The translations under genes and the position numbers were made by a program. Source: Lysobacterales bacterium (GTDB taxonomy: Bacteria; Pseudomonadota; Gammaproteobacteria; Xanthomonadales; SZUA-36). Taken from it: a stretch of DNA of 64,000 nucleotides. Positions 1 to 64,000 of the stretch are shown piece by piece (within the stretch, counting starts at the first letter, position 1; every line of letters starts with the position of its first letter). A model generated the notes under the pieces. That model saw only the letters and a program-made list of their open reading frames with translations. It had not been told where the DNA came from and searched no databases. The DNA is taken from contig JAOUCS010000005.1 in the NCBI GenBank assembly GCA_029859645.1, positions 1 through 64,000 on the forward strand, written 5' to 3'.

Positions 1-1
1 A

Positions 2-736
2 GAGTCCGAACCCGAACCCGAACCTGAACCTGCACCGATCTCCGGCGCGCCGCAATTCACTGAAGATCCCTCAATCGATCCGGGTACACCTATCTCCGCC
101 GAGATGGATGAGATGCCTCTGCCGATGCTGGCAGACAGTGATTCGGTGGTGCTCGAAAACCTGGAGCAGCTGCTGGGAGAACCCGCGGTGATGCGTTACG
201 TGGTCAGTGACAACGTGATATCGCGAATCGTGGCAACCGTAGACACGCTGGGCAGTCGCAAAATTCCAGGGGTCGTGCAGGTCGTCAATGGGCCGGAGAC
301 GCCTTTTTTGGCATCTCCCAATACCGTGCCGGACCGGATCATTCGCAATGAAGAAGGTGATGTCATTCCACAGTTCATCATCGATCCGGCCACCTACGAA
401 AGGTATACCCCCTATATCGAATTGCTTGAAGCAGTCGATGCTGCTGAATGGGTGAGCATCTACCGGGATTATTATCCGTTGTTTCTCGAAGCCTACCGGC
501 AAATGGGTTATGCCCAGGGAAACTTCAATGACCGGATGATTGCGATTGTTGATGAATTGCTCGCAACACCGTCAGTTTCTGACCCGGTGGAATTGCTGAA
601 GCCTGAAGCTTATTTTCTGTTTACTGATCCCGACCTGGAGGCACTGACTGCCGGCCAGAAGATCATGCTGCGCATGGGTAGCCAGAATGCCATGCGCGTG
701 AAGGAAAAGTTGCGTGAAATCAGGGCGCAGTTATAA
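2..736 (+). CDS. DUF3014 domain protein, 5' truncated by window edge
   Basis: The reading frame is open from the first full codon of the window, so the true start lies upstream. The visible part opens with a Glu-Pro repeat (ESEPEPEPEP), then a linker, then a globular region of about 210 residues starting near the first in-window Met (104). That region resembles DUF3014: the DSDSVVLENLEQLLGE-type helix, the IVATVDTL segment and the YERYTPYIELLEAVD/YRDYYPLFLEAYRQMGY block. DUF3014 proteins usually have an N-terminal membrane anchor and a proline-rich periplasmic linker, which fits the EP repeat; the anchor itself is outside the window. Function of the family is unknown. It is followed by about 100 bases without a gene before a convergent deacylase gene. 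Confidence 0.7.
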   Translation, partial: ESEPEPEPEPAPISGAPQFTEDPSIDPGTPISAEMDEMPLPMLADSDSVVLENLEQLLGEPAVMRYVVSDNVISRIVATVDTLGSRKIPGVVQVVNGPETPFLASPNTVPDRIIRNEEGDVIPQFIIDPATYERYTPYIELLEAVDAAEWVSIYRDYYPLFLEAYRQMGYAQGNFNDRMIAIVDELLATPSVSDPVELLKPEAYFLFTDPDLEALTAGQKIMLRMGSQNAMRVKEKLREIRAQL

Positions 737-844
737 ACAGGTCTTCCGTGAAAATCGGCATATAACAATCCGCGACTGACTTGAGCAGTCCGGGTGACGG
801 GTGGCAACCGCTGCCGGTTGCCGCACTTTGATGGCCCTATTCCC

Positions 845-1339
845 CTATTCGTAAACCCAGCGTGAATATTCCTTGCCCGCGCTGATGACGCTGTGCGGTA
901 GTTTATCCATCAACTGCTGAAAATCCCGCCCTTTGAGGTGAATCAGGTGTTCGTGGTCGCCGGCCTCGATATAGATGTCGGCCGCATGCCTGAGTTGGTC
1001 GTCCCAGATCACTTTCAGCCCGTAGGCGTTGCTCAGGGCGGGCACTGCGCCGGTGTCGCAGTCATTGAACAGTTGTTTCAACTCGGGTTCGGTCGCCAGC
1101 CTGAGATCACGCTGCAGTTCCTCATTTACCCAGCTCAGGTTAAGGCGGTTGTTTGAGGGCAGTACACTGACGATATAACCGCTGTTATCTTCCAACACCA
1201 CCGCTTTAGCCATTTGATGCGCGGGGACATGGGCTGATTTCGCAGAATCCACGGCAGAGACCGTGTGCGGATGTTCCACCGTGTCATATTCGACATTGTG
1301 GCTATCCAGGTAAGACTTAAGGGTGATTGCAATAGCCAT
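845..1339 (-). CDS. YbaK/EbsC-type aminoacyl-tRNA deacylase
   Basis: 164-residue protein of the YbaK/ProX editing-domain superfamily, cytosolic enzymes that hydrolyse mischarged aminoacyl-tRNA (Cys-tRNA(Pro) or Ala-tRNA(Pro) in characterised members). Visible family features are the N-terminal YDTVEHPHTVSAVDSAKSA segment, the AKAVVLED strand with the conserved Lys that contacts the substrate, and the LPSNNRLNL region. Length is close to the 150-170 residues usual for stand-alone YbaK-like proteins. Which tRNA it edits cannot be told from sequence alone. It is transcribed divergently from the mtfA-like gene, with about 170 bases between them. Confidence 0.8.
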   Translation of the reverse strand: MAIAITLKSYLDSHNVEYDTVEHPHTVSAVDSAKSAHVPAHQMAKAVVLEDNSGYIVSVLPSNNRLNLSWVNEELQRDLRLATEPELKQLFNDCDTGAVPALSNAYGLKVIWDDQLRHAADIYIEAGDHEHLIHLKGRDFQQLMDKLPHSVISAGKEYSRWVYE

Positions 1340-1507
1340 TGCTGTATCCTCGACTTTCCAGGGTCATTTTTTGCCTGTTCGCTGCGGAGCTTGCTGAATA
1401 CGAAAGCCCGCATCTTTAAGCATAGTCGGTCGAAATTTTATTTCCGCGATGCAGATCAATTTTGTTCGATTTTTATCGTCGCCGGAAGTGGGGTAGGCTG
1501 GGCAACC

Positions 1508-2320
1508 ATGAATCCCTGGTTTTTTCTGATCGTCGTCGTCCTGCTGATTGCCCTGGTATTGTGGATCCCCCGCTATCGCCTCAAGCGGGCCCTGGCCCGG
1601 CCGTTTCCGGAAGATTGGGTGCGGATTCTGGAAAATAACATCGGCGTTTACCGTAATCTTCCGATGCCTCTCCGGCTTCAGTTGAGGCGCCTGATCAAGC
1701 AGTTTCTTCACCAGAAGCATTTCTCAGGGGCGGGTGGCCTGGAAGTCACCGATGAGATGCGTATCACGGTGGCGGCACAAGCCAGCATGTTGCAACTCAA
1801 CAGGAATAGTGCGCTGTACCCGCGTTTGAAGTACATCATCCTCTATCCCAGCGCCTTCGTGGTCACGCGCTCCGACCGGGATGGGGCGGGTGTGGTAAGC
1901 CATGGGCGAAAGGGTTTGTTGGGGGAGTCCTGGCAAAACGGCAAAGTCATCCTGGCCTGGGATAATGTATTGCATGGCGCGCGTAATTTCGTCGATGGCA
2001 GCAATGTCGTCCTGCATGAATTCGCCCATCAACTCGACAGTGAAACAGGGAGCACCGACGGGGCACCGTTACTGGCCGGCGCATCCAGCTATCGCAGCTG
2101 GGCTGCCGCCCTGTCAGAAGAGTTCGTGGAACTGCAGAAAGACGCCCGGCGGGGATCGCGCTCGCTGATGGACCATTACGGCGCCACCAACCCGGCCGAG
2201 TTCTTTGCCGTCACCACGGAAACTTTTTTCGAAAAACCGGACAGTATGGCCAGGCACCACACAGAATTGTTTGAAGTGCTTAAGTCCTACTACCGGGTAG
2301 ATCCCAGGGATTGGGCCTGA
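1508..2320 (+). CDS. mtfA: MtfA-like zinc metallopeptidase (M90 family)
   Basis: 270-residue M90-family peptidase. In E. coli MtfA binds the glucose-PTS repressor Mlc and has peptidase activity. The zinc motif HEFAH sits near residues 170-174, followed by QLD, and a downstream Glu-rich segment (NPAEFFAVTTETFFEKP) holds the third ligand expected for the family. Unlike E. coli MtfA, the N-terminus is a clear membrane segment (residues about 4-22: Phe-Leu-Ile-Val rich, then RYRLKRAL), as in many proteobacterial relatives. The frame is open further upstream, but ATG 1508 is chosen because it starts directly at the membrane segment and gives the family length (E. coli about 265). There is no strong ribosome site. 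Confidence 0.85.
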   Translation: MNPWFFLIVVVLLIALVLWIPRYRLKRALARPFPEDWVRILENNIGVYRNLPMPLRLQLRRLIKQFLHQKHFSGAGGLEVTDEMRITVAAQASMLQLNRNSALYPRLKYIILYPSAFVVTRSDRDGAGVVSHGRKGLLGESWQNGKVILAWDNVLHGARNFVDGSNVVLHEFAHQLDSETGSTDGAPLLAGASSYRSWAAALSEEFVELQKDARRGSRSLMDHYGATNPAEFFAVTTETFFEKPDSMARHHTELFEVLKSYYRVDPRDWA

Positions 2321-2500
2321 CCCTGATTTGATACCACCAACTTTTCCGGTTTTAGGCGGTAATACGTTTACGGGTCAACAATCGGAGTGGGTCATCATGA
2401 AAAACTGGGATTTGACAGGAGGCTATTTGTTGGTGCTGCTGATCAATAACCTCAAGAGTTTCTGCCAATCAGGCTGAAGCTCCCGCGCAATCTTAGCCAA

Positions 2501-2520
2501 AAAGGGCCGCTGCGCCCTTT
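2501..2520. terminator. hairpin downstream of mtfA, possible weak terminator
   Basis: Arms AAAGGGC and GCCCTTT pair perfectly over 7 bp around a 6-base loop. It lies in the 250-base gap between mtfA and the ABC exporter gene. On the plus strand no U-run follows; on the minus strand the right arm runs into TTTTTGG. Its use as a terminator is therefore uncertain. The rest of the gap (2321-2571) shows only a 26-codon ORF that I did not accept as a gene. Confidence 0.3.
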
Positions 2521-2571
2521 CATCATTGCCGCAATGCCCCCATACTCGGCTGTCATGGTCAGGGCGATTAC

Positions 2572-4347
2572 ATGAGCGAGCACAGGGGTAGCGACCGGCC
2601 CCGGTCCAGGTCACTCAAGCCATTGCGGACGCTTTGGCCTTTCATTACGCCTTATTACCGCACGCTGATTGCTGCGCTGCTGGCTTTGCTGATCGCATCA
2701 GCGGCCATGCTGACGATGCCGGTGGCTCTGAGATACCTGATCGACAACGGATTTATCGCCCAGAATATGGAGACGGTAAACCGCTATTTCGGTTGGTTCC
2801 TGGCGGCAACGGTCATTTTCAGCCTGTTTGCAGCCCTGCGTTACTACCTGGTGACCTGGTTGGGCGAGCGCGTCGTGGCCGATATCCGCAATGCAGTCTA
2901 TGCGAGAGTTGTCAGGATGGACCCGGCTTTCTTCGAGGTCACGCGGACCGGTGAAGTGCTGTCCCGCCTGACGACTGACACGACCCTGGTACAAAGCATA
3001 TCGGGCTCAGGGTTGTCCATTGCATTGCGTTCCACGCTCAGCCTGGTGGGTGGCCTGGTCATGCTCATTCTGACCAGTCCCCAGATGGCCTCATATACTT
3101 TGATAGGAATAGTGGTCGTGGTTTTGCCGGTCATCATCACGGGCCGCTTCATTCGCAAGCTGTCGCGTCAGTCCCAGGACCGCATCGCAGATACCAGCGG
3201 ACTTGCCGGCGAGACACTCAATGCCATGCAGACGATCCAGTCGTTTACCCTGGAGGATCTGCAGACGGGTCGTTACGGGGAGGCTGTAAAGAGCAGTTTC
3301 AGAACCGCAGTCCGGCGCATCCGTATGAATGCCGTGTTGATCGGGCTCGCCTTTGTCCTGGTGTTTTTCATGCTGACCATTTTTCTGTGGGCCGGATCGC
3401 GTGCAGTGCTGGCCGGGGCGATGTCCGGCGGGCAATTGGGGCAATTCCTGATGTATGCGTTTTTTGTCGGATCCTCTGCCACGGCACTGAGTAGCCTGTG
3501 GGGTGAAGTTCAGCGGGCTGCCGGTGCGATGGAGCGGTTAACCGAACTGATGCAGGCAGAGCCGGCGATCCAGGCGCCCGTAAAACCGCTGTCATTGCCG
3601 GCGCGAATAGATGGAAGCATTGAGTTCGACCACGTGGTCTTCTCTTATCCCTCGCGGCCGGAGAGTCGAGCGATGGATGACGTCAGCCTCAGGATCGAAC
3701 CGGGCAGCACGGTGGCCATCGTCGGGCCGTCAGGAGCCGGTAAAAGCACCTTCTTCCAATTGCTTTTGCGTTTCTATGACACGACCAGCGGAACAATCAG
3801 CGTGGAAGACAGAAACATTTCGGACCTGGACCCGCGCGAATTGAGGAAGCAGATTGGCCTGGTGCCTCAGGAAACCGTGCTGTTTGGTGAAAGCGCAATG
3901 GAAAATATCCGCTACGGCCGCCCCGACGCCAGCGATCAAGAGGTGCGTGAGGCGGCAGTGCTGGCGGCTGCAGATGGCTTTATTCAGCAACTGCCTGGCG
4001 GCTACCAGACTTTTCTGGGTGAGCGAGGCACCCGGCTATCCGGGGGCCAGCGACAGCGTATCGCCATCGCAAGGGCTATTCTAAAGGATCCCCCGATCCT
4101 GCTGCTGGATGAAGCAACCAGCTCACTCGATGCCGAAAGCGAACGACTGGTCCAGGCAGCCCTGGATAACTTGATGGAGAACCGGACCACCCTGGTGATC
4201 GCTCACCGCCTGGCGACTGTCAAGCAAGTGGACCGGATTATTGTGATGAATCATGGCCGCATCGAGGCGATTGGCTCGCACCAGGAACTGATCTCAAAAA
4301 ACCCGCTGTATGCGCGTTTGTCTGAACTGCAATTCGGTGATCTCTGA
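2572..4347 (+). CDS. ABC exporter, fused permease and ATPase (MsbA/ABCB type)
   Basis: 591-residue half-transporter of the ABCB group. The membrane domain (about residues 25-320) has six hydrophobic spans, and the nucleotide-binding domain fills the C-terminal 240 residues. Walker A is GPSGAGKST near residue 385, the signature LSGGQRQR near 489, Walker B ILLLDEATSSLD near 510, and the H-loop sits in IAHRLATV. Such proteins work as inner-membrane homodimers that export lipids, peptides or drugs. The sequence does not show the substrate, and there is no partner lpxK to argue for MsbA itself; it is closer in look to the MsbA-related exporters common in proteobacteria. It stands alone and converges on glk. 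Confidence 0.85.
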   Translation: MSEHRGSDRPRSRSLKPLRTLWPFITPYYRTLIAALLALLIASAAMLTMPVALRYLIDNGFIAQNMETVNRYFGWFLAATVIFSLFAALRYYLVTWLGERVVADIRNAVYARVVRMDPAFFEVTRTGEVLSRLTTDTTLVQSISGSGLSIALRSTLSLVGGLVMLILTSPQMASYTLIGIVVVVLPVIITGRFIRKLSRQSQDRIADTSGLAGETLNAMQTIQSFTLEDLQTGRYGEAVKSSFRTAVRRIRMNAVLIGLAFVLVFFMLTIFLWAGSRAVLAGAMSGGQLGQFLMYAFFVGSSATALSSLWGEVQRAAGAMERLTELMQAEPAIQAPVKPLSLPARIDGSIEFDHVVFSYPSRPESRAMDDVSLRIEPGSTVAIVGPSGAGKSTFFQLLLRFYDTTSGTISVEDRNISDLDPRELRKQIGLVPQETVLFGESAMENIRYGRPDASDQEVREAAVLAAADGFIQQLPGGYQTFLGERGTRLSGGQRQRIAIARAILKDPPILLLDEATSSLDAESERLVQAALDNLMENRTTLVIAHRLATVKQVDRIIVMNHGRIEAIGSHQELISKNPLYARLSELQFGDL

Positions 4348-4364
4348 CCCTTCATACCATTCTT

Positions 4365-5327
4365 TCAATGAATCAGTTCCTGCCAGGCATGAATGGCCGC
4401 GCCCTTGATGCCCAGCAATTCATCCTGGTTGAGGTAAATCGGGATACGTTCCAGCAGGTGACGATAAGATCTCGCGTCATTGAATTCGTCGAAGAACGCG
4501 TCGGACTCCACCAGGTGCGGGTTCTTGGCGGCGATGCCGCCGCTGATTACCAGGGCTTCCACCGGGAACATGGACAGGCAGTAATTCCGGCAGGCGCGGG
4601 CATAAAACCGGGCATAGTATTTGCAGGTCTCTGACGCCTTCTGCCCGGCCGCCAGGGCCTGGGCAGGGCTCAAAGATATCCCGGTCAGGCTCTCGTGGAT
4701 CAGCGCAGCGCCGGAACCGCTGACCACATCATCCCCGGTCAGCCATGCCTGGCCTTTGCGCGCCAGCATCTTGGATTCTATTTCCCGCTCACGCTTGCTG
4801 TGAAATGAAAAGCTCGTATGGCCGGCTTCCGATCCGATGACCACTCTTTCCCCCTTGTAGCGTTTAAGGGCAGCATGGCCCAGTCCGGTGCCGGCCCCGA
4901 CGATAGCGATCGATCCCGGCCCCGGGCCGGGGCCCGGCCTGACCAGGCGCAGGCGCTCAAAGACGTCTTTCTCGAGGTAGGCATGCGCCTGGGCGGAAAA
5001 GTCGTTCAACAAAAATGCCCGGCGCACAGGTTGTGACACCGTCAGATCGATGTCCCAGGCAATATTGGGCAAGGTACCCCGCTGACCGTTTACGGCACCG
5101 GCAATGGCGATGGCCAGGGCATCGAACTCCTGCAACGCTGCACTGCCGGCCGGAAGGCTCTCGGCATAGTGTTCCAGCAGTCGATTAAACGAATCAATAT
5201 CTTCCGACCAGGTCGGAAAGACCACCGGCTCCGACATTGAAATACGGGATAGCCCGGAAATGCGGACTTCTGCAAAGCGGGCATTGGTGCCGCCTATGTC
5301 AGCAGCGAGTATCTTGTATTCTGTCAT
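4365..5327 (-). CDS. glk: glucokinase (Glk family)
   Basis: 320-residue cytosolic hexokinase of the bacterial Glk group (ATP + glucose to glucose-6-phosphate). Phosphate-1 motif ADIGGTNARF starts at residue 9. The catalytic Asp is in LLNDFSAQA (Asp109). The second phosphate motif is VGAGTGLGHA (about 143-152), and a glucose-binding Glu is expected in VIGSEAGHTSF. Just before the second phosphate motif is a low-complexity GPGPGPGS stretch encoded by a GC palindrome-rich run (about 4913-4938), longer than usual. The adenosine region ISGGIAAKN is intact near the C-terminus. It is a single gene, divergent from the secreted repeat protein, so regulation by glucose cannot be inferred from neighbours. 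Confidence 0.88.
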   Translation of the reverse strand: MTEYKILAADIGGTNARFAEVRISGLSRISMSEPVVFPTWSEDIDSFNRLLEHYAESLPAGSAALQEFDALAIAIAGAVNGQRGTLPNIAWDIDLTVSQPVRRAFLLNDFSAQAHAYLEKDVFERLRLVRPGPGPGPGSIAIVGAGTGLGHAALKRYKGERVVIGSEAGHTSFSFHSKREREIESKMLARKGQAWLTGDDVVSGSGAALIHESLTGISLSPAQALAAGQKASETCKYYARFYARACRNYCLSMFPVEALVISGGIAAKNPHLVESDAFFDEFNDARSYRHLLERIPIYLNQDELLGIKGAAIHAWQELIH

Positions 5328-5412
5328 GTATCGGGGTCTTTAACGGTCTATAAAGCTGTTCGTGGCAACTTGAAGTAAACTGAATGTTCAGCCCTGCTTT
5401 CCGGAAAGTACT

Positions 5413-7731
5413 ATGCCTGTAAAAATGCTCACTGTCTTGCTATTAGTCACTTCATTGGCATTCAGTCCCGTCGGATTCGCCGAGGACACTGAAATCACCT
5501 GGCCGCGCGACCTGGATGTCACGTCTGGCATCGTGACGATGTACCAGCCACAAGTGGATACCTTGCAAGGGGACATTCTCTCTTTTCGCGCGGCATTATC
5601 TTTCAAAGACAGCCAGGGCAATGAACCGGTTTTTGGCGCCGCGTGGTTTGAGTCACGGGTTGAGATCGACCGGGAAACGCGACGGGTGCTCATGGTGGAG
5701 CTGAAAGTGACGGATACGCGTTTTCCAGAGGGCTCGGAACATGTTCAGGGTGAGCTGGAACAATACATTCGTGAAGGCCTGCCAACCTGGGACTTGGATT
5801 TCTCGCTGGACAGTTTGCTGACATCGCTGGAAGCCTCGGAAGAAGAAATTGCCGCGGCCAACAACCTCAAGATGGATCCGCCGGACATCGTCTATCGCGA
5901 TCACCCCGCGCTGCTGGTGACCCTGGATGGCGAACCCATTCTCAGGGAGATCGAAAATACGAAGTACCAGGCAGTCATCAATACACCGTACCCGCTGATT
6001 TTCGACGGTCAGCGCACTTACTATCTCAATGCCGCCCGGGACGCCTGGTACCAGTCGTCGCAGGCCACGGGACCGTGGACCTTCGACCCGTCTCCCCCCG
6101 CGGAGATAGCCAGCCTGGTGAACCAGGAGGACGTGGATCAGGATCAGGATGAGGCCACCGGGGACTCTGAACCGGTGACGGCACAGAACGCACCGGAGAT
6201 CATTGTCACGACCCGGCCTGCCGAATTGATCGTTTCTGAAGGTAAGCCCAGTTTCGAACCCCTGGTCGATGACTTGCTGGTGCTCGCCAACAGTCAGAGT
6301 GATGTCTTCATGCACGTCTCAGAGCAGAACTATTATGTTGTGCTGTCTGGCCGCTGGTATTTCGCGCGCGCCCTGAACGGGCCATGGACTTACCGCCCGT
6401 CCGACGAGCTACCCGACGCGTTCAGCAATATACCCTCGGAGTCGAAACAGGCCGATTCACGAGTTTACGTCGCCGGTACCGACGAGGCGCGGGAAGCGGT
6501 GATGGATGCCCAGATACCCCAGACCGCCGCTGTGCAGAAAGGGCAGGTTGACCAGGAAGTGACCTATGACGGCAATCCAAAATTTGTAAGTATTAGTGGG
6601 ACCAGCCTGTCTTATGCCGAGAACACGGCTTCGACCGTCCTGAAATCGGGTAACAATTATTACCTGGTTGAGGATGCTGTCTGGTACATCAGCAGTTCAG
6701 CAACGGGTCCCTGGAGTGTGGCTGAGAGCCGTCCGGAAGCCGTGGAAGCGATTCCCCCGGAAAGCCCGGTCTACAACGTTAAGTATGTTTACATTTACGA
6801 AACCACGCCGGAAGTTGTTTACGTGGGCTATACGCCCGGTTATACCGGAAGTTACGTCTATAACACGACCATCGTGTATGGCACGGGCTGGTACTACCGG
6901 CCATGGATTTCACCGTATTACTACTACCCGCGCGTTGCTACCTGGGGTTTCCACGTCACTTACAACCCCTGGACCGGCTGGGGTTTCGGACTGGGCTGGG
7001 GATGGGGACCATTCCGGGTGGGTTTCTATTCCGGAGGCTACTGGCATCGCCGTCACCATTGGTATCATCGCCATCATGGCCGTTGGGGACCGGGTGGATA
7101 CCGGCCGCGGCCCGTACACTACGGAAATAACAACATCAACATCAATAACATCAACGTCAATCGCGGCAACCTGAATGTTCGCGACAACAACCTGTACCGC
7201 GACAAAGAGCAGCGGGCTAACGTCGCCAGGACGCGTGATACGCGTCCCGGATCCCAGGAGCTTCGTGATCGCTCCGGGGTTGCCGACCGCTCAGCGGCCA
7301 GTCGACCCTCGTCACGACCCGCAGGCGACAAGATCCAGGCCAGTGACCTGAGCCGGCCATCCGCCAGCGACCGCAAGGCCAGGCCATCCACGGCGAAAAA
7401 TGATGTATTTACCGACCGCAACGGTACCGTTTACCGGCAAACCGACAAGGGTTGGCAGAAAAATGACGGCAAGAGCTGGAAAGATGTTCCTTCCTCGGGC
7501 ACGCGGGACACATCCAGGTCATCCAATGCGACCTCTTCGACCCGGCAGGCTGCGGGAAGCAGCACGCGGAATACCAGCGCCTATAACCGATCAAATTCCG
7601 GCTATAGTTCCAATCGTTCCAGCCTCGACCGGCAAAGTCATTCCCGACAACGTTCTTCGGCGAGAAGCAACCAGTACAGCTCGCACCGTGCACGCAGCGG
7701 AGTATCGCGAGGAGGAGGGCGCCGGCGTTAA
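5413..7731 (+). CDS. large secreted protein with WY/GPW repeats and basic Ser-Arg tail
   Basis: 772 residues with a clear signal peptide (MPVKMLTVLLLVTSLAFSPV, cleavage near GFAED). Three copies of a module of the form YY(L/V)...WY.(S/A)...GPW occur near residues 195-220, 305-325 and 412-432. Then comes an extremely Tyr/Trp/Gly-rich segment (about 455-560, with YYYYPR and GWGFGLGWGWGPF), a His-rich stretch HRRHHWYHRHHGRW near 545, an Asn-Ile repeat NNININNINVN, and finally about 170 residues of Ser, Arg and Asn. Similar proteins carry loose labels such as carbohydrate-binding family V/XII or autotransporter-like; I do not know a demonstrated function. The layout suggests an envelope or surface protein whose basic tail could bind polyanions. 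No beta-barrel end is seen. Confidence 0.6.
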   Translation: MPVKMLTVLLLVTSLAFSPVGFAEDTEITWPRDLDVTSGIVTMYQPQVDTLQGDILSFRAALSFKDSQGNEPVFGAAWFESRVEIDRETRRVLMVELKVTDTRFPEGSEHVQGELEQYIREGLPTWDLDFSLDSLLTSLEASEEEIAAANNLKMDPPDIVYRDHPALLVTLDGEPILREIENTKYQAVINTPYPLIFDGQRTYYLNAARDAWYQSSQATGPWTFDPSPPAEIASLVNQEDVDQDQDEATGDSEPVTAQNAPEIIVTTRPAELIVSEGKPSFEPLVDDLLVLANSQSDVFMHVSEQNYYVVLSGRWYFARALNGPWTYRPSDELPDAFSNIPSESKQADSRVYVAGTDEAREAVMDAQIPQTAAVQKGQVDQEVTYDGNPKFVSISGTSLSYAENTASTVLKSGNNYYLVEDAVWYISSSATGPWSVAESRPEAVEAIPPESPVYNVKYVYIYETTPEVVYVGYTPGYTGSYVYNTTIVYGTGWYYRPWISPYYYYPRVATWGFHVTYNPWTGWGFGLGWGWGPFRVGFYSGGYWHRRHHWYHRHHGRWGPGGYRPRPVHYGNNNININNINVNRGNLNVRDNNLYRDKEQRANVARTRDTRPGSQELRDRSGVADRSAASRPSSRPAGDKIQASDLSRPSASDRKARPSTAKNDVFTDRNGTVYRQTDKGWQKNDGKSWKDVPSSGTRDTSRSSNATSSTRQAAGSSTRNTSAYNRSNSGYSSNRSSLDRQSHSRQRSSARSNQYSSHRARSGVSRGGGRRR

Positions 7732-7747
7732 GCCGGGCGAATGTCGT

Positions 7748-8602
7748 CTATTTTGTAGTCCGGCTGGCGATCGGAACCTGGCAGACGTCCAGTACCCTGG
7801 GAGGTTTGTGGTGAAAGAACTTCTGTTTGCGATCGCGGCGGCTTTTCAGCAACTGCTCGAAACCTTTGCTGCTTGTGTCCACCACGAAGGCAGCCATGCG
7901 TTCCTCTTTCGGAATATCTGAGGCCAGCCGCATCCGCCGGATTCGGCTGCTGCTGGTGTCATCCTGGAAGATACCATTTTCATTGACCGGGCCGCGCCTG
8001 ATCCTTTGCACGACGTCCATGCCTTCGACGACGCGGGCAAAGACGTTCATGTTCCGGTCGAGGTAACGGGGCGCCTGGCCGATAACGAAGTAGAAATCGG
8101 TTCTGTTGGAATCCGGGCTGTCATTCCTGGCCATGGCGACCACACCTGGGCAGTGGGTCAGCCAGAGGGTGTTGTCCGCCAGGTCACGGGCGGCAGCGAA
8201 ACCGCCAACCAATCCTGTTTCATCCGCGAACAAGTCTTGCTTCTGCACCAGCGTGAAGGCGATATCTTCGGTCATTTCGATCTCGAATTCCGCGTCGATC
8301 AGCGGCACGAGGCTCAATTCACCGAGATCACTGCCATCTCCGCCCTGCGCGACGAAGCCGTCAATGACGCGATAAAAGCTCAGGCCGTCGTAGAATTTGT
8401 CCTGCACGAGCTTGCGGAACTGCGCGACGGTTTTGGGTGCGAACAGAGGGTTGAGTTCAATAACGACTTCGCCTTCCGTCAGGTCAATGAAGACGAGATT
8501 GTCCGGGTCGACTTCGCGCCAGGTGGGGTCTGCCGCAACCACGCTGCCGCCAGGTGAAAAACACCCCAGCAGCAACACAATGATCCAGCTGAAGCGAATC
8601 AT
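7748..8602 (-). CDS. exported cyclophilin-type peptidyl-prolyl isomerase
   Basis: 284-residue protein with an N-terminal signal (hydrophobic IIVLLLGCFSPGGSVVAADP) and a cyclophilin domain from about residue 36 to 215. Domain marks are EVVIELNPLFAPKTVAQF, FYDGLSFYRVIDGFVAQGG, and a DRNMNVFARVVEGMDVVQRI end. Relative to housekeeping PpiA/PpiB it has an insertion and a long C-terminal extension, so it belongs to the divergent periplasmic cyclophilins. The signal could be type I (cut after VVAA) or a lipobox (LLGC, Cys14), which would be short for a lipoprotein. Its ATG overlaps the stop of the upstream small-protein gene by ATGA, so the two are translationally coupled. The 3' end faces the repeat-protein gene 16 bases away. 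Confidence 0.82.
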   Translation of the reverse strand: MIRFSWIIVLLLGCFSPGGSVVAADPTWREVDPDNLVFIDLTEGEVVIELNPLFAPKTVAQFRKLVQDKFYDGLSFYRVIDGFVAQGGDGSDLGELSLVPLIDAEFEIEMTEDIAFTLVQKQDLFADETGLVGGFAAARDLADNTLWLTHCPGVVAMARNDSPDSNRTDFYFVIGQAPRYLDRNMNVFARVVEGMDVVQRIRRGPVNENGIFQDDTSSSRIRRMRLASDIPKEERMAAFVVDTSSKGFEQLLKSRRDRKQKFFHHKPPRVLDVCQVPIASRTTK

Positions 8603-8994
8603 GGCATCTGGATTTTACCACCGCCCATGCCGCCACCCATCGGGTCCATGCCACCCGCTCCGGGTACAACAATGGAGGAGGCCTGTTGACGCTGCATTTC
8701 CTTGAGTTCTTCCATGGTGCGTTCAAACGCGGCCTTTGCCGCATCGCCAAAGGCCGCTGCCGCATCCGCCAGGGATTCCGCCGGAACTTCAAACGACAGC
8801 GGCATTGGGCCGGCTGACGTCAGTACCTGCGTTGAGCCGACATATTGGTCGTTGCGGGAGGGATCTATTTCTCCGGTCGCCGTTACCGGTGTGAGACGGC
8901 GCAGTGTTCCTACCGCGTTATCGGTGAACATTTCCTCCCGGTAAAGGTTTTCGGCATCCATTTTTATTTCATTGCTGGTGTTGGGGTTGCTCAT
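8599..8994 (-). CDS. conserved small cytosolic protein with GGM-type C-terminal tail
   Basis: 131 residues, no signal or membrane segment. The core has an N-terminal strand-rich part (NLYREEMFTDNAVGTLRRL, TSAGPMPLSFEVP) and a helix (AAKAAFERTMEELKEMQRQQ). It ends in a flexible Gly/Met tail MDPMGGGMGGGKIQMP that recalls the GGM tail of GroEL. I recognise the overall pattern as a small conserved gammaproteobacterial protein of unknown function, not a named family. It starts at ATG 8994 behind an AGGA-like site and overlaps the downstream cyclophilin by 4 bases. The coupling suggests a shared expression requirement, perhaps in protein folding, but that is inference. Confidence 0.6.
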   Translation of the reverse strand: MSNPNTSNEIKMDAENLYREEMFTDNAVGTLRRLTPVTATGEIDPSRNDQYVGSTQVLTSAGPMPLSFEVPAESLADAAAAFGDAAKAAFERTMEELKEMQRQQASSIVVPGAGGMDPMGGGMGGGKIQMP

Positions 8995-9111
8995 ATTCCT
9001 ATCCTCGATGTCAGGACGTTTATCTGGGGCCAGCCTGCACTGATCACAATGCAGCGCAGTTTGCAGTAAACTGTAAAGCTACCAAAAATTTTCAGCGGAG
9101 CGTAGATATCG

Positions 9112-9855
9112 ATGGCTAATATTCGATCTGAGGAAGTCACCTACAGCGCGAACGGCGTTGAAATGAACGCCTACATCGCCTGGGATCATGACCTTGAAGG
9201 AGAGCGCCCGGGTGTCCTGGTCGTGCATGAGTGGTGGGGCAATAATGCCTACGCGCGGCGGCGGGCCGACATGCTGGCCGAACTGGGCTATACCGGAATG
9301 GCGCTGGACATGTATGGCAATGGACAGGTCGCGGACAATCCTGATGAAGCCGGCGAACTGATGAACGGCCTGCTCGCGGACCTTGCGACGGTTCGGTCCC
9401 GCTTTACCGCAGCGCTTGAAGTCCTGAAAGCCCGCCGCACCGTTAACGCTGCACATTGCGCAGCCATCGGCTACTGTATGGGCGGCGGAATTGTTTTGCA
9501 CATGGCGCGCTATGGTGCCGACCTCAAAGCCGTGGCCTCTTTTCATGGCGCCCTGCCGCTGGGCGTGGCAGCTCCTGGCGAAGGCAGCGAAGTCACGGCG
9601 AGAATCGGCGTGTACCATGGCGAAGATGACGTGCTGATTCCCGATGAGGCGGTCACCGAGTTCAGGGCGGAGATGGAGAAAACCGGCGCAGACTGCCTGT
9701 TTATCCCTCTGCCGACCGCGCTGCATGGGTTCAGCAATACCCTGGCAACGACCAATGGAGAAAAATACGGCCTGCCCTTGAAGTATGACGAAAGGGCAGA
9801 TTCTGCTTCATGGAATCACATGCAATTGCTACTGGTGTCGGCATTTGGTCAATAA
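9112..9855 (+). CDS. dienelactone hydrolase family protein
   Basis: 247-residue alpha/beta hydrolase of the DLH family. The nucleophile elbow is GYCMGG with Cys122 instead of Ser, as in true dienelactone hydrolases. The acid is in GEDDVLIP (Asp172 or 173), and the His in LHGFSN (His205). The oxyanion/active-site lid motif VVHEWWGNNAYARRRADMLAE is typical. Substrate is unknown: there are no catechol-degradation neighbours, and many such proteins act as general carboxylesterases. It is likely cytosolic, having no signal peptide. Upstream bases 9057-9073 hold an inverted repeat CAGTTT-5-AAACTG in the divergent intergenic region. The fatty-acid-hydroxylase gene follows 24 bases later and is probably co-transcribed. 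Confidence 0.85.
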   Translation: MANIRSEEVTYSANGVEMNAYIAWDHDLEGERPGVLVVHEWWGNNAYARRRADMLAELGYTGMALDMYGNGQVADNPDEAGELMNGLLADLATVRSRFTAALEVLKARRTVNAAHCAAIGYCMGGGIVLHMARYGADLKAVASFHGALPLGVAAPGEGSEVTARIGVYHGEDDVLIPDEAVTEFRAEMEKTGADCLFIPLPTALHGFSNTLATTNGEKYGLPLKYDERADSASWNHMQLLLVSAFGQ

Positions 9856-9879
9856 CCAGGTGCCGGGAGCCTCATCAAC

Positions 9880-10554
9880 ATGCCCGTAGACGCCGCAGTA
9901 GAACGATACCGCGAACAGTTCCGCCGCGAGGAAATCGGCGGATCTTACCGCGGTGGACTTCACCTCGCTTTCACTTCCCTGGTCAGCCTGGCGGTGGTGG
10001 CTTTTTGCATCGCCAGCCTGGACCAGGTGAGCCCACTGGAGTGGTTGACCCTGCCGTCAATTTTCATGTACGCCAACCTGGTCGAGTATCTGGGCCACCG
10101 TTACCCCATGCATCACCCTGTCAAAGGACTCAAGGTGCTGTTTTTCAGACACACCAAACAGCACCATCGTTTTTTCACCGACAAGGAGATGACCTTCGCG
10201 GACAGCCGCGATTTCAAGGCGGTGCTTTTCCCGCCGGAAATGATCGTATTTTTCCTTGGTGGGTTTGGCGTGCCGATGTGGTTCATTCTGTACTACACCG
10301 TTTCAGCCAACGTGGCCTGGCTGGCGCTGGCAATGGCCCTGGCCTACTTCCTGAACTATGAATGGCTGCACTTTGCTTATCATTGCGATCCCAGGTCCCG
10401 CATCGGACGAATCCCCGGATTGCAGGCGCTGAGAACACTGCATTTGCATCATCACGACCCCAGGCTGATGACGCATTTCAATTTCAATATCACCTACCCG
10501 ATAGGCGACTGGATATTTCGTACGCTGTACGACTCAAAAAGTCAGCAAAACTGA
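9880..10554 (+). CDS. fatty acid hydroxylase / sterol desaturase family membrane protein
   Basis: 224 residues with three to four membrane spans and the His clusters of the fatty acid hydroxylase superfamily: EYLGHRYPMHH (about 69-79), RHTKQHHRFF (about 90-100), EWLHFAYH (about 164-171) and LHLHHHDPRLMTHFNF (about 188-203). These bind a di-iron centre that hydroxylates or desaturates lipid substrates at the inner membrane. The substrate could be a fatty acid, hopanoid, carotenoid or sterol-like lipid; nothing adjacent decides this. The gene follows the dienelactone hydrolase and ends 4 bases from a convergent phospholipase D gene. Confidence 0.75.
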   Translation: MPVDAAVERYREQFRREEIGGSYRGGLHLAFTSLVSLAVVAFCIASLDQVSPLEWLTLPSIFMYANLVEYLGHRYPMHHPVKGLKVLFFRHTKQHHRFFTDKEMTFADSRDFKAVLFPPEMIVFFLGGFGVPMWFILYYTVSANVAWLALAMALAYFLNYEWLHFAYHCDPRSRIGRIPGLQALRTLHLHHHDPRLMTHFNFNITYPIGDWIFRTLYDSKSQQN

Positions 10555-10558
10555 ACCG

Positions 10559-12121
10559 TCAGAGCTCCTTTTCAATCGGTAGCCAGGACAGTATGCGGGC
10601 TCCCGTCCGTTTCCAGATCGAAGCACCGGGGTCGTGCTTGAAGATCGTGGCACTGCCATCCGGGTTGGTTATTTCCCAGCGCAATTTGCCATTTTCATTC
10701 AGGAACAGGCGGTAACTGTTTTCCGGGTGGAAATCCCGGTTCATCTGTTCGACAACCTGATGAGCAAACTCCCGGTTGGAAACCACCAGGCCAATTTCGG
10801 AATTCAGATCCCTGGAACGCGGGTCAAAATTGAATGATCCAATCAGGGCCTGCTGGCCATCAATCACGAACGACTTGGTATGAATACCGGCGGGGACTTC
10901 AGAGTTTTTCCGGTTGGCTCTGAAATGGTCCCGGAGGGCGGCATCCGCCCGTAGTTCATGTAGTTCGGCGCCGGCTTCGAGAATCGCCTTTCGGTACTTC
11001 ATGTAACCGGAGTGGGCAGTCAGGTGGTTGTTCGACATCAGCGAATTGGTCAGCAGGCGCACGCGAACGCCCCTGTCCGACATTGCCCGTATGTTTTCCA
11101 GGCCCTGTTTTGAAGGGATCAGGTAAGCAGATTCCGCCAGAAATTCTACATCGATCTCATCCACCCATTCTTCGGTGAATTCGATCAGCGCCGATTCTCC
11201 CTGCCCTTCGAAGCGCTCCAGCGGGTCCACGACCACGTGTGCCTCGGCCCAGATCAGGTCATCACGCCAGCGTCTCAATTCCTCAAGGGTTTCTGAAGTC
11301 TCGAAATTCAGGGCATAGGGGAGGGCATCGAGATTATGCAAGGACTCGCGCAGTTGCTTTCGTTGCTCCTCCAGGTCTTCCCGGGTGTAGGTCTTTTTGT
11401 GCAGCGTCATGATCGGGACCGCGTAGCGGCTGTTCCAGTATTCGTCGAAGGCCGCACCGGCCTCGGTTGCGCCTTTGCCGACCGTCAGTACGTCCAGGTC
11501 GAAAAAATTGGCCTGGGTGTCGACCCCGAAATAATCATTGCCTATGTTTCGCCCACCCAGCACGGCAACCGCGTTATCCGCCATGAAGATTTTATTATGC
11601 ATGCGGTGGTTGAGATGCCGCTTGTTAATCACGAAATTGAGGTTGCGGCCTACTGTTCGGTTTGCCATCGGGTTGAAAACGCGCACCTCGACATTGGGGT
11701 GCGTATCAAACAGTGCGTATGATTTATCGCGGCCACTGTGATAGATATCATCAATCAAAAAACGGACTTTTACCCCGCGGTCTGCCGCTTCGAGTGCCCG
11801 CCAGAACAGCAGCTGCCCCGCCAGGTCTCCTTTCCACAGGTAGTACTGCATATCGAGGGTTTTTTCCGCGAAACCGGCAATCGCGAAACGGGCCTTGAAG
11901 GCATCGCCGGGATCGGCCAGTAACTTAACGCCAGAAAGGGTTTTGTCTTCCGGCGCTTTCTCGTTGGCGAATCTGCCAAGCAGCGTTTCTTCCGGATGGG
12001 CATAGCCCTGGCTGGGGGATTGCTGGAGATCGTCGGGCAAGGTGGCGCAACCGCCCAGCCAAACCAGCATGACGGCGGTGAGCCAGTACCTGGCGAATAT
12101 GCTTGACGGGTAAAAATGCAT
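10559..12121 (-). CDS. phospholipase D family lipoprotein, ClsC-like
   Basis: 520-residue protein with two HKD catalytic motifs: HNKIFMAD (His175, Lys177, Asp182) and HTKSFVID (His414, Lys416, Asp421), each followed by a GG/GS-N segment (GGRNIGNDYF, GSFNFDPRS). The arrangement and the C-terminal FHPENSYRL resemble E. coli ClsC (YmdC), which makes cardiolipin from phosphatidylglycerol and phosphatidylethanolamine. The N-terminus has a signal with lipobox WLGGC (Cys25), so it is predicted to be a lipoprotein facing the periplasm. E. coli ClsC works with the acyltransferase-like YmdB, and no such gene is adjacent here. Phospholipase or other phosphatidyltransferase activity is the alternative. 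Confidence 0.8.
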   Translation of the reverse strand: MHFYPSSIFARYWLTAVMLVWLGGCATLPDDLQQSPSQGYAHPEETLLGRFANEKAPEDKTLSGVKLLADPGDAFKARFAIAGFAEKTLDMQYYLWKGDLAGQLLFWRALEAADRGVKVRFLIDDIYHSGRDKSYALFDTHPNVEVRVFNPMANRTVGRNLNFVINKRHLNHRMHNKIFMADNAVAVLGGRNIGNDYFGVDTQANFFDLDVLTVGKGATEAGAAFDEYWNSRYAVPIMTLHKKTYTREDLEEQRKQLRESLHNLDALPYALNFETSETLEELRRWRDDLIWAEAHVVVDPLERFEGQGESALIEFTEEWVDEIDVEFLAESAYLIPSKQGLENIRAMSDRGVRVRLLTNSLMSNNHLTAHSGYMKYRKAILEAGAELHELRADAALRDHFRANRKNSEVPAGIHTKSFVIDGQQALIGSFNFDPRSRDLNSEIGLVVSNREFAHQVVEQMNRDFHPENSYRLFLNENGKLRWEITNPDGSATIFKHDPGASIWKRTGARILSWLPIEKEL

Positions 12122-12202
12122 CGCAAAAGACTACTCGTCATTGACAATTCTCACAAGGCCGAGCGCATGGGTTAACATGGCATTCAGCGAGGAGGAAGCA
12201 TG

Positions 12203-12604
12203 ATGAGTCAGACAGGCAAGGGTCACGTACTGGGGGTGGGTGGCGTTTTTTTCCGGTCGAAGGATCCGGGTAGCCTCGGTAGCTGGTACCAGGAACATCT
12301 CGGGTTCCAGGTCGAGGAGTGGGGCGATACCCGTGGAACCAGCTTTTCTCCCAAAGACATGCCCGCCACGGCGTTTACCGTCTGGAGTGCCTTTGCGGCC
12401 AAGACGGAGTATTTCGGCAGTTCGGGCCAGGGTTACATGATCAACCTGGTCGTGGATGATCTGGATACCGCACTGGCAAATGTTGCAGCCGGAGGCGCCG
12501 AGGTACTGGAAGAGCGTGAGGAACACGACTTTGGCCGTTTCGGCTGGTTCGTAGACCCAGACGGCAACCGCGTGGAACTCTGGGAACCGCCGGTGGAAGA
12601 GTGA
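12203..12604 (+). CDS. VOC (glyoxalase/dioxygenase) family protein
   Basis: 133-residue single-unit vicinal oxygen chelate protein. Family marks are the opening VGGVFFRSKDPGSLGSWYQEHLGF, the strand INLVVDDLDTALANV and the end GRFGWFVDPDGNRVELWEP. The residues aligning with the metal site include a Glu in VELWEP. Substrate is unknown. Two ATGs (12200 and 12203) follow a strong AGGAGG at 12190-12195; the second is taken because its spacing of 7 is better. The stop codon region overlaps the possible GTG start of slyX. Confidence 0.8.
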   Translation: MSQTGKGHVLGVGGVFFRSKDPGSLGSWYQEHLGFQVEEWGDTRGTSFSPKDMPATAFTVWSAFAAKTEYFGSSGQGYMINLVVDDLDTALANVAAGGAEVLEEREEHDFGRFGWFVDPDGNRVELWEPPVEE

Positions 12605-12609
12605 GCGCT

Positions 12610-12831
12610 ATGGACGACCCAATCGTTGCGAGGCTGGATGAGCTGGAAAGCCGTCTCGCGTTCCAGGACGATATGATCGAGACACTGAATGAAACCATCA
12701 CCCGGCAGGACCGGGAGATGGCGCGCATGGAATTGAGGATAAAGGCGTTGGCGGACAAGTTGCAGGACCTGGCGGAATCGGCATCGATGCCGGGGGGGTC
12801 CGCCGGGCATGAGATACCGCCTCATTATTGA
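12610..12831 (+). CDS. slyX: SlyX family protein
   Basis: 73-residue coiled-coil protein: LDELESRLAFQDDMIETLN, then heptads through RIKALADKLQDL, and the diagnostic C-terminus IPPHY (E. coli SlyX ends PPPHY). Function is not established despite wide conservation. ATG 12610 is chosen from alignment with the E. coli N-terminus; an upstream GTG at 12601 overlaps the VOC stop (GTGA) and could also be used. The gene is coupled to the VOC gene and ends 10 bases from the convergent srkA. Confidence 0.85.
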   Translation: MDDPIVARLDELESRLAFQDDMIETLNETITRQDREMARMELRIKALADKLQDLAESASMPGGSAGHEIPPHY

Positions 12832-12841
12832 GCAGAGCTTT

Positions 12842-13834
12842 TCAAGGCAAGTTGAGCGCAGGTTCTTGCATGGCGGACAACTGCTCTCGCAAATTCAACA
12901 CCAGGTCTTCCCAGTAACGGGGGCTGTCGAACCAGGGAAAAGCGATTGGAAAAGCAGGGTCTTCCCAACGACGGGCAAGCCATGCTGCATGGTGCAGCAT
13001 TCGCAATGTCCTGAGCGCTTCGATTAACTGCAATTCACGCAGGTCAAAATCGCAAAACTGGCGGTAGCCCTCGATGATATCCGCCAACTGCTGTTCCATT
13101 TCATAACGCTCACCAGACAACAGCATCCACAGGTCCTGGACAGCAGGGCCCGATTGGCAGTCATCCATGTCAACAAACCAGGGGCCGTCCCGCCACAACA
13201 GGTTTCCCGGGTGACAATCTCCGTGCAGCCGGATGGCCTGGAAGTTTCCGGCTCGCTGCCAGGCTGTACCGATATGCAGCATGAGGTCTTCCGCCAGGCT
13301 GTCGAAGGCCGTTTCCATGTGCGGTGGCAGCCACTGTCCTTCGCGGATGGTCGCGAGGGCATCGTTACCAAAACGTTCCGGAGTCAGTGCCGGCCTGCAC
13401 TCAAATGGCTTTGACTTTCCCACGGCATGAATCCGGCCGATGAAACGGCCCAGCCAGAGCAGGGTTTCCCGGTCTTCCAGTTCGGGCGCATGTCCTCCCT
13501 GCCGGCGAAACAGGGCGAAACGAAACCCGTCGTGCCGGAACAGGGAGCGGCCCGAGATCAGGCTGGGCGCGACCAGTGGAATCTCGGCCTCGGCCAGTTG
13601 TATGGAGTAATCATGTTCTTCCAGGATCTGCTCATCGGTCCATCTTCCGGGCCGGTAAAACTTGGCAATGACCGGGTCCTGTTCCTCAATACCTACCTGG
13701 TAGACACGGTTTTCATAGCTGTTCAAGGCCAGCAGGCGGCCGTCGGTCAGCAAACCGGTGCTGTCGATCGCCTGCAAAACCGTATCCGGGTCCAGACGGT
13801 AATAGGGCGTCGGGTCATTAATGGCATCAATCAT
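12842..13834 (-). CDS. srkA: stress response kinase SrkA (YihE)
   Basis: About 330 residues, matching E. coli SrkA/YihE along the whole length. Shared blocks are LNSYENRVYQVG near the N-terminus, KFYRPGRWTDEQILEEH, the catalytic loop LHGDCHPGNLLWRDGP (HGDxHxxN), the metal motif FVDMDDCQSGPAVQDLWMLL, and WLARRWEDPAFP. It is an APH-type Ser/Thr kinase that protects cells from stress-induced death through the Cpx/MazF-linked pathway in E. coli. The frame is open to an ATG at 13867, but Met at 13834 fits the E. coli start better; neither has a strong ribosome site. It is usually near dsbA in enterics; that context is absent here. Confidence 0.87.
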   Translation of the reverse strand: MIDAINDPTPYYRLDPDTVLQAIDSTGLLTDGRLLALNSYENRVYQVGIEEQDPVIAKFYRPGRWTDEQILEEHDYSIQLAEAEIPLVAPSLISGRSLFRHDGFRFALFRRQGGHAPELEDRETLLWLGRFIGRIHAVGKSKPFECRPALTPERFGNDALATIREGQWLPPHMETAFDSLAEDLMLHIGTAWQRAGNFQAIRLHGDCHPGNLLWRDGPWFVDMDDCQSGPAVQDLWMLLSGERYEMEQQLADIIEGYRQFCDFDLRELQLIEALRTLRMLHHAAWLARRWEDPAFPIAFPWFDSPRYWEDLVLNLREQLSAMQEPALNLP

Positions 13835-13923
13835 CCGGGCATCATAACGGTATTGGGCAATGAACATGCAGCGCCATTCCCGGAATTAAAGTAAAATGAA
13901 AACCCCCACCAGGATCTTTATCA

Positions 13924-14730
13924 ATGGCCAACGGCACCCAGAACCTTGCTCTTTTCTGTGACTTTGAAAACATCGCCCTGGGCGTGCGAGACGCCAATTA
14001 CGCCCGCTTTGAAATCGAAGCGGTTCTTGAGCGGTTGCTGGTAAAAGGCAATATCGTCGTAAAGAAAGCATATTGCGACTGGGACCGGTACAAGGCTTTC
14101 AAGGCAGCGATGCACGAAGCGTCGTTTGAACTGATTGAAATTCCGCATGTACGGCAGTCCGGTAAAAACTCCGCAGACATCCGCATGGTCGTGGATGCTC
14201 TTGACTTGTGTTACACCAAGGCGCACGTGGACACTTTCGTCATCATTTCCGGCGATTCGGACTTTTCACCGCTGGTGTCAAAGCTGCGCGAAAACAACAA
14301 GGTCGTTATCGGGGTGGGCGTGCAGAACTCGACATCTGACCTGCTGATCGCCAATTGTGATGAGTTCATTTACTACGATGACCTGATACGGGTCGTCAAG
14401 CGGCGCAAGCCGGTCAAGAAAAAAGTCTCGGGGCGAAAGGGCAGCGGCGAGCATGCCGGTAAGAAAGCCGGCCAGGAGGCCCGGGCCGAGAAAGCCTACG
14501 AGCAGGTACTGGAAACTATTGATGGCCTGTTTTCGGAAAGAGGCGATGAGGACAAGATCTGGGGTTCGATGGTGAAGCAGGCGCTGAAACGGCGCAAACC
14601 CGGGTTCAACGAAAGCTATCACGGCTTCCGCTCTTTCGGTAAGCTGCTGGAGCAAATGGAATCCGATGGCCTGCTCACGCTGGAGCACGATCAGAAATCC
14701 GGCGGCTACGTTATCACCGGCGTCCTATAG
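13924..14730 (+). CDS. NYN-domain protein with C-terminal OST-HTH/LOTUS domain
   Basis: 268 residues in two parts. Residues about 5-155 form a NYN (LabA/DUF88, PIN-like) fold with the expected acidic residues in FCDFENIA (Asp13), NSADIRMVVD (Asp85) and ISGDSDFSPL (Asp111, Asp113), a likely metal-dependent RNase centre. A Lys/Arg/Gly-rich linker (about 158-185) leads to an OST-HTH (LOTUS) winged-helix domain (about 190-266: IDGLFSERGDEDKIWGSMVKQ, FRSFGKLLEQM) that binds RNA, often G-rich. The pairing is common in bacteria but substrates are poorly known. ATG 13924 follows an AGGA site. The 3' end overlaps the convergent truC by 17 bases. Confidence 0.82.
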   Translation: MANGTQNLALFCDFENIALGVRDANYARFEIEAVLERLLVKGNIVVKKAYCDWDRYKAFKAAMHEASFELIEIPHVRQSGKNSADIRMVVDALDLCYTKAHVDTFVIISGDSDFSPLVSKLRENNKVVIGVGVQNSTSDLLIANCDEFIYYDDLIRVVKRRKPVKKKVSGRKGSGEHAGKKAGQEARAEKAYEQVLETIDGLFSERGDEDKIWGSMVKQALKRRKPGFNESYHGFRSFGKLLEQMESDGLLTLEHDQKSGGYVITGVL

Positions 14731-15451
14731 CGTCTTTCCACGAAAATCTTTCGATCAGATGGCTGAAGGTCGCGTCCAGTGGCGCCTTAATCCGTACTTT
14801 TTCACCCGAGAGCGGGTGCTCGAACTCAAGTGACCAGGCGTGCAACAGCAAACGGTTGCAATCAAATTGCTCCCGGAACAGCTGGTTGTGCTCTCCGCGG
14901 CCGTAGGTCGTGTCGCCCACCATGTGGTGGCTGATGTGCTTCATATGCATTCTAAGCTGGTGGCGTCTGCCGGTTTCCGGATACAGGGCCAGCAGGCTGT
15001 AACGAGAGCTTGCGTAAGGAGCGACCGGGAAAGGTGTTTCAACCCGGGCAATCCTTTCGTACCGGGTCACTGCGGTCTTGGCCATTGCATTGGGTTTGCG
15101 CACATCACGGGGTGGTTTCAGCGGATGGTCAATCAAACCACTTTCCGCCGGCCAGCCCCTGACCACTGCCAGGTAACATTTTTTCACCCGGCGTTTTTCG
15201 AAAGCCTGCGCCATGGGTGTCAGCATGTCACGGTTGGTTGCGAACAGATTGACTCCAGAAACCGGCCGGTCCAGCCGGTGAACGGCGTGCATCACCGCGC
15301 CTTCATGATGTCTTGCCATCTGCAGCAGCGTTTGCGGACGGTCTTCCAGGATTCGGCTTGAATGGACCGGGATTCCGGCTGGCTTGTTGACCGCGACCAA
15401 ACCGGAGTCGCGATAGAGAATTTCAACCGGTGACAGCGTGGGTTCGCTCAT
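14714..15451 (-). CDS. truC: tRNA pseudouridine(65) synthase TruC-like (RluA family)
   Basis: 245-residue RluA-family pseudouridine synthase without an S4 domain. The catalytic motif is HRLDRPVSG (Asp61). The segments ILYRDSGLVAVNKPAG near the start, TGRRHQLRMHMKHISHHMVGD, and LLLHAWSLEFEHP follow E. coli TruC closely, including the absence of an N-terminal extension, so TruC (position 65 of tRNA Ile/Asp) is the best guess. Another RluA-family specificity is possible. It overlaps the NYN gene at the 3' end (convergent). Upstream, a minus-strand terminator at 15480 separates it from the small-ORF unit. Confidence 0.83.
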   Translation of the reverse strand: MSEPTLSPVEILYRDSGLVAVNKPAGIPVHSSRILEDRPQTLLQMARHHEGAVMHAVHRLDRPVSGVNLFATNRDMLTPMAQAFEKRRVKKCYLAVVRGWPAESGLIDHPLKPPRDVRKPNAMAKTAVTRYERIARVETPFPVAPYASSRYSLLALYPETGRRHQLRMHMKHISHHMVGDTTYGRGEHNQLFREQFDCNRLLLHAWSLEFEHPLSGEKVRIKAPLDATFSHLIERFSWKDAIGRR

Positions 15452-15479
15452 GGCTGCCAGTGTGGCCGATTGAGCCGAT

Positions 15480-15503
15480 AAAAAAAACCCGGCAGATGCC
15501 GGG
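15480..15503 (-). terminator. intrinsic terminator of the 15.6-15.9 kb minus-strand unit
   Basis: Read on the minus strand, CCCGGC pairs with GCCGGG around an ATCT loop and is followed at once by eight T. This is a textbook Rho-independent terminator. It lies 66 bases after the stop of the 66-codon ORF and just upstream of truC, so it would end a transcript starting in the 15.8-15.9 kb leader. Confidence 0.8.
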
Positions 15504-15568
15504 CGTCAATTTTACAAGCAATGCCCTGATTACGTGCGCATTCGGTGCACGGCGGACACTTTTAGTGA

Positions 15569-15769
15569 TCAGCGCATTGGACCCCCTAGGCGCATGATCG
15601 TTTTTGCCTGTCCCCCGAGCATTCGTGCTTTCAAGCTGATATGTGGACGAGCCACGGACTCCAAAATGTCCATGCCTGCTGAGCTGTTGTCTGCATGCAG
15701 ACGGAGATGTTTGCTTTGGCTTTGTTGCCGGAAAAATACGGTGAACAGCTTTCTTAATTTGTCTTCCAT
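15569..15769 (-). CDS. hypothetical 66-residue basic protein behind structured leader
   Basis: Small ORF starting MEDKLRKLFTVFFRQQSQ and ending MLGGQAKTIMRLGGPMR; basic, with one amphipathic N-terminal helix and no membrane segment. I do not recognise a family. ATG 15769 has a ribosome site AGGGAG at spacing 8. Support comes from context: an elaborate leader (15802-15892) precedes it and an intrinsic terminator follows it, together making a self-contained minus-strand unit between ilvE and truC. The alternative is that the unit is a regulatory RNA and the ORF is incidental. Confidence 0.4.
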   Translation of the reverse strand: MEDKLRKLFTVFFRQQSQSKHLRLHADNSSAGMDILESVARPHISLKARMLGGQAKTIMRLGGPMR

Positions 15770-15801
15770 GACAAAAGCTCCCTGACTTCGATGTAGTTTT
15801 A

Positions 15802-15892
15802 CCTCCTTTTAAGAGGGGGAGGTCCGGAGCCCTGATTGGGCAAAGAGGGGCAGGGCCCCGGCTACTCCCGCTAACTGCTACCAGACAGTTAG
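15802..15892 (-). promoter_or_regulatory. structured RNA leader, three successive hairpins
   Basis: Read on the minus strand from 15892: hairpin 1 CTAACTG-8-CAGTTAG; then hairpin 2, an 11-bp stem (15861-15851 with 15834-15824) closing a 16-base C/U-rich loop; then hairpin 3 (15816-15802), in which CCTCTT pairs with the AGGAGG of a perfect Shine-Dalgarno sequence. Hairpin 2 contains one G-U pair on the minus strand that would be an A-C mismatch on the plus strand, so the structure favours minus-strand RNA. The buried AGGAGG is 31 bases before ATG 15769, too far to serve it directly. No clear -35/-10 was found. It could be a riboswitch, attenuator or part of an sRNA; the class is unknown. Confidence 0.4.
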
Positions 15893-15918
15893 TATTACAG
15901 CCCTATATATACAAGAAT

Positions 15919-15936
15919 CGGGCCAAATCAGGCCCG
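15919..15936 (-). terminator. hairpin after ilvE, possible terminator
   Basis: Perfect 6-bp stem CGGGCC/GGCCCG with a 6-base loop; on the minus strand it is followed by ATTCTTGTAT, moderately T-rich. A second perfect inverted repeat CATGCCAGGTGGCATG lies at 15976-15991, nearer the ilvE stop. Either may end the ilvE transcript. The 600 bases between truC and ilvE otherwise hold only the leader/ORF/terminator unit described separately. Confidence 0.4.
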
Positions 15937-16055
15937 AGTTATAAAAGTACTATTAATCAGTATGTTGAGGTGCATCATGCCAGGTGGCATGGATCTCAAC
16001 ACATATTAACTTGCCGCAGAACGTCAGTCAGGCTGACAAATTTTGTCACTTTGGT

Positions 16056-16976
16056 TCAGGAAATCGATTCCAGCCAGCCCCATTGATCCCGGGTCTGTCC
16101 ATTGAACAGCCCAAAGAAGCTATCCTGGAGTTTTTTGGTTACCGGGCCGCAGCCGCCGTTGCCGATGATCATGTGGTCCACCTGTTTGACCGGGGTCACC
16201 TCTGCCGCCGTACCGGTCATGAAGATTTCGTCCGCACCATACATTTGCTCACGGGCGATGCTGATTTCGGTAGTCTGCAAACCGAGTTCGGCAGCAAGCG
16301 TCATGACGGTATCACGGGTTATTCCTCCCAAAATCGAGGCAGAAGCGGGGGGGGTGAGCAATTGCCCTTTGGATACCAGAAAAATATTTTCACCTGCGCC
16401 CTCGCTAAGCAAGCCGTCCGTACCCAGGCCAATGCCTTCCTCGAAGCCCCGTTCGCGGGCTTCCAGCCCAATCAATTGGCTGCTCAGGTAATTTCCGCCG
16501 GCCTTGACGCCGGGGGGCATGGTGTTGGGAGCGAGCCGGCTCCAGGAAGTAATGCATGCTTTGATTCCATTCTTCAGGCCGTCTTCACCCAGGTAGGCGC
16601 CCCAGGGGCTGACCATGATGGCCACGTCAACGACGCTCATGTCCTTGGGGATGACGCCCAATCCGCAGTTCCCGCGGGATACCAATGGGCGGATATAAGC
16701 GCTGGCAAGGCCATTGACTTTCACCGTTTCCCGGCAGGCTTCATGCAATTCTTCGACGCTGTATTTCAATGGAATGCGATAGACTTCTGCCGAGTATTTC
16801 AGGCGTTTAAGGTGGTCCATACCCCTGAAGATGGCGGTTCCCCCTGGCGTTTCGTAGGCACGGATACCTTCGAACACCGAGCTGCCGTAATGCAGGGCAT
16901 GGCTGTAAATATGCACCGTGCAATCTTCTGAGTTGCGTAATTCGCCGTTGAACCAGATCCGTGCTTTGTTGTTCAT
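16056..16976 (-). CDS. ilvE: branched-chain amino acid aminotransferase IlvE
   Basis: 306-residue fold-type IV PLP aminotransferase that interconverts Leu, Ile and Val with their 2-oxo acids in the last step of branched-chain synthesis. The sequence tracks E. coli IlvE from IWFNGE through HALHYGSSVFEGIRAYE, AYIRPLVSRG, SPWGAYLGEDGLKNGI and the PLP-Lys segment VKAGGNYLSS (Lys158) to EIFMTGTAAEVTPV and the final WGWLESI. ATG 16976 is preferred to an upstream ATG at 17015 because it aligns with the family start. It is a single gene, divergent from the CDF transporter. A candidate promoter lies at 17038-17066. Confidence 0.93.
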   Translation of the reverse strand: MNNKARIWFNGELRNSEDCTVHIYSHALHYGSSVFEGIRAYETPGGTAIFRGMDHLKRLKYSAEVYRIPLKYSVEELHEACRETVKVNGLASAYIRPLVSRGNCGLGVIPKDMSVVDVAIMVSPWGAYLGEDGLKNGIKACITSWSRLAPNTMPPGVKAGGNYLSSQLIGLEARERGFEEGIGLGTDGLLSEGAGENIFLVSKGQLLTPPASASILGGITRDTVMTLAAELGLQTTEISIAREQMYGADEIFMTGTAAEVTPVKQVDHMIIGNGGCGPVTKKLQDSFFGLFNGQTRDQWGWLESIS

Positions 16977-17037
16977 TTTGGGTACCCGCAAAAAACTTAG
17001 ATTGTAGAAGAACAATTTTAAAGAAGATTCGGTCTCG

Positions 17038-17066
17038 CTGATACAATGAATACCGATCTAGGTCAA
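17038..17066 (-). promoter_or_regulatory. candidate sigma-70 promoter for ilvE
   Basis: On the minus strand TTGACC (17066-17061) and TATCAG (17043-17038) are separated by 17 bases, predicting a start near 17031 and a leader of about 55 bases. The hexamers are moderate matches and were found by eye. Confidence 0.35.
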
Positions 17067-17080
17067 AAACGAATGAATTC

Positions 17081-17995
17081 TTGAACCGTCAAGTCCAACA
17101 TCGCCATCACCATGCGCCTCCGGATTACAACCGGGCTTTCGCGGTGGGCGTGGTCCTTAACGTGGGCTTCGTGATCGTCGAGGCGGTTTATGGAGTGATG
17201 TCGGACTCCCTGGCGCTGCTGACCGATGCAGGCCACAACCTGAGTGACGTTCTCGGACTGTTGCTGGCCTGGGGTGCGGCTGTTCTGGCTAAAAAGAAAC
17301 CCTCGATCCGGCGCACCTATGGTTACTCGAGAGCCACCATCATTGCATCCCTGTTTAGCGGCCTGTTGCTGATGGGCGCCGTCGGCGCCATTGGCTGGGA
17401 AGCTATTAGCCGCCTGATGGAGCCGGCGCAGCCGGCCGGCATGACCATCATGATCGTCGCGTCCATCGGTGTGGTCATCAACACAGTGACAGCACTGTTT
17501 TTCCTGTCCGGCAAGGATCACGATCTGAATATCCGTGGGGCATTCCTGCACATGGCTGCCGACGCCGTGGTTTCCTTCGGCGTGGTTTTGTCCGGCGCGC
17601 TGATCTATTTCTATGGCTTCAACTGGATCGATCCGCTGATCAGCCTGCTCATTGCAGCCGTCATTTTCCTGTCGACATGGGGTTTGCTCAGGGATTCACT
17701 CAACCTGGCGGTGGATGCCGTTCCGCCTAATGTAGACCCGGAAGCCGTCAGGAAATACCTGTCCGGATTGCCAGGGGTCAGGGCTCTGCATGATCTGCAC
17801 ATCTGGCCCATGAGCACCACTGACACCGCACTCACTGCCCACCTGGTGATGGATGTATTCCCGGACAGCGACCGTTTCCTCAATGACGTCGCGCATGATC
17901 TCCAGGACCGGTTCGACATCAATCATCCGACCATCCAAATGGAGCGACATGACAGCGATGTGATGTGCCGTCAGTCAATACACTGTGCCGATTGA
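17081..17995 (+). CDS. cation diffusion facilitator (CDF) family transporter
   Basis: 304-residue CDF exporter with six membrane spans. Metal-site residues are in LLTDAGHNLSDVLGL (second span) and LHMAADAVVSFGVV (fifth span, HxxxD), the pattern of Zn/Cd/Co-type CDFs such as CzcD and ZitB. The N-terminus is His-rich (QHRHHHAPPDYN), and the C-terminal cytosolic metal-binding fold includes VRALHDLHIWPMS. The start is TTG 17081: an ATG 8 bases earlier is out of frame and closes at once. It is followed 27 bases later by a CPA2-type antiporter on the same strand, suggesting one ion-homeostasis operon. Confidence 0.87.
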   Translation: MNRQVQHRHHHAPPDYNRAFAVGVVLNVGFVIVEAVYGVMSDSLALLTDAGHNLSDVLGLLLAWGAAVLAKKKPSIRRTYGYSRATIIASLFSGLLLMGAVGAIGWEAISRLMEPAQPAGMTIMIVASIGVVINTVTALFFLSGKDHDLNIRGAFLHMAADAVVSFGVVLSGALIYFYGFNWIDPLISLLIAAVIFLSTWGLLRDSLNLAVDAVPPNVDPEAVRKYLSGLPGVRALHDLHIWPMSTTDTALTAHLVMDVFPDSDRFLNDVAHDLQDRFDINHPTIQMERHDSDVMCRQSIHCAD

Positions 17996-18022
17996 CCTGA
18001 AAGTCGGGTAGTCTAGGCAACC

Positions 18023-19909
18023 ATGTTCAGCGGATTCTTCGCACAAGCCTTTGTTTACCTGCTGGCGGCCGTGGTTGCGGTACCGCTGGCCAAGCGCCTG
18101 GGGCTGGGTTTTGCGCTGGGTTACATCATTGCAGGTATTGCGATAGGGCCTTTTGTCTTCGGCCTGGTAGGGGAAGAAGGCCAGGACGTGATGCATTTCG
18201 CAGAGTTTGGCGTGGTGTTAATGCTGTTCCTGGTGGGTCTTGAGCTTGAACCTTCGCTGCTCTGGCGCATGCGTGTTTCCATTCTCGGGTTGGGCGGCTC
18301 ACAGGTGCTTATCTCGGCCGGCGTCATCGGTGGCATTGCTTACCTGTTGGGTCAGCCATGGCAGACAGCAACCGCCATCGGCCTGATCCTGGCTTTGTCA
18401 TCGACGGCCATCGTGCTGCAAACCCTGAAAGAGCGGTCCTGGATGGGCGCGCCGGCAGGGCGCGCAGGCTTTTCCGTGCTCCTGTTCCAGGATGTTGCCG
18501 TGATTCCGATTCTGGCCCTGCTGCCCTTCCTGGCAATACAAGGAGTCGGGCCGGAGCTTGCGGATGGCGCCAGCCATGGGGCCGGGCTGGAACTTGCCGG
18601 GTGGCAGAGGGCGTTGGTCGTGCTGGGGGTTGTGGGTGGCATTATCCTGAGCGGCCGGTTCCTGGTTCGGCCCGCATTCAGGTGGATTGCGTCGAGCCGC
18701 AGCGTGGAACTGTTCATTGCCACGGCATTCACGCTGGTAGTCGGTATTACCCTGGCGATGGAATACGTTGGCCTGAGCCCGGCGCTGGGAACCTTCGTGG
18801 CGGGCGTGGTGTTGGCGGAAAGTGAATTCCGGCATGAGCTGGAATCGAATATTGAACCGTTCAAAGGCCTTTTGCTGGGCCTGTTTTTTATTGCGGTGGG
18901 TTCGAGTATCGATTTCAACCTGGTGATCGCTCAGCCCGCGTTGGTGCTGGGCCTGGTGGCTGCACTGATTGTCAGTAAATTTGTCGTGCTGTTGATCCTG
19001 GGCAGGATTTTCCGGCTTAACCTTGCGGACAACCTGATGTTTGCTTTCCTGTTGGCGCAAGGCGGTGAATTCGCTTTCCTGCTGTTCTCATTCGCCACGC
19101 AGTCAGGCGTGATAAGTGCTGACTTGTCCAACATTCTCATCGCGGTCGTGGTTTTGACCATGATATTGACGCCGGTGCTGATTATGTTCTATGACCGCGT
19201 CGTCAGGCCGCGCTTTATCGATTGCATGTCGGGCGACCAACAAGACGATGAGATTGACGCCCCGCCCAGCCCGGTAATCGTGGCGGGCTACGGTCGCTTC
19301 GGGCAGGTAGTCTCAAGACTGCTGGCAGCGGATGGCATCGAATCTACCTTGCTGGACCATGATTCCAGACAGATCGAATTGACCGGACGATTCGGCTACA
19401 AGGTGTTTTACGGTGATGCCAGCCGGGTTCAGCTGTTGAAAGCCGCCGGGGCTGACGAGGCGAAGCTGCTGGTGGTTGCGATCGATGACAAAAGGAAAGC
19501 AGAACAGATGGTCGCGGCGGCCAGGCAGTATTTTCCGAATTTGAAGATACTGGCGCGGGCTTACGACCGTTCGCACGCTTACAGCCTGATGGATGCCAGT
19601 GCCGACGTAATTACCCGGGAAACCTTCGGTTCGGCCCTGATCATGGGTGAAGAGGCACTGAAACTGCTGGGATATGACGAGGTCCGGGCTTACCGCGTGA
19701 TGCGCACCTTCAAGCGGCATGACGAGGAAGGCCTGGAGAAGCTTTATGAAGTCTGGGGTGATGAACAGGCTTATGGCCTGAAGATCAGGGAGAGCGTGGA
19801 GCAGCTGGAGCAGGTATTGCGCGCTGATAACGAGGAACTCGATGACGAATACCGTGATGCGATGGAGCTTCTGCAGAGCGCAGAGTTCCGGAGGTTGAAG
19901 GAAGAGTAG
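18023..19909 (+). CDS. KefB/KefC-type monovalent cation:proton antiporter (CPA2) with TrkA-N domain
   Basis: 628 residues. The first 385 or so form the Na/H exchanger domain with about twelve spans (GYIIAGIAIGPF, GVVLMLFLVGLELEP, the QDVAVIPILA helix that carries the Asp of CPA2 exchangers). A cytosolic Rossmann RCK domain starts at VIVAGYGRFGQVV (GxGxxG, about residue 417). Characterised relatives are glutathione-gated K efflux systems that protect against electrophiles by acidifying the cytoplasm. No kefF/kefG quinone reductase subunit is adjacent, so gating is uncertain. The gene is followed 3 bases later by the TPR-sulfotransferase. Confidence 0.87.
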   Translation: MFSGFFAQAFVYLLAAVVAVPLAKRLGLGFALGYIIAGIAIGPFVFGLVGEEGQDVMHFAEFGVVLMLFLVGLELEPSLLWRMRVSILGLGGSQVLISAGVIGGIAYLLGQPWQTATAIGLILALSSTAIVLQTLKERSWMGAPAGRAGFSVLLFQDVAVIPILALLPFLAIQGVGPELADGASHGAGLELAGWQRALVVLGVVGGIILSGRFLVRPAFRWIASSRSVELFIATAFTLVVGITLAMEYVGLSPALGTFVAGVVLAESEFRHELESNIEPFKGLLLGLFFIAVGSSIDFNLVIAQPALVLGLVAALIVSKFVVLLILGRIFRLNLADNLMFAFLLAQGGEFAFLLFSFATQSGVISADLSNILIAVVVLTMILTPVLIMFYDRVVRPRFIDCMSGDQQDDEIDAPPSPVIVAGYGRFGQVVSRLLAADGIESTLLDHDSRQIELTGRFGYKVFYGDASRVQLLKAAGADEAKLLVVAIDDKRKAEQMVAAARQYFPNLKILARAYDRSHAYSLMDASADVITRETFGSALIMGEEALKLLGYDEVRAYRVMRTFKRHDEEGLEKLYEVWGDEQAYGLKIRESVEQLEQVLRADNEELDDEYRDAMELLQSAEFRRLKEE

Positions 19910-19912
19910 ACC

Positions 19913-21511
19913 GTGCACAACGATATTCAGCAGGCCTTCCTGAGTTACCAGCGCGGCGACCGCCAACAGGCGGTGCAACTCGGCCGGAAGGTGCTGAAGC
20001 GCGATCGCCGTTCGGTCGATGCCATGCATCTCATGGGGCTGATCGAGAAAGACCAGGGCGCATTTGCAAAAGCCCGTGACTGGTTCAGGCGGGGCCTGAA
20101 AATCGCGCCGAGGCATGTACACCTGCTCAACAGCGCCGGCTTACTGGAAGAACACCTGGGGAATCACAGCCGCGCAAAAGCCCTCTACCGGAAAGCACTG
20201 AGCGTAGATTCCGGTTATTTTCATGCACGCTACAACCTGGCGAGCCTGTGCGACTCGCTGCATGACTACCCGCAAGCCAGCCGGCTGTACCGGGAGGTGC
20301 TGGAGCAGCAGCCCGGGCACGTCGAGGCGCTGGCCAACCTGTCGCTGATCCTCGAGGCGCAACACCAGCCTGACGAAGCCCGTGCGCTGGCCCAGCGGGC
20401 GGTTGGGATCAATCCGGAGCACTTCGTTGCGCGGCTGACACTGGCGAATATCGCGAACAGGGATAAAGCATTCGGTGAGGTTATATCGCTGTTGTTACCG
20501 ATGTTTCAGTCGGGTCGGCTGTCGCCGGTCAACCAGGCAGTCGCCGGTGGCAAATGCGCCTTTGCCTTCGAGAAGCAGGGCGATTTCGAGACTGCGTTCA
20601 AGCTTTACCAGGCATCCAACCAGGTTTTGCACGAGGCCTACGCGCCCCGGATGCATAACCTCCAGTCACTCTACGCCCCCGGTGCGGTCGAGCAGATCGG
20701 TAACAGCATCGCGCAATTTGATTTCGGAAAAGCGGCTGAAATCGAAGAAGCTCCCGTGTTCCTGGTCGGGTTTCCGCGTTCCGGAACCACCCTGCTCGAC
20801 CAGGTACTGACCTCACATTCACGCGTCACGGTGCTGGAGGAAAGGGAAAACCTGGTCGATGCCTACAGCCGCTTTCCAGCTACTGAAGCCGGTTTACGCG
20901 ACCTTCGTAACGCGGATGAGAAAACGCTTTCTGGCTTGCGGCGCAAGTACTGGCAGCGCGTAAAACAGGAGCTGGGAGAGCGTGTTGGCGGGCAGGTGAT
21001 CGTCGACAAGCAGCCGCTCAATGCCATCGCCCTGCTGCACATCGCACGACTTTTTCCCGGTGCGAAAGTGATCGTCGCCCTGCGCGACCCCCGTGATTGT
21101 GTATTCAGCAGCTTTCAGCAGCGCTTTGGCATGAGTCAGGCGATGTTCCAGTTCCTGCGCCTTGAGACCGCCGTTTCTTATTACGGCAAGGTCATGAAGA
21201 TCGTGACTGCCATGCGTGATGCCGAGGCATTGCCGATGCATTTCGTTCGCTACGAAGAAGTGATAGGTGACTTCACACATGAAATAGGCGGGATGGTTGG
21301 CTTTCTCGGCCTGGAGTGGGAGGATGCGCTGTTCGACTACCAGGCAACCGCCAGGTCCCGCCATATTTCCACGCCCAGCGCGGCTCAGGTGATCCAGCCG
21401 CTGTATACGAGTTCGATCGGTAAGTGGTGGAATTTCCAGCCCTGGATTGGTGATCGTTTCGAGCCGTTGGAGCGGTGGGTGAAAGAGTGGAGTTACACTA
21501 CGGTTACCTGA
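19913..21511 (+). CDS. tetratricopeptide-repeat sulfotransferase
   Basis: 532 residues. The N-terminal half has about six TPR-like helical pairs (for example LLEEHLGNHSRAKALYRKALSVD). The C-terminal half is a Sulfotransfer_3-type domain, with the 5'-phosphosulfate loop FLVGFPRSGTTLLDQ near residue 285 and a 3'-phosphate-like segment VIVALRDPRDCVFSS. It should transfer sulfate from PAPS to an unknown acceptor. There is no signal peptide and no PAPS synthesis or glycan cluster nearby. The start is GTG 19913, 3 bases after the antiporter stop, so it is probably translated from the same message. TPR-sulfotransferases are widespread in marine Gammaproteobacteria, but acceptors are mostly unknown. 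Confidence 0.83.
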   Translation: MHNDIQQAFLSYQRGDRQQAVQLGRKVLKRDRRSVDAMHLMGLIEKDQGAFAKARDWFRRGLKIAPRHVHLLNSAGLLEEHLGNHSRAKALYRKALSVDSGYFHARYNLASLCDSLHDYPQASRLYREVLEQQPGHVEALANLSLILEAQHQPDEARALAQRAVGINPEHFVARLTLANIANRDKAFGEVISLLLPMFQSGRLSPVNQAVAGGKCAFAFEKQGDFETAFKLYQASNQVLHEAYAPRMHNLQSLYAPGAVEQIGNSIAQFDFGKAAEIEEAPVFLVGFPRSGTTLLDQVLTSHSRVTVLEERENLVDAYSRFPATEAGLRDLRNADEKTLSGLRRKYWQRVKQELGERVGGQVIVDKQPLNAIALLHIARLFPGAKVIVALRDPRDCVFSSFQQRFGMSQAMFQFLRLETAVSYYGKVMKIVTAMRDAEALPMHFVRYEEVIGDFTHEIGGMVGFLGLEWEDALFDYQATARSRHISTPSAAQVIQPLYTSSIGKWWNFQPWIGDRFEPLERWVKEWSYTTVT

Positions 21512-21529
21512 GCTTATAGTGAGAACGAC

Positions 21530-23413
21530 TTGAAACTCCCCGCAGGCACAAAAAACGGGTTGTTCAGGCTGATCAGGCTGGCCGTTATCATTGAACTGGC
21601 CTGGTTGGTGTTGATCAACGCGGTGCTGCAGATTCCGTACACGCAGACCGTGATTAACGGCATTCGGCCCGAAAAGTTTCACGTGAGCTGGGAGAGTGCC
21701 TGGAGTCCCTACCCCGGCCGGGTTTTTGTTCATGGCGCATCGGCCAATGGCAACTCGAGGTCCCAGATCTGGCAGGTGGATGTCGACTCCGCCTCGGGCT
21801 CGATAGGCTTATTGCCGCTCATTTTCAAACACGCCCGGATCCGCAACGTCAATGCTGACAACGTGACCTTTCGCATGCGCCCAAGAACCAAGCCGGACAA
21901 GGACTACAGCCGGATCGAAGCATTCTTCCCGGTGATCGAAGGCCGTGAAGTCACCCCTGCAGTTACGACGCCGCGCAAGAAAAAAAGCCCCTGGCAAGTC
22001 GCCGTGAACAATATCCGCATCAACGGCGAGCACCGCTACTGGATTTACCAACTGCAGGGCTCTTCAGTCGCCGAAATCGAAGGTGGGCTGAATTACCGGA
22101 CGCGTGGCGGGCCGCTCGAACTCGATCTGTCCCGCCTGGACGTCGACCTGGGTAAGCACTACCTGAACGGCGACTACGAGTTGCTCAGTCAAGGACAGGT
22201 AACGGGAAAGATGGGGTTTACGCCCTTCAATCCACGCGAAAACAAGGGACTGGCGTTGTTGGATTACCTGCTGCTCGATGTCGAAGTCCATATCGATGTG
22301 AACAGCCTGCAATTCATCGAGCTGTTTATGCTGAGGTTGCGGGACGTGGCTGTAGATGGCAGCGGACTGGTCAGCGGCCGGTTGCTGTTAGACCAGGGCC
22401 GCGTGCTGGACGGGACAGACCTTGTGGTAAACGCCCGCGACCTGCAGGTCAACGTGCCAGCGCATCGCATCAGTGGATCGGGTGCTGTGGGCCTGGAAAA
22501 AGGGGCCAATACCGGTGGACTGCTCAACCTTGGCTTTCGGTTTCGCGACCTCGAGCTGCTTCACCGGGATGATCCACGGCCGGTCATCGCCGGCGATACC
22601 ATGATGATCAAGGTAAGCAGTGACGGGCGGCTGGTGCCGAAGCCGGAACTGCCGGATGAAAACCTGGTGGTGGGCGTTGAGATCGGGAAATTGGGTGTGC
22701 CGGACCTGGCCGTGTTCCAGGGCTATCTTCCGCCAGAATTTCCTTTGTCGATTACCGGCGGCGACGCGGTGCTGGATGCGAGTTTGCAGCTAAGGCCGGA
22801 AAACGCCAACGGGTACATTCGCCTGGTGTCCGGCAATGCCAGGGCTACCCTCGTCGATCAGGACCTGCAAGCCGACCTTACGGCGGATATAGTGCTGGCC
22901 GATGGCCAGCCGGGACAGCTGGCGTTTGACCTCAGCGGGTCCCGGTTCGTTCTCGGTAACGTTAAGGTTTTGGGCCAGAAAGCAGAATTCGACGATCAGG
23001 GCTGGTCGACCCGTCTGAATCTGACCAGCGCCCGGCTAGCGCTGGCTGATCCGATGCGGGTAAACGCATATGCGGAGCTCAATGCCAGCGATTCGAGGCC
23101 TATTGCGGCCGTGTTCCGCAACCAGGAGGGCTGGCGGCCGGAGTTTATTGCAAAGGCATTGATGGTTGAGGGGATTGAAGGAACGGCCGAACTGGAAATT
23201 CTGGGCAGGCGGGTTGCGATTCCCGATTCCTGGGTTACCAGCGACAATATCGAGGCAGGCGCCAGGGTGGTTTTCGCTGATTCGGGCAGCGACGGTGTGG
23301 TTTACCTCAAGTACAAAAAAGTCGACGCCGTGCTCAAGCTGAACAACGGTAAGAAAAACATCGACCTGCTCGGGGCAAGGAAGAAGTACGATGCTTACGA
23401 ATCGTCGCACTGA
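21530..23413 (+). CDS. AsmA-like inner-membrane-anchored periplasmic protein
   Basis: 627 residues with one N-terminal membrane span (about 14-35: LIRLAVIIELAWLVLINAVL), then a long beta-rich periplasmic region with repeated short strands and turns (DVDLGKHYLNGDYELLS, VEVHIDVNSLQFIELFMLRL, LDASLQLRPENANGYIRLVSG). The anchor plus beta-rich repeat layout is that of AsmA-like proteins, some of which bridge the periplasm to move phospholipids. I cannot assign a subfamily, and the match is by architecture, not by a signature motif. The start is TTG 21530, directly after the sulfotransferase gene; no in-frame ATG precedes the membrane span. Likely the last gene of the CDF-Kef-sulfotransferase run. 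Confidence 0.5.
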   Translation: MKLPAGTKNGLFRLIRLAVIIELAWLVLINAVLQIPYTQTVINGIRPEKFHVSWESAWSPYPGRVFVHGASANGNSRSQIWQVDVDSASGSIGLLPLIFKHARIRNVNADNVTFRMRPRTKPDKDYSRIEAFFPVIEGREVTPAVTTPRKKKSPWQVAVNNIRINGEHRYWIYQLQGSSVAEIEGGLNYRTRGGPLELDLSRLDVDLGKHYLNGDYELLSQGQVTGKMGFTPFNPRENKGLALLDYLLLDVEVHIDVNSLQFIELFMLRLRDVAVDGSGLVSGRLLLDQGRVLDGTDLVVNARDLQVNVPAHRISGSGAVGLEKGANTGGLLNLGFRFRDLELLHRDDPRPVIAGDTMMIKVSSDGRLVPKPELPDENLVVGVEIGKLGVPDLAVFQGYLPPEFPLSITGGDAVLDASLQLRPENANGYIRLVSGNARATLVDQDLQADLTADIVLADGQPGQLAFDLSGSRFVLGNVKVLGQKAEFDDQGWSTRLNLTSARLALADPMRVNAYAELNASDSRPIAAVFRNQEGWRPEFIAKALMVEGIEGTAELEILGRRVAIPDSWVTSDNIEAGARVVFADSGSDGVVYLKYKKVDAVLKLNNGKKNIDLLGARKKYDAYESSH

Positions 23414-23457
23414 CCGACACCGAAACGCCCCGGGGAGTAATGCTTGCCGGGTGGTGA

Positions 23458-23985
23458 TCAGCCCTGGCCGGAACCCAGCCGTTTTTCCAGTCGGGAAAGT
23501 TGTTCACCGATCACCCCGTCGACAGCCGGCGCAATCGCGCCAAGGCCACCTTCCGGATGGCCGAACACCTTGTAAGTGAATGTGATGGTGTTACCGGAAC
23601 CATTGTCTTCTATCTTCCATACCATCCGGCCCTGGGCCGCCATGGTCTGCAGCGGGCCCAGCGCGCCGTCAAAGCGCAGTTCCTTCCCCGGTGAGAAATA
23701 GATGATGCGCAGGTGTTCCACCCGGCCGCTGCCCGGCAGCCTCTCGCAGAAACAGCCGCCGGTTTCGACGTCCATGTAAAGGTTGGCGGCATCTCCACTC
23801 CAGCTGTGGTCGCCGCTCCACCACTGGTCGATGTGGCTGGTCATCGTGCGGTAGATGACGAATGCCTCCGCTTCGGTGTTGATCGAGTGACGGACGGTAA
23901 AGCCGTGCTCGCTGGAGTGGGTGACCTCAGCCAACGCGGTGGTGACTGGCAGCAGTGCCATCGCAGCAATGAACCATCGAATCAC
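23458..23985 (-). CDS. exported SRPBCC (START/Bet v1-like) family protein
   Basis: 175 residues with signal peptide MIRWFIAAMALLPVTTALA and a lipid-transfer-like START/Bet v1 fold: SINTEAEAFVIYRTMTSHIDQWWSGDHSW, then alternating strands including EHLRIIYFSPGKELRFDGALGPLQ, and a long C-terminal helix. These proteins bind hydrophobic ligands in a central cavity; the ligand here is unknown. It starts 3 bases after the M20 peptidase stop and is probably the second gene of that operon. Its C-terminus ends 44 bases from the AsmA-like gene (convergent). Confidence 0.75.
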   Translation of the reverse strand: MIRWFIAAMALLPVTTALAEVTHSSEHGFTVRHSINTEAEAFVIYRTMTSHIDQWWSGDHSWSGDAANLYMDVETGGCFCERLPGSGRVEHLRIIYFSPGKELRFDGALGPLQTMAAQGRMVWKIEDNGSGNTITFTYKVFGHPEGGLGAIAPAVDGVIGEQLSRLEKRLGSGQG

Positions 23986-23988
23986 GAC

Positions 23989-25410
23989 TCAGCCTTCTCC
24001 GGACTTGCGATGAAAGTGATCCGCAATCACCTGCGAAACACAGGTCGTAAGCTTGCGCGCAAAGGGGATATGAATGAACTCGTTTGGCCCGTGGGCATTG
24101 GAATTGGGTCCAAGCACGCCGGTAATCATGAATTGCGCACGCGGGAAGAAATCGCCCAGCATGGCCATGAACGGAATGGTGCCACCTTCGCCCATGTACA
24201 TCACGCCCTGTCCGAACGCGGCCTGCGAGGCTTTCTCCAGCGACGTGTCGAGCCACGGTGCGATATCCGGAGCGTTCCAGCCGGAAGCGGCGTGATCGGG
24301 TTCAAACGTAACCCGGGCGTTGTTGGGTGGATCGGATTCCAGCAGGTTCTTCATCTTGTCAGTCGCAGATTCGCCATCGACGGTCGGTGGCAGGCGCATC
24401 GAGAGCTTCAGGGCGGTGTGCGGGCGCAGCACATTGCCGGCCGCTTCCAGTGACGGCATACCTTCCGAGCCCGTTACCGAGAGAGCCGGCCGCCAGGTCC
24501 GGTTGAGCAGTCTTTGGAGGTTGTCATTGGCCTGTGGCTGAACGCCTTCGACGAACGGGTAGGCATTGAATACCTCATCTCCCAGCGCATCCGCCATGCG
24601 CTGGTTCTGCCGCATGCGTTGCTCCGGAATTTCCGCATGCAGGAAGTCGGGCAGCACCTTGCCGGAATTTTCATCTTCCAGGCGGCTGATCAATTGCCGT
24701 AACACACGGAAGCTGGAAGGGACCACGCCGGAGGCGTAACCGGAATGCACACCTTCTTTCAGCACGTCGGCGCTGAGTGTGCCGGCCGCCATGCCGCGCA
24801 GTGAAACTGTCAGCCACAGCTGGTCGTAATTGCCGGCGCCTGAATCCAGGCAAACCACCAGGGACGGCGTACCGATCCGTTCCCGCAAGTGTTCGATGTA
24901 ATGGGGCAGGTCAAAGCTACCCGATTCCTCGCAGGCTTCGATGATAACGACACAACGGGCACGGGGAATACCCTGTTCCTGCAGGGCCATCAGGGCGGTT
25001 AAAGAAGCATAGGCGGCATAGCCGTCATCCGCGCCACCGCGACCATACAACTTGTCTTCCTTGATCACCGGTATCCAGGGGCCCAGGCCATCGGCCCAGC
25101 CAGTCATCTCGGGCTGCTTGTCCAGGTGGCCGTACATCAGGATGGTGTCGTCGTTGTCACCCGGTATATCCATGAAAATCAGCGGTGTTCTGCCAGGCAG
25201 CCTGACGATTTCACAGGACATGTCCCTGACGTTCTGTTGTTTGCACCAGGCGAAAATCTGCTGCACAGCCTCTTCGATGTAGCCATTCTTTTCCCAGTCG
25301 GGATCGAAATGCGGGGACTTGGCCGGAATTTTGATGTATTCGACGAGCTCGGGAACGATGGAGTCGTTCCAGACCTCATCGACAAATTTTTGTGCAGCTT
25401 GCTGATCCAT
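23989..25410 (-). CDS. M20-family metallopeptidase (dipeptidase-like)
   Basis: 473-residue di-zinc peptidase of the M20 clan. Metal and catalytic residues can be placed: His in MYGHLDKQPEM, bridging Asp in GRGGADDGYA, catalytic Glu pair in EACEESGSFD, Asp in CLDSGAGNYD and the C-terminal His in NAHGPNEFIHIP. The dimerisation lid lies between (TLSADVLKEGVHSG to VTGSEGMPSL). No signal peptide, so the substrate is probably an imported peptide or acyl-amino acid. ATG 25410 follows an AGAGG site. The gene is divergent from a POT-type peptide importer about 140 bases away, which supports a role in peptide use. Confidence 0.87.
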   Translation of the reverse strand: MDQQAAQKFVDEVWNDSIVPELVEYIKIPAKSPHFDPDWEKNGYIEEAVQQIFAWCKQQNVRDMSCEIVRLPGRTPLIFMDIPGDNDDTILMYGHLDKQPEMTGWADGLGPWIPVIKEDKLYGRGGADDGYAAYASLTALMALQEQGIPRARCVVIIEACEESGSFDLPHYIEHLRERIGTPSLVVCLDSGAGNYDQLWLTVSLRGMAAGTLSADVLKEGVHSGYASGVVPSSFRVLRQLISRLEDENSGKVLPDFLHAEIPEQRMRQNQRMADALGDEVFNAYPFVEGVQPQANDNLQRLLNRTWRPALSVTGSEGMPSLEAAGNVLRPHTALKLSMRLPPTVDGESATDKMKNLLESDPPNNARVTFEPDHAASGWNAPDIAPWLDTSLEKASQAAFGQGVMYMGEGGTIPFMAMLGDFFPRAQFMITGVLGPNSNAHGPNEFIHIPFARKLTTCVSQVIADHFHRKSGEG

Positions 25411-25553
25411 TCACATGCCTCTGGATAAAAAGATGGTTGAATCTTCAATTATGTCATGCGCTTTAATCATCCGCCACGTGAGCCAGGTCTGCTGCCAAAG
25501 GGGATGTGGTCTGGTATGCTGGCCGCACTTCTAACAAGACTCGGAGCGAACGA

Positions 25554-27068
25554 GTGAGCAGCCAAACCGATACGGCCAACCGGCCAGACATTCCGCCCGG
25601 CGAATTCCTTGGGCACCCCAAAGCACTGTGGCAACTTTCAAACATCGAGATGTGGGAACGCTTTTCCTATTATGGAATGCGGGCCCTGCTGGCGGTTTAC
25701 GTCGCCACCACATTTTTCGGTCATCTTGGAGACCAGGCGAATGCGCAGGCCAGCCTGGTCTACGGTGGTTACACCGCCCTGGTCTATGCGACCGGCATCA
25801 TTGGCGGCTATATTGCCGATCATGTGCTGGGGTACCAGCGATCGATTCTGCTCGGCGCCATCATCATGGCGGCCGGCCTGTTCGTGCTGTTGATCGAGGA
25901 TCTGACCTGGTTCCTGGTGGGATTGTCGCTGATCGTGGCGGGTAACGGCCTGTTCAAACCCAATATTTCGACCATGATCGGCAAACTGTATGCTCCGGGT
26001 GACGTGCGGCGTGATTCGGGCTTCACCGTGTTCTACATGGGCATCAACCTGGGCGCCTTTATCGCACCGTTTATCACCGCCTCGTGGATCGGCGTACAGT
26101 TCGGCATGAAGTGGGGATTCTTCGCCGCGGCAATTGGCATGATTCTGTCTACCCTGTTCCTCGAAGTGGCCAAAAAATCACTTGGACATGTCGGCCTGCC
26201 GGCAAAAGGCAAGGAAGGCTGGGGGATGTTTTTCCTGGTGGGGATCGGCGCGCTGGTGATGGCGATTGGCGTGTTCTTCCTGCTTTCTGAAAGTGAGATT
26301 CTCGGCTGGTTGCTCGGCGCCATCATGATCGGCCTGATAGCGTATTTCATCATTTCCGGCATCAAGAGCGGGGACAAGGTGCAGCTGCAGCGCTATATCG
26401 CGATGATCATCCTGTTCGTGGCCAATGCCTGCTTCTGGGCCCTGTTCGAGCAGGCGGGAAGCTCAATGAATTTCTTCGCCAGGGAATTTGTCACACCGAT
26501 GTTCGGTGGTATGGAAGCCTGGCAGGCGGGTGGTTTCGGTATCTTCCAGTCACTTAATCCGCTGTACATTTTGTTATTCGCCCCGGTATTTGCGGCGATC
26601 TGGCCGTGGCTGGACAAGCGCAACATGAATCCGTCAATTCCGCGGAAGTTTGCGCTGGGCCTGATCCAGGTTGCACTGGGCTTCTACATACTGGTGTTTG
26701 CGATTGCCAATTTTCAGAACGCCGCGGGTCTGGTCCCCTGGATTTTCCTGGCCTTGTGCTACCTGTTGCATACCACCGGTGAGCTTTGCCTGTCACCGAT
26801 TGGACTGTCGATGGTCACCAAGCTGGCCGCTGAAAAGGAAACGGGCATGGCTATGGGTGGTTGGTTCCTGTCGATAGCGATGGCCCAGTACATGGCTGGT
26901 CTTATCGCGGCCATCGCTTCGGGTGGCGGACACGGGCCTGAGGCCGGCGCTGCCATCGGCCAGTACTCCGACACTTACATGATGTTGTTCTGGGTTGGCC
27001 TGGCCTTTGGTATCGCGTACCTGGTCGTGGCGCCACTGATCAACAAGCTCATGCACGGGGTCAAGTAA
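25554..27068 (+). CDS. POT/PTR-family proton:oligopeptide symporter
   Basis: 504-residue major facilitator of the POT family, with about 12-14 spans. Family signatures are EMWERFSYYGMRALLAVY in the first span (ExxERFxYY, proton coupling) and FYMGINLGAFIAPF (PTR2 signature). It imports di- and tripeptides with protons. The start GTG 25554 is chosen for its CGGAG ribosome site at spacing 8; the frame is open 16 codons further upstream. The DUF885 lipoprotein gene follows after 5 bases, and the M20 peptidase is divergent, so the neighbourhood looks like a peptide utilisation cluster. Confidence 0.9.
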   Translation: MSSQTDTANRPDIPPGEFLGHPKALWQLSNIEMWERFSYYGMRALLAVYVATTFFGHLGDQANAQASLVYGGYTALVYATGIIGGYIADHVLGYQRSILLGAIIMAAGLFVLLIEDLTWFLVGLSLIVAGNGLFKPNISTMIGKLYAPGDVRRDSGFTVFYMGINLGAFIAPFITASWIGVQFGMKWGFFAAAIGMILSTLFLEVAKKSLGHVGLPAKGKEGWGMFFLVGIGALVMAIGVFFLLSESEILGWLLGAIMIGLIAYFIISGIKSGDKVQLQRYIAMIILFVANACFWALFEQAGSSMNFFAREFVTPMFGGMEAWQAGGFGIFQSLNPLYILLFAPVFAAIWPWLDKRNMNPSIPRKFALGLIQVALGFYILVFAIANFQNAAGLVPWIFLALCYLLHTTGELCLSPIGLSMVTKLAAEKETGMAMGGWFLSIAMAQYMAGLIAAIASGGGHGPEAGAAIGQYSDTYMMLFWVGLAFGIAYLVVAPLINKLMHGVK

Positions 27069-27073
27069 GCCAG

Positions 27074-28852
27074 ATGCCCGTCATCAACAGTACCGCGAGA
27101 CTGCTCGGTCTCGCGGTTTTTCTTTGTTTTCTGGCTGCCTGCAAGCCGGAAAGTCCGGATAGCGGGTCGGAGCATGAGCCCTCCGTTGAGCAAAGCACCG
27201 ATACGGGGCTTGATGATGAGGTCCCGGCGCCTTCCGATGCTTGGGTCGCTTTCGTGGATCAGTACATCGAGGGATACCTGGCGACGCATCCCGGTTTTGC
27301 CGTGGTGCAGGGCCGGCATGAATACGACGGCCAGTTGCAGGACTGGAGTGCGGAAGGCATTGCGCTGGAAATAGTCCGGTTGAAACAGGCCAGAGAACAG
27401 GCGCTGTCCTTCAGTGACGATGAACTGGGCGCTGAAGGCAGTTTCCAGAGGGAATACCTGCTGGCCGCAATCGACCGCGCCCTGTTCTGGCTGGACAAGG
27501 CGGAATGGCCCTTCGTGAATCCGGCTTTCTATTTCGACTGGATGTCCGACTCGCTCGACCCGAGCCCTTACATCACGCTGGATTATGCGCCGCTGAAAGA
27601 GCGGATGAAGGCCTACACCCGTTACGCGCAAAGCGTCACCCGGGCAGCGGGGCAAATTCGGGAAAACCTGCGCATGCCGATGGCGCGGACCCGGTTGCAA
27701 TACGGTGTTGATTCGTTTGGCGGCATGGCCGCCTATTTCAGAGATGATGTTCCGGAGGTGTTTGCGACGGTTGACGATGCCGAACTGCAGGCAGCTTTTT
27801 CCGAGGCCAACTCGGCTGCGGCCGACGCCATGCAGGGGCTTGCCGACTGGCTGAGTTCGAATTTGCCGACGGCAACCGAGGATTTCGCACTGGGAGCCGA
27901 CCTGTTCAGCCAGATGATCTACGACACCGAGCGGGTCGAGATTCCGCTGGCCGAACTCGAGGCCCTGGGCCTTGAGGACATGCGGCAGAATCAGATTGCG
28001 CTGGGTGAAGCCTGTGCCGAATTCGCGCCCGGTGAAAGCATTCGCAGTTGTTTTGCAATGATGGCCAATCGCAAGCCGCCGGGAGGACCGGTGGAATCGG
28101 CAAGACAACAATTGTCGGAAACCCGCGCGTTCCTCGTTGAGCAGGATCTGATCAGCATTCCGGGGAATGAGGAAGCCTTGGTGGCCGAGGCGCCGCCTTA
28201 CGCGCGCTCAAATTTTGCCTACATCAACATCCCCGGTCCATTCGAGAAAGACCAGCCTTCCGTTTACTATATTTCTCCTCCCAACCCGGAATGGTCGGAG
28301 GAAGTTCAACAGGCCTATATCGCCGGTGAATCCGACTTACTGTTTACCTCGGTTCACGAAGTCTGGCCCGGGCATTTTCTGAATTTCCTGCATGCCAAGC
28401 GCTCCGACTGGGTGTTTGGCAGGTTGTTCGTCACATACGCTTTCGCTGAAGGCTGGGCGCACTACACCGAGGAAATGATGAAGGAAGCCGGTTTACGAGG
28501 CGCTTCGGCGGAGACTCGGATTGGGCAGTTGAGCAATGCCCTGTTGCGCAATGCACGGTTCCTTTCCGCCATCGGTTTACATACGCAAGGCATGACGGTC
28601 GAGGATTCGGAGAGACTGTTCATGGAGGAGGCCTACCAGGATGAGGGTACGGCCCGCCAGCAGGCGGCGCGCGGCACCTATGACCCGGCCTATCTCAATT
28701 ACACGCTTGGCAAGCTGATGATCCGTGATTTGCGGAATGACTGGACGCAGGAGCGTGAGGGCAGGGAGTCCTGGAAGGAATTTCATGACATATTTCTTTC
28801 TTTCGGCGGGCCGCCGATCCCATTGGTAAGGGCCCAGATGATGGGCCAGTGA
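27074..28852 (+). CDS. DUF885 family putative metallopeptidase, lipoprotein
   Basis: 592 residues beginning with a lipoprotein signal (lipobox FLAAC, Cys23) and an acidic Ser/Glu linker. The rest is a long helical DUF885 domain ending with the zinc-like motif HEVWPGH near residue 427, then FAEGWAHYTEEMM, which supplies the third ligand in this gluzincin-like family. Family members are thought to be carboxypeptidase- or oligopeptidase-like, but few are characterised. It lies immediately after the POT transporter and 4 bases before the beta-CASP nuclease gene. A second, non-lipidated DUF885 protein is encoded at 47086-48834. Confidence 0.8.
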   Translation: MPVINSTARLLGLAVFLCFLAACKPESPDSGSEHEPSVEQSTDTGLDDEVPAPSDAWVAFVDQYIEGYLATHPGFAVVQGRHEYDGQLQDWSAEGIALEIVRLKQAREQALSFSDDELGAEGSFQREYLLAAIDRALFWLDKAEWPFVNPAFYFDWMSDSLDPSPYITLDYAPLKERMKAYTRYAQSVTRAAGQIRENLRMPMARTRLQYGVDSFGGMAAYFRDDVPEVFATVDDAELQAAFSEANSAAADAMQGLADWLSSNLPTATEDFALGADLFSQMIYDTERVEIPLAELEALGLEDMRQNQIALGEACAEFAPGESIRSCFAMMANRKPPGGPVESARQQLSETRAFLVEQDLISIPGNEEALVAEAPPYARSNFAYINIPGPFEKDQPSVYYISPPNPEWSEEVQQAYIAGESDLLFTSVHEVWPGHFLNFLHAKRSDWVFGRLFVTYAFAEGWAHYTEEMMKEAGLRGASAETRIGQLSNALLRNARFLSAIGLHTQGMTVEDSERLFMEEAYQDEGTARQQAARGTYDPAYLNYTLGKLMIRDLRNDWTQEREGRESWKEFHDIFLSFGGPPIPLVRAQMMGQ

Positions 28853-28856
28853 TGCC

Positions 28857-30236
28857 ATGAAACTGGAGTTTTTCGGAGCAGCCGCTGAGGTAACCGGTTC
28901 CTGTCATATTCTGCATATCGGAGATCACCGGATTCTGCTGGACTGCGGGATGATTCAGGGCAGCCGCAAGGACGAGGACCGTAACCGCGATCCGTTTCCT
29001 TTCGACGCTTCGCAGATCGATGCGGTGGTGCTCAGTCACGCCCATCTGGACCATTGCGGCCGCCTGCCCTTGCTGGTGAAAAGAGGTTTCCGTGGCCCGA
29101 TTTTCGCCCAGGAGGCCAGTTGCGAACTGGTGGCCATCCTGCTGGCGGATGCCGCCCACCTGGCGGAACGTGACGCCGAGTACCGAAGCCGAAAAATCGG
29201 CAAGAAGGTCAAGCCCCTCTACACCCTGAAAGAAGGTGAGCAGGTCATGCGCCAGTTGCGCGGCCGCAAGTACCGGACCGAATTCAAAGTCATAAAAGGG
29301 GTCAGGGTCACTTTTCACGATGCAGGCCATATACTCGGCTCCTGCGCTGTGGAAATCCGGGCGGAAGAACGCGGAGTTGAGCGGAAGATCGTATTCTCCG
29401 GCGACCTGGGTCAGTACGATACGCCGATCCTGAAGGACCCGGACCCCATTCCCCGGGCAGACCTGGTGCTTATGGAGAGCACTTACGGCGGGCGAAGGCA
29501 CCGGGACCGCGAAGAAACCATCCGTGAACTGGGTGAGATTCTCACTTCTCCACGCAGTAACAGAGGCAATATCCTGATCCCCGCTTTTTCTATCGGCAGA
29601 AGCCAGGAAATCATGTACCAGCTTGGCAAATATCACGATGAATGGGACCTGGGCCGATTCCGGATTTTCCTGGACAGCCCCATGGCGATCGAAGCCACCA
29701 GGGTCTACTGGGAATATCCGCATCTTTACGACGAGGAAGCTACCCGCCTGAGAAAGGAAAATGGCGGGATGCCGCTGCTGCCCACCCTGACGCTGAGCAG
29801 GACGCCGGACGAGTCCATGGCTATCAACCGGATAGATTCAGGGGCGATCGTGATCGCGGGAAGCGGCATGTGCAACGGGGGACGGATCATTCATCACCTC
29901 AAGCACAACCTGGAGCGCGAGGACACCCAGGTGTTGATCACTGGCTACCAGGCGAACGGCTCACTGGGGCGCCGCCTGGTCAACGGTGACAGCTCCGTTC
30001 GCATTCACGGAAGGGATATACCGGTCAGAGCCACGGTCCACACGGTGGGCGGCCTGTCCGCGCACGGTGACCAGGACGACCTGGCCCGCTGGTATGAGAA
30101 CATGGAAAATCTGCCGCCGGTTTACCTGGTGCACGGCGAAATCGAGTCGCAGGAAGCTTTCAGAAAATACCTGGAAAACCGTACAGGGGCCGAAGTGCAC
30201 CTTCCAAAGCCCGGGGATTTCCTGGACCTGGTTTAA
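28857..30236 (+). CDS. metallo-beta-lactamase / beta-CASP RNA-processing family protein
   Basis: 459 residues. The MBL core has SHAHLDHCG (HxHxDH, about residues 60-66) and the downstream His/Asp ligands in HDAGHILGS and FSGDLGQYD. The beta-CASP insert spans about 205-360 (LMESTYGGRRHRDREE, IPAFSIGRSQEIMYQLG, IVIAGSGMCNGGRIIHHL). The C-terminal RMMBL segment is TVHTVGGLSAHGDQDDL. The architecture is that of KH-less CPSF73-like nucleases (RNA specificity component, COG1236). Bacterial members are probable RNases with unknown targets. The stop faces the OprD-type porin gene at 3 bases, convergent. Confidence 0.86.
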   Translation: MKLEFFGAAAEVTGSCHILHIGDHRILLDCGMIQGSRKDEDRNRDPFPFDASQIDAVVLSHAHLDHCGRLPLLVKRGFRGPIFAQEASCELVAILLADAAHLAERDAEYRSRKIGKKVKPLYTLKEGEQVMRQLRGRKYRTEFKVIKGVRVTFHDAGHILGSCAVEIRAEERGVERKIVFSGDLGQYDTPILKDPDPIPRADLVLMESTYGGRRHRDREETIRELGEILTSPRSNRGNILIPAFSIGRSQEIMYQLGKYHDEWDLGRFRIFLDSPMAIEATRVYWEYPHLYDEEATRLRKENGGMPLLPTLTLSRTPDESMAINRIDSGAIVIAGSGMCNGGRIIHHLKHNLEREDTQVLITGYQANGSLGRRLVNGDSSVRIHGRDIPVRATVHTVGGLSAHGDQDDLARWYENMENLPPVYLVHGEIESQEAFRKYLENRTGAEVHLPKPGDFLDLV

Positions 30237-30239
30237 GCT

Positions 30240-31673
30240 TCAGAACCGATAATCCAGGTACAGGCGAAGGTCCCAGAAATCGTCGGTGGCCGTTTCAAAG
30301 TCATAGTCATGGATCTCGCGGTAGGCCTCAAAGTCATAATCAGTACGATAATTGTTATAGGCGGCCCTGAACTGAATGCTCAGGCCCTGCATGTCGGTGA
30401 AGATTCCAAAGCCCGATGTCCGGGTGAACGAGTAGCGAAGATCGAATGTCGCTTCGGCACGGTCCTGCCGCGCATCAGTCAGTATCAGGTCATCGGGCAT
30501 GTTGTACTTGCCATAGCGCCAGCGCATGACCAGGCCGGGCACCACACCGTTGTGACCGAAATCATACTGCAGCCCAGCACCGGCTGAGCGGGCGCCGGCC
30601 AGCTCGGAATCCTGCACCTGGAAGGACATGAACATCTGTGGCGTACCCCAGCGTACGAAAATCGTTCCGCCGTCGTAGGAGTCCTCGTTGTATTCCACCT
30701 TGTTGTAAGAGGCGAACCAGCTGAGGGCCTCGCCACTGCCCCGCAAACTCACGCCCCATTGCCAGGTATCGATGGCTCCAGCGACATGGTCACCGACGTC
30801 TTGCTGGTTTGTATACTGGCCGGCAATGCTCCAGGTGAATCGGCTGTTTGCGGGTGTGAACCGATAATCGGCATAGAGATATACTGTGTTGACGAAATCC
30901 TTGATGTAGTAATTCCAGGCTTCCACGGTGACCTGTTCATTACTGTAGGTAAACGCAGCCATGGCCATTTCTTTTTTCGCGCCGATGTAGTTTCCCGATT
31001 CATCGTAATCGTCCGGGTTGTAATTCCCCCGGACCAATTGCTTGCCACGGTCGGATTCCCGGACCCTCGCCCCCCGCACCATGTCGATGAAGCGCCAGTC
31101 GTTCCGCTCCTTCATTCGGGCGATGTAGCCGAGATTGAGTTGCAGACCATCTGCCACCGTGTTTTCGTATACGACACCGGAATGGGTTATCGGCGAGAAC
31201 CGGATATTGGAGAGTGAAACGAAACGGTAGTTGGGCATCTCCTGGCGCCCCGCCTGCAACAGGTGACCGGGCTTCCGGAACTTGATGAAGGCCTCACCCA
31301 GTGCGACGTAAGGGTCCTGGCCGCCATCGCCTTCATACAGGCCGCCGAGTCCGCGACGGTCTGTCGGATTGCTCAGAACCGGCACGGCGCCATACACAGT
31401 CGCCCCGAGGGTGAGGTTGCGCCAGGCCCTGGTTTCATAGCCGAAAAAACCGCCTGCTGCGGAATAACTCTGGATGTTTTTGTCCGATATTTCGGGGGTC
31501 GAGCTGTCCTGCAGGACGCGCAGGTTGCTGTTGCGGTGTTGAGCACTGTAGCGGAGAAGGGCCTTGGTTTCGCCGTTCAGTAACGCGTCTATGAATGTTT
31601 CGCTTTCCTGGGCAATTGCATCGGCAGAGGCCAGCCCCAGGCAGGCCGCCAGCAGCACGGTTAGTTGCCTCAC
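30240..31673 (-). CDS. OprD-family outer membrane porin
   Basis: 477 residues with signal peptide (MRQLTVLLAACLGLASADAIA) and the alternating hydrophobic strands of an 18-strand barrel, ending in aromatic Phe (LYLDYRF), the usual beta-barrel assembly signal. OprD-like marks are the opening FIDALLNGETKALLRY, LGEAFIKFRKPGHLLQAGRQEMPNYR-type strands and the late LSIQFRAAYNNY. OprD porins pass basic amino acids, peptides or small carboxylates. The start is GTG 31673; an in-frame stop lies a few codons upstream. It begins 1 base after the stop of a 44-codon ORF, so translation is probably coupled. Confidence 0.82.
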   Translation of the reverse strand: MRQLTVLLAACLGLASADAIAQESETFIDALLNGETKALLRYSAQHRNSNLRVLQDSSTPEISDKNIQSYSAAGGFFGYETRAWRNLTLGATVYGAVPVLSNPTDRRGLGGLYEGDGGQDPYVALGEAFIKFRKPGHLLQAGRQEMPNYRFVSLSNIRFSPITHSGVVYENTVADGLQLNLGYIARMKERNDWRFIDMVRGARVRESDRGKQLVRGNYNPDDYDESGNYIGAKKEMAMAAFTYSNEQVTVEAWNYYIKDFVNTVYLYADYRFTPANSRFTWSIAGQYTNQQDVGDHVAGAIDTWQWGVSLRGSGEALSWFASYNKVEYNEDSYDGGTIFVRWGTPQMFMSFQVQDSELAGARSAGAGLQYDFGHNGVVPGLVMRWRYGKYNMPDDLILTDARQDRAEATFDLRYSFTRTSGFGIFTDMQGLSIQFRAAYNNYRTDYDFEAYREIHDYDFETATDDFWDLRLYLDYRF

Positions 31674-31674
31674 A

Positions 31675-31809
31675 TTAAAAATGATGCACCTTCATCACGT
31701 CAGTAGCGCCGGGCAACAGGCTGGTTCCGGCGATCATGACGGCGGTGACCCCCCAGGGCAGTGCAAGGCGTCTTGTCAGCGTGGCAACGATGGTTGTGCG
31801 TAAGCTCAT
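31675..31809 (-). CDS. small 44-residue ORF between a 93-residue protein and the porin
   Basis: MSLRTTIVATLTRRLALPWG begins a 44-residue product with a hydrophobic middle (PWGVTAVMIAGTSLLPG) and end VMKVHHF, which could span the membrane once or be a short signal-like peptide. ATG 31809 has an AAGGG site at spacing 7-8. It starts 13 bases after the 93-residue gene and stops 1 base before the GTG of the porin. That perfect fit into an otherwise continuous operon is the main support. No family is recognised; it may serve only to couple porin translation. Confidence 0.5.
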   Translation of the reverse strand: MSLRTTIVATLTRRLALPWGVTAVMIAGTSLLPGATDVMKVHHF

Positions 31810-31822
31810 TATATACCCTTGC

Positions 31823-32104
31823 TCACCCTGATTTTTCGTTTTCCACGCCCTTGTTGATGATCTCGGTGTACAGGTCCATGAATCGGACGACGAGGTCGTG
31901 ATATTCAGGATGACGCTCGATCAGCGACCCGCTGAGGCGGGCGTCTTTGATCACCCGGTTCAGAAATTCGATGTCCGAATCCAGTAGCTTTTCACCCTTG
32001 CTGACCCGCTCCAGCATGCGCTTGGCGCGCGGCAAACGGTAATCCTTCATCCTGATCATCAGCGCCGCTATGGTGCCGGCGTCTCGCTTTTCCTGGTCCA
32101 TCAT
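31823..32104 (-). CDS. hypothetical 93-residue helical protein
   Basis: All-helical, charged, cytosolic protein: EKRDAGTIAALMIRMKDYRL, then ERVSKGEKLLDSDIEFLNRV, and EYHDLVVRFMDLYTEIINKG. No signal, Cys pair or known motif. I do not recognise the family. It is the first gene of a minus-strand run with the 44-residue ORF and the OprD porin, and is divergent from the DAACS symporter. The shared operon suggests, without proving, a link to outer-membrane uptake. Confidence 0.5.
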   Translation of the reverse strand: MMDQEKRDAGTIAALMIRMKDYRLPRAKRMLERVSKGEKLLDSDIEFLNRVIKDARLSGSLIERHPEYHDLVVRFMDLYTEIINKGVENEKSG

Positions 32105-32236
32105 TATCTGGCCTATTGGCGATTGGGGGTGCCCCTGATTATGAATGTTGCACCAGGAGACGGCAATTTTTTCACCGGTCGGTGCGCCGCAGCCGGCGAA
32201 ATCTGCTCAATTGCTGTTTTCCGCAATGTGCTCGAC

Positions 32237-32242
32237 TATACT
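32237..32242 (+). promoter_or_regulatory. TATACT -10-like element directly before symporter ATG
   Basis: TATACT matches the -10 consensus in 5 of 6 positions and lies 6 bases before ATG 32249, which would put transcription start at or next to the start codon. No good -35 was found at 16-18 bases. Confidence 0.3.
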
Positions 32243-32248
32243 CACCCG

Positions 32249-33553
32249 ATGAAACTTCACACCAAGATAGGCCTCGGCCTGGTTCTGGGTGCCCTGGTCG
32301 GGGGCTTGTGCAACCTCTTTTTCGAGGACGCACCATGGCTGGAGTTTGTTTCAGACAACATCATGTACCCCGCGGGGCAGGTGTTCCTGCGCATGCTGTT
32401 CATGACCGTGGTGCCCATCGTATTCACCTCGATCACGCTGGGTGTGGCGGGCATCGGTGACATGAAAACCCTGGGGCGGCTGGGCGGTCGAACCTTCGGC
32501 TACTTCGCCCTGTCGACACTGATCGCCGCGACCATCGGCCTGACACTGGTCAATACCATCAAGCCGGGTGGTGGTCTGCCGGAAGAAACCCGCGATGAAC
32601 TGATGGCCACGTTTGCAACCGGCGCCGAAGGCATGATGACCAAGGGCCCCCCTGATTTCGGCGTGAGCACTTTCGTCAACATCGTTCCGCGCAACCCGGT
32701 TGCCGCCGCTGCGGACATGGACATGCTGGCACTGATTTTCTTTGCCTTGATGTTTGGCGCGGCCCTGACCATGATTCCCCGTGAGCGAGCGCAACCGGTG
32801 ATCAACGTGCTGGAAGGGATCGGCGACGCCATCATCGCGATCATCAATTGGGCGATGAAACTGGCGCCCTACGGCGTATTCGCACTGATTTTCGTCATCA
32901 CTTCCGAGTTCGGTTGGGCCATTCTGACCCAGCTGGGCATGTATGTCTTCGTGGTCTTGCTGGGCCTGGTGCTGCATGCAACCATTGGTATTTCAGGCTT
33001 GGTGACGATCCTGGGCAAGATGAACCCGATCGCCTTCTGGCGCTCGATCGGCGCACCGATCATTACCGGCTTTTCAACTTCCTCGAGCATGGCCACGCTG
33101 CCCACGTCTATCGCCACTGCCGAGAAACAACTGGATGTTCAGCCAAAGATTGCCGGCTTCGTGTTGCCGCTGGGCGCTACGATGAACATGAACGGCACCT
33201 CGCTGTTCGAGGGCGTCACGGTACTGTTCCTGGCCCAGGTATTTGGCGTTGATCTGTCATTGACGGCCCAGCTGGTAGTGGTCGTACTCGCCGTGCTGAC
33301 GGCGATCGGCGCCGCTGGCGTTCCAGGGGGGTCTTTGCCGCTGATGATGCTGGTGATGGCGACGGTTGGCGTTCCGCCAGAAGGCATCGCCATTATCCTG
33401 GGCGTGGATCGGATCCTTGATATGAGCCGCACCACGCTGAACGTTTGTGGTGACATTTCCGCCAGTGTCTACATCGACCGGATTGACCGGGAGATGGAAG
33501 GGCTGGATCCGGCGGAACCCGTCATTCTGCGTGAAATGAAAAGCACAGCCTGA
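32249..33553 (+). CDS. dicarboxylate/amino acid:cation symporter (DAACS family)
   Basis: 434 residues with eight spans and two re-entrant loops. Signatures are FLRMLFMTVVPIVFTSI near the start, the Ser-rich loop GFSTSSSMATLPTSIATAEK, GATMNMNGTSLFEGVTVLFLAQVFG (the NMDGT-like substrate/Na motif, here NMNGT), and AAGVPGGSLPLMMLV. Relatives carry glutamate, aspartate or C4-dicarboxylates with H or Na. ATG 32249 is chosen because the preceding open codons are not membrane-like. It lacks a ribosome site, and a TATACT -10-like element ends 6 bases before it, so the message may be leaderless. A wrecked symporter fusion follows 40 bases downstream. Confidence 0.88.
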   Translation: MKLHTKIGLGLVLGALVGGLCNLFFEDAPWLEFVSDNIMYPAGQVFLRMLFMTVVPIVFTSITLGVAGIGDMKTLGRLGGRTFGYFALSTLIAATIGLTLVNTIKPGGGLPEETRDELMATFATGAEGMMTKGPPDFGVSTFVNIVPRNPVAAAADMDMLALIFFALMFGAALTMIPRERAQPVINVLEGIGDAIIAIINWAMKLAPYGVFALIFVITSEFGWAILTQLGMYVFVVLLGLVLHATIGISGLVTILGKMNPIAFWRSIGAPIITGFSTSSSMATLPTSIATAEKQLDVQPKIAGFVLPLGATMNMNGTSLFEGVTVLFLAQVFGVDLSLTAQLVVVVLAVLTAIGAAGVPGGSLPLMMLVMATVGVPPEGIAIILGVDRILDMSRTTLNVCGDISASVYIDRIDREMEGLDPAEPVILREMKSTA

Positions 33554-33593
33554 CGCCAGGCGGGTTGCGTTCACTTTCGAGTGAGATTGAAAG

Positions 33594-34317
33594 ATGAGCT
33601 TTACCCTTAAAATTCTCTCCGGGCTGTTTCTGGGCATCCTCACCGCACCCTTCTCGGTGGCTGGTGAAATTTTTATTGGCTTGCTGCAGATGACGGTGCT
33701 GCCGTATATCGTTGTGTCCCTGATCGGAAATATCGGCGCCATTTCCTGGTCCGACAGCCGTGGCCTGCTGGACGATGAGATCGAAAGCGGGGCGGAAATC
33801 ATGTTGCCTCTGGCTTACCCTTTTCCCAACCTGGGAACCTCGCTGCCTTTTGCTTTTCTCAACGACAACGGCGAAGTGGTTGGCTTCGAAATCGAGATGG
33901 CGAGTAACCTGGCCAGCGACGTGGGCGTTGAACTGGAGCTGGTCAGAATCCAGCGGGAGGATGTCGGCAGGCTGTTTCAAACAGGCCAGATCGATATCGT
34001 GATGTCCGGGCTGGCTGTGACACCTTCCAGAGCGATGGAATGGAATTTCAGTAAGTCACCGATGGACCTCAGTTTTGGATTACTGGTCCCGGACCACAAA
34101 CGCAATGAATTCTCGACACTGGACCGGATCCGGTTAAAGAGCGACCTGACCCTTGGAGTCGTGCTAATGGACCTTGTTTGTCTCGACCTGGGTGGAGCTG
34201 GAGCAAAAAAACGGCACCGTCGATCTGTTGTTCGGCCACTGGATCCATGGGGGTGGAGCAAAGAGCACGGAGCCTCGCTGGTCAATCCTCCGCGACGTAC
34301 TGCACTGGGTCGATTGA
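33594..34317 (+). pseudogene. degenerate symporter/solute-binding-protein fusion with internal deletions and frame change
   Basis: The first 59 residues match the start of DAACS-type symporters (LLQMTVLPYIVVSLIGNIG), then the sequence jumps to a later membrane-domain piece (MLPLAYPFPNLG), then to an SBP_bac_3 lobe (LPFAFLNDNGEVVGFEIEMA, QIDIVMSGLAVTPSRAMEW, VPDHKRNEF). After LTLGVV the frame is lost; in another frame, 34168-34317 encodes the natural C-terminus of the same fusion family (TWVELEQKNGTVDLLFGHWI, then PRWSILRDVLHWVD and stop). From family knowledge the intact protein joins a complete symporter to a complete binding domain in about 650-700 residues, so most of the transport core and the second half of the binding lobe are gone. 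It is almost surely non-functional. Confidence 0.75.
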
Positions 34318-34334
34318 CGGTTGCATAACGCTGC

Positions 34335-35165
34335 ATGAAAACCCTGCTGCTGACGCTGCTTGCGATGATCGCCTTCGCGGCGAATTCGCTTCTTTGCCGA
34401 TTGGCCCTTGGTGAGGGGTTGATCGACGCGGCCAGTTTTACCGCCATCAGGACGGTCTCTGGAGCGGTCACCCTGGTGCTGTTGGTGCTGCCCGGCTGGC
34501 GTAAAAGCGAGCACCCCCGGGTCAGCTGGAAGAGCGCCCTGATGTTATTCGTGTACCTGGCGTTCTTTTCCTTCGCGTATCTCTCCCTCAGCGCCGGCAC
34601 GGGTGCCCTGCTGTTATTCGGTGCGGTCCAGCTGACCATGTTCACGGTAGCGCTGCGTTCGGGCGAACGGTTCTCTGGCCTGTCGTGGCTTGGCCTGACG
34701 ATGGCCGTGGCGGGGATTATCTACCTGGTGCTGCCGGGAGTGACAGCGCCTGATCCGCTGGGGGCCATGCTGATGGTGGTCGCTGGAATTGCCTGGGGCT
34801 TCTATTCACTTTCCGGCCGGGGCGTGAGCAATCCGCTGGCTGCTACCGCCAATAATTTCCTGTTGGCTGTTCCCTTGGCGGTTCTGGTCAGCCTGCTGTT
34901 CCTGCAGGAATTCCAGGTCAGTGGCAGGGGAGTTCTACTGGCCGTGCTGTCAGGTTCAGTCACATCGGGGCTGGGCTACGTAATCTGGTTTGCCGCGCTC
35001 AAAAACCTCACTGCGAGCCGGGCGGCGACAGTGCAGTTGTCGGTGCCGGCTATTGCGGCAATCGGCGGCCTGTTTGTTCTTTCCGAGCCCATCACCTTCC
35101 GGCTGATCATCGCTTCGATTGCCACGCTTGGGGGCATCGCCATCGTACTGAAACAGAAAGCCTAG
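34335..35165 (+). CDS. EamA-family (DMT superfamily) transporter
   Basis: 276 residues with ten predicted spans in two EamA repeats: the first from MKTLLLTLLAMIAFAANSLLCRLAL, the second from LGAMLMVVAGIAWGFYSLSGRG. Ends with a short basic tail KQKA as usual. DMT exporters move amino acids, metabolites or drugs; the substrate is not predictable here. It begins 17 bases after the remnant of the symporter fusion and stops 22 bases from a convergent amidotransferase gene. Confidence 0.85.
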   Translation: MKTLLLTLLAMIAFAANSLLCRLALGEGLIDAASFTAIRTVSGAVTLVLLVLPGWRKSEHPRVSWKSALMLFVYLAFFSFAYLSLSAGTGALLLFGAVQLTMFTVALRSGERFSGLSWLGLTMAVAGIIYLVLPGVTAPDPLGAMLMVVAGIAWGFYSLSGRGVSNPLAATANNFLLAVPLAVLVSLLFLQEFQVSGRGVLLAVLSGSVTSGLGYVIWFAALKNLTASRAATVQLSVPAIAAIGGLFVLSEPITFRLIIASIATLGGIAIVLKQKA

Positions 35166-35187
35166 CAGAGCTTAATTGCAAGCCACC

Positions 35188-36057
35188 CTATTGGCTCATG
35201 GGGCTTAGATTGACCTCCAGCCTGGTAGTGACTGCAACGAAATGGTTGCTCGGGATGGGTGTCCAGTCTTCCTCATAATCCGTCAGTTTTTCCGAAACGA
35301 TCAACACCGCTTCGGTCTTCTCACCATCCTTTACCATGCGGCTTTTCCCGTTGATCGTCTCGAACCGTTTACCGGTGGAGTAATAAAGCGTTCTCGACTG
35401 ATCTTCCGGCATCGAGCTGTAACGGGTTCCAACAATTCTGTACCCGTCCGTCACCATCATGTTGAAAGTAGAAACCTCTTCTCCAATACCGGCCTCTTCT
35501 TTCAGCTGCTGAACGGTATCGAAGGTTTTCTGGAAGCAGGCCTGGATCTGTTTGGTCGTCAGCGGTGGGCCGTCTCCCCTCAGTTCATACGCGTTCTGCA
35601 TCAGCAGGGCAAAGACATGTTCGGAATCCGTCTGCCCCTGGATCCAGAGGAACAGATCATCATTCAACAGGGACAGTAACTTTCTCTTGATGCGCTTGAA
35701 TTGAGGTATCACTCCATTATGCATCATCAGGAACTGGTCATAGTGGAACGGGTGAGAGTTGCTTTCCGAAACGCCACCTTCGGATGCAGCCCTGATATGG
35801 GCAAACAGGCAGTCGGTCCGCATCAGGGAGGCATTGTAGATCAGGTTATTGTTGTTCCAGGCCGGGGTGATGGAACGGAACAGTCCGGGACGTTCGCTCA
35901 GCCGATGGGCATACCAGCCCAGGCCGAAGCCGTCGCCGTTCAGGGCCTCCGGCATTTCTTCGGCGCCATAGCTCTGGTGCACCAGGGAGTTTTTTGGCTT
36001 GATCAGCAGTTCATCGACGATGATGGGTTGGCCAAGGTAAGCAATGAATCGACACAT
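35188..36057 (-). CDS. class II glutamine amidotransferase (YafJ/EgtC-like)
   Basis: 289 residues. Met removal exposes the catalytic Cys2 (MCRFIAYLG), the Ntn-hydrolase nucleophile. Further family residues are in NGDGFGLGWYA, FAHIRAASEG and SHPFHYDQFLMMHNG, the glutamine-binding and oxyanion elements of GATase type 2. Relatives include YafJ and the gamma-glutamyl hydrolase EgtC; with no egtB/egtD here, ergothioneine synthesis is not supported. It lies 29 bases downstream of hisIE on the same strand and could be read through from the his operon, though it has no known histidine role. Confidence 0.82.
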   Translation of the reverse strand: MCRFIAYLGQPIIVDELLIKPKNSLVHQSYGAEEMPEALNGDGFGLGWYAHRLSERPGLFRSITPAWNNNNLIYNASLMRTDCLFAHIRAASEGGVSESNSHPFHYDQFLMMHNGVIPQFKRIKRKLLSLLNDDLFLWIQGQTDSEHVFALLMQNAYELRGDGPPLTTKQIQACFQKTFDTVQQLKEEAGIGEEVSTFNMMVTDGYRIVGTRYSSMPEDQSRTLYYSTGKRFETINGKSRMVKDGEKTEAVLIVSEKLTDYEEDWTPIPSNHFVAVTTRLEVNLSPMSQ

Positions 36058-36086
36058 ATACGGACCCTCACAGCTTCAGGCACCCG

Positions 36087-36722
36087 TTAATCCGGGTCGC
36101 CGTGACGGGATCTGAGCGCCTGCGTGATTTCAATTAAACCGGTTTCTCCGGCCCGGAGCAATACCAGCAAGTGGTAGAGCAGGTCGGCCGATTCGTTGAT
36201 CAGTTCTTCCCGGTCGCCCGCCACGGCGGCCAGTGCGGTTTCGACGCCTTCTTCACCCACTTTCTGTGCGATCCGCTTGATGCCGTCGTCGAACAGCCGG
36301 GTGGTATAGCTGCCTTCGGGGCGGTCGATCTCCCGTTGTGCGATCAGGCGTTCCAGGCTGGCCAGAAAGCTGAGGCTGGGTGCCACATCCCGTTCATTGT
36401 CAAAACAGCTGTCGGTGTTTCTGTGGCAGGTCGGCCCTGCCGGTACCGCCATGACCAGAAGACAGTCTCCGTCACAGTCGCCGTGAACTTCAACCACCTC
36501 CAGTGTATTGCCGGACGTTTCTCCCTTGGTCCAGAGGGCTTGCCTGCTGCGGCTCCAGAACGTGACTTTTCCGTTTTCCAGGCTTTGGGCCAGTGCTTCA
36601 CGGTTCATATAAGCCTGCATCAGTACGCGGCCGTCGAAAGCGTCCTGGACAACGGCTGGCAGTAAACCTTCCATTTTTTGCCATTCGAGCAGATCGATGT
36701 GCTGCTTGGTCTGGATCAACAT
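36087..36722 (-). CDS. hisI: bifunctional phosphoribosyl-AMP cyclohydrolase / phosphoribosyl-ATP pyrophosphatase HisIE
   Basis: 211 residues, fused as in E. coli. The HisI part (about 1-115) has ARRAY-like features: [13 protein letters not shown], zinc Cys residues in [10 protein letters not shown] and [12 protein letters not shown]. The HisE part (about 118-211) has the acidic helices [17 protein letters not shown] and [13 protein letters not shown]. It catalyses steps 2 and 3 of histidine synthesis. Its start overlaps the end of hisF by 7 bases. Last his gene of the operon. Confidence 0.93.
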
Positions 36723-37495
36723 GGTCGAACCTCGATGCCGGCCCGGGCCAGCGATTGTTTGAGGCCAGGGATCGGAATCTGGCCTGAATGAAACACCGTG
36801 GCTGCCAGGGCGGCGTCCACGTCTGCTTCGGAAAACACCGCGGTGAAGTGTTCAACACTGCCTGCGCCGCCCGAAGCCACCAGCGGGACCGGCAGAACCT
36901 TCCTGGCCTGTCGCAACTGCTCGATATCGTAGCCCGCCCGGGTGCCGTCGGCAGACATACAGTTCAGCACTACTTCCCCGGCGCCCCGTTCGACCACTTC
37001 GCTCAACCAGTCCAGCGTCTTGCGGCCAGGAGCCCGCATCGCGTCAGGGGTTCCCGTATGGGAACGAACTGTGAAGTCTGCGCCCTCTGCAATGGAATCC
37101 ACGCCGATCACCACACACTGGCTGCCAAAGGACCTGACCAGCTCGTCGATCAGTTCCGGCCGCTCGAGCGCAGGCGTGTTGATTGAAATCTTGTCTGCAC
37201 CCTGGGATAACACCAGGGCTGCGTTTTCGACGCTGCGAATGCCACCGGCCACGCAGAAAGGAATATCGATGGTTTCCGAGACCCGTCGCACCCAGTCGAC
37301 ATCGACACTACGGCCTTCCGGGCTCGCGGTGATGTCGTAAAAGACCAGTTCGTCGGCGCCTTCGTTGCGATAGCGTTCGGCCAGTTCGATGATATCGCCC
37401 ATCACACGGTGATCCCTGAACTGCACGCCCTTGACTACCTGGCCATCACGCACATCCAGGCAGGGGATGATTCTCCGGGCCACGGTGGTGTTCAC
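36716..37495 (-). CDS. hisF: imidazole glycerol phosphate synthase cyclase subunit HisF
   Basis: 259-residue (beta-alpha)8 barrel that uses ammonia from HisH to make imidazole glycerol phosphate and AICAR. Catalytic Asp residues are in [14 protein letters not shown] and the DxTAS segment [10 protein letters not shown]; phosphate sites are GGIRSVENA and [12 protein letters not shown]. Length and motifs are complete. Its start overlaps the hisA stop by ATGA. Confidence 0.95.
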
Positions 37496-38232
37496 TTCAG
37501 GACCTCCAGTGCTTCGGCAACCGTGAAACAGCGCTCCAGCAGGGCTTTTCCGGTGATCGCTGAACGGGCGCCGGTCTGGCTGAGCTGCTGCAGATCCTCA
37601 AGACTGCTGACGCCGCCGGATGCCTGCAGCTGCAAATCCGGATAGCGGCAAGTGATTTCCGAGTATAACGCCAGGTTGGGGCCGGTCATGGCGCCGTCTC
37701 GCCCAATGTCCGTGCACAGCACATGCGCAAGCCCTTTGTCCGAATAGAAATCGAGCAGCGACCACAGAGACTGTGCTCCGCCCCGGGTCCAGCCGTGAGT
37801 CCGAGGCCACGGTATTTCGTCTGCGTCGATGCGGACATCGAGCGCGGCGACCAACCGGTCTGAACCGAAACGCTCCAGCCAGCGGGCGAGCAGCGCAGGT
37901 TCATCGACCGAAAGGCTGCCGACCACAACGCGATCGGCTCCGTGATCCAGGCGCATGCTGACGTCGTCTTCGTTGCGAACCCCACCGCCGGTCTGAACCG
38001 ACTGTTTCGACTGCCCGAGCAATCTCAGCAGCGGCTCGATGTCGGCGGCTTCTCCATCTCGCGATGCAGCCAGGTCCACTACATGCAGCCAATCGGCACC
38101 TTCTGCTGCGTAGACGGAAGCGAGACGTACCGCGTCCATTTCATACACCTTGCATTGATCAAAATCGCCATGCAACAGGCGTACGCAGCTGCCGTCCAGC
38201 AGGTCGATGGCAGGAATGATTTCGAGGGTCAT
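37492..38232 (-). CDS. hisA: phosphoribosylformimino-5-aminoimidazole carboxamide ribotide isomerase HisA
   Basis: 246-residue barrel isomerase for the Amadori rearrangement of ProFAR to PRFAR. Conserved segments are [15 protein letters not shown] (catalytic Asp), [20 protein letters not shown] and [13 protein letters not shown] (second Asp). One feature of note: the usual [18 protein letters not shown] is intact, so the active site appears complete. Start and stop overlap hisH and hisF by 4 bases each. Confidence 0.95.
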
Positions 38233-38825
38233 GGTGTGGGGGTCTCCAGGAAACCACGCAGTAACTCAGCGCCGGCACCGGCGGAACGCTCGGGATGAAA
38301 CTGGGCGCCGTAGAAATTGTCTTTCCGCACAATAGCGCTGAACTCGCTGCCGTGGAAGCTGGTGGAAAGACTCCATTCACTGACCGGTGCTGCGAAAGAA
38401 TGTACGAAATAAAACCATTGTCCATTCAGGTTCGCCGTCAGCCTGTCGGCTTTCTTCTGCATCAGCGAGTTCCAGCCCATGTGGGGGACTCTCAGGCTTT
38501 CGGTTTCTCTCAGCCGCTCGAGCCGCCCCGGGATGATGCCCAGAAGTCCGGCATCGTCCTCCTCGGATGAATCGAACAGCAGTTGCATGCCAAGACATAT
38601 CCCCAGCACAGGTTGCTGCAGACTGCGCAAGGTGTCCACCAGGCCATGCCCGGCCAGGACCTCCATTGCTCGCCCGGCGGCACCGACGCCGGGCAGGATA
38701 ACCCGGTCGGCGGCTCGAATGGCGTTCGCACTGGCGGTGAAAACCGGTTCCGCGCCCAGCCGGCGCAAGGCGTGCAGCACTGAAGCGATGTTTGCACCGC
38801 CGCTGTTGACTACCGCGACGGACAT
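38229..38825 (-). CDS. hisH: imidazole glycerol phosphate synthase glutaminase subunit HisH
   Basis: 198-residue class I glutamine amidotransferase. Catalytic triad: Cys77 in GICLGMQLLF, His177 and Glu179 in GAQFHPERS. The PGVGA oxyanion strand is at about 45-49. It feeds ammonia to HisF. ATG shares a base with the hisB stop (TGATG), and its own stop overlaps hisA. Confidence 0.95.
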   Translation of the reverse strand: MSVAVVNSGGANIASVLHALRRLGAEPVFTASANAIRAADRVILPGVGAAGRAMEVLAGHGLVDTLRSLQQPVLGICLGMQLLFDSSEEDDAGLLGIIPGRLERLRETESLRVPHMGWNSLMQKKADRLTANLNGQWFYFVHSFAAPVSEWSLSTSFHGSEFSAIVRKDNFYGAQFHPERSAGAGAELLRGFLETPTP

Positions 38826-39898
38826 CAGAGCACTCCCTTGGTGCTCGGCAAAGCGGTACCCTGCCTGGCCAGTGCCGGCTTCAGTGCCCTGCCGGCCCCT
38901 TTGAACAGCGCCTCGATCATGTGGTGGGTGTTTTCACCGGTGGCCTGCAGGTGGAAAGCCGCGCCCAGCGACTGGCTGAGAGAAGCGAAAAAGTGCCTCA
39001 CCATTTCGGTCGAAAACTCTCCGACATGGTCGCGTGGAAACACTGCCTCGAAAACGATGGCGGGGCGACCCGAGAGGTCTATGGCTACCTGCGCCAGCGA
39101 CTCGTCCATCGGCAGCAGGAATCCGTAGCGGCCGATGCCACGGCGATCACCCAGGGCGGAATTCAATGCCTGCCCGAGCGCCAGGGCGCAGTCTTCAACG
39201 GTATGGTGTTCGTCAATTTCCAGGTCGCCTGAACAGTCCAGTTCGAGGCGGAAACCACCGTGACTGGCCAGTTGGTCCAGCATATGATCGAAGAAACCAA
39301 TGCCAGTCCGGACTTCGCTGCTGCCACCGGCATCGAGGTCCACGAACAGGCTGATGTCCGTTTCGTTGGTTTTGCGCTTTACGCGGGCCTGGCGGGGCCG
39401 GTTGACCAGCTGGTGCGTTATGGATTCCCAGGTTTCGTGACCGGGCCCGATTCTAAGACCGCCAATGCCCATGTTCCGGGCAAGTTGCAGGTCTGTTTCA
39501 CGATCCCCGATGACCCAGCTGTCGGCAAGGTCGAGTTCACCGGATTTCAGGTATTCCAATACCATGCCGATGCCGGGTTTCCGGGTTGGGGCATTGTCAT
39601 GCTCAAAATGCGGATCAATCAGCACATCTGCGAATTCGATGCCCTGCGAGGCGAACACGTCGATCATTTTCTGCTGCGGTATTTCATAATCCGCGGTCGG
39701 GAAGGAATCCGTGCCCAGGCCGTCCTGGTTACTGACGATCACCAGTTCATAGCCTGCCGCAAGCAGGCTGAGCAACGCGGGTATCACGCCGTCAATGAAA
39801 ACCAGCTTTTCGAGCGAGTCGATCTGCTCGTCTTCCGGCTCACGAATCAGCGTGCCGTCACGGTCCACGAACAGAATGCGCCGTTTGTTTGAGCTCAC
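38825..39898 (-). CDS. hisB: bifunctional histidinol-phosphatase / imidazoleglycerol-phosphate dehydratase HisB (HisNB)
   Basis: About 357 residues in two domains. The N-terminal HAD phosphatase has FVDRDGTLI (DxDGT), VSNQDGLGTD and GDRETDLQLARNMGI. The C-terminal dehydratase has FFDHMLDQLASHGGF, DEHHTVEDCALALGQAL and the late TGENTHHMIEALFK metal motifs. This two-domain form is typical of enterics and other Gammaproteobacteria. The start GTG 39898 is preferred: it overlaps the restored hisC stop by GTGA like the other junctions here. An ATG at 39913 lies inside hisC. Confidence 0.93.
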   Translation of the reverse strand: MSSNKRRILFVDRDGTLIREPEDEQIDSLEKLVFIDGVIPALLSLLAAGYELVIVSNQDGLGTDSFPTADYEIPQQKMIDVFASQGIEFADVLIDPHFEHDNAPTRKPGIGMVLEYLKSGELDLADSWVIGDRETDLQLARNMGIGGLRIGPGHETWESITHQLVNRPRQARVKRKTNETDISLFVDLDAGGSSEVRTGIGFFDHMLDQLASHGGFRLELDCSGDLEIDEHHTVEDCALALGQALNSALGDRRGIGRYGFLLPMDESLAQVAIDLSGRPAIVFEAVFPRDHVGEFSTEMVRHFFASLSQSLGAAFHLQATGENTHHMIEALFKGAGRALKPALARQGTALPSTKGVL

Positions 39899-40970
39899 TT
39901 TGGGTTCTCCCATTCTTCAAGCAGCTTGATCAAGGCCGCCAGGTCATCATTCGAACCGATTGAAATCCGGATGTAGCCGGCCATCATCGGGTCTGATGGA
40001 AACCCACGGAGGATGACGCCGTGCCGGCGCAATACGTCAGAACTTCATCGGCATGGTCCACCTTTATCAGGACGAAGTTGGCCTGGCCGGGAATGATTTT
40101 GCGAATAAAGGAAAGCTTGCGCAAGGCGTCCAGCAGGTATTGCTTGTTGAACCGCAGGCGCTCCAATAACGCCTGTTGTTTTTCCAGCACACCAGGCTCC
40201 AGCATCCGCAGCGCCAGCTCAACAACCGGGCTGGGCAGTGGATAGGGTGCGATGACACGCCTGAGCAGGTCGATGACTTCAGGCTGCGCCAGGACAACGC
40301 CGCAACGCAGCCCGGCGGACGCCCAGGCCTTGGACAATGTCCTTAGCACGACCAGTTGCGCGTTTTCGTTGATCAGGTTGACGGCGGAGGCCTGGTCGCT
40401 GAATTCTGCATAGGCCTCGTCCAGGACGACGATCGTCTGGTTTCGTGTTTCCTGCAGCAACCGTTCAAGGAAGCGGGGATCGATCACGTCACCGGTCGGA
40501 TTATTGGGGGATGTCAGAAAAATCAGTTTGATCTGCGGGTTGTCCCGCAGCGACTGCACCACGGCTTGTTGATCGAGTTCGAAGTCTTTTTGCGGATCGC
40601 GATTGACGGAAATGATCTGCGCCCCCTGGGTCCGGGCGGCGATCTGGTACATTCCGAAATTCGGCGGGCATTGCAGTATGGCGTCCTGGCCAGCGCGGCA
40701 AAATACACGAGTCAGCAAGTCAATGCCTTCATCGCTGCCGCGAGTCACCAGGACCCTGTCTTCCGGCAAGGCATACAGCCTGGCCAGGCGGGAAAGCAGT
40801 TGCGCCGGTTGTGGGTCCGGGTAGCGATTCAGGCAGCCCGGCTCCTCGATCAGGGGCCAGGGCGCTTCATTGGCGTTCAGCAAAATGCCAACACCCGGGG
40901 CCTCTTTGCGGGCCGAGGAGTAAGGTGTCATAGCCACGATATCGGGTCTGGCCAGCGATTCGATCCCCAT
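39895..40970 (-). pseudogene. hisC: histidinol-phosphate aminotransferase HisC, frameshifted near the 3' end
   Basis: Fold-type I PLP aminotransferase for the glutamate-dependent step from imidazole acetol phosphate. It is intact from LLNANEAPW through TSPNNPTGDVIDPRF, LDEAYAEFS and the PLP-Lys segment LSKAWASAGLRCG. At about 40025-40030 one base appears to be missing (reads TATTGCGCCGG on the minus strand): the frame closes at 39984 with an unrelated tail SSSVGFHQTR. Adding one C restores HGVILRGF, AGYIRISIGS (conserved phosphate-binding Arg) and a stop at 39895 that overlaps the hisB GTG. ATG 40970 overlaps the hisD stop by one base; an upstream TTG is not needed. A true mutation would remove the C-terminal domain end; a base-calling error is equally possible. 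Confidence 0.85.
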
Positions 40971-42280
40971 CAGCAATCACCCCCGCCTTGCAACCGGGAG
41001 CGAACGGCCATCCGGTGTGCATCCAGTCCCTCGGTTTCTGCCAGGATTTCGGCAGTGGGACCCACCCGGGCGAGGGCTTCGCGGCTCGCCTGTTGCAGCG
41101 TCATCCGCCGCATGAAGTCAGCCGGCCCCAGTGCGCCGTGAGAGCGTGCCCAACCGTAAGTCGGCAGCACGTGGTTGGTTCCGGAGCAGTAATCGCCCAG
41201 CGACTCGGGCGTCCATGGGCCGACAAAGATGGAGCCTGCGTTCCTCGCCTGTTCTGCCAGGTCTTCGGCATTGCCGGTGTTGAGAATGAGGTGTTCCGGC
41301 GCGTAGTCATTGGAGATTTCCAGCGCAGTGGCAAGCCCGTCCACCAGGATGATCCGTGATTCGCTCAGTGAACGCTCCAGGATGCCGGCGCGGGGCGATT
41401 GCGGGGCCAGCTCACCGATTTTTTGGATAACGGCTTCGGCCAGTTGCCCGCAATCGGTCAGCAGTACCACTTGTGAGTCCGGACCGTGCTCGGCCTGCGA
41501 CAACAGGTCCCAGGCAACGTGTTCGGCGTTCGCATTCGAATCAGCAATGACCAGCACCTCGGAAGGACCTGCCGGCAAGTCGATTGCGGCGCCGTTTGGA
41601 TCTTGTGAAACCTGTTGCTTGGCCTCCGTGACCCAGGCATTGCCGGGTCCGAAAATTTTGCTGCATTGCGGAATGAGGTCAGTGCCAAAAGCCATCGCTG
41701 CGACAGCTTGCGCGCCGCCGGCGCAGTAAACGCTGGATACGCCGCACAGGTGGGCCGCCGCCAGGATATTGGCTGGAATTTTGCCATCCGGCCCGGGTGG
41801 TGAGCACATGACAATTTCGCTGCAGCCTGCAAGAGCGGCCGGGATCGCAAGCATCAGCACAGTGGAAACCAGGGGCGCGCTGCCACCCGGTATGTAGAGG
41901 CCCACCGGCGACAATGCCTGGTAACGCACGGAACAGGTCAGGCCCGGTGCAGTCTCGACCGTTTGATCCCTGGGCAGATCTGCCTTGTGAAAGGCCCTGA
42001 TGCGCTCACCGGCGTCTCGCATGGCTGCAATCAAAGAGGGCTCTGCCGCATCGACAGCGGAGTCCAATAAGTCAGTGCTGAGCAGGTAGGCAGCAGGCTC
42101 TACTCCATCGAATTCCCGGGTCATGGCGATGACTGCATCATCACCGCCTTCGCGAACGCGCTCGATGATGTGCCTGACCGAATCGGTCAGCCCCTCGTTA
42201 CTGAAAACCGGGCGTTGTAACAGGCGCCGCTGTTGTTTGGTGCTCAGCCCGGCCCAGTGTATGGGTTTCAAATCAAACAT
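40970..42280 (-). CDS. hisD: histidinol dehydrogenase HisD
   Basis: 436-residue NAD-dependent zinc enzyme that oxidises histidinol to histidine in two steps. Conserved blocks are GLYIPGGSAPLVSTVLMLAIPA, YCAGGAQAVAAMAFGT, AGPSEVLVIADSNAN, LLSQAEHGPDSQ and YAPEHLILNTG, ending in the zinc-site GTNHVLPT and the RMTLQQASREAL helix. Complete length. Junctions overlap by one base with hisG and hisC. Confidence 0.95.
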   Translation of the reverse strand: MFDLKPIHWAGLSTKQQRRLLQRPVFSNEGLTDSVRHIIERVREGGDDAVIAMTREFDGVEPAAYLLSTDLLDSAVDAAEPSLIAAMRDAGERIRAFHKADLPRDQTVETAPGLTCSVRYQALSPVGLYIPGGSAPLVSTVLMLAIPAALAGCSEIVMCSPPGPDGKIPANILAAAHLCGVSSVYCAGGAQAVAAMAFGTDLIPQCSKIFGPGNAWVTEAKQQVSQDPNGAAIDLPAGPSEVLVIADSNANAEHVAWDLLSQAEHGPDSQVVLLTDCGQLAEAVIQKIGELAPQSPRAGILERSLSESRIILVDGLATALEISNDYAPEHLILNTGNAEDLAEQARNAGSIFVGPWTPESLGDYCSGTNHVLPTYGWARSHGALGPADFMRRMTLQQASREALARVGPTAEILAETEGLDAHRMAVRSRLQGGGDC

Positions 42281-43158
42281 CAGGCCAGCATTTTCTCGAC
42301 CGGCAAGACCAGGATGGCCGATGCTCCCTCGGCTTTCAGCGCTTCGAGGTGCTCCCAGAATACCGCTTCACCGCAGACCGCGTGAATGGCAATGCGGTCA
42401 GAGCCTTCCAGCGGCATGATCGACGGGTGCTCTACCCCCGGCAACAGTTCAGTGATGCGTTCCAGCGCACTGCGCGGGGCATGCAGCATCACATACTTGC
42501 TGGTCCGGGCCTGCATCACGCCTTCCAGCCTGGCCAGAAGCCGGTCGAGCAAGGCCTGTTTTTCCTCTGAGATACCGTTGACCCGGCCATAAAGCGCTGC
42601 CTGGCTCTGGTACAGCTCTTCAAGTTCACGCAGATGGTTGGCCCTGAGGGTTGTGCCGGTGGACACCAGGTCTGATATGGCGTCGGCCGTGCCGAGCCCG
42701 GGCGCGATCTCCACGGAACCGGACAATTCGACAATTTCCGTTTCCACACCCAGTTTCTCCAGCAGGTAACGCGTCAGCGCCGGGTAGCTGGTTGCAATAC
42801 GGGCATGCGCCAACTCGCTGATGCTGCCTATTTTCCGCTCTTCGGGGACCGCAAGAGACAGCCTGCAGTGGCCAAACCCCAGTTTTCTGAGGCGCTTCAG
42901 TTCGGCCACGCTGTTACGTTCCAGCATGACTTCGCTGGCGATGTTTTCGCCAACGATGCCCAGTTCGCAAACCCCATCCAGCAACATGCGGGGGATATCG
43001 TCATCCCGCACCAGCAGTACGTCAACCGGGAAGTCCCTGCCGTACCAGAAAAGCTTGTCCTTACTGCGGGCGAAACTCAGTCCACAGCTTTTCAGGATAT
43101 CCAGGGATTTTTCCGACAGGCGGCCGGATTTTTGTATGGCGACTCGTAAACGGGTCAT
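42280..43158 (-). CDS. hisG: ATP phosphoribosyltransferase HisG, long form
   Basis: 292 residues, the hexameric long form with a C-terminal regulatory domain (about 215-292), so it needs no HisZ. First and rate-controlling step of histidine synthesis, usually feedback-inhibited by histidine. Motifs: VAIQKSGRLSEKSLDIL, GVCELGIVGENIA, ELSGSVEIAPGLGTADAISDLVSTG (PRPP loop). The start ATG 43158 overlaps the stop of the trpR-like gene by ATGA; the frame is open further upstream inside that gene, but those codons are not HisG-like. Confidence 0.95.
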   Translation of the reverse strand: MTRLRVAIQKSGRLSEKSLDILKSCGLSFARSKDKLFWYGRDFPVDVLLVRDDDIPRMLLDGVCELGIVGENIASEVMLERNSVAELKRLRKLGFGHCRLSLAVPEERKIGSISELAHARIATSYPALTRYLLEKLGVETEIVELSGSVEIAPGLGTADAISDLVSTGTTLRANHLRELEELYQSQAALYGRVNGISEEKQALLDRLLARLEGVMQARTSKYVMLHAPRSALERITELLPGVEHPSIMPLEGSDRIAIHAVCGEAVFWEHLEALKAEGASAILVLPVEKMLA

Positions 43159-43469
43159 GATTGATTTTTCTCCAGGCGATCCAGTGCGGCACGGTATCCT
43201 CCCGTGCCGTGTTCCATGAAACGGGCAACGCGGCCTATCGTGGTGACGCTCACCTCGGTCATTTCCCTGATCTCGCGGTAGGAATAGCCCTGGTCTACCA
43301 GTTGGGCAACTCGCCACCGGTCCACCATGGCCTCGACTTCTGCGGGCGTACACAAGTCTTCCAGAAACTGTTTGACTTCACGGGCGGTTTCCAGCGACAG
43401 CAAGGCCTCGGACAGGGAACGCGCAGCGGTTTTCAATTCACTTTTCTGTGACAGGTCGTGTTGCTTCAT
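43155..43469 (-). CDS. TrpR-like regulator (YerC/YecD family), probable his-operon repressor
   Basis: 104-residue helix-turn-helix protein of the TrpR superfamily: LEDLCTPAEVEAMVDRWRVAQLVDQGYSYREI leads into the recognition helix region MTEVSVTTIGRVARFM. It lacks the strict tryptophan-pocket context of E. coli TrpR and fits the YerC/YecD group. In several Gammaproteobacteria a TrpR-family regulator named HisR sits at the head of his genes, which matches here: its stop overlaps hisG. The 32-bp palindrome 5 bases upstream of its ATG is a likely autoregulatory operator. Whether histidine is the corepressor is inference. Confidence 0.8.
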   Translation of the reverse strand: MKQHDLSQKSELKTAARSLSEALLSLETAREVKQFLEDLCTPAEVEAMVDRWRVAQLVDQGYSYREIREMTEVSVTTIGRVARFMEHGTGGYRAALDRLEKNQS

Positions 43470-43473
43470 ATCG

Positions 43474-43505
43474 TTCTAATGTACTAATGCATTAATACAT
43501 TAGAA
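43474..43505. promoter_or_regulatory. 32-bp near-perfect palindrome, candidate operator for the TrpR-like regulator
   Basis: Two 16-base arms (TTCTAATGTACTAATG and its complement) match at 15 of 16 positions with no spacer. The inner 18 bases GTACTAATGCATTAATAC resemble the E. coli trp operator core GTACTAGTTAACTAGTAC. The site ends 5 bases before the regulator ATG (minus strand), where a bound dimer or tandem dimers would block initiation, and lies about 120 bases upstream of the divergent DUF4097 gene. Confidence 0.7.
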
Positions 43506-43622
43506 GGCTACTCTATTCTCTGGCCGGAAGCAAACATATTGAACGTGTTTAAACCCTTTGCTTGCTGGTAGCATCAAAACCACTGTAGAGAATATATTGA
43601 ACACCAAACAGGAGCGATTTTC

Positions 43623-44384
43623 ATGAAAGCAGGAGTCATGGCCGGTGCATTACTGTTATTCGTATCAACAGCAGTGAATTCGGCGGTTAAAGAATCCGAA
43701 GAAATGACTTTCGACGTTGCTCCGGGCGTGCGTATCAGCCTGGAAAACATCAATGGCGACATTACTATCGCGGCAGGTCCGGGAGACAAAGTCCAGCTCG
43801 TCGCATACAAGAAAGCAGGCACGCAGGAATATCTCGATGAACTGCAAGTCGTTGTCGATGCGGATGAAAATTACATCCGGATTGAAACCAAGCACCCGAA
43901 AAGCGAAGGTGGCTGGTTCAAATGGGGCAAGGACAGCAGCGGCAGCGTGGCATATGAAATTGAAGTGCCCTACGACGTCAATCTCGACACGATTTCCACG
44001 GTCAATGGCGATGTGCAAATCAGTGCGGTGGGTGGTTCGGTGAAGGCCGAAACGGTCAATGGTTCGCTGAAAGCCATCGGGCTGGCCGGCGACGTCAACC
44101 TGGAAACGGTCAATGGCAGTGTCCGGGCAGAGTTTGACGAACTGGGTGAAGGTCAGCGCGTTAACGCCGAAGCGGTCAACGGCAAGATCACGTTGTTGGT
44201 TCCCGCGAATACCAGTGCGCGGGTGAATGCCGAAACCGTCAACGGCAGCATCAACGCTGAAGACTTTGGGCTGAAGCCTGAAAAAGGATTTGTCGGTCGT
44301 GACCTGTCAGGTGATATTGGTGGCGGCGACGCGCGCATTTCGCTGGATACGGTGAACGGGTCGATAAAAATTTCCAAGAAATAG
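43623..44384 (+). CDS. exported DUF4097-type beta-repeat protein
   Basis: 253 residues with a signal peptide (MKAGVMAGALLLFVSTAVNS, cut near AV). The mature part is a ladder of short strands in which the motif TVNG or AVNG recurs about six times (ISTVNGDVQI, ETVNGSLKA, ETVNGSVRA, EAVNGKITL, ETVNGSINA, DTVNGSIKI), the pattern of DUF4097/DUF4098 putative adhesin beta-solenoids. Function of these periplasmic or surface proteins is unknown. ATG has an AGGAG site at spacing 8. A strong terminator follows at 44409. The gene is divergent from the his operon and may share its upstream palindrome by proximity only. Confidence 0.75.
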   Translation: MKAGVMAGALLLFVSTAVNSAVKESEEMTFDVAPGVRISLENINGDITIAAGPGDKVQLVAYKKAGTQEYLDELQVVVDADENYIRIETKHPKSEGGWFKWGKDSSGSVAYEIEVPYDVNLDTISTVNGDVQISAVGGSVKAETVNGSLKAIGLAGDVNLETVNGSVRAEFDELGEGQRVNAEAVNGKITLLVPANTSARVNAETVNGSINAEDFGLKPEKGFVGRDLSGDIGGGDARISLDTVNGSIKISKK

Positions 44385-44408
44385 CTGTTCTGCCAACTTC
44401 GATCAAGA

Positions 44409-44433
44409 CCCGGCCTCCCGGCCGGGTTTTTTT
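44409..44433 (+). terminator. intrinsic terminator after the DUF4097 gene
   Basis: CCCGGCC pairs with GGCCGGG around a TCCC loop, followed by seven T, 24 bases after the DUF4097 stop. It isolates that gene from the downstream DapA-like cluster. Confidence 0.9.
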
Positions 44434-44444
44434 GTAGTCGACTC

Positions 44445-44454
44445 TGATATATCA
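44445..44454. promoter_or_regulatory. TGATATATCA palindrome, possible GntR operator
   Basis: Perfect 10-bp inverted repeat 37 bases upstream of the DapA-like start and 11 bases after the terminator. FCD-type GntR regulators often bind short palindromes in the promoter of their own operon. The assignment is by position only. Confidence 0.3.
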
Positions 44455-44491
44455 TCATTCGTCTGACCCGCCCATTTGGAAAATTGAAAAG

Positions 44492-45391
44492 ATGAGCCAG
44501 GTGCATTGGCAAGGTGTCTTTCCGGCTTTAACAACGAAGTTCACCGCCGCAGATGAAATCGACTGGGAATCCATGGAGCGCCACCTGGAGTTCCAGTTGA
44601 ACGCGGGCGTTCACGGGCTGGTCGTACTGGGTTCACTGGGTGAGAACTCGACACTCTCAACAGCAGAAAAGTTGGCTACCGTAGAATTCTTTGCCCGGGC
44701 TGACCGGCGTGGCGTGCCCTTGGTGACCTGCATCGCGGAGTCTTCCACCCGGGATGCCAGGGAATTTGCGATCGCAGCGCAGGATGCAGGCACTGATGGT
44801 TTCATGCTGCTGCCGCCCATGCTCTATCCCAGCGATCGAAGGGAAACCCTGACTTATTTGCATGATGTCGCTGCAGTGACGACGCGCCCCATCATGTTGT
44901 ACAACAATCCGATTGCTTACGGGGTAGATCTCTCACCCGATGATTTTGCGCGCCTGGCGGACAACAGCCGCTTCGAGGCCATCAAGGAATCCTCGGCCGA
45001 TACCCGCCGGTTTGGCGAAATTCGCAGGCAGGTAGGAGATCGATTTGCGCTGTTTTGTGGTGTCGATGACCTGGCCTTGGAAAGTTTTTCCGTGGGCGCC
45101 GTTGGCTGGGTGGCCGGGCTGGTCGTGGCATTCCCCCGCGAAACTGTTCGTCTCTGGGAACTCTGCCAGGCCGGCCGGTTGACGGAAGCACGGGAGTTGT
45201 ATGACTGGTTTCTACCACTGCTGCATCTTGACGTTGGGCCCAAGTTTGTTCAGCAGATCAAGCTGGTTGAAGCGCTGGTGGGGGTCGGCAGTGCCAAAGT
45301 GAGGGCGCCCCGAATGCAGCTGACCGAGGCAGAAGCTAGCCACGTTGAAAAAATTCTTGAGCAAGCGCTTGAGCGGCGGCCGGAGGTCTGA
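44492..45391 (+). CDS. DapA/NAL-superfamily lyase or deaminase, probable hydroxyproline-pathway enzyme
   Basis: 299-residue class I aldolase-like barrel. The Schiff-base Lys is in FEAIKESSAD (Lys165) and the partner Tyr in MLYNNPIAYG (Tyr137); GSLGENSTLS is the carboxylate-binding loop. It is not expected to be DapA itself because it sits with a GntR regulator and a proline-racemase-family gene. In hydroxyproline degradation a member of this family deaminates pyrroline-4-hydroxy-2-carboxylate to 2-oxoglutarate semialdehyde, and that role fits best. Sugar-acid aldolase activity is the alternative. Its TGA overlaps the ATG of the regulator. Confidence 0.75.
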   Translation: MSQVHWQGVFPALTTKFTAADEIDWESMERHLEFQLNAGVHGLVVLGSLGENSTLSTAEKLATVEFFARADRRGVPLVTCIAESSTRDAREFAIAAQDAGTDGFMLLPPMLYPSDRRETLTYLHDVAAVTTRPIMLYNNPIAYGVDLSPDDFARLADNSRFEAIKESSADTRRFGEIRRQVGDRFALFCGVDDLALESFSVGAVGWVAGLVVAFPRETVRLWELCQAGRLTEARELYDWFLPLLHLDVGPKFVQQIKLVEALVGVGSAKVRAPRMQLTEAEASHVEKILEQALERRPEV

Positions 45392-46035
45392 TGAGCTCCA
45401 TCACCACCGCTCCCGTCAGCCTGGCCGAGCAGGCCTACCGGCTACTCGAAGAGCAACTGGTTACTCTGGCGCTGCCACCCGGTAGCAAGGTTTCAGAAGG
45501 GCAGCTGATCGCGATGACCGGTTTTGGCCGCACGCCGGTAAGAGAGGCGATACTCCGCCTGGCGCAACAGGATATGTTCACGGTATTGCCGCGTAAAGGC
45601 CTGGTCGTAACGCCCGTGAGCAGGGCCAGCATGGTTCATATCCTGGAGGTCAGGAAACCCCTGGAAAGGGTGGTGGTCCACCGCGCAGCGCTCAACGCCA
45701 GCGACACTCAGCGAAGTGAAATTGCGGCCATAGCAAGAACATTGACGATATCGCATGACAGTTTTGAAGATTTTCTGAAGCTGGACAGCGAACTCGATGA
45801 TCTGCTGGATAGCTGCGCCGGTAATCCTTTCGTCAGGGCCGCTGTCTCCCCTCTCAGAAGCCATTGCCGGCGTTTCTGGTATTTCCATCGTAACCAGATG
45901 CAGTTATCAGATGCGATTTCCGCCCACTCCAAGATGGCTCGCCTGGTTGCGCGCAGGGAGTATAACGGTGCCCAGAAGGCTTCGGATGGTGTGATCGCCG
46001 TCATGGAGCGCCTGATGGCCGGAATCGAGCGCTGA
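45391..46035 (+). CDS. GntR-family (FCD-type) transcriptional regulator
   Basis: 214 residues. The N-terminal winged helix (about 8-75) has QAYRLLEEQLVTLALPPGSK, GFGRTPVREAILRLAQQDM and LPRKGLVVTPVS. The all-helical C-terminal domain (about 80-205) is FCD-like, with LDSELDDLLDSCAGN and a late His in SAHSKMARLV, though the usual His-rich metal site looks reduced. It probably controls the cluster in response to a pathway intermediate. It overlaps the upstream gene by one base and precedes the racemase-family gene by 6. Confidence 0.85.
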   Translation: MSSITTAPVSLAEQAYRLLEEQLVTLALPPGSKVSEGQLIAMTGFGRTPVREAILRLAQQDMFTVLPRKGLVVTPVSRASMVHILEVRKPLERVVVHRAALNASDTQRSEIAAIARTLTISHDSFEDFLKLDSELDDLLDSCAGNPFVRAAVSPLRSHCRRFWYFHRNQMQLSDAISAHSKMARLVARREYNGAQKASDGVIAVMERLMAGIER

Positions 46036-46041
46036 GAATAG

Positions 46042-47052
46042 ATGGCTGCAGCGCATACTTTTCATTGCATCGACGCCCATACCTGTGGCAATCCGGTCCG
46101 GCTGGTCTACAACGGCGGTCCACAGCTGGATGGCCTGAGCATGCTCGACCGGCAACAGCACTTCATGGCTGAATATGACTGGATTCGCACATCATTGATG
46201 TACGAACCGCGGGGCCACGCGATGATGTCCGGCAGTATCCTGTACCCATCAAGTCGGGAAGATTGTGACATCGGCGTGTTATTTATCGAAACGTCCGGTT
46301 GCCTGCCCATGTGTGGACACGGGACCATCGGGACGGTCACGATTGCCATTGAGAACGGGCTGGTGACGCCGCGGCAGCCGGGACGTCTCAGCCTTGAGAC
46401 ACCGGCGGGCAAGGTCGACGTGACGTATACCCGGGAAGGCAGAAAAGTCAGGTCGGTCAGGCTGACCAATGTGCCTTCATTTCTCCATTCTTCCGGATTG
46501 GAGGTTGATTGCCCTGAGCTGGGCGGAGCGCTCCGTTTCGATATGGCCTACGGTGGCAATTTCTACGCAATTATCGAGCCCCAGGGCATTTATCAGGACC
46601 TGGAGCAATTGACTGCCGCCGATATCGTTCGCCTCAGCGCCCTGCTGAGAGACAGGATCAACGACAAGTACCGGTTTTCTCACCCGGATGATGATCGCCT
46701 GTCTCACATGCGCCATGTTATGTGGACGGGGCGCCCGGTGAAACCGGATTCAAACGCCAGGAATGCCGTTTTCTATGGCGACTCGGCGATTGACCGCTCG
46801 CCCTGCGGGACCGGCACCTCATCGCGCATGGCTCAACTGGCGGCCCGGGGAGAGCTGGCTCCGGGCGAGTCTTTCGTGCACGAGAGCTACATTGGTAGCC
46901 AGTTTACCGGCTGTATCGAGGCCATTACCCGGGTGGGCGAGTTCCCTGCCATCGTGCCGAGCGTGGAGGGATGGGCCAGGGTTTATGGCCACAATGTGAT
47001 TACGGTTGACCCGGATGATGACCCTTTCTGGCAAGGATTTGTCGTGACGTGA
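46042..47052 (+). CDS. proline racemase family, probable 4-hydroxyproline epimerase
   Basis: 336-residue cofactor-independent epimerase fold. Both catalytic Cys are present: Cys91 in CLPMCGHGTIG and Cys255 in DRSPCGTGTSS, which argues for a two-base racemase or epimerase instead of a trans-3-hydroxyproline dehydratase (Thr at the second site). The preceding residues fit hydroxyproline 2-epimerases: IDAHTCGNPVRLV, RGHAMMSG. It would convert trans-4-hydroxy-L-proline to cis-4-hydroxy-D-proline. The D-hydroxyproline dehydrogenase needed next is not in the window. Confidence 0.83.
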   Translation: MAAAHTFHCIDAHTCGNPVRLVYNGGPQLDGLSMLDRQQHFMAEYDWIRTSLMYEPRGHAMMSGSILYPSSREDCDIGVLFIETSGCLPMCGHGTIGTVTIAIENGLVTPRQPGRLSLETPAGKVDVTYTREGRKVRSVRLTNVPSFLHSSGLEVDCPELGGALRFDMAYGGNFYAIIEPQGIYQDLEQLTAADIVRLSALLRDRINDKYRFSHPDDDRLSHMRHVMWTGRPVKPDSNARNAVFYGDSAIDRSPCGTGTSSRMAQLAARGELAPGESFVHESYIGSQFTGCIEAITRVGEFPAIVPSVEGWARVYGHNVITVDPDDDPFWQGFVVT

Positions 47053-47085
47053 TGACTTGCCGGGAATCAAAGCAGGTGAAAATTC

Positions 47086-48834
47086 ATGAATAGATGTGTG
47101 CTGTTTATTTTGGCCGTGCTGTTGTCGCCGGTGGCCACCGTGTCGGCTGACGACCGCGAAGCTTTCCGGAAAATTTACGAAAAGGAATGGGCGTTCCGGA
47201 TGCAGGAATTCCCCATGTTCGCTTCCAACACCGGAATCGATGATTATGCTGACCGCCTGGGCGATGTCAGTGAAGAGGCCGAGACGAGACGTTACGCATT
47301 CTGGAAAGATATCCGGCAGGAACTCAACAGCATATCCTGCGCACGCCTGGATCGTAAGGAGTGCATTAATTACCGGATTTTTGTCAAGCAGATGGACGAT
47401 TTCCTGGCTGCTTATGAAATCAAGTCTTACCTGATTCCGTTCACCAGCGATTGGGGCTTCTACATGGAACTGGGGCGCCTGCCGGAAGAGACGGAGTTTC
47501 GCAGCACGGAGGATTACCGCAATTACCTGGCGCGTTTGCACCAGCTGCCCCGGGTCATGGACCAGTACATCTCGCTGATGCGAAAGGGACTGGCGTTGGG
47601 TTTGACCCAGCCTCGCGTGGTGCTTGACGGCCGGGACGAGCCGATCAAAGCTCAGATCGTCTCCGATGTAAATGACAGCCCCTTTTTCAAGCCCTTTGTT
47701 TCCATGCCTGAGTCAGTAGCGGGGGGCGACAGGGCGGAATTGTTGGCAACCGCCGAAAAGGTCGTCGCGAGCGAGGTCATCCCGGCTTTTCAGCGGCTCA
47801 ATGATTTTTTCCGCGACGAGTACATACCCGGGGCCCGCCAGAGCCTTGGCGCAACCGAATTACCGGATGGCGAGCGCTATTACCAGGCGCAAATCCGCTT
47901 GTATGCGACCGTCGACATGTCGGCCCAGGAAATTCACCAACTGGGTCTCGAGCAAGTCCAGCGGATCCGGGCGGAAATGGAAGCCATCATCACGGAAGTT
48001 GAATTTGAGGGTGATTTTGCGGCATTCCTGGAATTCCTGAGAACCGATCCACAGTTCTATGCCAAGACCCCCAGGGAACTGCTGGCCCACGCTTCCTATT
48101 ACGCCAAGAAAATTGATGGCAGGTTACCGATGCTGTTCGGCCACCTGCCCAGGCAACCTTATGGCGTGGCGCCCGTTCCGGATGAACTGGCGCCTTTTTA
48201 TACCGGCGGCCGCTACGTGGGTGCTCCGCTGGAGGCGCGCCGGGGTGGCTATTACTGGGTGAATACCTATGCGTTGGAAAGCCGAACGCTGTATACGATT
48301 CCGGCTCTGACCCTGCACGAGGGTGCGCCCGGCCATCACACGCAGAACGCACTGGCGCAGGAGCACCAGGACCAGCCGCCGTTCCGGCGTTTCGATTACA
48401 TCTCCGCCTATGGCGAGGGCTGGGGGCTTTATTCGGAGAAGCTCGGGCTGGAAATGGATATTTATGAAACGCCGTACGAGCATTTCGGCAGGCTGACCTA
48501 CGAAATGTGGCGGGCTTGTCGCCTGGTCATCGATACGGGGATCCATGCCATGGGCTGGACCCGGCAGCAAGCGCTCGATTTTCTGGCATCCAACACGGCC
48601 CTGTCCATTCACGAAGTGACGACGGAAATAGACCGATACATCTCCTGGCCCGCACAGGCACTGAGTTACAAGTTGGGTGAATACACGATCTGGCAGATGC
48701 GAGGCCGCGCAGAGCAGGACCTGGGTGCAGATTTTGACATCCGGGCATTTCACGATTTTATTCTTTCACTGGGTTCAGTGCCGCTGGATGTGTTGACCGA
48801 GGAAACCCATCGCTGGATCGCCGAACAGCGCTAG
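47086..48834 (+). CDS. DUF885 family putative metallopeptidase, exported
   Basis: 582 residues with signal peptide (MNRCVLFILAVLLSPVATVSA) and no lipobox. The DUF885 domain has the zinc-like motif HEGAPGHHTQ near residue 411, followed by SAYGEGWGLYSEKLG with the distal Glu. It resembles the classical DUF885 group more closely than the lipoprotein at 27074-28852 (HEVWPGH). Expected to be a periplasmic peptidase. It lies 33 bases after the racemase-family gene and may be co-transcribed, which could link peptide hydrolysis (for example collagen-like, hydroxyproline-containing peptides) to hydroxyproline use; that is speculation. Confidence 0.8.
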   Translation: MNRCVLFILAVLLSPVATVSADDREAFRKIYEKEWAFRMQEFPMFASNTGIDDYADRLGDVSEEAETRRYAFWKDIRQELNSISCARLDRKECINYRIFVKQMDDFLAAYEIKSYLIPFTSDWGFYMELGRLPEETEFRSTEDYRNYLARLHQLPRVMDQYISLMRKGLALGLTQPRVVLDGRDEPIKAQIVSDVNDSPFFKPFVSMPESVAGGDRAELLATAEKVVASEVIPAFQRLNDFFRDEYIPGARQSLGATELPDGERYYQAQIRLYATVDMSAQEIHQLGLEQVQRIRAEMEAIITEVEFEGDFAAFLEFLRTDPQFYAKTPRELLAHASYYAKKIDGRLPMLFGHLPRQPYGVAPVPDELAPFYTGGRYVGAPLEARRGGYYWVNTYALESRTLYTIPALTLHEGAPGHHTQNALAQEHQDQPPFRRFDYISAYGEGWGLYSEKLGLEMDIYETPYEHFGRLTYEMWRACRLVIDTGIHAMGWTRQQALDFLASNTALSIHEVTTEIDRYISWPAQALSYKLGEYTIWQMRGRAEQDLGADFDIRAFHDFILSLGSVPLDVLTEETHRWIAEQR

Positions 48835-48892
48835 TGCAACGCCCGGCGAATCCATAATTATTCAAATCCCTGAAGCAAGGACCCTTGAAACC

Positions 48893-49378
48893 ATGAAGAT
48901 CAAAGACAGGAAAGCCGTGTCATTCCATTACACGCTGAAAAACAGCCAGGGCGAGCAAATTGAATCTTCGCGCGACCGGGACAATCCCATGACGTATTTG
49001 CACGGCGCCGGCAACATCATACCGGGGCTGGAAAAGGCCATGTCAGGCAAAGCGGCCGGAGATCAATTCGAGGTAACCGTGGAACCTGCCGAGGCCTATG
49101 GTGAACGCGATGAGAGCGGTTTCCAGCGGGTGCCGGCCAAGCATTTCGGTGAAGGCAGGCGCCTGCAGCCAGGCCAGCTGGTTACCCTCAACACTCAGCA
49201 GGGGCCGAGGCAGGTGACTGTGGTGAAGGTTGGCCGATTCAATGTTGACGTCGATACCAACCATCCCCTGGCAGGGCAGTCACTAACGTTTGACGTAGAA
49301 GTGACCGATGTCCGCGAGGCGACAGATGAAGAAGTCTCACACGGACATGTACACGGTCCCGGTGGTGTCGAACACTGA
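48893..49378 (+). CDS. slyD: FKBP-type peptidyl-prolyl isomerase SlyD
   Basis: 161 residues: split FKBP fold (VSFHYTLKNSQGEQIESS, then GAGNIIPGLEKAMSGK) with the insert-in-flap chaperone domain (about 70-128: AYGERDESGFQRVPAKHF, QVTVVKVGRFNVDVDTNHPLAG). The C-terminus is short and only mildly His-rich (SHGHVHGPGGVEH), unlike the long nickel-binding tail of E. coli SlyD. Folding helper in the cytosol, with metal delivery to hydrogenase as a possible but weaker role here. The stop is 1 base from the convergent fnr gene end. Confidence 0.9.
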   Translation: MKIKDRKAVSFHYTLKNSQGEQIESSRDRDNPMTYLHGAGNIIPGLEKAMSGKAAGDQFEVTVEPAEAYGERDESGFQRVPAKHFGEGRRLQPGQLVTLNTQQGPRQVTVVKVGRFNVDVDTNHPLAGQSLTFDVEVTDVREATDEEVSHGHVHGPGGVEH

Positions 49379-49379
49379 T

Positions 49380-50123
49380 TCAGGACTTGCGGGCAATGGC
49401 CCTGAGTTCGTCCATATCCTTGATTCGCACCTGCTTGCGGTCTACCTTGACCACTCCTGCTTTCTGGAAGCGTGCCAGCACGCGGCTGACGGTTTCGGTA
49501 GCCAGTCTCAGGTAGCTCGCTATATCCCGGCGGGACATGGCGAGAATGAATTCACGGTCCGAATATCCACGGCGTGAGAATCGATCCGACAGTGACAGCA
49601 GGAACATCGCAATACGCTCGTCCGCACTCAGGTCACCGGCGATGGTCTCCAGTTCACTGATGCGCTGACTCATGACCCGGAACAGCTCGGACTGGAGTTC
49701 GGGCATGTGGCGAGCCATGCTGGTCACCGTCTCGAAAGTCAGCCCGCAAACCGCACTGGTATCCAGCGCCACCACGTTAGCGACATGTTTGCAGGAATGA
49801 ATAGCGTCCAGGCCGATAATTTCACCCGGCAGGTGAAAACCAAGGACTTGTTCCTGCCCTTCATGGTCAATGACATAGCTCTTGAAACAACCCGTCCGGA
49901 CAGATGCGACAGAGCGGAATTCGTCACCTGCGCGGAACAGATGTTCACCTGGCTGGATGGGGCGTGAGCGATGAACAATCTGCTCAAATCGTTCGGTTTC
50001 ATCGGGAGTCAAACCACGCGGCAGGCAAAGTTCGCCCAGCGCGCAACGGCTGCAGGCTACCTGTGCCCGGGAGGGTTCACGCCGGTAATCCCGGATGTTA
50101 GCCACTCTTAAGGAACTTTCCAT
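49380..50123 (-). CDS. fnr: FNR/ANR-type oxygen-sensing transcriptional regulator
   Basis: 247-residue CRP-family protein with the [4Fe-4S] ligands of true FNR: Cys24, Cys27 and Cys33 in ACSRCALGELC, plus Cys111 in IHSCKHVANV. The cNMP-like domain follows, then the helix-turn-helix SRRDIASYLRLATETVSRVLARF, whose E..SR recognition residues predict binding to TTGAT-N4-ATCAA. Active when oxygen is low. ATG 50123 has a GGAG site. The gene lies downstream of hemN on the same strand, a common pairing; a matching FNR box is found upstream of hemN at 51687. Confidence 0.93.
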   Translation of the reverse strand: MESSLRVANIRDYRREPSRAQVACSRCALGELCLPRGLTPDETERFEQIVHRSRPIQPGEHLFRAGDEFRSVASVRTGCFKSYVIDHEGQEQVLGFHLPGEIIGLDAIHSCKHVANVVALDTSAVCGLTFETVTSMARHMPELQSELFRVMSQRISELETIAGDLSADERIAMFLLSLSDRFSRRGYSDREFILAMSRRDIASYLRLATETVSRVLARFQKAGVVKVDRKQVRIKDMDELRAIARKS

Positions 50124-50183
50124 AATGCACTCTCCATATAATTAGTTCTTTTGAATGCATTATATGTTTCGTGCACAGCTTTG

Positions 50184-50207
50184 CGCATGCGTAGAAATAC
50201 GTATGCG
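50184..50207. repeat. hairpin in the hemN-fnr intergenic region
   Basis: CGCATGCGTA pairs with TACGTATGCG (9 Watson-Crick pairs plus one G/T position) around a GAAA loop on the plus strand. No T-run follows on the minus strand, so it is not a standard terminator. It could be an RNA processing or stability element in a hemN-fnr message, or a protein-binding inverted repeat. Confidence 0.35.
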
Positions 50208-50231
50208 GAGGCATTACGGTGGGCCGCAAAT

Positions 50232-51623
50232 TCAGATGACGCGCGAGAATTTCGGGGTCGTTGCGGGCTCCTGCATGTACTCATCAAAGGTCATTGCGAT
50301 CGCTCTCAGCAGTAACCTGCCCTCGGGTGTCGCCCTGAATTCGTCGTCACCCATTTCGATCAGCCCGTCACGTTCCAGTTGCTCGAGGTTTCCGAGCTCC
50401 AATGCAAAATGGTCATGAAAGTCGATCGCGTAGTTGGACTCGAATTCGCGGAAGTTGACTTCGCCATGGCACATGATGGACTCGATAATGCTGCGCCGCA
50501 GCCTGTCCTCGGTGTTCAGGCTCACACCGCGCCAGATCGGCAGCTTGCCCTCGGCCACGACCGATTGCCAGGTGGGTATGTCCTTGAGATTCTGGGCATA
50601 GCAGTCGCCTACTTTGCCGATTGCACTGACACCCAGCCCGACCAGATCGCATTCCTTGCGGGTCGAGTAGCCCTGGAAATTCCGCTGGAGCCCACCTTCC
50701 TGTTGGGCAATGGTCAGTTCATCGTCAGGCAGGGCAAAGTGATCCATGCCGATGTAGACATAACCGGCGGCCGTCAGCTTGTCGATGGTGAGTTCCATCA
50801 ATTCCAGTTTGGTCTCGGGTGAGGGTATGTCCTTCGAATCAATCATGCGCTGTGCGCGGAAAAGATGCGGCAGGTGTGCGTAGTTGTATACCGCCAGGCG
50901 ATTGGGCTTGACGCTGACCACGGTGTCGATCGTATTCGCGAAGCTTGCGGTAGTCTGCAGCGGCAAACCGTAAATCAAATCGATGGAAACGGAATTGAAA
51001 CCCAGCTTGCGGGAGGCTTCCACCATATCCAGCGTGGCGTCCTTGTCCTGTATCCGGTTGACGGCTTCCTGGACCTTCGGGTCAATATCCTGAACGCCCA
51101 GGCTGATCCGGTTGAATCCCAACGAAGCAAGGTTGGCTAACCGTTCGCGACCTACCGTTCTGGGGTCGACTTCGATGGAAAATTCTCTGCTTTCATCGCC
51201 ACTCAGGGAAAAGTGCTCCCCCAGGCAAGTCATGAGCTTGCCGAGCTTCTCGTCATCGTGGAATGTCGGTGTTCCGCCTCCCAGGTGTAACTGGATCACT
51301 TCACGGTCATGATCGAAAAGTTCACCCTGCAGGGCGATCTCCCGGTTGAGCAGTTCCAGGTATTGATCCGCCTGTGTCTCGTGCCGGGTGACTTTTTTCA
51401 TGCAACCGCAGTAATAACAGAGCGATCTGCAAAACGGCAGATGCACGTATAGCGATAAGGGCTTGGGGATCAGTTCGCTGTTACTGGCCGCGGTAAAGCG
51501 CCGGTAGGCTTCAGCGTCGAAACCTTCCATGAACTGAACAGCTGTGGGATAAGACGTGTAGCGAGGTCCGGCTACATCGTATGTCTTGATGAGTTCTGTG
51601 TTGAATTTGACGCGCTGTTCCAT
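50232..51623 (-). CDS. hemN: oxygen-independent coproporphyrinogen III oxidase HemN
   Basis: 463-residue radical SAM enzyme that decarboxylates coproporphyrinogen III to protoporphyrinogen IX without oxygen. The cluster motif is CRSLCYYCGC (Cys65, Cys69, Cys72, Cys74), preceded by YVHLPF; HLGGGTPTF is the SAM-binding GGGTP. True HemN residues RYTSYPTA near the N-terminus and the C-terminal HemN domain (IMCHGEVNF) are present, which separates it from HemW. The upstream FNR box (51687-51700) and downstream fnr support induction under low oxygen. Confidence 0.95.
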   Translation of the reverse strand: MEQRVKFNTELIKTYDVAGPRYTSYPTAVQFMEGFDAEAYRRFTAASNSELIPKPLSLYVHLPFCRSLCYYCGCMKKVTRHETQADQYLELLNREIALQGELFDHDREVIQLHLGGGTPTFHDDEKLGKLMTCLGEHFSLSGDESREFSIEVDPRTVGRERLANLASLGFNRISLGVQDIDPKVQEAVNRIQDKDATLDMVEASRKLGFNSVSIDLIYGLPLQTTASFANTIDTVVSVKPNRLAVYNYAHLPHLFRAQRMIDSKDIPSPETKLELMELTIDKLTAAGYVYIGMDHFALPDDELTIAQQEGGLQRNFQGYSTRKECDLVGLGVSAIGKVGDCYAQNLKDIPTWQSVVAEGKLPIWRGVSLNTEDRLRRSIIESIMCHGEVNFREFESNYAIDFHDHFALELGNLEQLERDGLIEMGDDEFRATPEGRLLLRAIAMTFDEYMQEPATTPKFSRVI

Positions 51624-51686
51624 TGACTGTTCCGGCTCTTGTCCTGCTTTATAAGTGAAGCGTAAACGATGCCACGAGGGGCAATG

Positions 51687-51700
51687 TTGATCGGAGTCAA
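51687..51700. promoter_or_regulatory. FNR-box between hemN and a divergent small transcript
   Basis: TTGAT-CGGA-GTCAA matches the FNR consensus TTGAT-N4-ATCAA at 9 of 10 positions. It lies about 64 bases before the hemN ATG and just upstream of a plus-strand TTGACA promoter, so one bound FNR dimer could affect both directions. Confidence 0.7.
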
Positions 51701-51711
51701 AAGCTTAGCCT

Positions 51712-51739
51712 TTGACACTTCATCTGCTTGAAATACATT
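51712..51739 (+). promoter_or_regulatory. sigma-70-like promoter of the small transcript opposite hemN
   Basis: Perfect -35 TTGACA (51712-51717), 16-base spacer, -10 TACATT (51734-51739, 4 of 6). Predicted start near 51746. The FNR box centre is about 52 bases upstream of that start. Confidence 0.55.
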
Positions 51740-51781
51740 CAAAATCTGGCAACAATTCTGAGGGAAATGGGAAACTAAAAC

Positions 51782-51901
51782 ATGACACAAGTCAATTACC
51801 CTCCAAGTGCCCGCTCGTACACTACATGCATCGACGAACCAGAACAGCGGTTTTTCGAGGGAACACGATTGTGTGAAGACTCTCCAAGTCTCAAGAATTA
51901 G
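51782..51901 (+). CDS. small ORF, 39 residues, in the FNR-linked transcript
   Basis: Begins MTQVNYPPSARSYTTCIDEP and ends LCEDSPSLKN: polar, two Cys, no membrane segment, unknown family. The ribosome site is weak (GGGAAA about 10 bases before ATG 51782). The stop TAG overlaps the first base of the terminator stem. It may be a real small protein, a translated leader within an sRNA, or chance; placement inside a well-delimited transcription unit is the main support. Confidence 0.4.
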   Translation: MTQVNYPPSARSYTTCIDEPEQRFFEGTRLCEDSPSLKN

Positions 51902-51928
51902 GCCAGACTCACGTCTGGCCTTCTTTTT
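51901..51928 (+). terminator. strong intrinsic terminator opposite the CDGSH gene end
   Basis: GGCCAGAC pairs perfectly with GTCTGGCC around TCAC, followed by TTCTTTTT on the plus strand. It ends the small transcript. On the minus strand the stem is followed by TAATTCTTG, so it may also serve the CDGSH gene that stops at 51976. Confidence 0.88.
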
Positions 51929-51975
51929 AGCCTGGAAGAAACACGGCAGTCGTTGCAGGATTACTGCAAAACGGT

Positions 51976-52611
51976 TCAGCCGGTTTTAAAACCTGTTTTT
52001 GAATGCGACCCATCACAGAACGGTTTGCTGGCCGACTGTCCACAGCGGCACAAAGAGCCGCGCATTTTGACGCACTCCTGGCCAAACTGGTTGTGCATCC
52101 GCAGACGGCCCCGAAACGTGATCGGGCCATCCTTGATGCACGAGATGGTGATCTTGCTGGGGCGCTGCGATGCCGCAATTTCTGATACTTCCGAAATTTT
52201 ACCCGGATGGAGAAACTCCTTATCCAGGTGCTGGCCATCACAGTTCGGTTTGGTTCCCGAGTGGCCGCAACGGCACAACGACAGGTGGTTGGCATACTGA
52301 ACCGAACCGTCTTCCAACACCATCGTGATATTGCCGGTGATCTGCAAAGGGCCACCATTGGTTACCAGCGCCTCGTTAGGCACTTCCAGCAGTCGCGGCG
52401 CGCTATGGTTTTTCTGGCGCTCCTTGAACCATCGATCCAGTGCTTTGGCCGACGTGCTCTGATGGTCCTTTCCGGTTAAGGATGAACTGCCACTGTCGAC
52501 AGAATCGTCCATATAAGCAACGAATGCCTCACCGGATTTCTGACTGCTGGTTTGCGAATCCTGCTCGATTCGCGCAGCGGCGGATGCCGCTCGTTTGGTC
52601 GTGTCATCCAT
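51976..52611 (-). CDS. tandem CDGSH iron-sulfur domain protein
   Basis: 211 residues. Two CDGSH motifs with the C-X-C...C...H ligand set: CRCGHSGTKPNCDGQH and CRCGQSASKPFCDGSH, each expected to bind a [2Fe-2S] cluster. Upstream parts carry ITGNITMVLEDGSVQYANHLS and ITFRGRLRMHN strands typical of divergent CDGSH proteins. The N-terminal 90 residues are charged and Ser-rich (MDDTTKRAASAAARIEQDS, then AFVAYMDDSVDSG), longer than usual. ATG 52611 is chosen for its GAGGAAG ribosome site; the frame is open to 52689. Role unknown, possibly redox sensing or cluster transfer. It lies beside hemN and the FNR-linked unit, as its neighbour on the other side. Confidence 0.83.
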   Translation of the reverse strand: MDDTTKRAASAAARIEQDSQTSSQKSGEAFVAYMDDSVDSGSSSLTGKDHQSTSAKALDRWFKERQKNHSAPRLLEVPNEALVTNGGPLQITGNITMVLEDGSVQYANHLSLCRCGHSGTKPNCDGQHLDKEFLHPGKISEVSEIAASQRPSKITISCIKDGPITFRGRLRMHNQFGQECVKMRGSLCRCGQSASKPFCDGSHSKTGFKTG

Positions 52612-52683
52612 GACATCTTCCTCCGAGAAATCCTTTCCCTGTTTATACTGTAGCAGTTGTTTCTGACCAGTGCGAGAAATTTT

Positions 52684-54285
52684 GTGCAAAAAATAATCAA
52701 TAAAGCCATCTCATTCATCCTGTTATTGGCCAGTTTTTCGTTGTTTGCCGCACCCGATGCGGCACCTGAAAGAGAGCGTGGCGAGGGGCCGTTCGATCGT
52801 CTGGTTCTGCGCGGAGTGACGGTCATCAATGGCGAAGGTGCGCCTCCCATTGGCCCGATGGACGTCGTGATCGAAGGCAATCGTATTGCTTCGATTCACA
52901 ACGTAGGGTTTCCCGGGGTTCCTGTGCTGGATGAAGACCGTCCTGAAATTCAGCCAGGTGACCGGGTGCTGGAACTACAAGGCCACTACCTGCTGCCCGG
53001 CTTTGTCGACATGCATGCGCATTTCGGTGGAGACGCCCAGGGCGTACCCGCGGAGTATCCGGCGAAACTCTGGTTGGCTCACGGCATCACGACCATTCGC
53101 GAGCCAGGCAGTTTCAATGGTCTGGACTGGGTGAAGGAGCATCAGCGACGCAGCGCCGACAACACGATCACGGCGCCCAGGATCGTGCCATATGTCGGCT
53201 TTGGCCAAGGCAACGATGGCCCGTTTCTGACACCGGCGGAAGCCAGGGTTTGGGTTCGGGATATCGCCAAACAGGGTGCCAGCGGGATCAAGTTTTTTGG
53301 CGCCCCGCCGGAAATCATGAAGGCGGCGCTGGACGAAGCCCGCGCACAGGGTCTGGGATCGGCAATGCACCACGCACAACTGGATGTGACGCACTGGAAC
53401 GTCCTGGATTCCGCCCGGGCGGGGCTGACCACTATGGAGCACTGGTATGGGCTTCCGGAAGCTCTCTTCGAACAGCAGGTAATCCAGGATTATCCGGCCG
53501 ACTACAACTACAGCAATGAGCAACATCGCTTCGGGCAGGCTGGTCGATTATGGCAGCAGGCAGCTGCCCCCGGATCTGAAAAATGGAACTCGGTCAGGGA
53601 CGAATTGATTGCGCTTGGCTTCACGTTGAATCCTACCCTGACCATTTACGAAGCAAGTCGCGATCTGATGAGGGAAATGAATGCAGATTGGCAGCAGGAT
53701 TATGCCCACCCCAACCTCTGGGCATTCTTTCAACCTTCGCGGCGGGCCCATGGGTCTTACTGGTTCGACTGGACCACCGCGGATGAGATTGCCTGGAAAG
53801 AGAATTTCAGGTTGTGGATGACTTTCCTCGATGATTACAAGAATCATGGCGGCAGCATTACCTTGGGATCAGATTCGGGGTATATCTGGAAACTCTATGG
53901 CTTCGGTTACATTCGTGAAATGGAGCTATTGCAGGAAGCGGGATTCCACCCCCTGGAGGTTTTGAGATCTGCGACCATCCAGGGAGCAAAGGTGCTGGGT
54001 ATGCAGGACCGGATCGGGTCCATTCGCCCGGGAAAGCTGGCAGACCTGGTCGTCACCGCCTACAACCCACTGGAAAATTTCAAGGTGTTATACGGCACGG
54101 GCCATTTCCGGCTGAATGACGGTAATCAGCCGGCGCGCCTGGGCGGCGTTCGCTATACCATCAAGGACGGCATCATTTATGACGCTGCCGAATTGCTGGA
54201 CGACGTGCGCGAGATGGTGAAAAGTGCGCGGAGCGAAGCAGGCAGCGGTCCCGGACCCGAGCGGCTGCCTTTCATTCCGCAGTAG
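52684..54285 (+). CDS. exported amidohydrolase family protein
   Basis: 533 residues with signal peptide (QKIINKAISFILLLASFSLF, cut near AA) and a metal-dependent amidohydrolase barrel. Ligand motifs: GFVDMHAHFGG (HxH), a Lys/His region with ASGIKFFGAPPEIM and AMHHAQLDVTHW, and the final GSDSGY. The usual C-terminal composite domain is present (ATIQGAKVLGMQDRIGSIRPGKLADLVV). Such exported proteins hydrolyse peptides, lactones or cyclic amides; no substrate is suggested by context. The start GTG 52684 leaves a good signal peptide; TTG 52657 is possible. Confidence 0.83.
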   Translation: MQKIINKAISFILLLASFSLFAAPDAAPERERGEGPFDRLVLRGVTVINGEGAPPIGPMDVVIEGNRIASIHNVGFPGVPVLDEDRPEIQPGDRVLELQGHYLLPGFVDMHAHFGGDAQGVPAEYPAKLWLAHGITTIREPGSFNGLDWVKEHQRRSADNTITAPRIVPYVGFGQGNDGPFLTPAEARVWVRDIAKQGASGIKFFGAPPEIMKAALDEARAQGLGSAMHHAQLDVTHWNVLDSARAGLTTMEHWYGLPEALFEQQVIQDYPADYNYSNEQHRFGQAGRLWQQAAAPGSEKWNSVRDELIALGFTLNPTLTIYEASRDLMREMNADWQQDYAHPNLWAFFQPSRRAHGSYWFDWTTADEIAWKENFRLWMTFLDDYKNHGGSITLGSDSGYIWKLYGFGYIREMELLQEAGFHPLEVLRSATIQGAKVLGMQDRIGSIRPGKLADLVVTAYNPLENFKVLYGTGHFRLNDGNQPARLGGVRYTIKDGIIYDAAELLDDVREMVKSARSEAGSGPGPERLPFIPQ

Positions 54286-54291
54286 GCCGGC

Positions 54292-55466
54292 TCAGGAGGT
54301 GCTGAAGATCAACTTGGGCCGGTTATAGAGTGTCGCCGCCATCGCGGCAAGCACCAGACCGATGACCAGCGTACTGGCAATGGACATGCCGTACCAGCTC
54401 AGCGCAACGGCCTCGTCGCGGATCAACTCCCCGATCAGGAGATTTTGTGAGAACAGAGGGATGTTCATCATCCAGGCTTCGGCCTTGATCGGGTTGGCCA
54501 TGAAAATCAGGCTCGGGATCATCGGGATCAGGATGACCAGGCCCATGTAACTTTGTGCTTCGCGATAGCTCTTGGCAAACGAGGCCAGCAAAGTCAGCAG
54601 GGCAGCCGCCAGAATAGCCACAGGGGAAATCACGAGCAGTATTTTCAGCAGCGTTTCCAGGCCCAGTGTCAGGTCCATGCCGAAGGCGCCAACCGGCAGG
54701 TACGGCAGCACAATGCGAAAGGAAACCAGGGTCAGCGCCAGCGAAGCCATGGCGAAAACCATCGTGGTCAGCATTTTTCCGGTCATGATTTGCCAGCGCG
54801 GCACGGGGTTGATCAACAGCGGTTCCAGTGATTTGCGTTCTTTTTCACCGGCCGTGGTGTCCATTGCCAGGTGGGTTGCGCCTGTGAACGCAGTGATCAT
54901 CAGCACGTAGGGAAGAAAAATCACCGCCAGTATGGCGCGGCTCTTGGGTGTGGACAGGTCCACGTCCTTGACCATGACGGGAGACGCCAGTTGCGGTGAA
55001 ATACCCCTCAGGCGCAGTCGTAAAGAGCCGATTTGCTGACCGTATCCATACAACAAACCCTTCAATTTCCGGATCGGAGCATTCGACTCCTGCCGGGAAG
55101 GGTCAGAGATCACTTCCACCGGCGCAGGCAGACCTTCCGCCCACTTTTCCGGGTATTCCGGGAGAATTCGCAGGACCATGGGGACTTCCTGGCTGCGGAC
55201 CATCCCGTCAGGGTCTGCAGGAGCAGCCTGGATGACCGTACCCTGCTGCTCCAGGTAACGGATCAGGCTGGGAGCGTATTCTGCGCCGATCACCGGCAGT
55301 TCCAGGGTTTTCTCCGCCCGTTCCTTTTCCGCACTTTCCAGAAACCACATCATGCCGACGAACAGCAGCGGGAACAGCAAAGGTCCCAGCAACAGGGAGT
55401 TGAACAGCGCCCGGCGGTCCCGGATGTTTTCGCGCACCTCTTTTCTGAAAACCGTTGTCAGTCCGC

Positions 55467-55470
<4 letters not shown>
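54292..55470 (-). CDS. ABC-2 type permease, NatB-like
   Basis: 392 residues: one N-terminal span (LLLGPLLFPLLFVGMMWF), a large periplasmic domain (about 45-185), then five to six spans including FLPYVLMITAFTGATHLAMD, the TAGEKERKSLEPLLINP coupling element typical of NatB/YhaP, and a C-terminal bundle. With the ATPase encoded just upstream it forms a NatAB-type exporter (Na export in Bacillus; other substrates elsewhere). ATG 55470 overlaps the ATPase stop by ATGA; the open codons before it lie within the ATPase gene. Confidence 0.85.
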
Positions 55471-56197
<727 letters not shown>

Positions 56198-56201
<4 letters not shown>

Positions 56202-57685
56202 GGTGTCGGTCCCGTCAGCGAGATGAAGAAAGGCGTCGGCTGCAGGTTCGACATGCAGTCGGTCTCGAGGTCATCCGCACTGCCTTCGATGACAAATTCA
56301 GAAACGATCTTACCCATGCAGCCCCGGGTGGTGGCAATGTGCCCCTGCCCGGGAGCGACCAGGTGGCGGCTGGAGGTAAAATGCACGGCAACCTGGTCGG
56401 CGTATTCAGGGGGTGTTACAGGGTCCAGTTCACCTGAAAGTAGCAGCACGGGGACGTCGCCTCCTACCGGTTCGTGAAAATTGTCAGGCACCGGGCCCCG
56501 CGGCCAGATACCACATTGAATGCCGACCGCCTTTTCCATGATGTCGCCCAGCAGGTATTCATTCGGTTCGGGTTCCGGTGGATACAGCGGGTAGTCCTCG
56601 CTGCACATCACGGACATTTCCATGCCCTGGGAGATGCTTTGCTGCAGCCCCGTGGCCGCAATCAGCATCTGGCTGGCCAGGCGGTCGAAACGCTGCTCGG
56701 TTGCCGCCTCATGTATCAGGAGTGGCAGCATCGCCTGTGTATCGGCGGAATAAGTCAGGAAGCGCAACGAAGTGGACAGCACTTCGCGATTGAATGTCAG
56801 GTCAAAAGGTTCACCTGTGGTCGGGTGCTGAACGGTGACATCGACCGGGTTCTGATCCAAATCCCGGATCAGACCGATCAGTTTACCGGTCGTGTCCGGA
56901 AAGGACTCTCCACACAGGACATCTTCATCACAGGCGGCCAGGACCCGGTAAATAGCCTGGTCGAGCTTCTTGGCATGCTCGGTTCCCAGCGCCAGTGTCT
57001 GTGGCACAACACCATCCAGCACGACGCTGCGCACCCGCTCGGGGTACAGCCGCAGGTAAACCTGGGCGGCGCGGGTACCGTAAGAGCCGCCATACAGGTT
57101 GACGGTTTCATAACCCAGGGCTTCCCTGGCGGCATCGATATCATGCATGGCGATCGTAGTGGTGTAATAACGCGGGTCGCCGTCCAGCGAATCGAGGCAT
57201 TGCTGGGTGCTTCGGCCAAGTTCATCCCAATCCAGAGCCAGGGCTTCATCGAGTTCGATTTGCGGGCATTTCAGTGGATTGGACTGTCCGGTGCCCCGCT
57301 GGTCGACCAGCAGGATGTCCCGGTTCTCGTTCACTTTGCGTAACGCGCCCGCCACGATGGGCCAGCTTTCGGTAGCCGACTGGCCAGGCCCGCCGGCAAA
57401 AAATATCAGTGGGTCCGGTTCGGCCACGCGACCGCGGGCCGGAATGCGTGCGACACGGACCCGGATCTGCCGGCCGTCCGGTTCTTCGGGGTTTTCCGCA
57501 ACCTCCAGCCAGCCGCATTCACCGACCGTCGACAGCGGTGTGCCCGGAACCAGCAATTCACAGGTCTGCAATTCTATACCGGGCACATCGGAGTCCGATT
57601 CCGCATGAATGTCGGAAGACGTTATCAATAGCACGGCGATGAGCAGTGCCGGCGCGTTCAGTGGTTTGAAAAACATGGCATTCAT
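56198..57685 (-). CDS. exported alpha/beta hydrolase, S33 peptidase (TAP-like)
   Basis: 495 residues with signal peptide (APALLIAVLLITSSDIHA). The hydrolase fold has the oxyanion motif IFFAGGPGQSA, LVDQRGTGQSNPLKC, nucleophile elbow YGGSYGTRAA (Ser), and the TAP-type C-terminal domain LLLSGELDPVTPP (Asp) and GQGHIATTRGC (His). Cys pairs fit a periplasmic protein. Relatives are prolyl or tripeptidyl aminopeptidases. ATG 57685 is chosen as the residue before a normal signal peptide; the frame is open to 57781. First gene of an operon with natA and natB. Confidence 0.85.
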
Positions 57686-57818
57686 TATCGTGGGAACCTG
57701 CGAGCGCAACAGGTTAGGACGAATCCGCGGCACTGTCCATAGGTGATTAGTCATTGAAATAAGCTGTGATCTCCACCACATGTGGATGATGACACTCCGC
57801 GTAGGTTAATCTCTCCCC

Positions 57819-58754
57819 ATGTATGCACTCGAAGTCAACGATCTCAGAAAAACCTACAGCAATGGTGTCGAAGCGCTCAAGGGCATTTCGCTGCAGGTCG
57901 AAACCGGGGATTTTTTCGCTCTGTTGGGCCCCAACGGCGCCGGTAAGTCGACGCTGATTGGCATCATCTCCTCGCTGGTCAACGCCAGTAGTGGCGAAGT
58001 CAAAGTGTTTGACACCAGCGTTCAGCACCAGCGTTCACTGGCGATGTCACACATTGGACTGGTGCCCCAGGAGCTGAATTTCAATCAATTTGAAAAACCG
58101 ATTGAGATCGTCGTCAACCAGGCGGGGTACTACGGTATTCCACGGCCGGTGGCGATCGAACGGGCAGAAAAGTATCTCAGGCAGCTGAACCTGTGGGACA
58201 AGGCGGAGAAAATATCGAGAACGCTTTCCGGCGGCATGAAACGGCGCCTGATGATTGCACGCGCCATGATGAATGAGCCCAGGTTGTTGATACTGGATGA
58301 GCCCACTGCCGGTGTGGACATCGAGATCCGCCGCTCCATGTGGGAGTTCATCAAGGAAATCAATGCCCAGGGAACCACGGTCATTCTGACCACCCATTAC
58401 CTCGAAGAAGCTGAAAGCCTGTGCCGGAATATCGCCATTATCGATCATGGTGAGATCATCAAGAACACTGACATGCGGTCGTTGCTGGCAACGCTGGACG
58501 TGGAAACTTTCGTGCTGGACCTGCGCGAATCAATCGAGCACTGCCCAAGTGTGGAAGGTATGGACATCGTGGTTCGGGATGACAGAACGCTGGAGGCTTC
58601 CCTGCCGAAGCAGAGGTCATTGAACAACCTGTTCGCCGAGTTGGAACGCCAGGGGATACATGTATTGAGCATGCGTAACAAGGCCAACCGGCTGGAAGAA
58701 TTGTTCATGGGGCTGGTGGATAAGGCACAGCCGTCCAGGGAGACAGCGGCGTGA
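57819..58754 (+). CDS. yadG: ABC transporter ATPase, YadG-like
   Basis: 311 residues. Walker A GPNGAGKSTL, signature LSGGMKRRLMIARAMM, Walker B LLILDEPTAGVDIEIRRSMW and H-loop TTHYLEEAE, closely like E. coli YadG. The C-terminal extension (about 225-311) is of the DUF4162-like type. With the overlapping permease gene (GTGA) it forms a YadGH exporter; substrate unknown. No ribosome site is visible before ATG 57819; TAATCT ends 6 bases upstream, so the message could be leaderless. Confidence 0.88.
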   Translation: MYALEVNDLRKTYSNGVEALKGISLQVETGDFFALLGPNGAGKSTLIGIISSLVNASSGEVKVFDTSVQHQRSLAMSHIGLVPQELNFNQFEKPIEIVVNQAGYYGIPRPVAIERAEKYLRQLNLWDKAEKISRTLSGGMKRRLMIARAMMNEPRLLILDEPTAGVDIEIRRSMWEFIKEINAQGTTVILTTHYLEEAESLCRNIAIIDHGEIIKNTDMRSLLATLDVETFVLDLRESIEHCPSVEGMDIVVRDDRTLEASLPKQRSLNNLFAELERQGIHVLSMRNKANRLEELFMGLVDKAQPSRETAA

Positions 58755-59524
58755 GCAATAACCTCCTCTGGGTGGGATACGTCACTATCGTCAGGAAAGA
58801 AATTACCCGCATTCTGCGCATTTGGGGTCAGACTATCGTGCCGCCTGCCATCACGATGACGTTGTACTTCATCATATTCGGGGAACTGATCGGTCGCCGG
58901 ATTGGTGAGATGGGTGGTTTCACCTACATGCAATACATCGTGCCCGGGCTGATCATCATGTCAGTGATCACCAATTCATACGGCAACATGGTGTCTTCGT
59001 TTTTCGGCGCCAAGTTCGGCAAGCATATTGAAGAGCTGCTGATCTCACCCCTGCCGAACTGGGTGATCCTGGCCGGTTATGTCACTGGCGCTGTGGCCCG
59101 GGGCCTGATGGTGGGTACCGTCGTGATGGCGGTTTCGCTGTTCTTTACGCCGATTGAAGTGCAGCATCCGCTGATCATGTTCACGGTGCTGCTGTTGACG
59201 GCCGTGGTATTCGCTCTGGCAGGCATGGTCAACGCCATATTTGCGCAGAAATTCGATGATATTGCGATCATTCCAACCTTTGTGCTGGCGCCCCTGACCT
59301 ACCTGGGCGGGGTGTTCTATTCGATCTCCCTGCTGCCGGAGTTCTGGCAGAAGGTATCCGTGGCCAACCCGATTCTCTACATGGTCAACGGCTTCCGATA
59401 CGGCATGCTCGGGGTTTCCGATGTCAGCCTCGCCATGACTTACGGCGTCATCCTGGTTGCAGGCGGCATCCTGTTCTTCGCATGCCTGTATCTGCTTAAC
59501 CGGGGCACCGGGTTGCGGAGCTGA
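58751..59524 (+). CDS. yadH: ABC-2 type permease, YadH-like
   Basis: 257 residues with six spans. The YadH pattern is clear: TIVRKEITRILRIWGQTIVPPAI near the start, FGELIGRRIGEMGG, SFFGAKFGKHIEELLISPLP, and ANPILYMVNGFRYGMLG in the last part. The GTG start at 58751 overlaps the yadG stop. In E. coli the pair has no firm substrate. Confidence 0.88.
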   Translation: MSNNLLWVGYVTIVRKEITRILRIWGQTIVPPAITMTLYFIIFGELIGRRIGEMGGFTYMQYIVPGLIIMSVITNSYGNMVSSFFGAKFGKHIEELLISPLPNWVILAGYVTGAVARGLMVGTVVMAVSLFFTPIEVQHPLIMFTVLLLTAVVFALAGMVNAIFAQKFDDIAIIPTFVLAPLTYLGGVFYSISLLPEFWQKVSVANPILYMVNGFRYGMLGVSDVSLAMTYGVILVAGGILFFACLYLLNRGTGLRS

Positions 59525-59638
59525 GGAGCCTCAAGGGCCGTGGGCCTGCTGCTTGTTTTTGGTGCGCGGATGGCCCGAATCGGTTAAACTGTCAGGTTAA
59601 TCCGGTAGGAAATAAACCCTTTAATTACAGGATTCAAA

Positions 59639-60787
59639 ATGTCTGAATTTTCACAGCGGGACGAAAAAGAAAACGCCCCGGTTAACTGGAGCGTGACTGC
59701 AGTTCTGGGACTTACCTTTCTCGCCGCTATAACGGTCGTACCCTGGTATGGCATCGTGCATGGCTACAGCGGCTGGGCCTGGCTGTTTTTCGCCATTTTC
59801 ATGGTGTTTAACGGCATCGGTATCGGCAGCGGCTACCATCGCCTGTGGTCACACCGCACTTACCAGGCGCATCCAGCTTTGTCGTGGTTCCTGGCCGTCA
59901 TGGGCGGCATGGCGCTGCAGAACAGTATCATTGTCTGGTCCGCCCGCCACCGCATTCATCACCGCGATGTCGACGATAACGACAAAGATCCCTATTCAAT
60001 CGGACGCGGGTTCTGGTTCGCGCACATCGGCTGGATGTTGAGGGATTATGACAGTGGTGCGATCGACTACAGTGTCGTCAGGGACCTCGAGAAAGACCCG
60101 GTCGCTGCCTGGCAGCACCGCTGGTACTGGACACTGGTATGGACTACCAACGTTGCTGTGCCCCTGTTCCTTGGTTGGCTGACGGGTGACATGCTCGGCA
60201 TGTTTCTGCTGGTTGGCGTTCTGCGCCTGGTACTCAGCCACCACGTGACATTTTTCATCAACTCCCTGGCTCACATGTGGGGTAAACAACCTTACACCGA
60301 CGAGAATACCGCTCGCGATCATCACTTGATCGCTCTGCTTACCTACGGCGAGGGTTATCACAATTATCATCACCTGTTTCAGAGTGATTATCGTTGTGGC
60401 ATTCGCTGGTGGCACCTGGATATCAACAAGTGGTTCATTTCGACCTGTGCCCTGCTGGGGTTGGCGAAGAACCGGAAACGAGCTCCTGCCTTCAAGGTTC
60501 TGCGAGCCCGGCTGAACATGGAGTTCAAGGTGGCGCGTCAGAAACTCGAGCAGGAAGGCGTCAGTTCGCGTTGGCGCGAACAACTCGAAACTGAATACGC
60601 GCAATTTGTGGACACCATCAAGGAATGGCAGCAGCTGCAGATGGAGCGCGTGCAGGCAGGCAGGCAAAAACTGGCGGAGCGTTTCGAAACGGAAACCGCT
60701 TCATTCACCTCGCGTTACCGTGAGTTGGAAATGAGCCTGAAGATGCAGCATAAACGCCTGGCCCTGCTCACTTCACAAGTTATGTAA
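59639..60787 (+). CDS. acyl-CoA / fatty acid desaturase with C-terminal coiled coil
   Basis: 382 residues. Membrane di-iron desaturase with the three His boxes HRLWSH, HRIHH and HNYHH (in GEGYHNYHHLF), and extra His in NSLAHMWG. Delta-9 desaturase (OLE1/DesB-like) type: it introduces a double bond in saturated acyl-CoA. After the catalytic core (to about 285) comes a charged coiled coil of some 95 residues (KVARQKLEQEGVSSRW through LKMQHKRL), a feature of several gammaproteobacterial homologues that may mediate oligomer or partner binding. ATG 59639 has an AGGA site. Its last 8 bases overlap the convergent tatD end. Confidence 0.87.
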   Translation: MSEFSQRDEKENAPVNWSVTAVLGLTFLAAITVVPWYGIVHGYSGWAWLFFAIFMVFNGIGIGSGYHRLWSHRTYQAHPALSWFLAVMGGMALQNSIIVWSARHRIHHRDVDDNDKDPYSIGRGFWFAHIGWMLRDYDSGAIDYSVVRDLEKDPVAAWQHRWYWTLVWTTNVAVPLFLGWLTGDMLGMFLLVGVLRLVLSHHVTFFINSLAHMWGKQPYTDENTARDHHLIALLTYGEGYHNYHHLFQSDYRCGIRWWHLDINKWFISTCALLGLAKNRKRAPAFKVLRARLNMEFKVARQKLEQEGVSSRWREQLETEYAQFVDTIKEWQQLQMERVQAGRQKLAERFETETASFTSRYRELEMSLKMQHKRLALLTSQVM

Positions 60788-61568
60788 TCCGGAAGAACCG
60801 CCGCGCGTTTGCGGTGGTTTTCTTTGCCAATACTTCGGGGTGTTCGCCCCTGACAGCCGCCAGCGTGCCCAGTATCCAGGGCAGCCAGCGTGGTTCGTTG
60901 CGGTGGCTTTTTACACGCGGCTTCAGGTTGCGTGGTTTGAGGTATGGGGCGTCCGTCTCGATCATCAGGCGGTCTGCGGGGATGTCTTGCAGAAAACCCT
61001 TCATATGGGTGCCGCGGCGTTCGTCACAGATCCATCCGGTAATCCCGATGTGGCAGTCCAGGTCGAGGTAGTCGTGAAGTTCTTGCTGGCTGCCGGTAAA
61101 ACAATGCACGACGATATCGGTCAGCCGGTCCCTGGTTTCACTCAGAATCGCATGAAAATCTTCGTGCGCATCGCGCATATGCAAAAACAGCGGCAGGCCG
61201 GTATCTTCGCCGATAGCGAGTTGCTGCCGGAAGACGTCCCGCTGCACATCCCTGGGCGAGAAATCGCGGAAATAGTCCAGACCGGTTTCACCGACCGCCA
61301 CGACCTCCTGTTGCAGGGTCAGGTTGCGCAGCCGTTGATCGGTTTCAGCAGTGTAGTCTGACGCCCGGTGGGGGTGGACACCCGCTGTCGCAAACAACAA
61401 CTGGGGATGGTTCCGCGCCAGGCTCAGCGCAGCATGACTGCCCTCGTCACTCGCGCCGGTTACGATCATTTGAACGACACCCGCTTCGCGCGCCCGGTCC
61501 AGCACTGCGCTGCGGTCGCTGTCGAAAGAGTCGTGGGTCAGATTACAGCCAATATCAATCAATTCCAT
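60780..61568 (-). CDS. tatD: TatD-family metal-dependent DNase
   Basis: 262 residues. Metal ligands: His in ELIDIGCNLTHDSF region, Glu in VVAVGETGLDYFRD, His in LPLFLHMRDA, HCFTGS and Asp in IETDAPYL. TatD proteins are 3'-5' exonucleases involved in DNA repair and fragment removal; no tat translocase genes are nearby. Met at 61568 is taken because it starts the domain (MELIDIGCNLT, as in E. coli); the frame is open to 61616. Divergent from ubiA. Confidence 0.9.
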   Translation of the reverse strand: MELIDIGCNLTHDSFDSDRSAVLDRAREAGVVQMIVTGASDEGSHAALSLARNHPQLLFATAGVHPHRASDYTAETDQRLRNLTLQQEVVAVGETGLDYFRDFSPRDVQRDVFRQQLAIGEDTGLPLFLHMRDAHEDFHAILSETRDRLTDIVVHCFTGSQQELHDYLDLDCHIGITGWICDERRGTHMKGFLQDIPADRLMIETDAPYLKPRNLKPRVKSHRNEPRWLPWILGTLAAVRGEHPEVLAKKTTANARRFFRIT

Positions 61569-61672
61569 GGCGCGCATTCTATCTGAATTGCCCGGCACAT
61601 CCACGCGGCGTTTCATACCGGACCATGTTCTGCCGTACTTGAACTCCAGCCCAAAGCGGTCAGAATACCGTG

Positions 61673-62548
61673 ATGGATATTCAATGGAACGCCTACTGGC
61701 GCCTGATGCGCTTTGACAAGCCGATCGGCATCCTGTTGCTGCTCTGGCCGACCTGGTGGGCGCTTCTTTTTGCCGGCGAGGGAATGCCGCGTTTGAAAAA
61801 TGTCCTGATTTTCAGCTGTGGGGTTGTGCTGATGCGTGCTGCCGGCTGCGTGATGAATGATATTGCTGACCGGGGTTTCGATCCACACATAGAGCGCACG
61901 CGTCTGCGGCCGCTCGCCTCCGGGGAGCTCTCTCTGCAACAGGCCCTGCGCCTGTTCTTTATCCTGATGTCACTGGCGTTCGTGCTAGTGCTGTTTACCA
62001 ATCCACTGACGATCAAGCTGGCCTTCGCCGGCGCGTTGCTGGCTTCGAGCTACCCGTTTTTCAAGCGCTTCACCCACCTGCCGCAGGTGGTGCTTGGCAT
62101 CGCCTTTGGCTGGGGGATACCGATGGCGTTCGCAGCCGAAACGTCGACCATTCCAACCCTGGCCTGGTGGCTGCTGGCGGTCAATACAGCCTGGTCCGTC
62201 ATCTACGACACGCTTTATGCGATGGTGGACCGGGAGGATGACCTCAAGGTCGGAATCAAGTCCACGGCAATTCTTTTTGGCCGGTTCGACCTGCTGATTA
62301 CCGGTCTGCTGATGCTGCTGATGCTGGCCATGTTGACGGCAATCGGCCTGGCGCTGAGCCTGGGCTGGCCCTGGTTTATTGCCGTACTGGCCTCTGCCGT
62401 CCTGTTTGGTTTCCAGTTGCTGGTTGCCCGGCACCGCCAACGGGACGCCTGCTTCAGGGCGTTCCTGGCCAATAACTGGGTGGGGCTTGCCCTGTTCCTG
62501 GGAATCCTGGGACACTTTGCGTTGTCAGGATCATATTACACAGCCTGA
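61673..62548 (+). CDS. ubiA: 4-hydroxybenzoate polyprenyltransferase UbiA
   Basis: 291-residue inner-membrane prenyltransferase with nine spans for ubiquinone synthesis. The first Mg-diphosphate motif is VMNDIADRGFDPHIERT (NDxxDxxxD) and the second YDTLYAMVDREDDLKVG (DxxxD). RLMRFDKPIGILLLLWPTWWAL near the N-terminus is a close match to enterobacterial UbiA. A GTG immediately before ATG 61673 could also start. No ubiC is adjacent. The 3' end overlaps comF by 13 bases. Confidence 0.93.
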   Translation: MDIQWNAYWRLMRFDKPIGILLLLWPTWWALLFAGEGMPRLKNVLIFSCGVVLMRAAGCVMNDIADRGFDPHIERTRLRPLASGELSLQQALRLFFILMSLAFVLVLFTNPLTIKLAFAGALLASSYPFFKRFTHLPQVVLGIAFGWGIPMAFAAETSTIPTLAWWLLAVNTAWSVIYDTLYAMVDREDDLKVGIKSTAILFGRFDLLITGLLMLLMLAMLTAIGLALSLGWPWFIAVLASAVLFGFQLLVARHRQRDACFRAFLANNWVGLALFLGILGHFALSGSYYTA

Positions 62549-63312
62549 TTTCCGGGTGCGGGTGCCCTGGCAACCACCCAGACGGAGATTCGCTGAATAC
62601 CTGCTGACTTCAAAACCCCGGTGCATTCTGCCAGGGTGGCGCCGGTGGTAAGCACATCATCCACCAGCGCTGCGTGTTGCAGTTTTTCGCGCTTTTTTGC
62701 CGGCAGAGCAAAGGTAAATGCGGCGTTGATGTTGACCCTGCGGCTGACCGCATCCAGCCCCGAATGCGCTCGTGTCTTCCGTGTCCGTCGCAAAGCCGTG
62801 GGATACAATGGGATTTGCAGCGCCCCGGCGGCATATCTCGCCAGAATTTCTGATTGATTGAAAGTCCTGCTGACAAGCCTCGACCGATGGAGCGGTACCG
62901 GGATAATGGCGTCAGGCAGCTGTTTACCGCTCGCAACAACCGCGCGGGTCAATCGTTCTGCGAGCACCTGCCCGGCGGCCAGGCTGCGGGAGAATTTGAA
63001 GCGCCGCACCAGTTGGTCCACCGGAAATGCATATGGCAAGGCGGTGATCGCTGAATCCCATGGAAACGGGTAGTTGATGCAGCGCTCGCAGTGGCTGCTG
63101 TCGGTGGATGTGATGGGCAGACCGCAGCCGGAGCATGGCTGTTCGACGTGTGGCAGTTCTTCAGAGCAGGGCGGACAAATATTGCGGCTCCCGCTGCCCA
63201 GGCCGCACAGGATGCAATGTCGTGGCAGCAAGGCATCAAGGATGGTTTCAGTCCATGCGTGCATGTCATCCAGCTTGAGCGCATCGCAAAAAGAAAACAG
63301 GGGGACATTCAT
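62536..63312 (-). CDS. comF: ComF family phosphoribosyltransferase-like protein
   Basis: About 258 residues. An N-terminal zinc-finger region has CILCGLGSGSRNICPPC and further Cys in PCSGCG and HCERC. The C-terminal PRTase domain has ALVDDVLTTGATL (PRPP-binding motif) and LRRTRKTRAHSGLD. ComF helps natural transformation in several bacteria; E. coli GntX is a relative tied to nutrient use of DNA. Met 63312 is given; Met 63264 (242 residues) is also plausible. Divergent from bioC, a common arrangement of comF and bio genes. Confidence 0.85.
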   Translation of the reverse strand: MNVPLFSFCDALKLDDMHAWTETILDALLPRHCILCGLGSGSRNICPPCSEELPHVEQPCSGCGLPITSTDSSHCERCINYPFPWDSAITALPYAFPVDQLVRRFKFSRSLAAGQVLAERLTRAVVASGKQLPDAIIPVPLHRSRLVSRTFNQSEILARYAAGALQIPLYPTALRRTRKTRAHSGLDAVSRRVNINAAFTFALPAKKREKLQHAALVDDVLTTGATLAECTGVLKSAGIQRISVWVVARAPAPGNQAV

Positions 63313-63348
63313 GCGATAAAATGTCAGAAAATCCAGCCCGGAACCGCC

Positions 63349-64000
63349 TTGTCCCATCTACAACATATCCACGACACGTTTGATCGCATCGCGAAGCGCT
63401 ACGATGACCATGCTGCATTGCAGCAGGAAGTGTGCAGCCGTTTACTCGAACGCACCACGTTCAACCGGCGCGATCCGTCATGGGTTCTGGACCTGGGCTG
63501 CGGGACCGGCGCAGGCAGTGCTGGTTTAAAGCAGAGTTTCCGCAAGGCGCAGGTCGTGTCCCTGGATACGTCCGGGGCGATGTTGGCCCAGGTTAAGCGC
63601 CGGTCCAGCCTGTTGCGGCCGCTGCGGCCGGTATGCGCCAATATCGGGGCCTTGCCGTTCAGTTCCCGTTCTGCTGACCTGGTTTTTTCCAACCTGGCCA
63701 GTTACTGGTGCCCTGATCCGATGGCTATGTTTTCCGAATTCCGCCGGGTGCTTTGTCCTGACGGAATGGTGTTGTTCAGTACGCTGGGGCCGCTGTCGTT
63801 TGCCGAGTTGGCAGCTGCCTGGTCCGCCGTGGACGACAGCGTGGAATTTCCCGGGTTTTCTGACATTCTCGAAGTGGGTGATGCGTTGACAGCGGCCGGG
63901 TTCAGAGAGCCGGTGATGGACACTGACCGAATTGTACTGAGTTATTCCAGCCTGGTGACGATGCTCGACGAACTCGAGGCAACCGGGATGTCGCTGCTGG
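63349..64000 (+). CDS. bioC: malonyl-ACP O-methyltransferase BioC, 3' truncated by window edge
   Basis: The frame is open from here to the window end. The SAM-binding motif WVLDLGCGTGAG, the DTSGAML motif and the PFSSRSADLVFSNLASYWCPD block identify a BioC-type methyltransferase that methylates malonyl-ACP to start pimeloyl synthesis for biotin. The N-terminus IHDTFDRIAKRYDDHAALQQEV is typical. There is no in-frame ATG; TTG 63349 with GGA 7 bases upstream gives a normal start. An ATG at 63321 in another frame encodes a plausible N-terminal tail but stops after 20 codons, hinting at a frameshift as an alternative. The rest of the gene is outside the window. Confidence 0.82.
   Translation, partial: MSHLQHIHDTFDRIAKRYDDHAALQQEVCSRLLERTTFNRRDPSWVLDLGCGTGAGSAGLKQSFRKAQVVSLDTSGAMLAQVKRRSSLLRPLRPVCANIGALPFSSRSADLVFSNLASYWCPDPMAMFSEFRRVLCPDGMVLFSTLGPLSFAELAAAWSAVDDSVEFPGFSDILEVGDALTAAGFREPVMDTDRIVLSYSSLVTMLDELEATGMSLL

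Follow-up and report, generated by a model that had tools for sequence, protein, structure and literature searches.

Introduction

To our knowledge, small RNAs activated by FNR have been described in few lineages, namely the enterobacteria, Neisseria and, through the FNR homologue ANR, Pseudomonas. FnrS of E. coli and other Enterobacteriaceae is an intergenic RNA of about 100 nt that ends in a terminator in an Hfq-carrying host, and its promoter has a class II FNR site at -41.5 (PMC3032703). AniS/FnrS of Neisseria likewise has an FNR class II promoter, and this RNA of about 111 nt has a 5' stem-loop and a terminator, and contains an AUG that proved not to be translated (PMC3032703). PhrS of Pseudomonas aeruginosa is longer, at 213 nt, is induced by ANR and binds Hfq, and another RNA, PrrF, has the mRNA of a putative bacterioferritin among those it represses (PMC6321483).

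Here we analyze a locus from an uncultured marine bacterium of the Lysobacterales (genome G000), contained in a 64-kb stretch of DNA that we refer to as the window. A preliminary description of the gap beside hemN had read it as a small transcription unit opposite that gene, driven by an FNR box at position 51687 together with a TTGACA/TACATT promoter, closed by a terminator, and giving an oxygen-responsive small RNA, a 39-residue protein, or both.

Results

Two genes to the left of the gap, both on the minus strand, set its context. The first, hemN, encodes oxygen-independent coproporphyrinogen III oxidase (50232-51623; TIGR00538, 587 bits against a cut-off of 325), and the second, fnr, encodes the likely activator (49380-50123; NF008365 Fnr, 239 bits against a cut-off of 228). 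By inspection, the Fnr protein has a C-X2-C-X5-C motif plus a later cysteine, a spacing that we take to be that of oxygen-sensing FNR. The FNR box TTGATcggaGTCAA at 51687-51700 does match 9 of 10 consensus positions, as the preliminary description had noted, and it is the only FNR site in the 64 kb that scores at least 8 and has class II-like spacing (0.4 expected). This box faces hemN. On the minus strand it is followed after a 22-bp gap by the -10 element TACGCT (51659-51664), just ahead of the start predicted near 51652 and then of the hemN start codon, and box, gap and a TACGCT, TAGGCT, TAGTCT or TACCCT element (TA(C/G)(G/C/T)CT) recur in nine of the nine aligned genomes, which are those with hemN on that side. 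In the plus-strand direction, the alignment of relatives shows no conserved element after the box. Because the minus-strand -10 is kept at 22 bp in all nine genomes, we assign the 51687 box to hemN and not to the small RNA. The strings TTGACA (51712-51717) and TACATT (51734-51739) are indeed present (10 of 12 positions), but they are not conserved in relatives, and two promoter-like sites of this kind were found against 0.9 expected in shuffled sequence.

A different FNR-type box, ATGACacaaGTCAA, lies 95 bp from the hemN box at 51782-51795 on the plus strand and is conserved in all ten close homologues, which span five genera. It is followed by the -10 element TACACT (51818-51823; TA(A/C/G)ACT in 10 of 10), with a gap of 22 bp in nine homologues and 23 bp in one. 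Since class II FNR sites centre at -41.5, and this box is centred at 51788.5, we place the predicted start of the RNA near 51830, about 84 bases downstream of the start claimed previously. The locus thus carries, at about -41.5 from the inferred start and together with a -10, the site expected of an FNR-activated small RNA. Sequence and spacing are direct observations here, and from them we infer FNR binding and transcription. Measured against the E. coli consensus, the box in G000 scores 7 of 10, and the activator could therefore be another protein of the CRP/FNR family; some relatives score 8-9 of 10, and the box reaches 9 of 10 in G009, G019 and G024. Conservation in the alignment peaks over this box (51782-51796), over the -10 (51818-51824) and over the 3' part of the RNA (51857-51926), and the 3' half of the interval first proposed has 77-86% identity in relatives (DNA search, 61 relatives). 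Neither the 51782-51795 box nor the conserved RNA core had been singled out in the preliminary description.

The predicted FNR-dependent RNA extends over about 99 nt (51830-51928, plus strand), with its start set by the promoter spacing and its end by an intrinsic terminator. It would open with a 5' hairpin (51831-51858) in which pairs covary, for example from GC to AU, followed by a second hairpin, ACAC-GAUU-GUGU (51863-51874), nearly invariant in the ten homologues, and a third, AGACU-CUCCA-AGUCU (51877-51891), invariant in all ten. The terminator (51900-51928), which was correctly identified at the outset, consists of a nine-pair stem (51900-51921) and a T tract; it is conserved in the homologues and its pairs also covary. 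A run of 32 consecutive bases (51865-51896) is unchanged across ten genomes from five genera. This run includes the putative seed GACUCUCC (51878-51885), which lies in the third hairpin, partly in its loop, is kept in five of the seven diverged homologues described below, and forms an anti-Shine-Dalgarno stretch complementary to the Shine-Dalgarno-type sequence GGAGAGUC. The RNA folds with a z-score of -3.06. Of 15 pairs, 9 showed double changes, and compensatory substitutions were seen in both the 5' hairpin and the terminator. On a structure derived from the same alignment, 90.8% of cells were paired, versus 80.4% in shuffles and 32-54% when the partners were slid.

No Rfam family matched the window at its gathering score, and at E values up to 10 the only hits were SorY (0.016), Betaproteobacteria_toxic_sRNA (0.12), suhB (0.32) and the rpsL leader (4.6), all of them far below their gathering scores and rejected as identities. 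The comparison with PhrS and FnrS models that had been suggested therefore gave no match. A search of the open-licence literature found no such RNA described in Lysobacterales. The earlier suggestion of an oxygen-responsive small RNA, perhaps undescribed in this lineage, is supported by the promoter anatomy, conservation, covariation and absence from Rfam.

The proposed 39-codon reading frame (51782-51901, plus strand) exists as a string of 39 amino acids, but it is intact in just two of the ten homologues (G000 and G018). In the other eight it is broken by indels or by an in-frame stop that arises from the -10 variants TAAACT and TAGACT, and it is not kept in the diverged homologues. The ATG that would start it belongs to the left half-site of the 51782-51795 box, no Shine-Dalgarno sequence was seen close to this ATG by inspection, and the predicted transcript start falls 48 bases inside the frame. 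The 39-residue product has no Pfam match, and the similarity to it that a protein search detects in relatives reflects conservation of the DNA, with stops and frameshifts. Given an ATG inside an FNR box and a frame intact in 2 of 10 genomes, we judge the ORF spurious; a small protein at this locus, alone or alongside the RNA, is very probably not real. The terminator is conserved and covarying while the reading frame is broken, as expected of a non-coding RNA. Of the promoter, ORF and terminator originally joined into one unit, only the terminator is conserved in relatives.

The close relatives that carry the RNA element are uncultured, known as metagenome-assembled genomes. A covariance model (R1) matched 10 of 39 genomes of the family with E values of 5e-15 to 4e-20, these being the ten genomes from which it was built. 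Reading the regions upstream of hemN in other family genomes revealed seven diverged copies at the same locus, in which the 5' hairpin is kept and the promoter layout is shared (box, 21-22 bp, then TAGACT, TAAACT or TAAAAT). R1 reaches four of these seven, weakly, and a second model (R2) finds the copy in G019, a genome outside its training set, at an E value of 6.5e-4. Counting the ten close and seven diverged copies, 17 of the 39 family genomes, from 9 of the 14 genera, carry the RNA. Model searches of the remainder of 398 order genomes and of 369 genomes of the class gave nothing convincing. When 20 core bases were sought as an exact string in 84,980 species genomes, nine records came back, all from genomes already known as carriers. 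Among the weak R1 and R2 matches in the order and class, only L114 (in G019) was real. L125 (in G486) is a separate case, described below; the others (L051-L056, L109-L113, L115-L124, L126-L135) were for the most part tRNAs or the ends of genes, with ordinary terminators, and none had an FNR promoter.

The surroundings of the RNA gene differ between genomes, in particular the gene downstream. In the window this is a gene on the opposite strand for a protein with two CDGSH iron-sulphur domains (51979-52689), which ends just past the small RNA; in several relatives a queD-like gene separates the two. In G007 (L029, 1501-1804) the RNA gene sits between a queD-like gene and hemN and is co-directional with hemN, so the RNA is not tied to the divergent arrangement. 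In that genome, the stretch preceding the RNA gene showed no hemN FNR box.

Of the 17 carriers, 15 encode Hfq, among them every one of the nine with a completeness of at least 90% and a contamination of at most 5%. We scanned ten carrier genomes for the GGAGAGUC pattern just before an ATG, and the gene that recurred most was bfr (bacterioferritin, TIGR00754), in four genomes. In 4 of the 10 type 1 genomes the bfr ATG is immediately preceded by TGGAGAGTC, which in several carriers forms an extended Shine-Dalgarno that fits the RNA seed. The complement has a mismatch in G018 and in the window's own genome (UGGAGAAUC) and is weaker in G002, and no bfr was found in G007; among family members that lack the RNA, most bfr upstream regions do not have the seed complement. 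The mean pairing energy of the RNA core with the bfr start was -16.1 kcal/mol in type 1 carriers versus -11.9 for shuffled cores, which reached the observed energy in 10 of 500 cases, the genomes that share the complement being related and the scan having no genome-wide background. The corresponding means were -13.6 kcal/mol in genomes lacking the RNA and -11.6 in those with its diverged type. We regard the bfr Shine-Dalgarno region as the best candidate target, tentatively, on a modest signal. The bfr loci inspected were L165-L171 (G004, G008, G000, G001, G015, G018 and G003). The best match to the seed was in G003, where neither the RNA nor a match to hemN was found, possibly owing to an assembly gap. 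Three further possible targets, each in a pair of genomes, have GGAGAGTC ahead of their ATG (locus pairs L200/L221, L234/L237 and L235/L263): a membrane protein, leuA and a SnoaL-like protein, names that we take from their translations. Two genomes each are too few to claim them.

Discussion

We interpret the locus as encoding an FNR-activated, trans-acting small RNA, a reading to which we assign a probability of about 0.82. When oxygen falls, FNR would bind both boxes in the gap next to hemN, turning on hemN leftwards from the 51687 box and, through a class II promoter, the RNA of about 99 nt rightwards from the 51782 box. The transcript would fold into the 5' hairpin, the two short hairpins and the terminator, and, probably with Hfq, would pair its invariant GACUCUCC with Shine-Dalgarno regions (GGAGAGUC). 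Such pairing would repress mRNAs unwanted without oxygen, with bfr mRNA as the best candidate. While the presence of Hfq is observed directly, its use by the RNA, the targets and the direction of regulation are what we infer. That a lineage-specific, FNR-controlled RNA blocks the bacterioferritin ribosome-binding site in the absence of oxygen is a possibility we hold to be well short of even odds; if true, it would tie iron storage directly to oxygen, and not to iron via Fur.

The most serious competitor accepts the RNA and changes its activator. A different CRP/FNR-family protein that reads TGAC-N4-GTCA, such as a nitric-oxide-responsive Dnr-type regulator, would account for the fact that most boxes in the family have the form TGAC..GTCA and not TTGAT..ATCAA, and the signal would therefore not be oxygen itself. 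The hemN boxes of the same genomes have similar half-sites, however, a curated Fnr adjoins the locus, and three genomes carry 9 of 10 FNR boxes before the RNA, so we consider this unlikely. Far less probable still are two readings that do away with the RNA as we describe it. All the strings of a unit running from the 51687 box through TTGACA/TACATT to a 39-residue protein are present, yet that box faces hemN with a conserved -10, the promoter is not conserved, and the frame, which stops or indels interrupt in 8 of 10 homologues, is not kept in the diverged ones either and has no Shine-Dalgarno nearby, which leaves this proposal largely refuted. The conserved element might instead be a 3' UTR, a leader or a DNA element, with no independent RNA; in favour of this, its downstream neighbour changes from genome to genome. 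Against this stand its own promoter layout and terminator, its covarying stems, and the orientation of hemN, which is divergent (co-directional in G007). We would be surprised if either of these two held.

The FNR-activated RNA that we favour resembles FnrS in its size, intergenic position, terminator, class II site at -41.5 and Hfq-carrying host, but it has another locus, lineage and seed, and no Rfam FnrS match either at the gathering score or at E values up to 10. With Neisseria AniS/FnrS it shares the class II FNR promoter, the 5' stem-loop, the terminator and an AUG that is untranslated there and very probably here; it is set apart by its lineage and the lack of an Rfam match. PhrS is similar in being induced by an FNR homologue, as the FNR-type site suggests here. 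It also contains a short ORF, whereas the RNA at this locus has no conserved ORF, is about 99 nt long versus 213, and has no Rfam match. The proposed repression of bfr recalls the iron-sparing RNAs PrrF and NrrF, but those are controlled through Fur and iron and not through an FNR-type site. The RNA appears to work like FnrS and AniS, with no homology to either seen in the Rfam searches.

In uncultured Lysobacterales, then, the same promoter layout precedes an apparently unrelated RNA, mostly divergent to hemN, which suggests that FNR-activated RNAs arose more than once. A sequence family with a clear seed is suited to the study of oxygen-dependent target choice. The locus also illustrates that an operator sequence can give rise to a spurious small ORF. 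In a genome from another family of the class (G486; L125, 1411-1600) we observed an FNR-type box TTGACGCAGGTCAA, 23 bp and TAATAT, with a terminator about 150 bp beyond these promoter-like elements and adjoining a response-regulator gene; this is possibly an unrelated FNR-linked small RNA and a separate case.
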